A stretch of 42,563 nucleotides of DNA from Thermoanaerobaculia bacterium (lineage in GTDB: Bacteria; Acidobacteriota; Thermoanaerobaculia; Thermoanaerobaculales; Sulfomarinibacteraceae), in NCBI GenBank assembly GCA_027061805.1, contig JAMOWA010000068.1, positions 195,660-238,222 on the forward strand, in the 5' to 3' direction. Position numbers and translations under genes: made by a program. The notes under the pieces were generated by a model that did no database searches, was not told the DNA's origin, and saw nothing but the letters and a program-made list of their open reading frames with translations. This document shows, piece after piece, positions 1 to 42,563 of this stretch (within the stretch, counting starts at the first letter, position 1; every line of letters starts with the position of its first letter).

Positions 1-1467
1 GAGCGGGGCCTCCAGGAGTCCCTGCGCACCGAGATGGAGGAGCTGGAGGCGGCGCTGGGCGAGGCCTCGCGGGTGCTGGTGGAGGCCGAGCAGGAGCGGG
101 CCCGGACCGCGGCGGTGGAGCAGTCGCTCGGGGAGGAGCTCGGGCGGCTCGAGCGGGAGCTGGAGTCCCTGGAGGCGGAACGGGAGCGGAACCTCGGGGA
201 GCGGGACGAGGCCGCCCGGCGGCGCGAGCAGGTGGGCCGGGAGGTGGAGGAGCTCGAGCGGCGGGTGACGGATGCGGAGGCGGCCGTGGACGCGGCGGTG
301 GCGACGGTGGAGGAGCGGCGGACGGAGGCCTCCGAGGCGCTTCGCGAGCTGGACCACTGGAAGGCCGAGGAACGGCTCGCGCGAGAGCGGCTGGAGGCGG
401 CCAGGGCGGAGGCCGCCCGGGTGGAGAGCCAGCGGAAGGAGCTCGACGACCGGCTGGAGGCGCTGGACACCGAGTCGCGGCAGCTCGTGGAACGTCTGGA
501 GGACACCGAACGGGAGGTGGTCCAGTCCCGGGCGCGGCTGGTGGAGGAGCAGGGGCTCCTGGCGGGGGCCCGGGAGCAGGAGAGGCGGCTCTCCGAGGGG
601 GTCCAGGAGATCACCCAGCGGGTCGAACGCCTGGAGCGGGAGGTGGCCTCCCGACGGAGCGAGCACGACGCGGTACGGACCCGGCTCCACGAGCAGGAGG
701 TGGAGGAGGCCCGCCTCGCCGCGGAGCGGGAGGCCCTGGAAGGCGCCATCGCGGCCGACGTGGGGGCCTCACTGGAGGAGCTGGCACGGGCCGAGCCCCC
801 CGAGGATGCGGAGGTCGAGGAGCTTCGCGAGGCCGTGGAGGCCGACCGGGCGAAGCTGGAGAAGATGGGGCCGGTGAACCTCCTGGCGCTCCAGGAGGTG
901 GAGGAGCTGTCGGAACGGTCCGGCTTCCTCCACGAGCAGCGGGAGGACCTGGTGGCGTCACTCAGGACGCTCGGCGAGACGATCCGGGAGATCGACGCCA
1001 CCTGCATGGAGCGCTTCGTGGAGACCTTCGAGAAGGTCAACGCGGTGTTCGCCGAGACCTTCTCCCATCTCTTCGGTGGCGGCACGGCCCGCCTGGACCT
1101 CGCGGACGAGGACGACCCCCTGGAGTCGGGCATCCTCATCACCGCCCAGCCGCCCGGCAAGAAGAACCAGTCCGTCCAGCTGCTCTCCGGCGGGGAGAAG
1201 GCGCTCACGGCGCTCTCCCTGCTGATCGCGCTGTTCCGCATCAAGCCCTCGCCCTTCTGCATCCTGGACGAGGTGGACGCCCCGCTGGACGACGCCAACG
1301 TGGAGCGCCTGGCCGAGCTCGTGCGGGCCATGGCCGACCACACGCAGTTCGTGCTCATCACCCACAACCGGCGCACCATGACCCGTGCCGACGTGCTCTA
1401 CGGTGTCACCATGGAGGAGGCCGGCGTCTCCAGGATCGTCTCCGTCCGCATGGAGGACATGGCCTGA
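1..1467 (+). CDS. smc: Chromosome segregation protein SMC, C-terminal part (5' truncated by window)
   Basis: The reading frame is open from base 1, so the N-terminal ATPase half and hinge lie outside the window; 488 residues are visible. The first ~290 residues are a Glu/Arg/Leu-rich coiled coil with no prolines, as in the returning SMC arm. A globular head follows. It carries the ABC signature LSGGEKALTALSLL (about residues 395-408), Walker B with D-loop (FCILDEVDAPLDDANV, about 419-434) and the H-loop FVLITHNRRTM. SMC dimerises and, with ScpA/ScpB, condenses and segregates the origin region after loading at ParB-parS. The gene ends 47 bases before the next start. Identity is secure because the D-loop 'DAPLDDANV' is characteristic of SMC rather than RecN or SbcC. 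Confidence 0.96.
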   Translation, partial: ERGLQESLRTEMEELEAALGEASRVLVEAEQERARTAAVEQSLGEELGRLERELESLEAERERNLGERDEAARRREQVGREVEELERRVTDAEAAVDAAVATVEERRTEASEALRELDHWKAEERLARERLEAARAEAARVESQRKELDDRLEALDTESRQLVERLEDTEREVVQSRARLVEEQGLLAGAREQERRLSEGVQEITQRVERLEREVASRRSEHDAVRTRLHEQEVEEARLAAEREALEGAIAADVGASLEELARAEPPEDAEVEELREAVEADRAKLEKMGPVNLLALQEVEELSERSGFLHEQREDLVASLRTLGETIREIDATCMERFVETFEKVNAVFAETFSHLFGGGTARLDLADEDDPLESGILITAQPPGKKNQSVQLLSGGEKALTALSLLIALFRIKPSPFCILDEVDAPLDDANVERLAELVRAMADHTQFVLITHNRRTMTRADVLYGVTMEEAGVSRIVSVRMEDMA

Positions 1468-1501
1468 GTACCAGCTGGATTCCGGTGTGCCCTAGAACTG
1501 C

Positions 1502-1507
1502 TAACAT
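1502..1507 (+). promoter_or_regulatory. -10 box TAACAT for a leaderless start at 1515
   Basis: TAACAT is followed by seven bases and then ATG. This is the same geometry as several other genes in the window, so transcription would begin at or next to the start codon. No convincing -35 box was seen. Confidence 0.4.
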
Positions 1508-1514
1508 CGGAAGC

Positions 1515-3251
1515 ATGACCTCTGCTGCGTCAAAGCTCCTTGTGGTGGTGGCTGCCATCCCATTGGTGGTGGCAGCGCTTACATTGGACCCGCAGAGTTT
1601 CTTCTCAGGGGATGCCGGCATCAAGTACCTCCAGGCGCGGGCCTTCACAGGCCCTGGTGAGTGGCCCAGGGCCATAAGCTGGCCCGCGGCGGACGTGGAT
1701 CCCGGGATGCGCTGGCTACCGCTCGCCCTGGTTCCCTTGCACGGTCGGCCCGTGTCGTTCTTTTCCTACCCGTATCCCCTGATGGTTGCGGTGCTCGTGC
1801 CCGCTGCGGGATATTCTTCGCTTCGGATTGTGTCTATGATTGCGGCACTGCTCGCCGCGTGGTTGACCGGGCTCCTCACCCGACGGTTAGGTGGTGGTCG
1901 GGAAACAGCCTGGCTAGCAACAGCAATGGCCCTCGTGGCGACGCCCCTTGCATTTTATGGCGCGGCTATCTGGGAGCACTCCCTCTTCGCGGTGATGTTC
2001 CTCAGCTGTCTATTGGTGGTTGCCCGTGCCCTCAAGGAGGAGGCGGTGGGGAGATGGTGGGTACTCGTGGGTTTGCTTGCAGGACTGGCGGGTTGGATTC
2101 GATCCGAGGGTTTCATCCTATTGGCACTGGTGGGCATACCTCTGGTGATACTTCGGCGGAGTCGTGTCTGGGCTGCCGCTGTGGCCGCTGGAGGGGCCGT
2201 CGGTGGTCTTGTCATTGGGGCTTGGGGCCAGCACCTCACCTTGGGAGCCTGGCTCCCGTTGCACTTGACCGCCCATGTGACACGGCGGGGTGTCTTCTCC
2301 GGTCCCTTCCTCGAGACCCGCTGGAGCACGGTCCGGACCATCTTCGCACCCGACCCATGGTGCGCGCTGGCGGTGGCGGCCTGGACCGTGGCGCTGGTGG
2401 TGGCGGTGCGGTCCCGGGACGACCGGGCGGCGGCCGCGGCGCGGACGGGGGGCCTGGTGGCGGTGGGATCGGCGCTGGTGGCGGCCGTGGTGGCCCCCGC
2501 CGTCCGGGTCCTCATGGGCAGCTCCCCCGCCGAGGCCTTTCCGGTGGCGTCGGCCACGGCGGCGTGGGTGGCCCTCTCGGCGGTTCCCCTGGTGCTGGCC
2601 GTGGGCGGGGGATCCCACACGGCGTCGGGAATCCGGGTGCGCCGGGTCGTGGGGTCGGCCGCCGCCCTCTACACCCTGGCCTACGTGGTGGGCAGCCCGC
2701 TCGGCGGGGCCTTCCAGTGGGGGGGGCGGATCTTCCTGCCCGTGGCCCTGGTGCTGGCCGCGCTGCTGGCCGCGGGCCTGGGGAGGAAGCTCGCGGGGGA
2801 CCGCGTCGCAACCCTGGCGGTGGCGGCCGCCGTGGCGGCGGGGGTGGCCGTCCAGCTCCTGGGCCTGGCCTTCCTGGCCCACGTCACACGGGGCCACCGG
2901 GAGTTCACCCGGACCCTGGAACGCACCACCGCGGACGGCGAGGTCGTGGTCACGGACACCCACTATCTCCCCGAGCTGGGGGCGCCGCTCTGGGAGAGGC
3001 GCCGGTTCCTCCTCCTCCGGGGCCCGGAGGACCCCCCCGACCTGGTGGCGCGCCTCGCCGGGGCTGGAATCGGGGAGTGGACCTGGGCCTCCTGCGACGA
3101 TTCCAACCTCGGTCTGACCGCCCCGGTGCGGGCGGCGGCCGCCGGCGGGGGCTGGGAGATCACGGCCCTCCGGACGGTGCGGACCGGCGGAAGGACCCTG
3201 ACCCTGCTCCGCTTCAGCCGGCCGGGGTCCCCGACCGGTCCAGACGGCTGA
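1515..3251 (+). CDS. Polytopic membrane protein, probable GT-C type glycosyltransferase
   Basis: 578 residues. The N-terminus is a hydrophobic helix followed by a loop containing SGDAGIKYLQARAF, which resembles the acidic first loop of lipid-linked-sugar (GT-C / family 39-like) transferases. About ten further hydrophobic helices follow, and then a soluble C-terminal segment from about residue 470. I chose ATG 1515 because a -10-like TAACAT sits seven bases upstream; an in-frame GTG at 1485 would add ten residues. The probable role is transfer of a sugar from a polyprenyl-phosphate donor on the outer face of the inner membrane, inferred from topology only. The first ~800 bases use many A/T-ending codons while the rest is almost entirely G/C-ending. 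The 3' end overlaps the convergent gene by 38 bases. Confidence 0.7.
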   Translation: MTSAASKLLVVVAAIPLVVAALTLDPQSFFSGDAGIKYLQARAFTGPGEWPRAISWPAADVDPGMRWLPLALVPLHGRPVSFFSYPYPLMVAVLVPAAGYSSLRIVSMIAALLAAWLTGLLTRRLGGGRETAWLATAMALVATPLAFYGAAIWEHSLFAVMFLSCLLVVARALKEEAVGRWWVLVGLLAGLAGWIRSEGFILLALVGIPLVILRRSRVWAAAVAAGGAVGGLVIGAWGQHLTLGAWLPLHLTAHVTRRGVFSGPFLETRWSTVRTIFAPDPWCALAVAAWTVALVVAVRSRDDRAAAAARTGGLVAVGSALVAAVVAPAVRVLMGSSPAEAFPVASATAAWVALSAVPLVLAVGGGSHTASGIRVRRVVGSAAALYTLAYVVGSPLGGAFQWGGRIFLPVALVLAALLAAGLGRKLAGDRVATLAVAAAVAAGVAVQLLGLAFLAHVTRGHREFTRTLERTTADGEVVVTDTHYLPELGAPLWERRRFLLLRGPEDPPDLVARLAGAGIGEWTWASCDDSNLGLTAPVRAAAAGGGWEITALRTVRTGGRTLTLLRFSRPGSPTGPDG

Positions 3252-3540
3252 CCTCCACGACCGTGCCGTCCCCGTCCCGCCGGCAGGTGATCTCGACGGT
3301 CCCGTCGGCCAGGGGCTGGCGGAACACGGAGCGGACCACCCTGGCCCCGGACAGGATGTCGGCAGCTTCCTCCAGGGACGGAGTCTCCCCCACGGTGCAG
3401 TCGTAGAACCCCCCGGCCTCCAGCGAGGCCACCGTGCAGGCCCGCTGGGGGTCGCCCAGGGGCAGCATGGCGAGGTCCTCGGCGGCCGCACCGGCCGCAC
3501 CGAGCACCAGCATCGCCGTCACCAGAAACCTGCCCGTCAT
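3214..3540 (-). CDS. Small secreted protein of unknown function
   Basis: 108 residues. An N-terminal signal peptide (MTGRFLVTAMLVLGAAGAAA, then ED) predicts export. The mature part contains three cysteines (QRACTV, YDCTVG, EITCRR) and reads like a compact periplasmic beta-rich domain. ATG 3540 is chosen because a GGAG ribosome-binding motif lies about ten bases upstream and the signal peptide starts exactly there; the longer frame beginning at 3774 reads through repeat DNA. It is convergent with the membrane protein gene and overlaps its 3' end by 38 bases. I recognise no family. Confidence 0.6.
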   Translation of the reverse strand: MTGRFLVTAMLVLGAAGAAAEDLAMLPLGDPQRACTVASLEAGGFYDCTVGETPSLEEAADILSGARVVRSVFRQPLADGTVEITCRRDGDGTVVEVSRLDRSGTPAG

Positions 3541-3604
3541 GCCGCATCTCCATCGTGTCGCCCGGCGCCACTGTACCACCCGGCGGCCGCCGGCCCGGAC
3601 GTTC

Positions 3605-3632
3605 GTGAAACGTGAAACGTGAAACGTGAAAC
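3605..3632 (+). repeat. (GTGAAAC)4 heptamer array
   Basis: Four exact head-to-tail copies of the 7-mer. The unit is identical to the right half of the parS palindrome GTTTCACGTGAAAC, but here all copies are in direct orientation. Confidence 0.9.
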
Positions 3633-3864
3633 GAAAGAGGGTGAGGACGTTGGGACGTGAGGAGGTTGGGAGGTTAGGACGTGAGGTCGTCAGGACGTCC
3701 ACTCGCGATTCTGTGCAGGCCCGCGAGGTACGGCAGTCCACCCGGGCTTTCCTCTTCACCCTGCACTTTTTCACCTCTTCACCTCCTCACGCCCTCACGT
3801 CCTGACTTTCTCCAGGGACCGCGGCGCCGCCGCCCTCCGCCGCCGTTCCCCGCCATGGGCGCGT

Positions 3865-3870
3865 TACAAT
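3865..3870 (+). promoter_or_regulatory. -10 box TACAAT of the greA-like gene
   Basis: An isolated A/T-rich hexamer in very GC-rich DNA, 37 bases before the start codon. A good Shine-Dalgarno GGGAGG lies at 3896-3901, seven bases from ATG 3908. No clear -35 box. Confidence 0.5.
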
Positions 3871-3907
3871 CTTCCGGCGTCCCCACGGGGGCGCCGGGAG
3901 GTTCTGC

Positions 3908-6019
3908 ATGGCTGAAGAGGCTGCGGTGCTCACCGCCATGTCCGCCGCCATCGGGGAGGAGGACTGGGACCGCGTGGAGGAGCTCTGGCTGGATGCCCTC
4001 GGTGGCGATCCCATCCCCGTGGGCGGGCTGCTCGAGGCCCGCCGCCTCCTGTGGAAGGCCGGGCGGAAGAGCCAGGCCCGGACCCTCCTGGAGCTCCTGG
4101 CGGAGTCGCTGGAGGAGCGGGGTGACGCAGAGGGTGCGCTGGCCGCACTGCGGGAGCTGGTCCGGCTGACGGAGAAGCCCGGCGAGGAGCTCCAGGGGAG
4201 GCTGGAGGCGGCGCTGCGGCGGGTGCGGGAGGGGAGCCCCTCGCTCGAGAAGGTCCTGGAGGCCAACCCCATCCGCGGGGCGCGGAAGCCGCTCGAGGCG
4301 CTGGAGACGGTGGAGCGGTGGCTGGACCACGACGAGGGCACGGTGGTGGAGGTTCGCGGCCAGGGCGTGGGCCGGGTGGCGGACGTGAACCTGGAGCTCG
4401 ACTCCCTGAAGGTGGACGTGGGAAAGGCCCGCCCGGTCACGGTGCCGTTCGGGGCGGTCTCCAAGTACCTGAGGATCCTCCCGGAGGGCTCGTTCCTCCA
4501 CCGGAAGGTGACGGACCCCGAAGAGCTGGCCGCCTTCGTGGAGGCGAAGCCGGGCGAGGCGCTCGTGGAGGTCCTGGAGAGCCTGGAGGGCCCGGCGGAC
4601 GTGGCCGCCATCAAGGAGGCACTGGACGGCCTCCTGCCCCCGGCGCGGTGGACGGCCTGGTGGGGGAAGGCGAGGAAGCACCCCCGTGTGGTGAGCTCCG
4701 GTTCCGGCTCGCGGCTCCGCTACACCGTGGCCGCGGAGGCAGGAGAGGCCGCGGAGGCCCTCCTCGGGGAGCTGCGCTCCACCCCGCCGCAGGACAGGCT
4801 CCCGCTGGCCCGGCGCCTGGCGGCGCGGGGGCGGGACGAGGCCCGGGCCGTGGCGGAGATCCTCGAGGCCTCGCTCTCCGGGCTGGAGGCCTCGGACCCG
4901 GGTCTCGCCTGGGAGACGGCCCTCTACCTCGAGGGCCTGCCGGGAGCCGGCGAGGCCGCCCTGGCGTGCCGGGATCGGCTCGTGGCGGCCACGCCCCCGC
5001 TGGAGCTGTTGCAGGGTGTGAAGGAACGGACGGCACGGCTGCAGGGCCTGAAGGCGTACCGGGAGGCACGGCCGGACGGGTGGCCCGAGATCTGGGCCCA
5101 GTGGCTCCTCCACGAGGAGCACCCGGCGGTGCTCGACGAGATCGCCACCGCCCTGGTGGCGGGGGGGCGGGAGGACCTCCTGGACGCCTCCCTGGAGGTG
5201 GTGTTCCGGAACCCCGTGACCCATGCCGGTCAGTTCATCTGGGCCTGCGAGGCCATGGTGCGGGAGGACGCGCCGGAGCCACTGGCCCGCCGCATGACGC
5301 CGTCGGTTCTCGAGCGGCTCCCGGACACGCTGACCCGGAAGGAGTTCTCGCCGTACCGCTCCCGGGCCAAGGCGCTCCTGGACGGCGGGCAGGTGGCGGT
5401 CCGCCTGATCCTGGAGAGGGCCACGCCGGAGCAGGCCCGGCGGTTCGTGGAGCGGGTGCGGCGGGCCAGCGGTGTGGAGCCCCAGCGGGTGCGCCTCCTG
5501 GAGCAGGCGCTGGCCCAGATCAAGGGGCGCGAGCCCCAGCAGGTGGACACCTCGTCGCTGCTCGTGGCGACGCAGGAAGCCGTGGAGGCCAGACGGGCCG
5601 AGCTCAAGCAGCTGCTGGAGGTGGAGATCCCCAGGACCCTCAAGGGCATCAACGCGGCGGCCGCGGAGGGGGACCTCCGGGAGAACTTCGAGTACCACAT
5701 GCTCCGGGACCGGCAGGAGCTCCTCTCGGCGAAGGCCGCGAAGATCCAGCGGGATCTCGGGCGGGTCCTGGTCCTCGAGCCCGGTGCGGCGGACACGTCG
5801 AGCGTGAACATCGGGACCGTGGTGCACCTGGAGGCGGAGGACGGAACGCCCCTGGAGCCCCTGACCATCCTGGGTCAGTGGGACGCGGACGTGGAGCGGA
5901 GGATCTACGCCAACGGGAGCGGCCTCGCCCAGAGGCTCCTGGGCCGGAAGGTGGGCGACACCGTGGAGGTGGACGGCGTGAGCGCCCGCATCACCCGGAT
6001 CGAGGCCTGGCCCGCCTGA
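3908..6019 (+). CDS. Long GreA/GreB-type transcription elongation factor with large N-terminal extension
   Basis: 703 residues, against about 158 for classical GreA. The last ~155 residues match GreA: a charged antiparallel coiled coil with the tip motif AAAEGDLRENFEYHMLRD, then an FKBP-like beta domain (IGTVVHLEAEDG to VGDTVEVDGVSARI). The two tip acids that position Mg2+ for transcript cleavage in GreA are kept (D589 and E592). The N-terminal ~550 residues are mostly helical, with TPR-like repeats near the start and a small beta region about residues 140-180 (TVVEVRGQGVGRVADVNLELD). Long GreA proteins are known in Chlamydiae and some other phyla. The likely role is rescue of backtracked RNA polymerase; the extension's role is unknown. 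ATG 3908 is set by GGGAGG. A single-gene unit convergent with the symporter. Confidence 0.85.
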   Translation: MAEEAAVLTAMSAAIGEEDWDRVEELWLDALGGDPIPVGGLLEARRLLWKAGRKSQARTLLELLAESLEERGDAEGALAALRELVRLTEKPGEELQGRLEAALRRVREGSPSLEKVLEANPIRGARKPLEALETVERWLDHDEGTVVEVRGQGVGRVADVNLELDSLKVDVGKARPVTVPFGAVSKYLRILPEGSFLHRKVTDPEELAAFVEAKPGEALVEVLESLEGPADVAAIKEALDGLLPPARWTAWWGKARKHPRVVSSGSGSRLRYTVAAEAGEAAEALLGELRSTPPQDRLPLARRLAARGRDEARAVAEILEASLSGLEASDPGLAWETALYLEGLPGAGEAALACRDRLVAATPPLELLQGVKERTARLQGLKAYREARPDGWPEIWAQWLLHEEHPAVLDEIATALVAGGREDLLDASLEVVFRNPVTHAGQFIWACEAMVREDAPEPLARRMTPSVLERLPDTLTRKEFSPYRSRAKALLDGGQVAVRLILERATPEQARRFVERVRRASGVEPQRVRLLEQALAQIKGREPQQVDTSSLLVATQEAVEARRAELKQLLEVEIPRTLKGINAAAAEGDLRENFEYHMLRDRQELLSAKAAKIQRDLGRVLVLEPGAADTSSVNIGTVVHLEAEDGTPLEPLTILGQWDADVERRIYANGSGLAQRLLGRKVGDTVEVDGVSARITRIEAWPA

Positions 6020-6119
6020 GCCGTCCATCCATGAAACGCGAGCCCGTTGCAAGAGTCCTGGATCGAGGTGGATTCCCGCGGCATCGGTCCCCACTCCTCC
6101 CCGGGCGGGCGGGAGTCCC

Positions 6120-7862
6120 CTACCGCACCGGGTCCGTCTTGCCCTCGGCCTGGTAGGCCTTCAGCCAGCCCCTGACGCTGCCGGTGAGCAGCAGGATGGA
6201 GAGCAGGTTGGGGATGGTCATGAGCCCCAGGGCCACGTCACCGAAGCTCCAGACCAGCTCCAGCGAGTAGACCGCCCCCAGGAAGTGCATCACGCAGAAG
6301 AAGACCCTGTAGGGCGTGATCCACCGTGGGCCGAAGAGGTAGAGCACCGAGCGGTCGCCGTAGTAGGACCAGCTGATGGCGGTGGACAGGCCGAAGAGGA
6401 AGACCGCCAGGGTCACCAGCAGGTGCCCGTGGCCCCCGGCGATGGACCCCAGCCCCCGCTGGAAGGCCCAGGCCGTGAGCGGCGAGCCGTTCTGTGCGGC
6501 CCTCCCCTCCAGCACCAGGGATCCCTTCACGGGCCGGCCCTCCCCGTCCAGGAGCCGGGCCGAGGCCACGTCCCCCGGCCGGTCCCCCGGGATCTCCAGG
6601 AAGCCGGAGAAGGCCCCCTCCACCCGGTGGAGCACGGGGTCGGCGGCGAGAAGGAGCCGGGCGTCGTCCACGGTGGCATGGTTCCGCACCAGGACGAGGC
6701 CGTCCACCTGGCCGTCCCGCACCGCGAACCGGCCGGCGGCCATGTCCTCCTCGCGGACCACGCCGCCGGGCTGGACCTCCGCCCCCGGCACCATGGCCGT
6801 CACCGCCGCCTGCTGGTTGAGCACCACCCGCTGCTCCTGCTTGTCGTGCCACACGCCGGTGGTGAGGATCACCAGGGCCGTCATGGTGCAGATGAGGAGG
6901 GTGTCGATGAAGGGCCCCAGCATGGCCACCACGCCCTCTCGGATGGGCTCGTCGGTCCTGGCCGCGGCGTGGGCGATGGGTGCCGAGCCCTGGCCGGACT
7001 CGTTGGAGAAGAGCCCCCGCTTGACGCCCCAGGTGAGCATGAAGATGAAGCCCGCCCCGGCGAAGCCCCCGATCCCGGCCGCCGGCGTGAAGGCCGACGC
7101 CACGATCTGGCCCAGGGTCCCCGGCACGGAACGGAAGTTCACCAGCAGCACGGCCAGGCCCGAGCCCACGTAGAGCGCCGCCATGAAGGGCACCAGCCTG
7201 GAGGTCACCCGGCCGATGCGCCGGATCCCGCCCAGGATCACCGCCGCCACCAGGGAGGCCATCACGAGGCCCGTGATCCAGGTGGGGATCCCCAGGTCTT
7301 GGCGGAACTGGTCGGCCACGGTGAAGGACTGCACCGCGTTGCCGGAGCCGAAGGAGGAGATGACGGCGAAGGCGGCGAAGGCCACCGCCAGGGGCCTGAA
7401 GGCCTTCCCCAGCCCGCGCTCGATGGAGTACATGGGGCCGCCCGCGGCCGAGCCCCCGGGAAGGATGATCCGGTAGCGGATCCCCAGGGTGCACTCGGTG
7501 AACTTCAGTGCCATGCCGAAGACCGCCGTCACCCACATCCAGAAGACGGCGCCGGGCCCGCCATAGTGGATGGCCGTGGCCACGCCGGCGATGTTGCCGA
7601 TGCCCACGGTGGCGGACAGCGCCGTGGTGAGCGCCTGGAAGTGGGAGAGGTCCCCATCGTGCTCCGGGTCGTCGTAGTCGCCGCGAACCACCCGGAGCCC
7701 GTGCAGGAAGAGCCGCACCTGTACCCAGCCGAGCCTGAACGTGGTGACGATTCCCGTCCCCACCAGGAGCACGACGATCAGGGGCAGCGCTTCCGGCCAC
7801 CCCCACACGATGTCGTTGAGGCCGAAGATCACCTCGCGCGCCAGCTCGTACAACCGACCCAT
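6120..7862 (-). CDS. AgcS-family sodium:alanine/glycine symporter with extra soluble insertion
   Basis: 580 residues. Family hallmarks are TALSATVGIGNIAGVATAIHYGGPGAVFWMW, quoted here only as its conserved core GIGNIAGVA, then a FTECTLGIRYR segment, the GGPMYSIERGLG motif and TWGVKRGLFSNESGQGSAP. These belong to the APC-superfamily Na+/amino acid symporters with about eleven membrane helices in the inner membrane. Residues ~338-460, between the GVW end of one helix and LTAWAFQRGLG of the next, form a hydrophilic stretch of about 120 residues absent from typical ~450-490-residue AgcS proteins. ATG 7862 is preceded by GGGGGAGG; an upstream in-frame ATG at 7913 has no such signal. It is divergent from the DUF4388 gene. 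The substrate is probably alanine or glycine, by family only. Confidence 0.9.
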   Translation of the reverse strand: MGRLYELAREVIFGLNDIVWGWPEALPLIVVLLVGTGIVTTFRLGWVQVRLFLHGLRVVRGDYDDPEHDGDLSHFQALTTALSATVGIGNIAGVATAIHYGGPGAVFWMWVTAVFGMALKFTECTLGIRYRIILPGGSAAGGPMYSIERGLGKAFRPLAVAFAAFAVISSFGSGNAVQSFTVADQFRQDLGIPTWITGLVMASLVAAVILGGIRRIGRVTSRLVPFMAALYVGSGLAVLLVNFRSVPGTLGQIVASAFTPAAGIGGFAGAGFIFMLTWGVKRGLFSNESGQGSAPIAHAAARTDEPIREGVVAMLGPFIDTLLICTMTALVILTTGVWHDKQEQRVVLNQQAAVTAMVPGAEVQPGGVVREEDMAAGRFAVRDGQVDGLVLVRNHATVDDARLLLAADPVLHRVEGAFSGFLEIPGDRPGDVASARLLDGEGRPVKGSLVLEGRAAQNGSPLTAWAFQRGLGSIAGGHGHLLVTLAVFLFGLSTAISWSYYGDRSVLYLFGPRWITPYRVFFCVMHFLGAVYSLELVWSFGDVALGLMTIPNLLSILLLTGSVRGWLKAYQAEGKTDPVR

Positions 7863-7965
7863 GTGCCTCCCCCGCCCCCGTCTCCGGGACCACCGCCACA
7901 TGGTACACGACACGCAGAGGTATCACGATCTGAGACAGGCACAGCATGCCCATCGGCACCGCTGC

Positions 7966-7971
7966 TATAGT
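7966..7971 (+). promoter_or_regulatory. -10 box TATAGT of the DUF4388 gene
   Basis: A near-consensus hexamer in the 195-base divergent region between the symporter and the DUF4388 gene, about 87 bases before GTG 8058. No good -35 at the expected spacing. Confidence 0.45.
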
Positions 7972-8057
7972 TCATTGCAGGAGCGGACACTCCCGTGGAG
8001 GGTCGTGCCGGGGAGGGTCCGCGGGGAAATCCGGAGAAACCATCCAGGGAGCAGAAC

Positions 8058-9221
8058 GTGTCCCTCACGGGAAACCTTTCCACCATGTCGATCACGGAGG
8101 TCCTGGAGTGGCTGTCGCTCAGCCGCAAGAGCGGAACCCTCGTGGTCAACGGCCCGCGGTTCACCAAGAAGCTCTACCTCATCAACGGGGAGCTGGTGGC
8201 CATCTCCTCCGACAATCCCCGGGAGATGATCGGCCGCTACCTGGTGGGCAGCGGCTACCTCGGGCCCGACGAGCTGGACTACCTGGTGGAGATGCAGGAC
8301 CACTTCCGCATCGCCCTGGGCGAGCTGGCCGTCAAGCTCGGGCAGATCCCTCGCGCGGACATGGACCGGCTGCTCCAGATCCAGACCGACGAGTCCCTGG
8401 CCGATCTCCTCGCCTGGAACCAGGGCGACTTCAGCTTCCTGGAGGACGAGCTTCCCCCCAACGAGCTGGGCCGGGTCAAGCTGGACGTCCGCCACGCGCT
8501 CATGGAAGGCGTCCGCCAGCACGACGAGCGGTGCCGGATGCGGGACGTGGTCCCCAATGCCCACCACGTCCCCCGCCTGGTCCGCACACCGGAGGTCTCG
8601 AAGCTCTCCGACGGCGAGCGGGCCGTGATCCGCGCCATGGACGGCGTCAGGACCATCGAGGAGATCGCCCTCAGGGGAAGGGTCACCGAGTTCACCGCGC
8701 TCTCCCTCGTGTACAGGGGCGCCAGGGAGGGCTGGCTCGAGGTGGGTCCGCCACCCCCCGAGCTGGAGGCCGCCGATCCCCTGGCACGCTTCGCCTGGAA
8801 GGACGTGGCCGACGAGATCCGCGAGAACGTGGAGAGGAAACACCTGCTCGACGCCCTGGACGGCGTGAACACCCTCAGGCAGAAGTACGGCGATGACCCG
8901 GCGGCCAAGGACTTCGCCTTCGAGATCGAGAAGGAGGTCGAGGACCTGCTCCACTCTGACGAGCTCGGCCCCACCGCGCTCCTCGCCCCCACCGTCGACC
9001 AGCGCCAGCTCATGAAGCTCCAGATCCCACCCACCCTCGGATTCGTCCTGTCCCGGGTGGACGGGCGCTACTCGGTGGAGGAGGTCCTGCGCCAGCTCCC
9101 CGGAAACCGCCTGGCCAACCTTGCCCACCTTCACGAGCTGCTCCGCCGCGGGCTTCTCCGAGCCCAGGGGGTCCACTCGGTCCTCAGGTACGACGACCCC
9201 GGCAGCCCGCCACGGGGCTGA
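8058..9221 (+). CDS. DUF4388 (PATAN-like) domain protein
   Basis: 387 residues from GTG 8058, which has AGGGA about eight bases upstream; a GTG at 7995 would add 21 residues of low-complexity sequence. The N-terminal ~100 residues match DUF4388: SLTGNLSTMSITEVLEWLSL, then SGTLVV and KKLYLINGELVAISS. A helical segment follows (about 100-165), then two copies of a winged-helix-like unit: SDGERAVIRAMDGVRTIEEI and, near the C-terminus, LSRVDGRYSVEEVLRQLPG. DUF4388 proteins are common in Deltaproteobacteria, Myxococci and Acidobacteriota, often near gliding, pilus or two-component genes. A regulatory or scaffolding role is inferred; no enzymatic motif is seen. Confidence 0.85.
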   Translation: MSLTGNLSTMSITEVLEWLSLSRKSGTLVVNGPRFTKKLYLINGELVAISSDNPREMIGRYLVGSGYLGPDELDYLVEMQDHFRIALGELAVKLGQIPRADMDRLLQIQTDESLADLLAWNQGDFSFLEDELPPNELGRVKLDVRHALMEGVRQHDERCRMRDVVPNAHHVPRLVRTPEVSKLSDGERAVIRAMDGVRTIEEIALRGRVTEFTALSLVYRGAREGWLEVGPPPPELEAADPLARFAWKDVADEIRENVERKHLLDALDGVNTLRQKYGDDPAAKDFAFEIEKEVEDLLHSDELGPTALLAPTVDQRQLMKLQIPPTLGFVLSRVDGRYSVEEVLRQLPGNRLANLAHLHELLRRGLLRAQGVHSVLRYDDPGSPPRG

Positions 9222-9289
9222 GCCCCCCACGCCTCGGGTCGGACGCCGCCGGGTTCCCTCTGCGTGCGTGCCCCCCCCGGTTTCCGGGG

Positions 9290-9295
9290 TATAAT
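9290..9295 (+). promoter_or_regulatory. -10 box TATAAT of the DUF2155 lipoprotein gene
   Basis: A perfect consensus -10 hexamer in the 95-base gap after the DUF4388 gene. The Shine-Dalgarno GAGGAGGT lies at 9305-9312, just before ATG 9317. The predicted leader is about 15 bases. Confidence 0.6.
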
Positions 9296-9316
9296 CCGCC
9301 GCCTGAGGAGGTGTCC

Positions 9317-9898
9317 ATGCGACCACTCGCTCTCACCGCGATCCTTTTCCTGACGGCTGCCCTGCTCGCCTGCGGCGGCGGGCAGAAGACCGCCCCGACG
9401 GACCGGCAGGCCCAGGCTCCCGACACGATCCCGGCAAGGACCATGGACGAGGCCATGCAGAACATGCCCGACGACGACGCCCACGCCGGCCTGCGTTCCG
9501 GGGGCATGGGCATGGGCGGCATGATGGGTGGCACCATGAACCGGAGCATCCACCTGGACGACGCCATCGCGGCCTCGTGGAAGGCCGTCCGCGTCCGGGT
9601 GGAGAACCTCGACACGGGCACGAAGGAGACGGTCACCGTGCCGCTGGGAAAGGCCACGCCCCTCGGTGACACGGGCCTCACGATCACGGCCGAGGTCTTC
9701 GTTCCCGATTTCGTGATGGACGAGAACGGGATCACCTCGCGCTCCGCCGACCCCGACAACCCCGCCGCCCGCGTGACCATCACGGAGGAGGGACAGCCGG
9801 AGTTCACGGGGTGGCTCTTCGCCTCCATGCCGGACATCCACCCCTTCCCCCACGAGCACTACCGGGTGACGCTGGTGGATGGCATCCCGGCGAAGTAG
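9317..9898 (+). CDS. Outer-membrane-type lipoprotein with DUF2155 domain and Met/Gly-rich linker
   Basis: 193 residues. The lipobox LLACGGG predicts lipidation at the cysteine about 19 residues in. Residues ~60-75 form a methionine/glycine run (GGMGMGGMMGGTMN). The C-terminal ~115 residues match DUF2155: VRVENLDTGTKETVTVPLGK, then TITAEVF, and FTGWLFASMPDIHPFPHEHY, equivalent to the family's conserved 'FSGWMFASSP..HPVYDVWL'. The family is periplasmic and uncharacterised. ATG 9317 is used rather than the GTG at 9311 because the latter overlaps the GAGGAGGT ribosome-binding site. It has its own TATAAT promoter. Confidence 0.8.
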   Translation: MRPLALTAILFLTAALLACGGGQKTAPTDRQAQAPDTIPARTMDEAMQNMPDDDAHAGLRSGGMGMGGMMGGTMNRSIHLDDAIAASWKAVRVRVENLDTGTKETVTVPLGKATPLGDTGLTITAEVFVPDFVMDENGITSRSADPDNPAARVTITEEGQPEFTGWLFASMPDIHPFPHEHYRVTLVDGIPAK

Positions 9899-10147
9899 CG
9901 CCGGACCTGCAACGAGTGACCACACGGTGGGGGCACCCCCGCCGTTCTTCATGGGTGATGACGCAACGAGGTGAAGAGTGAAGGCCACCCGCCCACCCGG
10001 CGGAAGCAGGGGCGAGGGGGTGCGGGGGTGCGACACCCACCCACCCGTGCGAGGTGCGAGGGACACGGCCACGGTCGCGGACCGGGTCGGGGCCGGGGTC
10101 GCGGACACGGACACGTCCCACCTCGGGTCCACGCCACCTGCGGTGGC
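9899..10147. repeat. Intergenic repeat site II (modules B, C and D)
   Basis: No gene. A module-B-like GAGGTGAAGAGTGAAGG (about 9968-9984) is followed by module C, CCCACCCGGCGGAAGCAGGGGCG with a GGGGGTGCGGGGGTGCG tail (about 9990-10030). Module D then follows: imperfect GGTCGCGG / ACGGACACG hexamer-type repeats (about 10060-10122). The order resembles site III at 25.5 kb. Confidence 0.65.
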
Positions 10148-11782
10148 TCAGAGCATCTTGTAGCTCTTCAGCAGCAGGGTCGGCGAGAGCGCCCGCTGGC
10201 GGAAGCGGCGGGTGCCCATGAGGCTCAGCATGGCCGAGATCTTCTGCCTGCCCCGGAGGTAGAGCGCGGGCATGGCCACCTCGATGAAGTGCGCGAAGTC
10301 CTCGTCGTAGGGGTAGTACCAGGGCGCCGCCTTCCGGCCTCCCATGTCCCGGGCCACGTACTTCACGTTCACCATCTCGTGGAAGCCGAAGGTGCCGTGG
10401 GCCCTCCCGATGCCGCTCTCCTTCACGCCGCCCCACATGCCACTGGGCTCGGCGAAGACCACCACGTGGTCGTTGACGGTGACCACGCCGGCCTCGAGCT
10501 CCCGCTCCAGCCGCTCCGCCACCTCCGCCGAGCGGGTCCAGCCCGAGGCGGTGAGCCCGAAGCGCGAGGCGTTGGCCCGGGCGATGGCCTCGTCCAGGTC
10601 GGCCACCCTGACGATGGGCAGCACGGGGCCGAAGGTCTCCTCCCGCATCACCTCCATCTCCCCGGTCACGTCCACGAGCACCGTGGGCGGGTAGTAGAGG
10701 CCCTTCCCCTCGGGGAGCTTCCCGCCGGTGAGCGCCCGCGCCCCCGCGGCCAGCGCCTGCTCCACCTGGGCCGCCACGATGTCCCGCTGGCCCCGGGTGG
10801 TGAGCGGCCCCAGGTCGGTCCCCACCTCGGAGGGGTCCCCCACCCTGAGCTCGCCGGTGAGCTCCACGATGCGTTCGACCAGGGGTTCGTGGAGCTCCTC
10901 CACCACGTAGGCCCGCTCGATGGAGGCGCAGGTCTGGCCGCTGTTCATGAAGGCGCCCCACACCAGCCCCCGGGCCGTGCGCTCCAGGTCGGCGTCGGCG
11001 GCCACCACGGCGGCGTCCTTGCCCCCCAGCTCCAGCTGGGCCGGCACCAGGCGGTTCGCGCAGACCCGCGCCACGTGCCGCCCGATGTCCACCGAGCCGG
11101 TGAACAGCACCTTCACCACGTCGGGGTGCTCCATGACGGCGTCGGTGGCCGAGCCGGGGAGGGCCACCGCGTTGATGACGCCCGGCGGGAAGCCCGCCTG
11201 ACGCGCCAGGTCCGCCAGCATCAGGCCCGTGAGCACCGTGGCCGAGGCGGGCTTGAAGACCACCGTGTTGCCCGCCGCCACCGCGGGGACGATCTCCGCC
11301 ATGGGGATCCCCACCGGGTAGTTCCATGGCGTGATGATGGCGATCACCCCCAGCGGGTCGAAGCGGTAGCCCGCCCGCCAGTGGGCAAAGAGCACCTGCT
11401 GGGGGTCCTCCGGCCTGAAGGCCAGGAGCCTGTGGAGCTTCCGGGCGGTCCACGAGAGGGCCTCGCAGGCCGGGAAGATGTCCACCAGGCGCGCCTCCAG
11501 CACGGGCTTGCCGCCCTCCAGCGAGACCAGCTTCGCGAGCTCCCGCTCCCGATGGACCAGCAGCTCGAGCCACCGGGCCAGCAGCCGCTGGCGCTCCGCC
11601 ACCGGGGTCCGGGACCAGGGCCCGAAGGCGGCCCTCGCGGCCTCCACCGCCCGGACCGCCCCCCCGGTGTCCAGCGCAGGAACCTCCGCGATGGTCTCCT
11701 CCGTTGCAGGGTTGATGGAGACGATGGAGCCCGGGCCCGCCACGTCCTCGCCACCGACGATGGAGTGGATCTGGAAGCTCAT
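10148..11782 (-). CDS. NAD(P)+-dependent aldehyde dehydrogenase
   Basis: 544 residues, ALDH superfamily. Seen are the nucleotide-binding stretch ITPWNYPVGIP, GNTVVFKPA, the FTGSVDIG motif, the general base Glu251 in LELGGKDA, the catalytic Cys285 in NSGQTCAS, and ETFGPVLPI near the C-terminus. It oxidises an aldehyde to the acid in the cytoplasm; the substrate cannot be told from sequence (succinate-semialdehyde-like and long-chain types are both possible). The protein is about 50 residues longer than usual because of a basic and hydrophobic C-terminal tail (LYLRGRQKISAMLSLMGTRR and beyond) that might attach it to membrane. ATG 11782 follows a -10 box by six bases and has no Shine-Dalgarno. 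Confidence 0.92.
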   Translation of the reverse strand: MSFQIHSIVGGEDVAGPGSIVSINPATEETIAEVPALDTGGAVRAVEAARAAFGPWSRTPVAERQRLLARWLELLVHRERELAKLVSLEGGKPVLEARLVDIFPACEALSWTARKLHRLLAFRPEDPQQVLFAHWRAGYRFDPLGVIAIITPWNYPVGIPMAEIVPAVAAGNTVVFKPASATVLTGLMLADLARQAGFPPGVINAVALPGSATDAVMEHPDVVKVLFTGSVDIGRHVARVCANRLVPAQLELGGKDAAVVAADADLERTARGLVWGAFMNSGQTCASIERAYVVEELHEPLVERIVELTGELRVGDPSEVGTDLGPLTTRGQRDIVAAQVEQALAAGARALTGGKLPEGKGLYYPPTVLVDVTGEMEVMREETFGPVLPIVRVADLDEAIARANASRFGLTASGWTRSAEVAERLERELEAGVVTVNDHVVVFAEPSGMWGGVKESGIGRAHGTFGFHEMVNVKYVARDMGGRKAAPWYYPYDEDFAHFIEVAMPALYLRGRQKISAMLSLMGTRRFRQRALSPTLLLKSYKML

Positions 11783-11788
11783 GGGAGG

Positions 11789-11794
11789 ATTCTA
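11789..11794 (-). promoter_or_regulatory. -10 box TAGAAT directly before the aldehyde dehydrogenase start (leaderless)
   Basis: On the minus strand TAGAAT, six bases (CCTCCC), then ATG. The sequence before the ATG is the complement of a Shine-Dalgarno, not one itself, which fits leaderless initiation. Confidence 0.5.
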
Positions 11795-11829
11795 CCCCGG
11801 CCGTCCCCGGCACGGGCCGGGGCACGGGA

Positions 11830-11863
11830 GACCCGGCGGGAGGAGGTTCCTCTCCGCCGGGTC
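11830..11863 (-). terminator. Hairpin downstream of the subtilase gene
   Basis: A perfect 10-bp stem, GACCCGGCGG / CCGCCGGGTC, extended inside by GAGG/CCTC, begins 20 bases after the subtilase stop. A second 7-bp hairpin (TCCGCGG-GTCAT-CCGCGGA, 11862-11880) lies between it and the stop. There is no U-tract, so this is a likely but non-canonical terminator. Confidence 0.45.
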
Positions 11864-11883
11864 CGCGGGTCATCCGCGGAAGA

Positions 11884-14010
11884 TCATCTCTTCATGGGGA
11901 TCGTCGTGGCGTCGTTCGTCCGGCTGTCGATGACCGAACCGTAGGCCCAGACGCCGGAGCCGGAGCTGACGATGATCTTCGCGTATCCACCGTAGACGTT
12001 GGTCCCGAACCGCCTGGAAAACGGCTGGGAATCCTGGTAGTTCTTCCCCGCACCCACCGAGAAGCCGTAGGATCCCACCAGCCGCCCGTCGTCGTCGTGG
12101 AGCTCGATGGTGCCCGAGGCGGTGGTGCCGCCCATGTTCACGAGACCGATGTTGGAACGGTAGTTCCATCCCTGGATGAGCTGGGGAACGATGGCGGACT
12201 GCCCCGCTCCGATCCCGTCCGCGGCGGTCAGGCCATCCATGAACTGGCCCACGGTGGACCCGTCCGCGGCCTCGGAGTAGATCCGGGAGCCCACCATGGC
12301 GGGCTGATCGGCGGTCACCGACAGCGAGCCGGACCCGGTGACCGAGAGCTGCCCCAGCAGGTCCACGAACATGGCCTGGGCACCGGGCTGGATGGGCTGG
12401 CTCGCCTCGGCCGTGATGGTCTGGCTCCTCGTCCGGATGACGAAGGTGGGCCTGACCGCGGCGGAGCCCATGTTGAGGAAGGCGAGGTCGGAGCGCCACT
12501 GGCTCCCCGCGGCACCCGAGGCATGGACCACCACCGGGATCCAGAAGATCCCGGATTCGCCCCCGCCGCCCCCCTGGAGCATCTGGTAGGCCGCCATGCC
12601 GTCCATGACCCTCCGGGTGACGCCGTTCCGGGAGTCCGTCACGGCATGGCCCGTGGCGGTGAGCGCGCTCCGGAGCTCCGCCGGCGTGGTGGAGGGCCGG
12701 AGCGAGAGGATCTGGGCGGCGAGGCCCGCTGCGTAGGGAGCCGCGGCCGAGGTCCCGCCAAACTGGTACTCGTAGCCCCCGCCCATCTTCGTGGTCTGGC
12801 ACATGTGGGCCGGCCCCAGGATGTCCAGCACGCTTCCGGAGTTGGAGTAGCAGGTGATCATGAATGCCGCCGTGGAGTGGTCGGTGCACCCCGAGGGCGT
12901 GCAGTTTCCCTCCTCGAACCCCACGCCCCCGAAGCTGGCGTCGTAGACGGCCCCCACGGAGATGGCATGGGTAATGCAGGCGGGGAACGAGATTCCGTCG
13001 CTGCACCCGTCGTTGCCCGAGGCCACGAAGATGGCGATCCCGGCGTCCATGAGCTTCTGCATGGCGGTGGTCATGGTGGGCATGCTGTCGTCACAGGTCC
13101 CCGACATGGGGGCGTTGCCACCCAGCGAGAGGTTGACCACGTGCAGGCCGCCGAAGTTGTCCCGGTTGGTGTAGACGGAGTCGAGGGCATCCACCACGTT
13201 CGAGTAGGAACCCTCGCCATTCGACTCCAGGACCTTGAGGGTCCAGAGGTGCGCCTTCCGGGCCATCCCGGCTCCGGTGCCGGCCACGATCCCGGCACAC
13301 GCCGTCCCGTGGCCGCCGTCGTCATAGCCGGCCACATCGTCCTCCTGGGTGCCCGTGAAGTCGCCGCGGGCCACCACCGTGCTCCCCCAGGGGAGCTCGG
13401 GATGGTTCCAGTCGATGCCGGTGTCGAGGATCGCCACGCCGATGCCGTCACCGTCCCCACCCGCGCTCCGGAGCTCGGGCGACCTGATCATGGCACCGCC
13501 CTCCGCCCTGAAGGCGTGTACGGGAAAGTCGAGCTCGATGGCCCGCACCATGGGCAGTGCGGCCACCTCGTCCAGCATGTCGGAGGGCATCTCGCCCACC
13601 ACGGCCGGGATGTTGACCAGGCCCCTTCTCGCCTCGAAGCCCGCAAGCGAGGCCTTCGCCACGAACTCGTGCTCCAGGGCCGCCACGGCCAGACGGTGCG
13701 CGGCCTCGTCCATGCTCCGGACCAGCTGCTGGGAGACCACGGCCCCCCGCGGCTCCACGAGGAGCACGATGACCTTCATGGGGCTCCCCATGGGGACCTT
13801 CGCGGCCTCCAGCTGGAGCGTGGGGGTGATCTTCTCGGCCGGGACGCGGTGGTCCGGCGTCCACGCGACCTGGGACATCACGCCCGCGGGCGGCGAGGCC
13901 AGCGGGTCGGGATGGGGCAGCAACACGGGCCGTCCGGCGCTGGCCGCCAGGGGCAGCAGGACCAGGATCGCCAGGACGGGAACGATGGACCGGAGAGAGC
14001 TGTGCTTCAC
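11884..14010 (-). CDS. Secreted subtilisin-like serine peptidase (family S8)
   Basis: 708 residues. The signal peptide (SIVPVLAILVLLPLAASA) is followed by a propeptide-like region (about 60-165, ending MVRAIELDFPVHAF). The S8 catalytic domain carries Asp196 (AILDTGIDWNHPE), His234 (GGHGTACAGIVAG), an oxyanion Asn in FVASGNDG, and Ser421 (FGGTSAAAPYAAGLAA). The catalytic domain holds several Cys pairs, consistent with life outside the cytoplasm. After a Gly-rich linker (MLQGGGGGESG, about 475-485) comes a ~220-residue beta-rich domain starting IFWIPVVVHASGAAGSQWRS; similar modules end many secreted Acidobacteriota proteins (recalled, not searched). GTG 14010 is chosen because GGAGG lies five bases upstream and the signal peptide begins there; the frame is open further upstream only by chance. 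Confidence 0.9.
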   Translation of the reverse strand: MKHSSLRSIVPVLAILVLLPLAASAGRPVLLPHPDPLASPPAGVMSQVAWTPDHRVPAEKITPTLQLEAAKVPMGSPMKVIVLLVEPRGAVVSQQLVRSMDEAAHRLAVAALEHEFVAKASLAGFEARRGLVNIPAVVGEMPSDMLDEVAALPMVRAIELDFPVHAFRAEGGAMIRSPELRSAGGDGDGIGVAILDTGIDWNHPELPWGSTVVARGDFTGTQEDDVAGYDDGGHGTACAGIVAGTGAGMARKAHLWTLKVLESNGEGSYSNVVDALDSVYTNRDNFGGLHVVNLSLGGNAPMSGTCDDSMPTMTTAMQKLMDAGIAIFVASGNDGCSDGISFPACITHAISVGAVYDASFGGVGFEEGNCTPSGCTDHSTAAFMITCYSNSGSVLDILGPAHMCQTTKMGGGYEYQFGGTSAAAPYAAGLAAQILSLRPSTTPAELRSALTATGHAVTDSRNGVTRRVMDGMAAYQMLQGGGGGESGIFWIPVVVHASGAAGSQWRSDLAFLNMGSAAVRPTFVIRTRSQTITAEASQPIQPGAQAMFVDLLGQLSVTGSGSLSVTADQPAMVGSRIYSEAADGSTVGQFMDGLTAADGIGAGQSAIVPQLIQGWNYRSNIGLVNMGGTTASGTIELHDDDGRLVGSYGFSVGAGKNYQDSQPFSRRFGTNVYGGYAKIIVSSGSGVWAYGSVIDSRTNDATTIPMKR

Positions 14011-14080
14011 GATATCCTCCTGCACGCCGAACCGGCCCATCCGGGGCGCCAGGACCGGTTGAAGCGATCGAGATGTTCCC

Positions 14081-14086
14081 ATTGTA
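14081..14086 (-). promoter_or_regulatory. -10 box TACAAT of the subtilase gene
   Basis: TTTACAATG on the minus strand, about 70 bases before GTG 14010, in the gap between the SDR stop and the subtilase start. Confidence 0.45.
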
Positions 14087-14129
14087 AACCCGCAGGCGGC
14101 CGGCCTTCGCCGCACCGGCCGTCCGGCGG

Positions 14130-14903
14130 TCACTCCTCCCTGCGGAACACGTGGTGGGCGGAGGCCTGGTCGGCGGGCAGGAGGATCATCTCGCGCACGT
14201 TGACGTGGGGTGGCCGTGTGGCGCAGTAGAGCACGGCGTCGGCCACGTCGTCCGCGGTCAGTGGTGTGAACCCCCGGTACACGCCGCGGGCACGCTCCTC
14301 GTCGCCGTGGAAGCGCACCACGGAGAACTCCGTCTCCACCATGCCCGGGTCCACGGAGGAGACACGGACCCCCGTCCCCAGCAGGTCCATGTCCATCCCC
14401 CGCGTCAGCGCCGCCACCGCGTGCTTGGTGGCACAGTAGACCGCGCCACCGGGGTAGACCTCGTGGCCCGCAATGGACCCGATGTTGATCACGTGGCCCT
14501 CGCCGCGTTCCACCATTCCCGGAACCACGGCGCGGGTCACGTTGAGCAGGCCCTGCACGTTGGTGGCGATCATCTCGTCCCAGTCCGCGTGCTCCCCCTC
14601 CTGGACCGGCCCGAAGCCCCGCGCCAGCCCGGCATTGTTGACCAGGATCCCGATGGAGGACCACGCCTCCGGAAGGGAGGCGAGCCCTTCCTCCACCGCC
14701 TCCCGGTCCCTCACGTCGAACTGGAGGGTCAGTGACTCCACGCCGTGGTCCTCCCGGATCCGGTTGGCCAGCGCCTCGATCCTCTCGAGCCGGCGGGCCA
14801 CCAGGATGGGACGGGCACCCGCAGCCGCGAAGGCCGTGGCGCAGGCCGCACCGATCCCGGCCGAGGCCCCCGTGACGAGCACGATCTTTCCGCGAATCTC
14901 CAT
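14130..14903 (-). CDS. Short-chain dehydrogenase/reductase, YdfG-like
   Basis: 257 residues, classical SDR. It has the cofactor loop VTGASAGIGAA, an ARR sequence at the end of strand 2 that favours NADP(H), the NNAGLA motif, the catalytic Ser in INIGSIAGHEV and the Tyr-x-x-x-Lys pair in VYCATKHAV. The layout LASLPEAWSSIGILVNNAGL and PGMVERGEGHVINIGS, with HVNVREM near the end, closely follows E. coli YdfG (3-hydroxy acid / serine / malonic semialdehyde oxidoreductase). The start ATG 14903 has GGAGGT six bases upstream. It is last in an operon with the cyclase (16-base gap) and response regulator. The exact substrate is not determinable. Confidence 0.9.
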   Translation of the reverse strand: MEIRGKIVLVTGASAGIGAACATAFAAAGARPILVARRLERIEALANRIREDHGVESLTLQFDVRDREAVEEGLASLPEAWSSIGILVNNAGLARGFGPVQEGEHADWDEMIATNVQGLLNVTRAVVPGMVERGEGHVINIGSIAGHEVYPGGAVYCATKHAVAALTRGMDMDLLGTGVRVSSVDPGMVETEFSVVRFHGDEERARGVYRGFTPLTADDVADAVLYCATRPPHVNVREMILLPADQASAHHVFRREE

Positions 14904-14919
14904 GGTCACCTCCTTGACC

Positions 14920-15558
14920 TCATCCCGACACCGGCCGGAGCAGGACCCTGATGGGCGCGGCCTCCGCTGCCGCAAGCGGCAGGGGCAGCCCCACCATCTC
15001 GTACAGTCCCGGCCCCACCCCCGCCAGCTCCAGGCCCTCGATCCACGTCATGTCACGTTCCGCCAGGGCCCTGTGGGCCGGGAGCTCCTTCGAATCCGGG
15101 GGGTCCACGGACGGCGTGTCGAGCCCCACGAGGACCACGTTCCGGTCCGCCAGCCACTCCACGAGCGCCACCTCCAGGCCCGGAAAGCCCCCCGGAAACT
15201 CCGTCATCCCTGCGGGGCAGCACCCGGTCCGGAAGAACACCCGGCACGCAGCCGGAACCCAGCCGGCCGGCAGGTCCTCCCGCCGGATCCGGCCCCCGTG
15301 CCCGGGTGTCTCCACCACCTCCACCGGGCCCAGGAACCGCTCGAGGGGGATCTCCTCCAGTGACGCCCCACCCTCCATCACGTGGAGGGGGGCATCCACG
15401 TGGGTCCCCACGTGGCAGGTGGTCTGGAACCACGAGATCACGAGGCCACCCTCGCTCCTCCGGTGCATCTGGAAGGGCCGGTCGCCCGGCCAGACGGGAA
15501 GGCCGTCCTTCAGGGGCCGTGAAACGTCCACCCACCCCCGGCCGGCCTCAGCTCCCAT
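14920..15558 (-). CDS. Cyclase-family metal hydrolase (KynB/arylformamidase-like)
   Basis: 212 residues. The signature HxGTHxDxPxH is present as CHVGTHVDAPLHV (His49, His53, Asp55, His59). It is preceded by DVSRPLKDGLPVWPGD, the usual start of the family, and followed by LVGLDTPSVDPPDSKELPAH, in which the DTPSVDP stretch is typical. Members hydrolyse N-formylkynurenine or related amides and lactones with bound Zn/Mn. No other kynurenine genes are nearby, so the substrate is open. ATG 15558 lies within the 3' end of the response regulator (11-base overlap), implying translational coupling, and the SDR follows closely. Confidence 0.85.
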   Translation of the reverse strand: MGAEAGRGWVDVSRPLKDGLPVWPGDRPFQMHRRSEGGLVISWFQTTCHVGTHVDAPLHVMEGGASLEEIPLERFLGPVEVVETPGHGGRIRREDLPAGWVPAACRVFFRTGCCPAGMTEFPGGFPGLEVALVEWLADRNVVLVGLDTPSVDPPDSKELPAHRALAERDMTWIEGLELAGVGPGLYEMVGLPLPLAAAEAAPIRVLLRPVSG

Positions 15559-15982
15559 GGTCCTCCCGCTCCACCGCCGTGGAGGGCCGGGCGGCGATCT
15601 GCCGGCGCAGGTCCCGGATGAAGGCCTCGGGGTCCAGGATGGGCTTGGTGACGTAGTCGTTGGCCCCCGAGGCGAAGAGGTAGCGCTCGGCGTCGCCCCG
15701 CATGGCGTGGGCGCTCACCAGGACCACGGGGAGGGTGGCACCCCGTTCCAGCCGGCGGATCCGTCGGGTGAGCTCGATCCCGTCCACCTTCACGCCCCCG
15801 ACCCGGGTGTTGCTCAGGGAGACGTCCATCACCGTGGCGTCCACCTGTCCGGTGCCCACGAGATCCAGGACCCGGTCTCCGTCATCGGTCACGGTGACCT
15901 CGAATCCCCCCAGGTCGGAGAGGATCGTCTCCATCAGGATGGCATTGGCGGGATCGTCTTCCACGACCAGGACGCGGCTCAC
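15548..15982 (-). CDS. Stand-alone CheY-like response regulator
   Basis: 144 residues with only a receiver domain. It has the acidic pair EDD (9-11), the phospho-acceptor Asp53 (ATVMDVSLSN), Ser90 (VVLVSAHAM) and Lys113 (DYVTKPI). After Asp53 there is an extra loop (SNTRVGGVKVDGIEL) of about ten residues compared with CheY. No output domain is present, so it must act through a protein partner; no histidine kinase is encoded nearby. The start is GTG 15982, just after a GAGGAGGAG stretch. It is first in an overlapping three-gene operon with two metabolic enzymes, which is unusual for a receiver. Confidence 0.9.
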   Translation of the reverse strand: MSRVLVVEDDPANAILMETILSDLGGFEVTVTDDGDRVLDLVGTGQVDATVMDVSLSNTRVGGVKVDGIELTRRIRRLERGATLPVVLVSAHAMRGDAERYLFASGANDYVTKPILDPEAFIRDLRRQIAARPSTAVEREDHGS

Positions 15983-16067
15983 TCCTCCTCCTCATCCGGC
16001 GGGCGGCTGACCCGGAAACGGTTCGCGCCCCATGCTACCACCACCCCCCGCGGGTCCGGTGGACGGT

Positions 16068-17762
16068 TCAGGCGCCGAGGGGATCGTCCAGCGTGTTGAG
16101 GAGATCCTCGCGGGCCGCACCGGCCTTGCGTGCGACGGCCAGACCCCAGCGGAGGTCGGCGAGGCCGCCGGTGGCGTGGGCGTCCGGGTCGATCACGAGC
16201 TTCACACCGAGCTCCAGCGCCCTCCTGGCGTTCCTCCAGTCCAGGTCGAGCCGGTGGGGATTGGCGTTGATCTCCACCGCCACGCCGTGCTCGGCACAGG
16301 CCTGCAGGACGGCCTCCAGGTCCAGGGCGTAGCCCGGCCGGGCCAGGAGGAGCCTCCCCGTGGGGTGACCCAGGACCCGGCAGCGGGGATCCCTGACCGC
16401 GGCGAGGATCCGCCGGGTCTGGGCCTCCCGGTCCAGGTGGAAGGCCGAGTGGACCGAGGCCACCACGTGGTCGAGGCACTCCCCGCAGCCCTCCGGAACG
16501 TCCAGCGTGCCGTCGGGCAGGATATCGGCCTCGAGACCCGAGAACACCCTGAGCCGGCGGCCCTCTCCACCCGCGTTCCAGGCCGCGATCCGCGCCGCCT
16601 GGCTCCCCAGGCGCTCCGCGTCGAGGCCGTTGGCGTAGTGGGCGGCCGGGGAGTGGTCGGCGATCCCCAGCCAGGACCATCCGAGCTCCAGGGCCGCACG
16701 GGCCATCTCCTCCACGGTGGCCGTGCCGTCGGAGTCGGAGGTGTGGTTGTGGAGCGCGCCCCGGATATCCTCCGCGGTCACGAGTTCGGGAAGCGCCCCG
16801 GCTGCGGCCCGCTCCAGCTCCCCCTCGCCCTCCCGGAGCTCCGGCGGGACCCACTGGAGGCCAAGCCGGTCGTAGATCCCCTCCTCGTCCTCCCCCGCCA
16901 CCCGCTCGTCCCCCGAGAACAGACCGTCCGCAGCGAGCCGGAGCCCCCCGGAGACCGCCCGCTGCTCGAGCGCCTCCAGGTGGGCCCCGCTGCCCGTGGC
17001 GGCCACCAGGGCCGCCCCCGCAGCGGAGGGCGGCGCCACGGTGACCCGGACCGGGAGACCGCCCTCCGTCCGGCCCTCCCACAGGGCGCCCCCGGCCGGC
17101 ACCGGCTTCAGGCCACACCCCTCGAGTACCGCCCCGGCCGTCCCCTCACCCACCACCACGAGTTCCAGGAACCCCACCGTCTCGGAGCCCCGGCGCAGCT
17201 CGCCGGCGACCATCACCCGGTCCACCCCGCCCCCCGCCCCGAGCTCCCGGGCCAGCCCCTCGGCCTCCGACCACGCCTCGTCCACCAGCCACCGCTCCCG
17301 CGCCCGCAGCAGGAACCGGACGGCCTCGAGCACGCTGGCCTGGGAGGCCGGCCCGAAGCCGGGAAGCTCCACGAGGCGGTTCTCCAGGCAGGCGTACTCG
17401 AGCTCTCCCGGGCTCTGGATGCCCAGCTCCCGCCAGAGCGCCCTCACCCGCTTGGGCCCCAGTCCCCGGACCCGGAGGAGCTCCCGGACGCCCTCCGGCG
17501 TCCTGTCCATCAGGTCCTGGAGCAGGGCCGGCGTCCTCCCCTCCACGAGCTCGCGGAGGAAGGCCGCGGTCCCCCTGCCCACGCCCTTCACCTCGAGGAT
17601 CCGCCCCGAGGTCACCAGCTCCTCCAGGTCCCCCTCCAGGCGCTCGACGGATCGCGCCGCGTTGGCGAAGGCCCGCACCCGGTGAGGGTTCTCCCCGTGG
17701 AGCTCGAGCAGCGCGGCAACGGTCCTGAGTGCCCGCGCAGCGTCCTTCCTGTCCATGGTCAT
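16068..17762 (-). CDS. Family-X DNA polymerase-like / PHP phosphoesterase protein with degenerate polymerase site
   Basis: 564 residues with the PolX architecture. An 8-kDa-like domain with helix-hairpin-helix motifs (ILEVKGVGRGTAAFLREL, about 55-72; LLRVRGLGPKRVRALW, 95-110) is followed by the fingers/palm and a C-terminal PHP domain (about 333-564). In the palm the usual RRG-x-ET-x-G-D-x-D reads RRGSETVGFLELVV (191-203), so both metal-binding Asp are replaced (F198, E200). The third Asp, expected in V-D-L-R, is R239. PHP metal ligands look intact: H338 and H340 (LHNH), D345, D369-H370 (ADHS), E411, H438 (SVHS), H466 (GHPTGR), and D527/H529 (DPDAH). A DNA-binding PHP 3'-5' exonuclease or AP-site enzyme without synthesis is inferred. 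ATG 17762 lies three bases after GGAGGT; ATG 17756 is nine bases after it and may be the real start. Confidence 0.88.
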   Translation of the reverse strand: MTMDRKDAARALRTVAALLELHGENPHRVRAFANAARSVERLEGDLEELVTSGRILEVKGVGRGTAAFLRELVEGRTPALLQDLMDRTPEGVRELLRVRGLGPKRVRALWRELGIQSPGELEYACLENRLVELPGFGPASQASVLEAVRFLLRARERWLVDEAWSEAEGLARELGAGGGVDRVMVAGELRRGSETVGFLELVVVGEGTAGAVLEGCGLKPVPAGGALWEGRTEGGLPVRVTVAPPSAAGAALVAATGSGAHLEALEQRAVSGGLRLAADGLFSGDERVAGEDEEGIYDRLGLQWVPPELREGEGELERAAAGALPELVTAEDIRGALHNHTSDSDGTATVEEMARAALELGWSWLGIADHSPAAHYANGLDAERLGSQAARIAAWNAGGEGRRLRVFSGLEADILPDGTLDVPEGCGECLDHVVASVHSAFHLDREAQTRRILAAVRDPRCRVLGHPTGRLLLARPGYALDLEAVLQACAEHGVAVEINANPHRLDLDWRNARRALELGVKLVIDPDAHATGGLADLRWGLAVARKAGAAREDLLNTLDDPLGA

Positions 17763-17813
17763 GGGACCTCCCGGGCCCGGCCGCCACGAGCCGGCGCCGG
17801 GCCCCCTTCATGG

Positions 17814-17819
17814 TATAGT
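17814..17819 (+). promoter_or_regulatory. -10 box TATAGT of the HD-GYP gene (short-leader or leaderless)
   Basis: TATAGT, twelve bases, then ATG 17832. The predicted 5' leader is only about five bases and no Shine-Dalgarno is present. Confidence 0.5.
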
Positions 17820-17831
17820 CAACCTTGCTCA

Positions 17832-19556
17832 ATGGGACTGTTCAGCCGCTTCCGATCGAGCCTCACCTACCCGATTGTCGGCACCCTCGTCCTGGTGACG
17901 GTGGTTCCGGTGGTGGTGGTGGGGTGGCTCCTGGCCGCCAGCAACCGCGATCACCTGACGACCATGGAGAAGCAGTACCTGACCCGGCAGGCCGTGAGCC
18001 TCGCCAACGAGGTCTCCCTCTTCTTCGAGCGGCACCGCTCCCAGCTGGAGAGCACGGCCCATGCCCTGGGTGCGGGCAGGCCGCTCAACGAGGAGGCCTA
18101 CGCCAAGCTCGTGGCCCAGGTGGCCGGCCAGGATTCGGCCTTCCTCGAGATCCAGGCGTCGGACACGAAGGGAGCCGGCGGATTCGCCCGGAACCGTGAC
18201 CTCCAGCCCTCCGTGAGCGAGGCCCTGGAGCGCCTGGCCGCGAGGATCCGGGAACGCGTCCTCGAGGGCGAGGAGGTGGAGGACCTCCACGAGCGGATCG
18301 ACGGCCTGGACAGCGGTGTGGCGGTCTTCGGCTTTCCCCTGCGCTCGGAGAAGGGCCGGGTCTGGGGGACGCTGCTCGGGATCCTCGACCTGGGGCCCCT
18401 GGAGGACCGCCTGCGGGACAAGGCCCTGGCCGGCCTTCTCATCACGGTGGTGGACTCCGAGGGCAGGCCCGTGATGGCATCCAGGCCGGACCTCATGACG
18501 GACTCCCCCGCCAACTCCCCCCTGGTGCGGGACTTCCTCCGGGCTCCACTCCGGCTCACCAGGATCTACAGGCACGCCACGACGGGTGACGGTCCCGAGG
18601 TGCTCGGCTCCATCGTCCCCGTGGAACGGCCTCCCTGGGGTGTGCTGGTGGAGCGGCCCACCACCGAGGCCTTCGCCACGGTCCGGGCCATGCAGCGCCG
18701 GACGATCCTCGCGTCGCTGGTGGCAGCGACGCTGGCACTGGGTCTCGGCCTCCTGGTGAGCCGCCGCCTCATTGGCCCCCTCCAGACGCTCACGGCGGTC
18801 ACCTCCGAGCTGGCCGAGGGCAACCTCGCCGTCCGGGCCGAGATCCCCGGGCACAACGAGCTTGCCCGGCTCGCCGAGAACTTCAACAACATGGCCGGGA
18901 GCATCGAGGCACTGGTCCGGAAGCTCCGGCAGGCCCTGCGGCAGAACCAGGAGCTCTTCCTGGAAACCATCCGGACACTCGCCGCGGCCATCGACGCCAA
19001 GGACCCCTACACCAGGGGTCACTCGGAACGCGTGAGCTCGTACTCCATGGCGATCGCGAAGCACCTGGGACTCTCCTCCGAGGAGGTGTTCCGGGTCCGT
19101 ACGGCGGCCATCCTCCACGACGTGGGCAAGCTCGGAATCCGGGACGAGATCCTCCTCAAGCCCTGCGGGCTCGACGAGGAGGAGTTCGCCGTCATGAAGC
19201 TGCACCCCGAGATCGGGTCCCAGATCATGGCCCCCATCCGGGCGCTCAAGGACATCATCCCGGGGATCCGGAACCACCACGAGACGTGGGACGGCAAGGG
19301 ATACCCGGACGGACTCCAGGGCGAGGAGATCCCCCTGGTGGCCCGGATCATCGGCGTGGCCGACACCTTCGACGCCATGACCACCAACCGCCCCTATCAG
19401 AAGGCCATGAGCCTCGAGTACGTCATGGCCAGGCTCCGGACCCTGGCGGGAAGCCGGTTCGACCCACGGGTGATCGACGCCCTGTCCAGGGCGGTCACCG
19501 CCGGGGACATCACCCCGCCCGTCCAGGAAACACCCGTGCAGCAGGAGGCACCATGA
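17832..19556 (+). CDS. Membrane HD-GYP cyclic-di-GMP phosphodiesterase with HAMP domain
   Basis: 574 residues. It has an N-terminal helix (YPIVGTLVLVTVVPVVVVGW), a periplasmic sensory region (about 40-280), a second helix (ILASLVAATLALGLGLLV) and HAMP (RRLIGPLQTLTAVTSELAEG and onward). The HD-GYP domain then has His429-Asp430 in AILHDVGKLGI, HPEIGSQIM, NHHETWDGKGYPDGL and ADTFDAMTTNRPY, all canonical for metal-dependent c-di-GMP hydrolysis. It probably lowers c-di-GMP in response to a periplasmic cue. ATG 17832 has no ribosome-binding site but follows TATAGT closely. Its stop overlaps the start of the TPR lipoprotein (ATGA). Confidence 0.93.
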   Translation: MGLFSRFRSSLTYPIVGTLVLVTVVPVVVVGWLLAASNRDHLTTMEKQYLTRQAVSLANEVSLFFERHRSQLESTAHALGAGRPLNEEAYAKLVAQVAGQDSAFLEIQASDTKGAGGFARNRDLQPSVSEALERLAARIRERVLEGEEVEDLHERIDGLDSGVAVFGFPLRSEKGRVWGTLLGILDLGPLEDRLRDKALAGLLITVVDSEGRPVMASRPDLMTDSPANSPLVRDFLRAPLRLTRIYRHATTGDGPEVLGSIVPVERPPWGVLVERPTTEAFATVRAMQRRTILASLVAATLALGLGLLVSRRLIGPLQTLTAVTSELAEGNLAVRAEIPGHNELARLAENFNNMAGSIEALVRKLRQALRQNQELFLETIRTLAAAIDAKDPYTRGHSERVSSYSMAIAKHLGLSSEEVFRVRTAAILHDVGKLGIRDEILLKPCGLDEEEFAVMKLHPEIGSQIMAPIRALKDIIPGIRNHHETWDGKGYPDGLQGEEIPLVARIIGVADTFDAMTTNRPYQKAMSLEYVMARLRTLAGSRFDPRVIDALSRAVTAGDITPPVQETPVQQEAP

Positions 19557-20350
19557 AGCATCCAGCCTTCCTCGTTCTCGTCATCCCGGCACTGATGATC
19601 CAGGGCTGTTCGAGCTCCCGGCCGGAGGCGACGGCCCAGGAGGTCCGCGAGACGACCACCGACGAGGCGTCGGCCTCCAACCCCCTGTATCCGTTCACGC
19701 TGATGCGGCAGGGATCGGTCCTGCTCCAGCAGGGTCGCACCGAGGATGCCCTCGAGCTCTTCGAGGAGGCCGCCCGCCTCCAGCCCTCCAACGCCACGGT
19801 GTTCAACATGATCGGGCTGTGCAACCTGAAGATGGGAAAGTACCCGGAGGCCCTCGACGCCTTCAACACGGCCCTCCGGCTGATCCCCACCTTCTCCGAT
19901 GCACGCAACAACCGGGGTGCCACCTACCTGGCCATGGGCCAGTACCACCTGGCCGAGGTGGACTTCCTCGCGGTCCTGGGTGACAACACCTACCCCCACC
20001 ACTGGGACATCTACTACAACCTCGGCATGGTCTACCTCAGGCAGGATCGCCTGGCGGCGGCGGAGGAGAACTTCAACCGCGCCGCCACGGCTCCGAAGCC
20101 CGTCTACGAGGCCTTCCTGCGGCTGGCGGAGATCAACATGAGGAGGAACCGGACGGATGCGGCCATCCAGATCCTGGAGGAGGCCCGCCTCAAGTACCCC
20201 GACCGCCTGGAGGCGCCCCTCGAGCTCGGGAGGATCCTCCTCGGGGAGGGCCGCACCGAGGAGGCCAGGACCTACCTGGACGAGGTCATCCGTGCCGCGC
20301 CGGGATCCGACTTCGCCAGGCAGGCCAGGGAGCTTCTCGAGGGGAACTGA
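19553..20350 (+). CDS. TPR-repeat lipoprotein
   Basis: 265 residues. The lipobox MIQGCSSS gives lipidation at Cys19. From about residue 45 there are five to six tetratricopeptide repeats (for example GSVLLQQGRTEDALELFEEA, then FNMIGLCNLKMGKYPEALDA). The layout resembles PilF/PilW-type pilotins, but no pilus genes are nearby, so the role is protein-protein scaffolding at a membrane. GGAGG lies about five bases before ATG 19553. It is translationally coupled to the HD-GYP gene upstream (ATGA) and to the next gene downstream (TGATG). Confidence 0.85.
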   Translation: MKHPAFLVLVIPALMIQGCSSSRPEATAQEVRETTTDEASASNPLYPFTLMRQGSVLLQQGRTEDALELFEEAARLQPSNATVFNMIGLCNLKMGKYPEALDAFNTALRLIPTFSDARNNRGATYLAMGQYHLAEVDFLAVLGDNTYPHHWDIYYNLGMVYLRQDRLAAAEENFNRAATAPKPVYEAFLRLAEINMRRNRTDAAIQILEEARLKYPDRLEAPLELGRILLGEGRTEEARTYLDEVIRAAPGSDFARQARELLEGN

Positions 20351-20712
20351 TGCCGTTCAACTACCTGCTGACGAACCTCCTCGTGGACGTGCCCTCCGCC
20401 GTGGGGGCCATCTTCCTGGATGACGAGGGCGAGACCATCGAGTGCGTGACCCGGCACCGGGACCCCTACGAGATGAAGGTCGAGGGGGCCTACCATTCGA
20501 TCTTCAAGCGCAGGCTCCAGGATGCGGTGGCGGCCAGCGGGGGCGGCCGTCTCGAGGCCTACCGCATGGTGGGGCGGCGGCTGACCTCGTTGACCGAGAC
20601 CCTTCCGGACGGCTACTATATTGTGCTCGTGATGGACCGGCGCGGTAGCGAGTCGGCGGCCCGGCACCATCTCAGGCGAGCGGCACGGGTCATCGCCCGC
20701 GAGCTCTCCTGA
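20350..20712 (+). CDS. Roadblock/LC7-like small protein
   Basis: 120 residues. An alternating beta-helix pattern (AVGAIFLDDEGETIECV, a long helix around HSIFKRRLQDAV, then YYIVLVMDRR and a C-terminal helix ARHHLRRAARVIARELS) matches the roadblock/LC7 fold of MglB-like GTPase partners. The assignment rests on pattern only. The start codon shares a base with the TPR gene stop (TGATG), so the two are probably made together. No small Ras-like GTPase is next to it; the neighbouring GTPase is FtsY. Confidence 0.6.
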   Translation: MPFNYLLTNLLVDVPSAVGAIFLDDEGETIECVTRHRDPYEMKVEGAYHSIFKRRLQDAVAASGGGRLEAYRMVGRRLTSLTETLPDGYYIVLVMDRRGSESAARHHLRRAARVIARELS

Positions 20713-20847
20713 GGAGCTCCCGGGGGACCCGGACGCCTCCGGGACGCCGGCGCGACGGCCGCCAGCCAGCCAGCCGGAGACGCTGCGAACAGACCCGGAC
20801 CGGCGGGGTTCCACCCACCGGCCCGGCACACGGACCACGGGGGTAGC

Positions 20848-21777
20848 ATGGCCCGAACCATCCTGGACAAGCTCAAGCGCGGCCTGTTCATGACGCACAC
20901 GGAATTCCTCGAGAAGGTGGGGGAGACGTTCAGGCGCACCGGCCCCGTGGAGCCGGTGTACCTGGATCAGCTGGAGGAGGCCCTCATCGCCGCCGACACG
21001 GGGGTGGAGCTGGCACTCCGCCTGGTGGACGAGCTGCGCTCCCGGGTCCGCTCGGGGAAGATCCAGACCGCGGAGGAGCTCCGTCCCGCGGTCAGGGAGC
21101 AGCTCCTCGGGCTGCTCCAGGAGACGGGTGCGGGTCCCGACACCCGGCCCGGCGGCCCGCCGCGGATCACACTCCTCGTGGGCGTCAACGGCACCGGCAA
21201 GACCACCACGGCCGCCAAGCTCGCCAAACGCAAGAAGGAGGCCGGGAAGTCCGTGCTGCTCGCCGCCGCCGACACCTTCCGGGCCGCAGCGGTGGACCAG
21301 CTGAAGGTCTGGGCGGACCGCATCGGCGTTCCGGTGATCCATCAGCACGAGGGGGCCGACCCGGCCGCCGTGGTCTTCGACGCCATCGCAGCCGCCCGGG
21401 CGCGGGGTATCGACGAGGTCCTGGTGGACACGGCCGGCCGGCTCCACACCCACGCCAACCTCATGAAGGAGCTGGAGAAGGTGCGGAAGGTCGCCGGCCG
21501 CGAGGTGCCGGGGGCCCCCCACGAGGTGCTCCTGGTGCTGGACGCCACCACGGGCTCCAACGGCATCGAGCAGGCCGAGCGCTTCGGCGCCACCGCCGGC
21601 GTGGACGGCGTGGTCCTCACCAAGCTCGACGGCACCGCCAAGGGCGGCGTGGTGCTCGCCATCGCCGACCGCCTCAAGCTGCCCGTGCGGTGGGTGGGCG
21701 TCGGGGAAGCCGTGGACGATCTCCTCCCCTTCTCGGCCGGGGAGTTCGTGGACGCGCTCCTGGAGACCGCCGGGTGA
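20848..21777 (+). CDS. ftsY: Signal recognition particle receptor FtsY
   Basis: 309 residues, an NG-domain SRP GTPase that docks ribosome-SRP complexes at the inner membrane for co-translational insertion. Seen are a helical N domain (LDQLEEALIAADTGVELALR), the P-loop GVNGTGKTTTAAKLA (112-126), the insertion-box motif AAADTFRAAAVDQL, DTAGRLHTHANLMKEL, TKLDGTAKGG and the C-terminal GVGEAVDDLLPFSA. The acidic A domain of E. coli FtsY is absent; a short basic N-terminus (MARTILDKLKRGLF) could be the membrane-binding helix. It follows the roadblock gene by 135 bases and precedes ribD by 28. Confidence 0.95.
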   Translation: MARTILDKLKRGLFMTHTEFLEKVGETFRRTGPVEPVYLDQLEEALIAADTGVELALRLVDELRSRVRSGKIQTAEELRPAVREQLLGLLQETGAGPDTRPGGPPRITLLVGVNGTGKTTTAAKLAKRKKEAGKSVLLAAADTFRAAAVDQLKVWADRIGVPVIHQHEGADPAAVVFDAIAAARARGIDEVLVDTAGRLHTHANLMKELEKVRKVAGREVPGAPHEVLLVLDATTGSNGIEQAERFGATAGVDGVVLTKLDGTAKGGVVLAIADRLKLPVRWVGVGEAVDDLLPFSAGEFVDALLETAG

Positions 21778-21805
21778 TTCCCGCCGGCACCCCGGTTCCC
21801 GCCCC

Positions 21806-22936
21806 ATGACCGGAGATCCCGACGCTCGCTGGATGCGGCACGCCCTCGCCCTGGCGGAGCGCGGCCGCCTCGGCGCCTCGCCCAACCCCATGGTCGGCGC
21901 CGTTGTCGTGAACGCATCCGGGGAGCTCGCCGGCGAGGGCTGGCACGCACGTCACGGCGGAGCCCACGCGGAGGTCATGGCGCTGGAGGCGGCGGGGCCC
22001 CGGAGCCGCGGCGGCACCCTCCACGTGACTCTCGAGCCCTGCAACCACCACGGCAAGACCCCTCCGTGCACCCAGGCCATTCTCGAGGCGGGCATCGCCC
22101 GGGTGGTGGTGGCCATGGAGGACCCGAACCCCGTGGCCGCCGGGGGGCTCGCCCGGCTGCGGGAGGCCGGGGTGGCGGTGTCCACGGGAGTCCTGGAGGA
22201 GGAGGCCCGCCGGTTGAACCGGCGCTGGCTCCGGTGGGCCTCGGAGGGCCGGCCCTGGGTCACGCTGAAGGCCGCCGTGAGCCTGGACGGCCGCATCGCC
22301 ACCCGGACCGGTGACTCCAAGTGGATCACCGGCGAGGCCGCCCGCACGGCCGGCCTCGAGCTCCGGGAGGAGCACGACGCCATCCTGGTGGGGGTGGGCA
22401 CGGTGCTGGCGGACGATCCGCGCCTCACGCGGCGCCTGGGCCTCAACCCCGGGGAGCGCTGGCTCCGCGTGGTGCTCGACACCACGCTCCGGACCCTTCC
22501 CCGGTCCAGGGTGGTGGTGGAGGATCCCGGCTCCACCCTGATCGTCCACACCGCCGCCGCTCCGTCCGAACGGGCCACGGCGCTCGAGGAGGCGGGTGCC
22601 CGCCTGCTGGAGGTGCCCGCCGGCGCCGGCGGAAGGCCCGACCTCCACCGCGTCATGGAGGCCCTCGCCGCCGAACCCGTGGCGGCCCTCCTGGTGGAGG
22701 GCGGGAGCTCCATCCACGGGGCCTTCGTGGACGCGGACCTGGTGGACGAGCTCCGGCTGTTCGTGGCGCCGCTGCTCATCGGGGGCCGGGACGCCCCCAC
22801 CGCCGTGGGTGGCGAGGGGTGCACGAGGCTGGTGGATGCGCGTACAATGGTGATCGAAACTGTGCACGACCACGGTCCCGACATCGAGATTCGCGCCGTG
22901 CGGCGCGAGGAGTCCCATGTTCACGGGTCTCGTTGA
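21806..22936 (+). CDS. ribD: Bifunctional riboflavin biosynthesis deaminase/reductase RibD
   Basis: 376 residues. The N-terminal cytidine-deaminase-type domain has zinc ligands His54 (HAEVMAL), Cys79 (LEPCNHHG) and Cys88 (TPPCTQA). The C-terminal reductase domain has VTLKAAVSLDGRIATRTGDS, ILVGVGTVLADDPRLT and VEGGSSIHGAF. It catalyses the second and third steps of riboflavin synthesis after GTP cyclohydrolase II. No Shine-Dalgarno is obvious before ATG 21806. The 3' end overlaps ribE by 20 bases. Confidence 0.96.
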   Translation: MTGDPDARWMRHALALAERGRLGASPNPMVGAVVVNASGELAGEGWHARHGGAHAEVMALEAAGPRSRGGTLHVTLEPCNHHGKTPPCTQAILEAGIARVVVAMEDPNPVAAGGLARLREAGVAVSTGVLEEEARRLNRRWLRWASEGRPWVTLKAAVSLDGRIATRTGDSKWITGEAARTAGLELREEHDAILVGVGTVLADDPRLTRRLGLNPGERWLRVVLDTTLRTLPRSRVVVEDPGSTLIVHTAAAPSERATALEEAGARLLEVPAGAGGRPDLHRVMEALAAEPVAALLVEGGSSIHGAFVDADLVDELRLFVAPLLIGGRDAPTAVGGEGCTRLVDARTMVIETVHDHGPDIEIRAVRREESHVHGSR

Positions 22937-23567
22937 GTGCAGGGGCACCGTGCGGCGGCTGGCCCGGTCCGGGGCCGGCGCGGTGCTGGAGCTCGAGGCC
23001 TCCTGGCCCGGCGGCGGTCACCCGGCCACCGGGGACAGCGTGGCCGTCAACGGTGCCTGCCTCACGGTGCTCGAGCCCGGACCGGCGGGTCTCACCGCCG
23101 ACCTCTCGCCCGAGACCCTGTCGCGCACCACGCTGGGGCGCCTCCGGGCCGGCGAGCCCGTCAACCTCGAGCGCTCGCTCCGGCTCGGTGACCGCCTGGG
23201 AGGACACCTGGTCCTGGGGCATGTGGACGCCGTGGTCCGGCTCGTCTCCACCCGGCCGGAGGGCTCCTTCGTGCGGTGGCGGGTCTCGCTCCCGCGGGAG
23301 CAGGCACCCGAGGTGGCGCCCAAGGGGAGCCTGGCCCTCCACGGCGTCTCCCTCACGGTGGCCACTCTCGGCGACGGCTGGTTCGAGGTGGCGCTGATCC
23401 CCGAGACCCTCCGCTCCACCGTGCTCGGGAGCCTCGCCACGGGAGCGGAGCTCCACCTGGAGACCGACGTGCTGGCCAAGTACGTCCGGCGTGCCGTGGG
23501 TGGTGACGGGGCCCCCGGGAGCCTTCTCGCGGAGTTCCTGGGAGGTGGGCTCGATGCGACGGATTGA
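22917..23567 (+). CDS. ribE: Riboflavin synthase alpha subunit
   Basis: 216 residues starting MFTGLVE, the family hallmark. There are two homologous barrels: GDSVAVNGACLTV in the first and GSLALHGVSLTVA in the second; GGHLVLGHVDAV and ETLRSTVLG are also conserved. It dismutates two 6,7-dimethyl-8-ribityllumazine molecules to riboflavin. The ribosome-binding site GAGGAG precedes ATG by about six bases inside the end of ribD. The usual ribBA and ribH partners do not follow. Confidence 0.96.
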   Translation: MFTGLVECRGTVRRLARSGAGAVLELEASWPGGGHPATGDSVAVNGACLTVLEPGPAGLTADLSPETLSRTTLGRLRAGEPVNLERSLRLGDRLGGHLVLGHVDAVVRLVSTRPEGSFVRWRVSLPREQAPEVAPKGSLALHGVSLTVATLGDGWFEVALIPETLRSTVLGSLATGAELHLETDVLAKYVRRAVGGDGAPGSLLAEFLGGGLDATD

Positions 23568-24540
23568 GCCCTCCTTCCCCGACCTGTTCTCCATCACCCA
23601 CGTGATGCGGCCGGGTTACCTTCCCGGAACCACGGTGACCCTCGACCCGATCCGGATGGGCATCGTGTGGGAGGACGCCCCCCGGCGCATCCTGCCGGGC
23701 CACGCCTCCATCCCCCGCCAGCCGGTACGGGCCATGGTGTTCGCGCGGGTGGCCGTCCGGCGGCAGGAGGTGCTCCACGCCCTCCTGGAGAACGGAAGCT
23801 CCGTGCTCCTGGTGCTGGACGACCCCGGCATCACCCCCTCGGACCTCGGACTGGGCCGGAAGACCGACGTCTCACGCCTCGTCCCCGTGCTCCCCGTCCT
23901 GCCCTCGCCGCTGTCCGACTCCGCGAGGCCGCCCCGGAGCTGGAAACGCCTTGGCTGGGGCGTGGTCCTGGGGCTCTTCCCCTTCCCCGGAGCCACGGCC
24001 GAGCTGGAGCGGCGCCTGGAGGTGCTGCACAGGGGCGGGGCCAGGTTCGCCGTCGCGGCGCCCCTGCTGCTCACCCCCAAGGACCGTCACCGCATCCTGG
24101 ACGGCTGCGACGGGACGGGCATCGAGGACCAGCTGGAGAACAGCCTCTTCCACGCCGATGTTGGCCGGGGGCTCCACGCCCTGGAGCGCCGTGCCGGCGT
24201 GGCCGTCCAGGCCCTGGGCATGGAGCCCGTGATCCCCTCGCTTGCCCCCGCCGGGTGTCACCCCAGGGCCGTCCACACCGCCGCCCTGCTCCGCATCTGG
24301 GCGCGCCGGCTCGACCAGTCCTACGAGGAGAGCTCCCTGGGCTGGCGCCTGCGGCGGGCCGCGGCTGCCCTGGAGCCCATCGGCCAGGACCCCGAGGTGC
24401 TCGCTGCGGAGAACAACCTCCGGATCATCCCGGGCTTCGACGAGTGGGTGGAGGAGTTCACGCGCGCCCTGTGGTACGGGGGCACGATCATCGAGGACGC
24501 CTGGAAACGCTGGACCAGGGCCGGGGGCAACGGCCGATGA
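23554..24540 (+). CDS. Uncharacterised protein in the rib-lipM operon
   Basis: 328 residues, soluble, with no signal peptide or membrane helix. I do not recognise the family. Notable stretches are GIVWEDAPRRILPGHASIPR, VVLGLFPFPGATAELERRLE, IEDQLENSLFHADVGRGLHAL and EFTRALWYGGTIIEDAWKRW. Alternating hydrophobic strands and helices suggest an alpha/beta fold. ATG 23554 has GGAGGTG eight bases upstream inside ribE (14-base overlap), and the stop overlaps the next start as ATGA, so it is translationally coupled on both sides. A role linked to flavin or lipoyl cofactor metabolism is a guess from position. Confidence 0.7.
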   Translation: MRRIEPSFPDLFSITHVMRPGYLPGTTVTLDPIRMGIVWEDAPRRILPGHASIPRQPVRAMVFARVAVRRQEVLHALLENGSSVLLVLDDPGITPSDLGLGRKTDVSRLVPVLPVLPSPLSDSARPPRSWKRLGWGVVLGLFPFPGATAELERRLEVLHRGGARFAVAAPLLLTPKDRHRILDGCDGTGIEDQLENSLFHADVGRGLHALERRAGVAVQALGMEPVIPSLAPAGCHPRAVHTAALLRIWARRLDQSYEESSLGWRLRRAAAALEPIGQDPEVLAAENNLRIIPGFDEWVEEFTRALWYGGTIIEDAWKRWTRAGGNGR

Positions 24541-25325
24541 CCCGGAGAACCTGGCGCCTCCTGCGGGACGACGCCCTGCCCGGTGCGGAGAACATGGCCC
24601 GGGACACGGCCATCCTCGGGGCCGTCGTGGACGGAGAGGCCCCGCCGACGCTCCGCCTCTACGGCTGGTCACCGCCCTGCCTGACCCTGGGCCGGCACGA
24701 GGCGCCGCCGTCACGGGCCCTGGAGTTCTGCCGGGCGGCCGGGATCCATGTGGCCCGGCGCCCCACCGGGGGGCGGGCCCTGCTCCACCACCTGGAGGTC
24801 ACCTACGCCGTGGTGGCACCCCTCGGCACCCCCCCCCTCCCGGAGGCGCTCCAGGAGGCCTACCGCACCATCTGCACGGCCCTGCTCGAAGGCTGCGCCG
24901 CACTCGGCGTGGCGGCGGAGCTCACCCCCGGCGAGGTGAACCTCTCCCTGCCCGGGCCCCGATCCGGCATCCCCTGCTTCCAGGTCCCCGCGGGAGGCGA
25001 GGTGGTGGTGGGCGGCCGCAAGCTCGCGGGCTCCGCCATGCGCGCCCTCCGCGGCACGGTCCTCCAGCACGGCTCCCTCCTCCTGGACTGGGACGACGGG
25101 CTCCAGGCGGGCGCGCTGGGTCTGGACGATGCGACACCCCTCCACCGGTCGGTCACCACGCTCGCGAGCGAGCTCGGCCGTGTCCCCTCCCGGGAGGAGG
25201 TGGAGTCCGTACTCGTGGACGCCTTCCAGGCTGCCCTCGGCATCCGCCTCGAGCCCGGGGAACCCACCCCCACCGAGCTCGGCCGCGCCCGGGAGCTCCG
25301 GAGCACCTTCGCCATGGTGGGGTGA
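24537..25325 (+). CDS. Lipoate/octanoate transferase family protein (LipM-like)
   Basis: 262 residues of the biotin/lipoate A/B ligase fold. It has RRPTGGRALLHHLEVTYAV (substrate loop), Cys147 in GIPCFQV at the position of the acyl-accepting Cys of LipM/LipL, Lys162 in GGRKLAGSAMR and LQHGSLLLDW. The Cys favours octanoyl-[ACP]:protein transfer over ATP-dependent lipoate ligation. The product would supply lipoyl domains of 2-oxoacid dehydrogenases or GcvH. It is the last gene of the ribD-ribE-unknown-lipM run and is followed directly by the repeat region. Confidence 0.82.
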   Translation: MTRRTWRLLRDDALPGAENMARDTAILGAVVDGEAPPTLRLYGWSPPCLTLGRHEAPPSRALEFCRAAGIHVARRPTGGRALLHHLEVTYAVVAPLGTPPLPEALQEAYRTICTALLEGCAALGVAAELTPGEVNLSLPGPRSGIPCFQVPAGGEVVVGGRKLAGSAMRALRGTVLQHGSLLLDWDDGLQAGALGLDDATPLHRSVTTLASELGRVPSREEVESVLVDAFQAALGIRLEPGEPTPTELGRARELRSTFAMVG

Positions 25326-25803
25326 CCTCCCCGCCGAAGCCCCCCACGACTCCACCGTGAAACGTGAAACGTGAAACGTGAAACGTGAAACGTGAAACGT
25401 GAAACGTGAAACGTGAAACGTGAAACGTGAAACGAATGAGGCACTTCCAGTGTGCATGTCAAGGATGGCTGCGGCGGTAAGGAACGCTTCTGTTCCCCGG
25501 CCCGGTGTCCGTGATCGTGGCCGTGTCGGTGCCGCCCGGTGAGGGGATGAAGAGGTGAGGGCGCGAGGACGTCCCCCACCCACCCGGAAGAGCAGGGGCG
25601 CAGGGGAGAGCCCGGCCCTGGCGCCGGCACGAACACGGTCGCGGTCACGGTCGCGGTCACTGATGCTGACGCACTGTTCTCGGCCACCGCCCGCTGCCGC
25701 CGACGCGGTCCCCGACCCCGAACCGGACCCTGTCCACGAACCTGGCCCCGACCCGGTCCGTGCCCGTGTCTCCGTCCCCGACGGTGATCATCCCGAGCGG
25801 GCG
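25326..25803. repeat. Intergenic repeat site III (modules A, B, C and D)
   Basis: No gene. It holds the (GTGAAAC)11 array (25357-25433) and its conserved end GAATGAGG. A module-B tract (GATGAAGAGGTGAGGGCGCG, about 25547-25566) comes next, then module C (CCCACCCACCCGGAAGAGCAGGGGCG, about 25570-25596; given here as two adjoining stretches) and module D hexamers (ACGGTCGCGGTCACGGTCGC, about 25632-25661). A CCGGACC/CCCGACC-rich tail runs to about 25790. Confidence 0.75.
25357..25433 (+). repeat. (GTGAAAC)11 heptamer array
   Basis: Eleven perfect head-to-tail copies spanning 77 bases, starting 32 bases after the lipM-like stop. The unit equals a parS half-site; no inverted partner is adjacent, so no full palindrome forms. 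Confidence 0.95.
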
Positions 25804-27309
25804 TCACCCTTCGAGCTTCACCTCTCCACTCCCTCTCTCCTCCCTCGGCCGGTCCAGGTACGGCAGGAAGGGAATCATCACCATGGCGGGGATGGTGGCG
25901 GCGAAGGTGAGGCCGAAGTAGAGGGTGAAACCCAGGGCGGAGGCCAGGAAGCCGGAGAGCACACCGGCCAGGGTGGAGGAGACGGTGGCGATCCCCGTGG
26001 CGATGGCCATGTGGGCGGCCTTGTAGGCCGGCCGGGTGGTCCGCATGATGAAGACCATGAAGGCCGAGGTGCCGAGGCCGGCGCCGAAGGATTCGGCCAC
26101 GATGAGCGCGGTGACCAGCCGGAGGTCGGCCCGCCCCAGCTCGGGGTGCTGGAAGATGGCCTGGTACTTCCAGGCCATGAGCATGTAGAGCAGGTTGAGG
26201 AGGTTCTGGGCCAGCACGAAGGGCCAGATGCAGCGCCGCAGGCCCCACCTGGCGATGAGGGCCCCGCCCACCAGGCCGCCCACGATGGAGGCGCCCACCC
26301 CGAAGGTGCCGTAGGCCACGCCGTAGGCGGCCCGGCTGACCCCGATGTCGTGGAGGAAGGGGTAGGCCATGTTCAGCAGGAAGGACTCGCCCGTCCGGTA
26401 CAGGGCGACGAAGGCCAGGATGAGCCCCACCCGGCGCTGGTCCAGGTAGTCCACGAAGGCCAGGGCGTAGGTGGAGTCCGAGGCGTAGAGCCGGCGCTTG
26501 ATGGCCGGGGCCCTGGTGGCCATGACCGCGAGCGCCGCGAAGAGGGCCAGCGTGATCCAGCCCGGGACGGAGAGCGCCCCCGCCAGCCGCCGCAGGGGGG
26601 CCAGCTCCGGCCGGGCCAGTGCCCACCGGAGCCCGGCGCCGAGCGCGACCACCAGACCGAGAATGCCCAGGGTCGCGGGGCGGGCCAGGAAGCGCAGGAT
26701 CTCCACCGCGGGCCGGCGGGGCCGCTCCGTGGCGGGCAGGATCACGGCGTGGAGCGCGAGGAGGGTGCCCAGGATGGCCGCGGCGAGCAGGAAGCCCAGT
26801 GGCCAGGAGGTCACGCCGGACAGGGCGATGACGCCGCCGCCCCCCGCGATGAGAGCCAGGCGGTAGGAGCCCGCCTGGAAGCCCACCCAGCGGGCCTGGC
26901 CGGTCCGGTCCAGGGTCTCCAGGTAGTAGCCGTCGATGGCGATGTCGTGGGTGGCCGAGGTGACGGCCAGGAGCAGGAAGACCACCGCCGCCAGCGGCAG
27001 CGCCGCCGTGAGCGTGGACACCCCGGCGAGGACCAGGGCGAGGGCCAGGAGGACGCTCTCCGCCGCCAGGATCCACCGGCGCTTGGTGGAGAAGCTGTCC
27101 ACCAGGGGGGCCCACAGGAACTTGAGGGTCCACGGCAGGCCGTAGAGGGAGGTCAGCCCGATGGACTGGAGGCTGGCGCCCGCGTCCTTGAAGAAGACGG
27201 TGGAGATCTGGCGGACCAGGGAGTAGGGGAAGCCCTCCGCGAAGTAGGTGGTGACCACCCACCAGGGGATCTTCTGCCGCGGGGTCTCGGGGCCGGCGGG
27301 ACGCTCCAT
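25804..27309 (-). CDS. AmpG-like MFS permease
   Basis: 501 residues, about 12-14 hydrophobic helices. The N-terminal half has YFAEGFPYSLV, TSLYGLPWTLKFLWAPLVD and ATHDIAIDGYYLETL, which are AmpG/acetyl-CoA-transporter-like MFS hallmarks. AmpG imports anhydromuropeptides from the periplasm for peptidoglycan recycling. A longer central region than in E. coli AmpG (about 205-260) contains two extra hydrophobic stretches. ATG 27309 follows TAGGAT by nine bases without a Shine-Dalgarno. It is divergent from the deoxyhypusine-synthase-like gene. No ampD or nagZ is nearby, so the muropeptide substrate is inferred from family. Confidence 0.85.
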   Translation of the reverse strand: MERPAGPETPRQKIPWWVVTTYFAEGFPYSLVRQISTVFFKDAGASLQSIGLTSLYGLPWTLKFLWAPLVDSFSTKRRWILAAESVLLALALVLAGVSTLTAALPLAAVVFLLLAVTSATHDIAIDGYYLETLDRTGQARWVGFQAGSYRLALIAGGGGVIALSGVTSWPLGFLLAAAILGTLLALHAVILPATERPRRPAVEILRFLARPATLGILGLVVALGAGLRWALARPELAPLRRLAGALSVPGWITLALFAALAVMATRAPAIKRRLYASDSTYALAFVDYLDQRRVGLILAFVALYRTGESFLLNMAYPFLHDIGVSRAAYGVAYGTFGVGASIVGGLVGGALIARWGLRRCIWPFVLAQNLLNLLYMLMAWKYQAIFQHPELGRADLRLVTALIVAESFGAGLGTSAFMVFIMRTTRPAYKAAHMAIATGIATVSSTLAGVLSGFLASALGFTLYFGLTFAATIPAMVMIPFLPYLDRPREERGSGEVKLEG

Positions 27310-27318
27310 GGTCCGCCA

Positions 27319-27324
27319 ATCCTA
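27319..27324 (-). promoter_or_regulatory. -10 box TAGGAT of the AmpG-like gene
   Basis: On the minus strand TAGGAT, nine bases, ATG 27309. The predicted leader is about two bases. Confidence 0.4.
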
Positions 27325-27347
27325 CACCGTCCCCCCCGGCGGGCTGG

Positions 27348-27353
27348 TATCAT
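27348..27353 (+). promoter_or_regulatory. -10 box TATCAT of the deoxyhypusine-synthase-like gene
   Basis: Lies in the 72-base divergent region; the gene has GGAGG at 27371-27375 and ATG at 27382. Confidence 0.45.
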
Positions 27354-27381
27354 CTCCCCCGCCCTGATGCGGAGGTGTGCC

Positions 27382-28359
<978 letters not shown>

Positions 28360-28416
28360 GGGCCGGGGGACAGGGACAGGGTCGGGGTCGGGGACGGGAT
28401 CGGGGACCGCGACGGT

Positions 28417-28705
28417 GAGCGGCGGCCGAGCGCGGCGCATCGGTGGCCGTGCCCGTGCCCATGACCGTGACCGTGACCGTGTCCGTGTCCGTGCCCTTGG
28501 CCGTGCCCGTGACCGTGACCGCGCAAGAGTCGGGGTCGGGGCCTCGGCCGGGGACGGTGCCGGGATCAGGGGCCGCGGCAGCGGCAGCGAGCGGCGGCCG
28601 AGCGCGGCGCATCGGCGTCCGTGCCCGTGCCCATGACCGTGACCGTGGCCGTGGCCGTGACCGTGACCGTGACCGTGCAAGAGTCGGGGTCGGGGGCTCC
28701 CCCGC
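28417..28705 (+). repeat. Direct duplication, 172-base offset, inside site IV
   Basis: GAGCGGCGGCCGAGCGCGGC with the following GCATCGG occurs at 28417 and again at 28589. Each copy continues into CCGTGCCCGTGCCCATGACC, a hexamer tract, and GCAAGAGTCGGGGTCGGGG. The two copies differ in hexamer number and scattered bases. Confidence 0.8.
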
Positions 28706-28841
28706 ACCCCTGCTCCCCTGCTCCCCTGCTCCCCTGCTCCCCTGCGAAAGCGTCGGGGACGTCCTCACGTCCTCACGCCCTCCCGTCTTCACCTCTTCAC
28801 CGGGCGGGCGAATGAGCGTCCTGACGCCTTCACCCTCCTTC

Positions 28842-28869
28842 GTTTCACGTTTCCCGTTTCACGTTTCAC
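28842..28869 (-). repeat. (GTGAAAC)4 array on the minus strand
   Basis: Four tandem heptamers, reading GTTTCAC on the plus strand; the second is GTTTCCC. Read on the minus strand the array is followed by GAAGGAGGGTGAAGG, matching the end of the array at 3605. Confidence 0.85.
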
Positions 28870-28893
28870 GGGGCGGGTGGGCGGGCGGGGGCA

Positions 28894-28969
28894 TGGTGGG
28901 CCGTGCAGGACTCGAACCTGCGACCATCGGATTAAAAGTCCGGTGCTCTACCACCTGAGCTAACGGCCC
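28894..28969 (-). tRNA. tRNA-Lys (UUU anticodon)
   Basis: A 76-base cloverleaf on the minus strand. The acceptor stem is GGGCCGT / ACGGCCC, the D arm AGCTCAGGTGGTAGAGCA, the anticodon loop CTTTTAA with TTT anticodon, and the T arm has GCAGGTTCGAGTCCTGC. Discriminator A and an encoded CCA end follow. One C-A mismatch sits at the base of the anticodon stem. It lies 36 bases downstream of purA on the same strand and may be co-transcribed with it. Confidence 0.97.
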
Positions 28970-29005
28970 GGGTGCGCCACAGGGTAGCCCCGGGCGATCC
29001 AGGAA

Positions 29006-30382
29006 TCAAGCCGACGGGACAGCCAGCTCCGATCCGACCGCCGCCCGGATGCAATCGGCCACGGCACCGTCCCCCCGGAGCAGCGTCTCCTCCCGGCGCG
29101 GGCCCGTGGAGACCAGGACCACGGGCACCCCCAGGCGCTCCTCCAGGAACCCGATGTAGTCCCGCGCCGCCCCCGGCAGGTCCCCGTCGCGGGTCACGGC
29201 GGTGGTTGGGGTCCTCCAGCCCGGCAGGGTCTCGTACACGGGCTCCAGCTCCGCCAGCATGCGGGCGTCCGCCGGAGGGGCGTCGAGCAGCTTCCCTCCG
29301 GGGGCCCGGTACCCCACCGCCACCCGGATCTCCTCCAGCTCGTCCAGCACGTCCAGCTTCATCAGGGCCACGGCATCGATGCCCGCAGTCCTCACGGCGA
29401 AGCGTGCCGCCACCGCGTCGAACCAGCCGCAGCGGCGGGGACGTCCGGTGGTCGTTCCGAACTCGTTGCCTCTCCTCCTGAGATGGTCCCCCAGTGCGTC
29501 GTGGAGCTCCGTGGGGAACGGTCCGCCGCCCACCCGGGTGACGTAGGCCTTCATGATCCCGAGCACCGGTCCCAGCAGTCGCGGAGGAAGGCCGCACGAC
29601 ACGGCGGCCGCCCCCGGCAGGCACGAGGAGGAGGTCACGAAGGGGTAGGTCCCGTGGAGCAGGTCCAGCATGACCCCCTGCGCCCCCTCGAAGAGGATGG
29701 CGTCACCCCGCTCCACGTGCGCCTCGATCCGGGGTCCCACCTCGTGGACGAAGGGCCCGAGGCGGTTCGCCGCCGCTTCGAGCTGTTCACAGGCCCGTTC
29801 CAGGTCCACCGGCTCCGCATCGTACAGGAGCTCCAGCTCGCGGTTGTGGGCGGCCATGAGCTTCCGGCCGCGCTCCACCAGGCCGGCCGGGTCCGTCAGC
29901 AGGTGGGTCCGCAGGGCCCGCCTCTGGGCCAGGTCCTGGTAGGCGGGGCCGATCCCCCGGCCCGTGGTCCCGATGCTGCCGCCACCGCGCGCGGCCTCGC
30001 GGGCGAGGTCCATGGCCTGGTGCGTGGGCAGGATGAGCGCCGCCCTGGGCGACAGGAACAGCCGCCCCTCCACCTCCACCCCCTCCACCTCCACCCCCTG
30101 GTCCGCCAGGCTGTCCATCTCCCGGATCAGCGCCAGGGGATCCACCACCATCCCGGCGCCCATGTAGCAGAGGCTGCCGCCGTGGACGATTCCCGAGGGC
30201 ACCAGGTGGAGGGCGAAGTGACGGTCCGCGAACTTGACGGTGTGGCCGGCGTTGTGGCCGCCGTTGTACCGGACCACGGCTCCGAAGCCCCCGGCCAGGA
30301 GGTCCACCACCTTGCCCTTGCCCTCGTCACCCCACTGCCCGCCCACGACCACCAGTGACGACACACTCCCAGTGAACGACAC
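29006..30382 (-). CDS. purA: Adenylosuccinate synthetase
   Basis: 458 residues. It makes adenylosuccinate from IMP, aspartate and GTP, the first committed step to AMP. Conserved features are GGQWGDEGKGKVVDLLA near the start, NGGHNAGHTVKF (catalytic His), GTTGRGIGPAYQDLAQR, FEGAQGVMLDLLHGTYPFVT and RRCGWFDAVAARFA. GTG 30382 is chosen because GGAGG lies exactly five bases upstream; a GTG two codons earlier at 30388 is too close to that site. It is followed by tRNA-Lys. Confidence 0.97.
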   Translation of the reverse strand: MSFTGSVSSLVVVGGQWGDEGKGKVVDLLAGGFGAVVRYNGGHNAGHTVKFADRHFALHLVPSGIVHGGSLCYMGAGMVVDPLALIREMDSLADQGVEVEGVEVEGRLFLSPRAALILPTHQAMDLAREAARGGGSIGTTGRGIGPAYQDLAQRRALRTHLLTDPAGLVERGRKLMAAHNRELELLYDAEPVDLERACEQLEAAANRLGPFVHEVGPRIEAHVERGDAILFEGAQGVMLDLLHGTYPFVTSSSCLPGAAAVSCGLPPRLLGPVLGIMKAYVTRVGGGPFPTELHDALGDHLRRRGNEFGTTTGRPRRCGWFDAVAARFAVRTAGIDAVALMKLDVLDELEEIRVAVGYRAPGGKLLDAPPADARMLAELEPVYETLPGWRTPTTAVTRDGDLPGAARDYIGFLEERLGVPVVLVSTGPRREETLLRGDGAVADCIRAAVGSELAVPSA

Positions 30383-30400
30383 GTGCACCTCCGGTCACCC

Positions 30401-30406
30401 ATCTTA
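30401..30406 (-). promoter_or_regulatory. -10 box TAAGAT of purA
   Basis: On the minus strand, 18 bases upstream of the purA start with the GGAGG site between them. No clear -35 box. Confidence 0.4.
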
Positions 30407-30457
30407 CCGCTTCCATCACGCCCCCGGCGGGCGACCCGGGGCCCTGGAGACGGCAAG

Positions 30458-30476
30458 GCCCCGGACGGGCCGGGGC
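30458..30476 (-). terminator. Hairpin downstream of the sigma-factor gene
   Basis: A perfect 7-bp stem, GCCCCGG / CCGGGGC, with a 5-base loop, 26 bases after the sigma-factor stop. Only a weak T run follows (CCTTGCCGT). Confidence 0.5.
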
Positions 30477-30501
30477 TCGGGAGTTCGGAGTGATCCGGCT
30501 C

Positions 30502-31146
30502 TCAGCTCACGGAGGCGGACATCCCCCCGAACATGGCGGTCACGTCGATCCTCCGGTCCCGGAGCTTCTCCGGGGCCTTGTGGAGATAGTTGTAGCGCTT
30601 GCCGTAGCTCAACAGCGCCCGCTCCAGCATCCTGCGGCCACGGTAGAGCCGGGACATCACGGTCCCCACGGGGACACCCAGGATCTCCGCGATCTCCTTG
30701 TAGGCGTACCCCTCGAGGTCGGCCAGGAGGACCACGACCTTGTAGTCGTGGGGCAGCGATCGCAACGCCTCACCCACCTCGTGGTCCATCTCCACCGCCA
30801 TCAGCTCCGACTCCGGATCGGCCATCCCCTCGCCGAGCTCTCCGCCGAAGGAGTCTTCCAGCCCCTCCTGGATCTCGTCGAAGTCCACCTTGGAGGGCTG
30901 GGCCTTCTTCCTCCGGTAGGAGTTGATGAAGGTGTTCTTCATGATCTTGAAGAGCCACGCCTTGAAGTTGGTGCCCTCGGTGTACCGCTTGTAGTACTTG
31001 AAGGCCTTGAGGTAGGTCTCCTGGAGCAGGTCCTCGGCATCCTCGACGCTCCGGGTCATGCGAAGTGCGCTCCTGAAGAGCTGCTCCCGGTACGGTAGCT
31101 GGCCATCCTCGAAGTTCCACATCGTGGGTTCTGCCATGTTCGACAT
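30502..31146 (-). CDS. ECF-type sigma-70 family RNA polymerase sigma factor
   Basis: 214 residues. Region 2 has FRSALRMTRSVEDAEDLLQE, TYLKAFKYYKRYTEGTNFKA and WLFKIMKNTFINSYRRKK. Region 4 has LRSLPHDYKVVVLLADLEGY and YKEIAEILGVPVGTVMSRLY. An acidic linker separates the two, and a basic ~30-residue tail (RYNYLHKAPEKLRDRRIDV) follows region 4. This resembles RpoE/SigR group sigma factors. No anti-sigma gene is adjacent: purA follows after its own promoter. ATG 31146 is set by GGGAGG. A near-consensus housekeeping-type promoter drives it, so it is probably controlled after transcription or by a distant anti-sigma. Confidence 0.93.
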   Translation of the reverse strand: MSNMAEPTMWNFEDGQLPYREQLFRSALRMTRSVEDAEDLLQETYLKAFKYYKRYTEGTNFKAWLFKIMKNTFINSYRRKKAQPSKVDFDEIQEGLEDSFGGELGEGMADPESELMAVEMDHEVGEALRSLPHDYKVVVLLADLEGYAYKEIAEILGVPVGTVMSRLYRGRRMLERALLSYGKRYNYLHKAPEKLRDRRIDVTAMFGGMSASVS

Positions 31147-31167
31147 CCATGCCTCCCTGTTTCGAGA

Positions 31168-31196
31168 ATGATACATCCAAAAATTATTCCCGTCAA
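31168..31196 (-). promoter_or_regulatory. Sigma-70-type promoter of the sigma-factor gene
   Basis: On the minus strand TTGACG (31191-31196), a 17-base A/T-rich spacer, and TATCAT (31168-31173). It is the best promoter in the window. The mRNA leader would be about 15 bases and contains GGGAGG. Confidence 0.8.
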
Positions 31197-31273
31197 GGTT
31201 CGGGTGTGGACCCTGTCTTCTCCACTTGTGTTTCAATCTGAAAACATTCAATGCGGGAGGCAACGACACAAGA

Positions 31274-31302
31274 GGGCCGGCACCCCTCGCGGGTGCCGGC
31301 CC
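31274..31302 (-). terminator. Hairpin terminator after atpE
   Basis: A perfect 12-bp stem, GGGCCGGCACCC / GGGTGCCGGCCC, with a 5-base loop, 26 bases after the atpE stop. It is followed on the minus strand by TCTTGTGTCGTT. It separates the ATP synthase operon from the sigma-factor promoter. Confidence 0.75.
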
Positions 31303-31328
31303 CTCCCGTGTTCGAAGGTGACGTGCGG

Positions 31329-31652
31329 TTACTTCGCCAGGATCATGAACGCGATGATGAGCGCGTAGATGACCAGCGACTCGATGAGGGCCAGACCGAT
31401 GATCATGGTGATCCGGATGGGGCCCGCGGCACCGGGGTTCCGGCCCATGGCCTCACAGGCCGCCGTGATGCCACGGCCCTGACCCAGCGCACCGAAGGCG
31501 GCGGCGATGGCGATGGCGAACGCTGCGCCGATGAACTGGGCCCAGTTGCCCCCGGCAGCGGCCTCGGCCCCGGGCTCGGAGGCGAGGACGGGAGAGGCCA
31601 TCAGGGCCACGGTCACCACTGCGAGGGCCACGATTGCGAGACGACGGTTCAT
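31329..31652 (-). CDS. atpE: F-type ATP synthase Fo subunit c
   Basis: 107 residues: a cleavable-looking N-terminal hydrophobic segment (LAIVALAVVTVALMASPVLA) plus a standard two-helix c subunit. The polar loop is GRNPGAAG (70-77). The ion-binding carboxylate is Glu91 in GLALIESLVIYAL. Gln58 on helix 1 (GALGQGRG), Ser92 and Tyr96 are also present, three further residues of the Na+-coordinating set known from Ilyobacter; the Thr of that set is Leu here. It could therefore be Na+- or H+-coupled. The ribosome-binding site AGGAGGAGG precedes ATG 31652. It is the last gene of the operon. Confidence 0.95.
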   Translation of the reverse strand: MNRRLAIVALAVVTVALMASPVLASEPGAEAAAGGNWAQFIGAAFAIAIAAAFGALGQGRGITAACEAMGRNPGAAGPIRITMIIGLALIESLVIYALIIAFMILAK

Positions 31653-31677
31653 AGGTTCCTCCTCCTGGTGTTTCGAT

Positions 31678-32430
31678 CTAGTGCTCTTCCGTGACGACGG
31701 CGCCCTGGATGTACGCCATGGTCAGCATGATGAAGATGAAGGCCTGGAGCAGGGATCCGAAGATGCCCAGCCCCATCATGGGCCAGGGAACGATGAACGG
31801 GAACATGCCGAAGAAGATCCCCGTGGCCGTGTGCTCCCCGAAGATGTTGCCGAAGAGACGCAGGGCCAGCGAGAGCATCCTCGCCAGGTGGGAGATGATC
31901 TCGATGGGCACCATGAGCGGTGCCAGGAAGACCACGGGGCCGGCGAAGTGCTTGAGGTAGCTGAACAGGCCCTGCTTCCGGACGCCCACCACGTTGTAGA
32001 AGATGAACGCCGTGATGGACAGGGCGAAGGTGGTGCTCGGGTTGGCCGTGGCGGGCTGCAGGAAGAAGAACAGGCCGAAGATGTTGTTCATGAAGATGAA
32101 CACGGCCAGCGCCGCGATGAAGGGCAGGAAGGCCCGTCCCACACCGTGGCCGATCACGTCTTCCACCAGCGAGGCGAGCCCCGAGAGCACGAGCTCCAGC
32201 GACTGCTGGATGTGCGACGGGTTCTCCACCGAGTAGCGGCGGCTCATGGGGATCACGATGGCCGCGATGACGGCGACCGCCAGCATGGCCATGATCACGT
32301 GGTCCGGGAGCCAGAACACCTCGCCGTGCTGTGCGCCCATCCACTGGAGCCATTGCTCGGAGGGCTGGCCGAAGATCGTGATCAGGAGTCTGTTGACGGG
32401 CTCGAAGAGGAATGAATACTCGTGGTGCAT
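31678..32430 (-). CDS. atpB: F-type ATP synthase Fo subunit a
   Basis: 250 residues, about six membrane helices, the stator half-channel protein. The essential Arg191 lies in MLSLALRLFGNIFGEH. FLPFIAALAVFIFMNNIFGL and PIEIISHLARMLSL are also family-typical. ATG 32430 abuts the TAG stop of the preceding gene, so translation is coupled. Only Fo-type genes are present here; b, delta and the F1 subunits must be elsewhere. Confidence 0.96.
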   Translation of the reverse strand: MHHEYSFLFEPVNRLLITIFGQPSEQWLQWMGAQHGEVFWLPDHVIMAMLAVAVIAAIVIPMSRRYSVENPSHIQQSLELVLSGLASLVEDVIGHGVGRAFLPFIAALAVFIFMNNIFGLFFFLQPATANPSTTFALSITAFIFYNVVGVRKQGLFSYLKHFAGPVVFLAPLMVPIEIISHLARMLSLALRLFGNIFGEHTATGIFFGMFPFIVPWPMMGLGIFGSLLQAFIFIMLTMAYIQGAVVTEEH

Positions 32431-32820
32431 CTACCCCTCGTTTCCACCTTTCATTCCCCAGCGGACGGCCTCCACCAGGAGCGCCACCACCAGGGTGGAG
32501 AAACCCAACGCCACCGCGACCGGCTCCACCTGCGGCACCATCACGAATGCCGCGAAGAACGCCAGCAGGAGAAGCGCCTTGAGGCCCATCCTGAACACCA
32601 CGGAGCGGCTGAAACGGGGCCGCCCGGGCTGCAGCATGGCTCCGAGGAGCACCTCCAGCCAGTGGAAATTGATGATAGCCACCGCACCCGCCCCGGTCAA
32701 GCTCAACGCGCCGGCCACCGAACCCCGGAGGCCCAGCTCGAACACCGCCCCGGCGGCCACCAGCACCGCCGCCAGCACCACCACCCGCCGGCCGGAGAAT
32801 TCCTCCTCAGCCCCGGTCAT
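32431..32820 (-). CDS. AtpI-like ATP synthase subunit I
   Basis: 129 residues with four hydrophobic helices (VVVLAAVLVAAGAVFELGL, AGALSLTGAGAVAIINFHWL, ALLLLAFFAAFVMVPQV and VALGFSTLVVALLVEAV). Position and topology match the poorly conserved subunit I proteins that assist c-ring assembly or Mg2+ handling. ATG 32820 has GAGGGGG upstream and lies inside the 3' end of the preceding gene (14-base overlap). Confidence 0.75.
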   Translation of the reverse strand: MTGAEEEFSGRRVVVLAAVLVAAGAVFELGLRGSVAGALSLTGAGAVAIINFHWLEVLLGAMLQPGRPRFSRSVVFRMGLKALLLLAFFAAFVMVPQVEPVAVALGFSTLVVALLVEAVRWGMKGGNEG

Positions 32821-33076
32821 CGTCCCCCTCACCATCACCACCCTCCCGGCGTTCCAGCCGGTCCGCCTGCGCCGCGATCCTGAACAGGTTCACGAAGCCC
32901 GCCACGATCCCGAAGAAGGCGAAGAGGTACATCAGCCAGGGGCCCGTGCCCAGATACCGGTCGAGCCACCGCCCCCAGAAGTACCCGATGGCGATGGCCA
33001 CCGGGAACTGGATCCCCACGATGGACAGGTTCGCCCAGGTGCCCATGTGCCGCGTCCAGCGGCGCCGGTCCTTCAC
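32807..33076 (-). CDS. atpZ: AtpZ/AtpI-type small membrane protein
   Basis: 89 residues with two membrane helices: GIQFPVAIAIGYFWGRWLDR, with the family's G-Y-x-x-G-x-x-L-D pattern, and LMYLFAFFGIVAGFVNLFRI. An acidic tail follows (EGGDGEGDDDRG). AtpZ proteins head ATP synthase operons and are linked to Mg2+/Ca2+ handling or assembly. The start is GTG 33076, six bases after a TACCCT -10-like hexamer and without a Shine-Dalgarno. The gene begins 46 bases after the ABC-operon stop. Confidence 0.85.
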   Translation of the reverse strand: MKDRRRWTRHMGTWANLSIVGIQFPVAIAIGYFWGRWLDRYLGTGPWLMYLFAFFGIVAGFVNLFRIAAQADRLERREGGDGEGDDDRG

Positions 33077-33082
33077 GGGGCG

Positions 33083-33088
33083 AGGGTA
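33083..33088 (-). promoter_or_regulatory. Possible -10 box TACCCT before atpZ (leaderless)
   Basis: On the minus strand TACCCT, six bases, GTG 33076. It has the same spacing as the other leaderless candidates but a poorer match. Confidence 0.25.
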
Positions 33089-33122
33089 GCAGAACGGAGG
33101 GTGTCAGCGAGGATGGTGGGCA

Positions 33123-34712
33123 TCAACGTTCCCGCGGCGGCTCCTCCAGTCCGAAGAGGCGAGGCGTGGCGACGAACCCCTCGCAGGGCTCAGGCACCCC
33201 GAGAAGCCCCCGTAGACCATCGCCCTCCATGATCACGGTCCAGTTTCCTGGAGCCAGTACGGCGCGGTAGCCACCGTCCACCGCAGGGCCCTCGGCCGCC
33301 ACCACCTCGGGAACTCCCTGCCGCAACAGTACCAGGCGCCCCGTGGGGACCGGTGATCCATCATCTCGCAAGGGATGGATCACCACCTCACACCGGGACC
33401 GGAGGGTCAGAGTCACCCAGTCTGTACCGGGGCCGATCTCCAGAGGATCCGCGAGATAGCCTTCTTTCTGTGCCATGAGGTTCCATGGCCCGGAACCCGG
33501 AAGGGTCAACTCGAATCGGCCCAAGGTGTCGGTCATGGCAAAGTTGTGGCGCGACCGGAATTCGAAGCCGGGTTCGAGGGCGGCCACCACGGCGTCCGCC
33601 ACGGGCAGCCCCCCGGAATCCACAACCACACCCTCGATGACCACGGCAGGCTCGAGAAGGATCACAAGGTCGCGTTTGCGGGAGCCGAGGTCCACCTCCC
33701 GGTGGACCGGGTTGTAACCTGCTCCGTCCACATCGATCCAGTAGTTTCCGGGTGGAAGTGCCACCTCCACCACCCCGTCCGAATCTGTGAGGGCCTCGGC
33801 CACCACAAGTTGCGCATCCTCCAGAGACCGTGCCACCCGAATGGACACGTCCTCCAGGGGCCTCTCATCACGCTTTTCCCGTACCACGACACCAAGGGTG
33901 CTTGGAGCATCAAGATCGACCTCATGGAACGGCTGCTCCGCGGAGAACTCCACCAGGGCAGCGGAGCCGTCCGGGGTGGACGCCCGGAGCCAGAGCACCT
34001 CATCATCGCCAGAGTCTGCAACCATTTCCACGAGATGTAGAGCACCCAGTTCCACCGTCTTTCCCAGTCGCAGGAGGTGTGTGCCGCCAAGGCGGTTCAT
34101 CAGACCCGTCACGGTGCCCACTTCGACAGTGCACTCAACAGCAATCCCACCGGTCCACGGGTCGTTGCACACCACCACCGAGGAGCGTCCGGGTTCGAGC
34201 TGCACGACGAGTGGCTCACGGGCAGGGTCACGGGCCATCGACACCGCCACCGGCACGGTATGTGGCCCCACCACCGCCAGGTCAAGGCGCGTCCCCGGCT
34301 CTACCCGGGGTCCAAATACCACAGTCCCATCGGCTGGTTCCAGCCGGAGAACACCATCCTCCACCCATGCCACCAGGGTGCCAGCCACCAGGGCTCCGGG
34401 CTCGAGATGAATCGGCACCGCCGTGGGGATCCACCGGGCGTCCCGCAGATCCACCTCCTCCCCCGCCACGAACTCCACCCTCCGCGCTTCGTATCCAGGG
34501 AGCGACAGTGTCAGCGCCACATCCACCCTGACCGGGCACAGGAGCTTCGCTCCATTCGTACCGCTCTCGAAGGTGCAACCCGGTGGCAATGTACCGGGAT
34601 CGTCCTCCAGCAGAAGAGGGCCATCTGCCACGAGGAGGGTTCCCACGGGCTCGCCACCGGAACCAGGGACTCCCAGAAGGAGAAGACCCGCGAGAAGCCA
34701 GGAGAAGATCAT
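33123..34712 (-). CDS. Secreted protein with carboxypeptidase-regulatory-like repeats
   Basis: 529 residues. A signal peptide (MIFSWLLAGLLLLGVPGSGG) is followed by an all-beta protein. Two clear carboxypeptidase-regulatory-like units are seen: DSDGVVEVALPPGNYWIDVDGAGY (given as the core LPPGNYWIDVDGAGY) and VVIEGVVVDSGGLPVADAVV with the partner TDTLGRFELTLPGSGPWNLM. Other stretches (TLSLPGYEARRVEF, LAPGNWTVIMEGDG) look like diverged copies. Cysteines occur in TFESGTNGAKLLCPV and SRCEVVI. It is the last gene of the ABC operon (start overlaps the ATPase stop as ATGA). A surface-exposed binding role is inferred. Base composition is less GC-biased than neighbours. Confidence 0.75.
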   Translation of the reverse strand: MIFSWLLAGLLLLGVPGSGGEPVGTLLVADGPLLLEDDPGTLPPGCTFESGTNGAKLLCPVRVDVALTLSLPGYEARRVEFVAGEEVDLRDARWIPTAVPIHLEPGALVAGTLVAWVEDGVLRLEPADGTVVFGPRVEPGTRLDLAVVGPHTVPVAVSMARDPAREPLVVQLEPGRSSVVVCNDPWTGGIAVECTVEVGTVTGLMNRLGGTHLLRLGKTVELGALHLVEMVADSGDDEVLWLRASTPDGSAALVEFSAEQPFHEVDLDAPSTLGVVVREKRDERPLEDVSIRVARSLEDAQLVVAEALTDSDGVVEVALPPGNYWIDVDGAGYNPVHREVDLGSRKRDLVILLEPAVVIEGVVVDSGGLPVADAVVAALEPGFEFRSRHNFAMTDTLGRFELTLPGSGPWNLMAQKEGYLADPLEIGPGTDWVTLTLRSRCEVVIHPLRDDGSPVPTGRLVLLRQGVPEVVAAEGPAVDGGYRAVLAPGNWTVIMEGDGLRGLLGVPEPCEGFVATPRLFGLEEPPRER

Positions 34713-35449
34713 GCGTCACGCTCTTCAGCCACGAGGCGCCTGTACAGGTCACGGAGCACATCGGGGCCACCCAGACCGGGACACGGACCGTCCCCTCGGA
34801 GCTCCTCGAGTGTCCCCGCCGCCCGGATACAGCCACCCACCAGGAAAAGGAAGCGGTCCGCAACGGACGGCAGGGCGAAGAGATCGTGGGAGGAGATCAG
34901 CACCGCGACGCCTTCCTCCGCCAACCTCCTCATCTGGGCGAAGAGCCGATCCACCGCGAGGGGATCGAGGCCCGCCCAGGGCTCGTCCAGAAGCACGAAC
35001 CGTGGAAGGCCCGCAAAGGCCAGCTCGAGGGTCAGGGTCAGCCTCTGGCCTCGCGACAGAGTGTGGGGATCCACGTCAAGCGGCCGTCCCAGGCGTTCCG
35101 AGAGGCGCTCCAGAAGGGCCTTTCGCGCTTCCTCTCGAAAGCCCCGCAGATGTGCCCTCAGAGTGGCCAGATCGTCCACCCGGCTCCCACGGGGAAAGGC
35201 AGGCTCGCTCGCAGTGAACACCACACGGCGTGCGAGACTCCAGCGGTCCGCCACTCTACAACCGTTCAGTGCGATTGTTCCGGAATCCGGCACCAGCAAA
35301 CCAGCCAGCGTTCGCATCAGCGTGGTCTTCCCCGCTCCGTTGGGACCCACGAGCGCCGTCACGCACCCGGAGGGAAGCTCCAGGTCCAGCGGTCCAAGGC
35401 CCCACCCCCCGGGGTATCGGAAGCAAAGACCCTGCACCTCGATTCCCAC
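34709..35449 (-). CDS. ABC transporter ATP-binding protein
   Basis: 246 residues. Walker A is GPNGAGKTT (35-43), the signature LSRGQRLTLTLELAF, Walker B FVLLDEPWAGLDPLAV and the H-loop LISSHDLF. The signature has Arg for the second position of LSGGQ. It resembles CcmA/YxlF-type export ATPases. GTG 35449 begins one base after the permease stop, with GGGAGG eight bases before it. It is expected to energise the adjacent single permease as a homodimer. Confidence 0.9.
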   Translation of the reverse strand: MGIEVQGLCFRYPGGWGLGPLDLELPSGCVTALVGPNGAGKTTLMRTLAGLLVPDSGTIALNGCRVADRWSLARRVVFTASEPAFPRGSRVDDLATLRAHLRGFREEARKALLERLSERLGRPLDVDPHTLSRGQRLTLTLELAFAGLPRFVLLDEPWAGLDPLAVDRLFAQMRRLAEEGVAVLISSHDLFALPSVADRFLFLVGGCIRAAGTLEELRGDGPCPGLGGPDVLRDLYRRLVAEERDA

Positions 35450-35450
35450 C

Positions 35451-36167
35451 TCAATCCCTCCCGCCCACGAAGATCGATCTCCGTTCCAATCCGGCCCGGA
35501 CTGCTGCCACCACGGCGAGGGCCACCAGCAGTCGGAGCCATTCCCCGGGGAAGACCGAGGATACGTGGGGCAGTTCGACCGCCACGAAGGGACTTGCCAG
35601 GTGGAGCGCAACAGTGATGAGAGCCCGCAGACCCTCTTCAGGAGCACCTCCCGTGAGCCACACGCTCCCACCCGTCACCCACCACAGCTCCACGAACCCA
35701 CCGGCGACCCCGACCGCCGCGAGGCTGCCGGAACCCGCCAGGAATCCCAATGAGGTCCCGATTGCTCCCCAGTACACCACCATGAACACAAGGTCCAGAA
35801 CCAGGCTACGATCCGGAGCACCGCCCGTCACGAGCACCGGGAGGCTGATCGCCAGAAGGCTCGCCAGGCCCGTTCCCACCGCCACCACGAGCCTGGCGTA
35901 CAAGAGCTGGGGCAGCGCCACACCACCGGAGACGATGGAATCCAGCGCTCCACGGTGCAGATCATCGGCCAATGCCCATCCTGCCAGATAGATTACCGGC
36001 AGGGCCCACAACCTCGCCGCAGTGGGGAGTTTCCCGGGCAAGTACACCATCTCCACGACCGCCCAGGCGGCCAGTGCGCCCCAGACCAGCCAGAGGAGTC
36101 GGCGGCGCAGAAGCCGGGAGAGTTCGAAGCCCGCCAGGTGGAAGAGAATCCGTCCCACCGTTCTCAC
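35451..36167 (-). CDS. ABC-2-type transporter permease
   Basis: 238 residues with about six hydrophobic helices (LLWLVWGALAAWAVVEMVYL, LWALPVIYLAGWALADDLH, LVVAVGTGLASLLAISLPVL, LVFMVVYWGAIGTSLGFLAG and others) and an amphipathic N-terminus. Membership of the ABC-2 exporter group is inferred from topology and from the ATPase gene directly after it. GTG 36167 overlaps the preceding stop as GTGA. The substrate is unknown; a peptide or polymer export role is suggested by the secreted neighbours. Confidence 0.75.
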   Translation of the reverse strand: MRTVGRILFHLAGFELSRLLRRRLLWLVWGALAAWAVVEMVYLPGKLPTAARLWALPVIYLAGWALADDLHRGALDSIVSGGVALPQLLYARLVVAVGTGLASLLAISLPVLVTGGAPDRSLVLDLVFMVVYWGAIGTSLGFLAGSGSLAAVGVAGGFVELWWVTGGSVWLTGGAPEEGLRALITVALHLASPFVAVELPHVSSVFPGEWLRLLVALAVVAAVRAGLERRSIFVGGRD

Positions 36168-37093
36168 CCCAGGTCGATCCGGTGGAGGCCGAGCCTCTCG
36201 TCCACCACGAAAAACTGCTCCGGGTCGTCACCTGCGAGGCGTGCCGCGCCCCGGGGAACCTCCATGTGGCGTTCGACAGCTCCCGAGAGGTCGAGTACCA
36301 GGAGACGGCCCCAGGCGTGGGCGCTCTCGGTCCCGGGGCGGCTCCCAACCAGGCAGATGATCCGCTTCCCCACCACGGCCAGGTCCCGGAGCGGGCAGGC
36401 CCGAAGGTCCTGCTCCCGGTCTTGCTGCCACTCTTCAATCTCGGGAAGAGTGATCCGTGACACCACCTCCCCCCCGCGGTCGAGAACTTCGAGCACTGGA
36501 CCCACGAATGGGCGGGAAACAACCGTGTGGTCGACATTTCCCGCATACACGACGGCGTTGCGGCGGACCAGGGACTCCATGTCACCGCTCCCGGGATCGA
36601 CCCGTCCACCCCACGGTCTGAATTCACCATTGACATCCAGCCACAACAGGGGCCCGCGTGCGCCGGGAGCGCTCCGCGCCAGCAGGAGCACCTCACCCCG
36701 GGTCCGGAGCACCTGGCAGCGAACCTCCAGCGTCCGGCGTTCCACCAGTCGGCCATCCGGCCCGTAGCGAATGAGCTCCCCTCCCAGCCGCGGCAGGAGC
36801 CAGACCCCCCCCCGTCGATCCGGAGCGATCCCCCATGGCCTGACCTCTTCCAGGATCCGGCGCCGGGCCCCCGTCCGCGCATCCAACATCCAGACGGCTC
36901 CACCATCCCTCTCCCCTGAACCGCTGGCCGGCCAGGTGGCCGCCATGACGATTTCCGGGCCCGTGAGAGCAGCGCTCCTGACAAAATACGATGAGGGACC
37001 AGGTTCCACCACCCGGACCCATGTCCCCGGACTCACGGCCCCGGAGACGGGGACGACCATCAAGAAGAGTCCCGCAGCGACGGCGCATCTCAT
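36164..37093 (-). CDS. Secreted beta-propeller-like protein of unknown function
   Basis: 309 residues. The signal peptide (MRCAVAAGLFLMVVPVSGAV) is followed by repeated four-strand-like units: GGAVWMLDARTGARRRIL, GIAPDRRGGVWLLPRLGGEL, GPVLEVLDRGGEVVSRI, WGRLLVLDLSGAVERHMEVP and FFVVDERLGLHRIDL. The pattern 'W/V-x-L-D-x-x-G' suggests an NHL/6-bladed-type propeller. It heads the translationally coupled run propeller-permease-ATPase-carboxypeptidase-regulatory-like protein and lies just downstream of the tiny secreted ORF. No catalytic motif is seen. Confidence 0.65.
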   Translation of the reverse strand: MRCAVAAGLFLMVVPVSGAVSPGTWVRVVEPGPSSYFVRSAALTGPEIVMAATWPASGSGERDGGAVWMLDARTGARRRILEEVRPWGIAPDRRGGVWLLPRLGGELIRYGPDGRLVERRTLEVRCQVLRTRGEVLLLARSAPGARGPLLWLDVNGEFRPWGGRVDPGSGDMESLVRRNAVVYAGNVDHTVVSRPFVGPVLEVLDRGGEVVSRITLPEIEEWQQDREQDLRACPLRDLAVVGKRIICLVGSRPGTESAHAWGRLLVLDLSGAVERHMEVPRGAARLAGDDPEQFFVVDERLGLHRIDLG

Positions 37094-37184
37094 GAACGAG
37101 ACCTCACAGATCCTGCCGGCGGCATGTCACCACCGGCTCACCAGGGTCAGAGACCAGGCATACTGGGCCAGGCACTCCATGTAC

Positions 37185-37277
37185 CTAGCCGCCGCCACAG
37201 TATGCTGCGGAAGCCGTGGTTACCGTGGTGCCAAGCAGCCCGAGAACCAAGACCAGGACCGCCACGAGTCGCCGCAT
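37185..37277 (-). CDS. Tiny secreted-peptide ORF, probably the 5' part of a frameshifted ~49-residue peptide
   Basis: 30 codons with a strong ribosome-binding site (GGAGGAAGGAA) directly before ATG 37277. It reads as a full signal peptide (MRRLVAVLVLVLGLLG, then TTVTTASAA) followed by YCGGG and a TAG stop. The stop follows a GGCGGCGGC run. Shifting by one base inside that run opens a 20-codon extension (ARYMECLAQYAWSLTLVSRW, ending at 37127) with codon use like the neighbours. The whole gene may therefore encode a 49-residue secreted peptide with two Cys, broken by a frameshift, a sequencing error or recoding. It precedes the propeller/ABC exporter genes on the same strand. No family is recognised. 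Confidence 0.45.
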   Translation of the reverse strand: MRRLVAVLVLVLGLLGTTVTTASAAYCGGG

Positions 37278-37426
37278 TTCCTTCCTCCTTCCCCCTTGCT
37301 TGCCATGACTCCTACACCGTCGCATACGGAACACTTTCACGTTACCAGACCCAACCGTTCTGTCCAGTGCGTGTCAACACCGGTTTCCAGTTGGACAGCA
37401 TGCGCTTCCCCACATCGCCGAAGAGG

Positions 37427-37432
37427 TAGAAT
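37427..37432 (+). promoter_or_regulatory. -10 box TAGAAT directly before the GT-C-like gene (leaderless)
   Basis: TAGAAT, seven bases (TGGCAGG), ATG 37440. It has the same geometry as 1502-1507 and 11789-11794. Confidence 0.5.
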
Positions 37433-37439
37433 TGGCAGG

Positions 37440-38966
37440 ATGTCCGACCCAAGCCGCACATCCCGTTTCCTCGACAGGCTGTTTCCGTGGGCAGCAGGAA
37501 TTCTCTTGCTCTTTCTCTATGCTCCCGTACTGACGATGGGGCCTGTGGCCGAGGATTTCCAATGGGCCTACAAGGGCTGGAGCACGCTCCGTCATCCCGC
37601 GAGCTTCCTTCAGCCCTTTCACCAGCACCTCAGGCCCGCAGGGCGGCTGTTCTTCCTGATCTCTGCGAACCTCTTCGGTGACCGATGGTATCTGTACCGT
37701 CTTGTCACTCTTGCTTCGATGGCCTGCCTCGCACTTCTTGCGTACCACGTCCTCCGAAAGACAGTGAAACTTCGACCTGGTCTCGCAGCGGCGGGCATTC
37801 TGGTCTGGCTGGCATCTCCCTTCTCGGACGAGGTTCTCTTCGTGACGAATCAGGTCAAGCAGATCCTCTTCGCCACTGGAATTCTCCTGGTTCTCCAGGC
37901 ACGCCGATCCCAGAGCCGTATGGCCCCGGCATTGCTGGTTGCAGGAACAGCCCTGGCCTTCGGCAGCAAGGAGGAGGCCGCCGTGCTCCCCGCCCTCCTC
38001 CTGCTCCAGGATCTTCTGCTGTTTCGCCTCCCTTTCCGGCACGCAGCACGCCACCTGATTCCGTGGGTGACGATCAGTCTTCTCTACCTGGCGCTTTACA
38101 ACATGCTCGTCCATTTCGAAGCGAGATGGTTCTATTCGGAACCGCTGACGGCTCTACCGCATCTTGCCACCACATGGATGGCATTCTGGCATCTTCACCC
38201 CCCGGTCCTGGGACAATTCACAATGGTTCTGCGGAAGACCTGGCCCCTTGTTCTCGGTGCTCTCGTCCTCACAGCAGTGGCCACCGTTCCGGCATGGCGC
38301 AAGGACGACCGGACGGCGGCCTTTGGTTTCCTGGCTGCGATTGTCCTCCTGTCACCGACGCTCCCCGCCAACATCCATACCTCACGGTACACCTTTCTTC
38401 CCTTCCTCTTCTTCCTCAGCGGCGTCCTGGCAGGAGTGCGGACGCTGGCCCGATGGCACCTCCCCCGTCTCGCCACCCTTGCACTGGGCCTGACCCTTCT
38501 CACCGTGATGGCCAACGATTCGATCATCGTTCGAGGCGATCGGATGGACTGGGATCGCTATGCCACCCTGACGGCCCGGCTCCGCCGGGAATCCCGTCCG
38601 GTCATCTCGGCCCTGAGGGATGGCTCCCACGTCGCGGCCATCCGGGGACGCGATGGCAGCGCATTGAAGGAGCTCCTCCACCATCCCAGGGGTGTGCCGA
38701 AAATCTACTTCCCAAGGCCAGACGATCCCTATGGGGTCACATCGCTCTCTGCCCTCGTGAGCTGGGAGCTCCGTCACGAGGGCATTGCGGCACCCCGGCT
38801 GGTTGAGCCCATCGCCATCCCGGCAGTGGTGTACCTTGTCCACGACACGGGAGGCTTCCGCAAGGTCCCGCCGCTTCCCGGAGCCCTCTCCAGACCTTTC
38901 GGTGCCGGGGTCGTCATCCTCCACCCGGTCCCGGGAGACTCCTTCAACCCCGACGTCTTCCCCTGA
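37440..38966 (+). CDS. Polytopic membrane protein, probable GT-C type glycosyltransferase
   Basis: 508 residues with about ten hydrophobic helices. The first periplasmic loop (GPVAEDFQWAYKGWSTLRHP) has the acidic pair expected for the divalent-metal site of GT-C lipid-phosphosugar transferases. Later loops contain FGDRWYLYRLVTLAS and FGSKEEAAVLPAL. A soluble C-terminal part (about 375-508) follows. ATG 37440 follows a -10 box by seven bases. Its composition is visibly less GC-rich than the atp and nuo operons and similar to the first part of the gene at 1515. It is the only plus-strand gene between 28.9 and 42.6 kb. Substrate unknown. Confidence 0.7.
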   Translation: MSDPSRTSRFLDRLFPWAAGILLLFLYAPVLTMGPVAEDFQWAYKGWSTLRHPASFLQPFHQHLRPAGRLFFLISANLFGDRWYLYRLVTLASMACLALLAYHVLRKTVKLRPGLAAAGILVWLASPFSDEVLFVTNQVKQILFATGILLVLQARRSQSRMAPALLVAGTALAFGSKEEAAVLPALLLLQDLLLFRLPFRHAARHLIPWVTISLLYLALYNMLVHFEARWFYSEPLTALPHLATTWMAFWHLHPPVLGQFTMVLRKTWPLVLGALVLTAVATVPAWRKDDRTAAFGFLAAIVLLSPTLPANIHTSRYTFLPFLFFLSGVLAGVRTLARWHLPRLATLALGLTLLTVMANDSIIVRGDRMDWDRYATLTARLRRESRPVISALRDGSHVAAIRGRDGSALKELLHHPRGVPKIYFPRPDDPYGVTSLSALVSWELRHEGIAAPRLVEPIAIPAVVYLVHDTGGFRKVPPLPGALSRPFGAGVVILHPVPGDSFNPDVFP

Positions 38967-39038
38967 GGGGCTCTCCGCCACCTCCCGTTCCGCATCCGCC
39001 TCCACGTCCCGATGACGATTTCTCCCCGGAAAAGAACA

Positions 39039-39060
39039 ACGCCGCGGTGGCCCGCGGCGT
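39039..39060 (-). terminator. Rho-independent terminator of the nuo operon
   Basis: A perfect 9-bp stem, ACGCCGCGG / CCGCGGCGT, with a 4-base loop, followed on the minus strand by TTGTTCTTTTCC. It lies 25 bases after the nuoN stop, a canonical layout. Confidence 0.85.
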
Positions 39061-39084
39061 CGTATCTCCGGAGGTGTCGGGGTC

Positions 39085-40542
<1,458 letters not shown>

Positions 40543-40545
40543 GGC

Positions 40546-42162
40546 CTACTCCCCGTGTTCCCCGGAAGCGCCCTCCGCGGGCGACGCCTCGTGGACCGCC
40601 ACGGGCATGGTGGCCGACCCCTCGTCCACCACCATCACGTGACCCACCCGCTGCATGAGCCGGTCCACGGTGGGGGCCATGCGCTCGAAGAAGGGCTTGG
40701 GGTAGAGGCCGATCCAGAAGGCAATGACGATGAGCGGGATCAGTGTCCACTGCTCGCGGCGGTTGAGGTCCTTGAGGTCCTTGTTCTTCTCGTTGGTGAG
40801 CTCACCGAAGAAGACCCGCTGGTACATCCAGAGCATGTACCCCGCACCCAGCACGATGCCGGTGGCGGCGAAGACCGCCCACCACCAGGCATGGGCGAAG
40901 GCCCCCAGCAGGATGGTGAACTCCCCGATGAAGCCGTTCAGGGTGGGCAGGCCGATGGAGGACATGGTCATCACCATGAAGAACATGGCGTACACGGGCA
41001 TGACCTTGGCGATGCCTCCGTACTCGGCGATCATCCGGTTGTGCCGGCGCTCGTAGACGAGGCCGACCAGGAGGAAGAGCGCGCCGGTGGAGACGCCGTG
41101 GTTGAGCATCTGGAGGATGGAGCCCCGGAGCCCGGCCTCGTTGAGGGCGAACATACCCAGCATCACGAAGCCCATGTGACTCACCGAGGAGTAGGCCACC
41201 AGCTTCTTCATGTCCTTCTGCGCCATGGCCACCAGGGCGCCGTAGATGATGGCGATGATGGCCAGGATGCCGATCCAGGGCACGGCCTTCACCGTGGCGT
41301 CGGGCAGCAGCGGCAGCGAGAAGCGCACGAAGCCGTAGGTCCCCATCTTCAGCAGGACACCGGCCAGGATGACCGAACCGGCGGTGGGCGCCTCCACGTG
41401 GGCGTCCGGCAACCATGTGTGGAACGGCCACATGGGCACCTTGATGGCGAAGCCCACGAAAAAGGCCAGGAAGATCCAGAACTGGAGGTCGGGCGGAATC
41501 TGCGGCGCGATGGTGTAGAGGTGCGGGATGGAGAAGGTGGCGGCGTTGCCCAGGCCCGGCAGCCCGATGGCCGCGAGACCGGTGCTGTTGTAGAAGTACA
41601 GCGCCAGGATGCCCACCAGCATGAGCACGGAGCCCACCAGGGTGTAGAGGAAGAACTTGATGGCCGCGTAGAGCTTGCGGGGCCCACCCCACACGCCGAT
41701 GAGGAAGTACATGGGGACGAGCATGACCTCCCAGAAGACGTAGAAGAGCACGAAGTCCAGCGACATGAACACGCCCATCATGCCGGTGGAGAGCAGGAGG
41801 AGGAAGACGTAGTACTCCTTCTCTCGGTGCGTGATGGCCGTGAACGACGAGTACACCGAGATGAAGGTGAGCAGCGTCGTCAGCAGGATCAGCAGCACCG
41901 AGAAGCCGTCCACCCCGAAGTGGTACTTCACACCCACCGACGGGATCCAGTCATGGATGATCTCGAACTGGAACTCCTTCCCGGCAGGGTCGTACCAGAA
42001 CCAGAGGGGGATGGACACCAGGAAGTCCAGCCCCGCCACGACCGTGGCCACCGTCTTGATGGCCTTCGAGTTCTCCCCCTTGATCCCGAAGATGATCAAC
42101 AGGGCGCCCACGAGCGGCAGGTAGCAGATGATGTTGAGCAGCTGGTCTTGGAAAAAGTCCAT
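40546..42162 (-). CDS. nuoM: NADH-quinone oxidoreductase subunit M
   Basis: 538 residues, an antiporter-like subunit of complex I. It has FVLFYVFWEVMLVPMYFLIG (channel Glu), AIKVPMWPFHTWLPDAHVEA (channel Lys and the family signature), KMGTYGFVRFSLPLLPDA, KKLVAYSSVSHMGFVMLGMF and LPTLNGFIGEF. A short acidic C-terminal tail (EASPAEGASGEHGE) is extra. It starts 15 bases after the nuoL stop. Confidence 0.97.
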   Translation of the reverse strand: MDFFQDQLLNIICYLPLVGALLIIFGIKGENSKAIKTVATVVAGLDFLVSIPLWFWYDPAGKEFQFEIIHDWIPSVGVKYHFGVDGFSVLLILLTTLLTFISVYSSFTAITHREKEYYVFLLLLSTGMMGVFMSLDFVLFYVFWEVMLVPMYFLIGVWGGPRKLYAAIKFFLYTLVGSVLMLVGILALYFYNSTGLAAIGLPGLGNAATFSIPHLYTIAPQIPPDLQFWIFLAFFVGFAIKVPMWPFHTWLPDAHVEAPTAGSVILAGVLLKMGTYGFVRFSLPLLPDATVKAVPWIGILAIIAIIYGALVAMAQKDMKKLVAYSSVSHMGFVMLGMFALNEAGLRGSILQMLNHGVSTGALFLLVGLVYERRHNRMIAEYGGIAKVMPVYAMFFMVMTMSSIGLPTLNGFIGEFTILLGAFAHAWWWAVFAATGIVLGAGYMLWMYQRVFFGELTNEKNKDLKDLNRREQWTLIPLIVIAFWIGLYPKPFFERMAPTVDRLMQRVGHVMVVDEGSATMPVAVHEASPAEGASGEHGE

Positions 42163-42177
42163 CGTCGTCCCCGCTCC

Positions 42178-42563
42178 CTAGAAGATGAAGTACACGGCCA
42201 GGAGCGCCGCGGCCCCCAGCACCATCACCATGGCGTAGCCCTGCGCGTATCCCACCTGGATGCGCCTGAGCTGGATGCTGGCCCTGTCGTAGGCCGTTCC
42301 CACGAGGTTCACCAGCCCGTCGATGACCCGGAGGTCGAAGATGCCCGAGAGGAAGCTCGAGCCCACCGTCACGTGGCGTGCGCCGTTGACGAGCCCGTCC
42401 ACCACCCGGGCGTCGAACTCCCACAGGAAGTCCGCCAGCTTGATGGTCCCGGCGATGACCGTGGCGGCGTAGATCTCGTCCACCCAGTACTTGTTGAGGA
42501 GCAGCCTGTAGGCGAAGGGGAACCGCTCCGCGAGGCGCTTCGCCTTCGCGAACTCCCGGTCCT
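42178..42563 (-). CDS. nuoL: NADH-quinone oxidoreductase subunit L, C-terminal end (truncated by window)
   Basis: The frame stays open to the window edge; 127 residues are visible. The motif LAERFPFAYRLLLNKYWVDE is characteristic of the long lateral-helix region of NuoL. A final hydrophobic helix follows (YAMVMVLGAAALLAVYFIF). The gene order L-M-N is the standard end of the nuo operon. Confidence 0.93.
   Translation of the reverse strand, partial: DREFAKAKRLAERFPFAYRLLLNKYWVDEIYAATVIAGTIKLADFLWEFDARVVDGLVNGARHVTVGSSFLSGIFDLRVIDGLVNLVGTAYDRASIQLRRIQVGYAQGYAMVMVLGAAALLAVYFIF

Follow-up and report, generated by a model that had tools for sequence, protein, structure and literature searches.

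A five-gene operon in which a small, cysteine-rich secreted protein and further secreted proteins accompany a single membrane pump was found in the window, the whole stretch of 42,563 nucleotides of a Thermoanaerobaculia bacterium that was analyzed, and we consider this operon to be real. It occupies positions 37277-33123 of the minus strand and consists of five ORFs in the same direction, namely a micro-ORF (37185..37277), a 309-aa secreted protein predicted to form a beta-propeller (36164..37093), a 238-aa membrane protein presumed to be an ABC-2-type permease (35451..36167), an ABC ATPase (34709..35449), and a 529-aa secreted protein with CarboxypepD_reg beta-sandwich domains (33123..34712). 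The tight coupling claimed in the original prediction was confirmed on this strand. The permease GTG start overlaps the propeller stop (GTGA), the ATPase GTG lies one base after the permease stop (TGA-G-GTG), and the ATPase and the CarboxypepD_reg protein gene share ATGA. Signal-like N termini of the Sec type were noted on three kinds of product, the miniprotein, the propeller (where the signal is hydrophobic), and the beta-sandwich protein. Neither promoter and terminator patterns above chance at the operon nor a marked RNA structure across the micro-ORF (z -1.5) were detected. The last gene ends 46 bases ahead of atpZ on the same strand (33123-33076), and operon transcription may run on into the atp genes.

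We used the permease to search 149 genomes of the class and found one clear relative, G022, which belongs to another family of the same order and carries the complete operon in identical order (locus L007). Its identity to the window was 27% for the propeller, 32% for the permease, 49% for the ATPase, and 33% for the CarboxypepD_reg protein. When the G022 miniprotein was used as the query, a weak match was obtained in G147 that has identical cysteine spacing and heads a complete five-gene operon (L200). G138 was recovered with a two-row propeller profile (E 4.3e-8); in this genome, two miniprotein genes are followed by the propeller, permease, and ATPase genes (L201) and a fifth gene was not recognized. 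The G147 and G138 operons are diverged copies. In the final profile search of 147 class genomes, the four operon genomes gave strong matches and only weak partial matches were recorded elsewhere. Most of the weak miniprotein matches look like chance, the G147 match being one that proved real, and weak propeller matches in G064, G145, and other genomes were set aside as they had no miniprotein and no matching ABC pair. When the fifth protein and the permease were used as queries against 396 genomes of the phylum, no further member was returned; these searches were not exhaustive because few candidates were scored per genome and two-row profiles miss diverged copies.

The operon is therefore recorded sporadically, in four genomes from four families, with the fifth gene present in three. 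The recurrence of its gene order in G022, G147, and G138 exceeds chance, and the case for homology of the whole operon is carried by the ATPase, the propeller, and the identical order. The proposal that the secreted genes and the ABC pair form one cassette was upheld by this shared order. A propeller and permease pair with a small signal-peptide ORF at the head of the operon, which had been suggested as the pattern to look for in other genomes, was present in every relative found, and we encountered neither an ABC pair separated from the secreted genes nor a relative without the small ORF.

The prediction of an ABC-2 exporter held for its ATPase half. The window ATPase matches PF00005 (E 8.9e-22) with intact Walker motifs (GPNGAGKTT, DEPW, SSH); the ABC-2 class of the permease is presumed from context, and the protein matched no Pfam or NCBIfam family. 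The permease model was poor (pLDDT 47) and all-helical, with about 6-7 hydrophobic segments, and at the sequence level the permease subgroups showed hardly any link (hhalign probability 4.7%). The four operon ATPases are 33-49% identical and have in common LSRG together with DEPW, a combination that was not seen in other ATPases among the loci in hand and that can be used as a signature for finding further operon members. No peptidase domain was found in the ATPase, its PDB matches included NosF (a bacterial single-ATPase match), and the defense library returned generic ATPase matches only. An ATPase scan of genome contigs with the pattern GPNGAGKT was swamped by generic ATPases, and none of its 80 loci contained other operon genes. 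The high-scoring ATPases of L018 and L029 are double-ATPase, energy-coupling-type proteins and not relatives.

The assignment of the 309-aa protein as a beta-propeller, originally made from sequence, is supported by modeling. It has no Pfam or NCBIfam family match in the window copy, and a two-sequence AlphaFold model was all-beta with moderate confidence (pLDDT 62, pTM 0.62). This model gave 352 PDB matches at E<=0.001, of which the top-ranked were mostly beta-propellers (NHL, WD40, BamB), but with TM-scores of only 0.3-0.5, and we treat the fold as putative. An hhalign comparison of the propeller subgroups covered about 209 columns (E 4.5e-5, probability 69%). The carboxypeptidase-regulatory-like nature of the last protein was verified by PF13620 (E 9.6e-18, 64.8 bits, against a gathering score of 32.3). 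The G022 fifth protein also exceeded this score (52.1 bits) and that of G147 fell just below it (31.8 bits), and the fifth proteins of the subgroups were linked only through their common CarboxypepD_reg domain. CarboxypepD_reg matches across the phylum were mostly long proteins aligned over the domain only and were rejected.

The miniproteins of the relatives are 70-79 aa long (73 aa in G022), a size that annotation easily misses, and their mature forms of 41-42 aa possess four mirror-symmetrically placed cysteines. With the first mature cysteine as position 1, these lie at 1,12,24,35 in G022 and G147 and 1,8,28,35 in both G138 copies. All have the same outer span, with the inner pair shifted by four residues per arm (about one helical turn), and both pairs sum to 36; the chance of a symmetric inner pair under random placement is 0.03. 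Tyr5 and a Glu-Arg ahead of the second helix are also common to the miniproteins, and these features, together with C1...C35 and the mirror-symmetric inner pair, recur in place of the YC motif that had been suggested, which is not conserved. A leave-out test gave no significant link between the two miniprotein subgroups from sequence alone. Mirror-symmetric cysteine pairs with a constant outer span are what would result if the miniprotein folded as an antiparallel alpha-hairpin closed by C1-C4 and C2-C3 disulfides, and their spacing hints at disulfides with a structural role rather than at a metal site. Twin-CxnC alpha-hairpin proteins, such as CHCH proteins and plant alpha-hairpinins, likewise have two symmetric cysteine pairs on two predicted helices, but the miniprotein spacing is CX10C or CX6C and no sequence match to such a family was found. 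The DUF3551 proteins are also small, have signal peptides, and are rich in cysteine and tyrosine; however, the match of PF12071 to the G022 miniprotein was weak (E 0.0052, 17.3 bits, below the gathering cut-off of 26.5 bits) and the other three miniproteins were unmatched. Locus L041 (G134:C53) encodes a different small protein that looks secreted and has cysteine pairs of the CC and NxC types (TCCQRCQANINTCYNNCGG); it matches the miniprotein weakly and has no adjoining ABC operon.

In the window, the micro-ORF encodes 30 aa, MRRLVAVLVLVLGLLGTTVTTASAAYCGGG, with AGGAGG six nt ahead of its ATG, and ends after AYCGGG, only six residues past the likely signal-cleavage site. The codon statistics change to the next (+1) frame near 37200. 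When a profile of the relatives' mature miniproteins was run against the six frames of the window, the top match was at this +1 continuation, RYMECLAQYAWSLTLVSR, with 8.2 bits versus 3.9 for the next, an E of 0.19 that is suggestive rather than proof. The probable continuation (37127..37198, minus strand) reads RYMECLAQYAWSLTLVSRW and then stops, ahead of the second helix. Because both the coding signal and the homology go on in another frame, this sequence evidence indicates that the micro-ORF is probably the 5' part of a frame-disrupted miniprotein gene, and damage to the gene or a mistake in the assembly is more probable than a short peptide that is complete. The tiny ORF at the head of the operon was thus correctly recognized by its signal peptide, its strong ribosome-binding site, and a position matching that in L007, L200, and L201, but not as a complete peptide. 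The other four genes of the operon are open. That the micro-ORF is intact and a longer product arises by a programmed +1 shift at the stop codon, where the signal-peptide and continuation frames meet, is very improbable, as the shifted product would still end before the second helix with only two cysteines and the relatives' genes use a single frame. After the TGA at 37129-37127, the continuation frame (37129-37070, minus strand) reads HAAGRICEVSFMRC, in which a CX6C resembles the second arm of the G138 miniproteins; this stretch runs into the propeller start codon and may be a remnant or chance.

For the function of the operon, the reading to which we lean, at somewhat under an even chance, is that of a sporadic cell-envelope transport operon in which a periplasm-facing ABC pair works with Sec-exported partners and the miniprotein is a partner or effector and not cargo. 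The secreted proteins would assemble at the periplasmic face of the ABC pair, where the propeller and the beta-sandwich protein may serve as docking or receiving components. The miniprotein, a putative alpha-hairpin with four cysteines in two disulfides, would be released by Sec as a small dedicated partner or effector; as it has its own Sec signal, it is probably not cargo. The ABC pair would then spend ATP on moving a small cargo other than protein (metal, lipid, or metabolite) to or from the secreted partners, in a manner that may resemble the propeller-associated PedA1A2BC and NosDFY. With this set of parts, the operon defines a small recurring envelope module that can be tested. It is also possible, although with a chance clearly below even, that these genes represent a new family of Sec-secreted, disulfide-clamped alpha-hairpin miniproteins with a dedicated ABC transporter and propeller and beta-sandwich partners, in an undescribed envelope or conflict system. 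A narrow literature search found no published description of the operon, and because the search was narrow this is no proof of novelty.

The genomic location bears on the main rival, a peptide-conflict locus in which the miniprotein is bacteriocin-like or signaling, the ABC pair and secreted partners protect the producer, and the window genome lost the peptide and kept the protection. In 23 relatives including G022, the atp genes come immediately after nuoN, which is the arrangement of most relatives; the window genome has the operon and a divergent PMT_2-like gene at this place. Small toxin-antitoxin-type genes were found upstream of atpZ in four relatives, with Phd/PIN in L159 (G004), PIN in L164 (G012), ParE-like/ParD-like in L165 (G016), and ParD-like in L166 (G006). 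The nuoN-atpZ junction appears to be a site at which accessory genes have been inserted in members of this order. The GC3 of the operon is 0.71-0.77, versus 0.89-0.97 in the flanking purA, atp, and nuo genes, and the G022 operon sits elsewhere; gain by transfer fits these observations of atypical GC3, insertion, and differing location. No repeats marking a mobile element were detected in the operon flanks. The PMT_2-like membrane glycosyltransferase gene within the same insertion (37441-38966, plus strand) has a GC3 of 0.67 and a family match just below the cut-off (E 2.3e-5).

This junction with its toxin-antitoxin-type genes, the atypical GC3, the sporadic presence in four families, and a miniprotein gene that is doubled in G138 and disrupted in the window are all consistent with a peptide conflict. 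Against it, the net charge of the mature miniproteins is close to neutral (-2 to +1) and they diverge at about the rate of the propeller and permease, and neither they nor the secreted proteins gave an immunity-suggesting match in the Pfam, NCBIfam, or defense libraries. The immunity pumps that are known do not typically come with propeller and beta-sandwich partners. We consider this rival unlikely, with enough in its favor to be kept in view.

Export by the ABC pair, either of a secreted peptide or of an envelope polymer, had been offered in the original prediction; in this reading the other secreted proteins would mature or anchor the exported product. In its favor, every operon starts with a miniprotein gene that lies near the ABC pair. 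However, all miniproteins start with a Sec-like signal in place of a leader for an ABC exporter and therefore have no need of the ABC pair for export, the ATPase is without a peptidase domain, and no polymer-synthesis gene is common to the loci, so that neither form of export found positive support and we regard this explanation as improbable. An equally doubtful proposal is that the operon handles a metal or cofactor in the periplasm in the strict sense, for instance as a remote member of the PedA1A2BC/NosDFY class dedicated to one particular enzyme. It is favored by an overall parts list like that of PedA1A2BC and by NosF among the ATPase matches, and is disfavored by the cysteine spacing, which would point to structural disulfides, and by the PQQ-associated models. 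The ATPase scored 87.9 bits against PQQ_ABC_ATP (TIGR03864), a generic ATPase level below the cut-off of 302.25, and no PQQ-system NCBIfam model matched the propeller, permease, or small protein of the window, G022, G147, or G138 at E<=1.

The envelope transport reading that we prefer can be set beside two known systems. NosDFY, which acts in nitrous oxide reductase maturation, combines an ATPase and a membrane protein with a secreted all-beta partner, as the operon does. It differs in that NosD folds as a beta-helix rather than a propeller, no nos genes accompany the operon, and the resemblance of the ATPase to NosF is generic. In PedA1A2BC, a permease and an ATPase cooperate with a beta-propeller and one more protein, both periplasmic, in lanthanide-dependent growth and lanthanide/PQQ-dependent alcohol oxidation (PMC6839425), and the operon has the same kinds of parts. 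Unlike PedA1A2BC, however, it has a four-cysteine miniprotein and a CarboxypepD_reg protein where that system has a binding protein, and no PQQ genes were noted next to the operon loci. Although it falls outside the PQQ-associated families, the operon is nearest in organization to PedA1A2BC.
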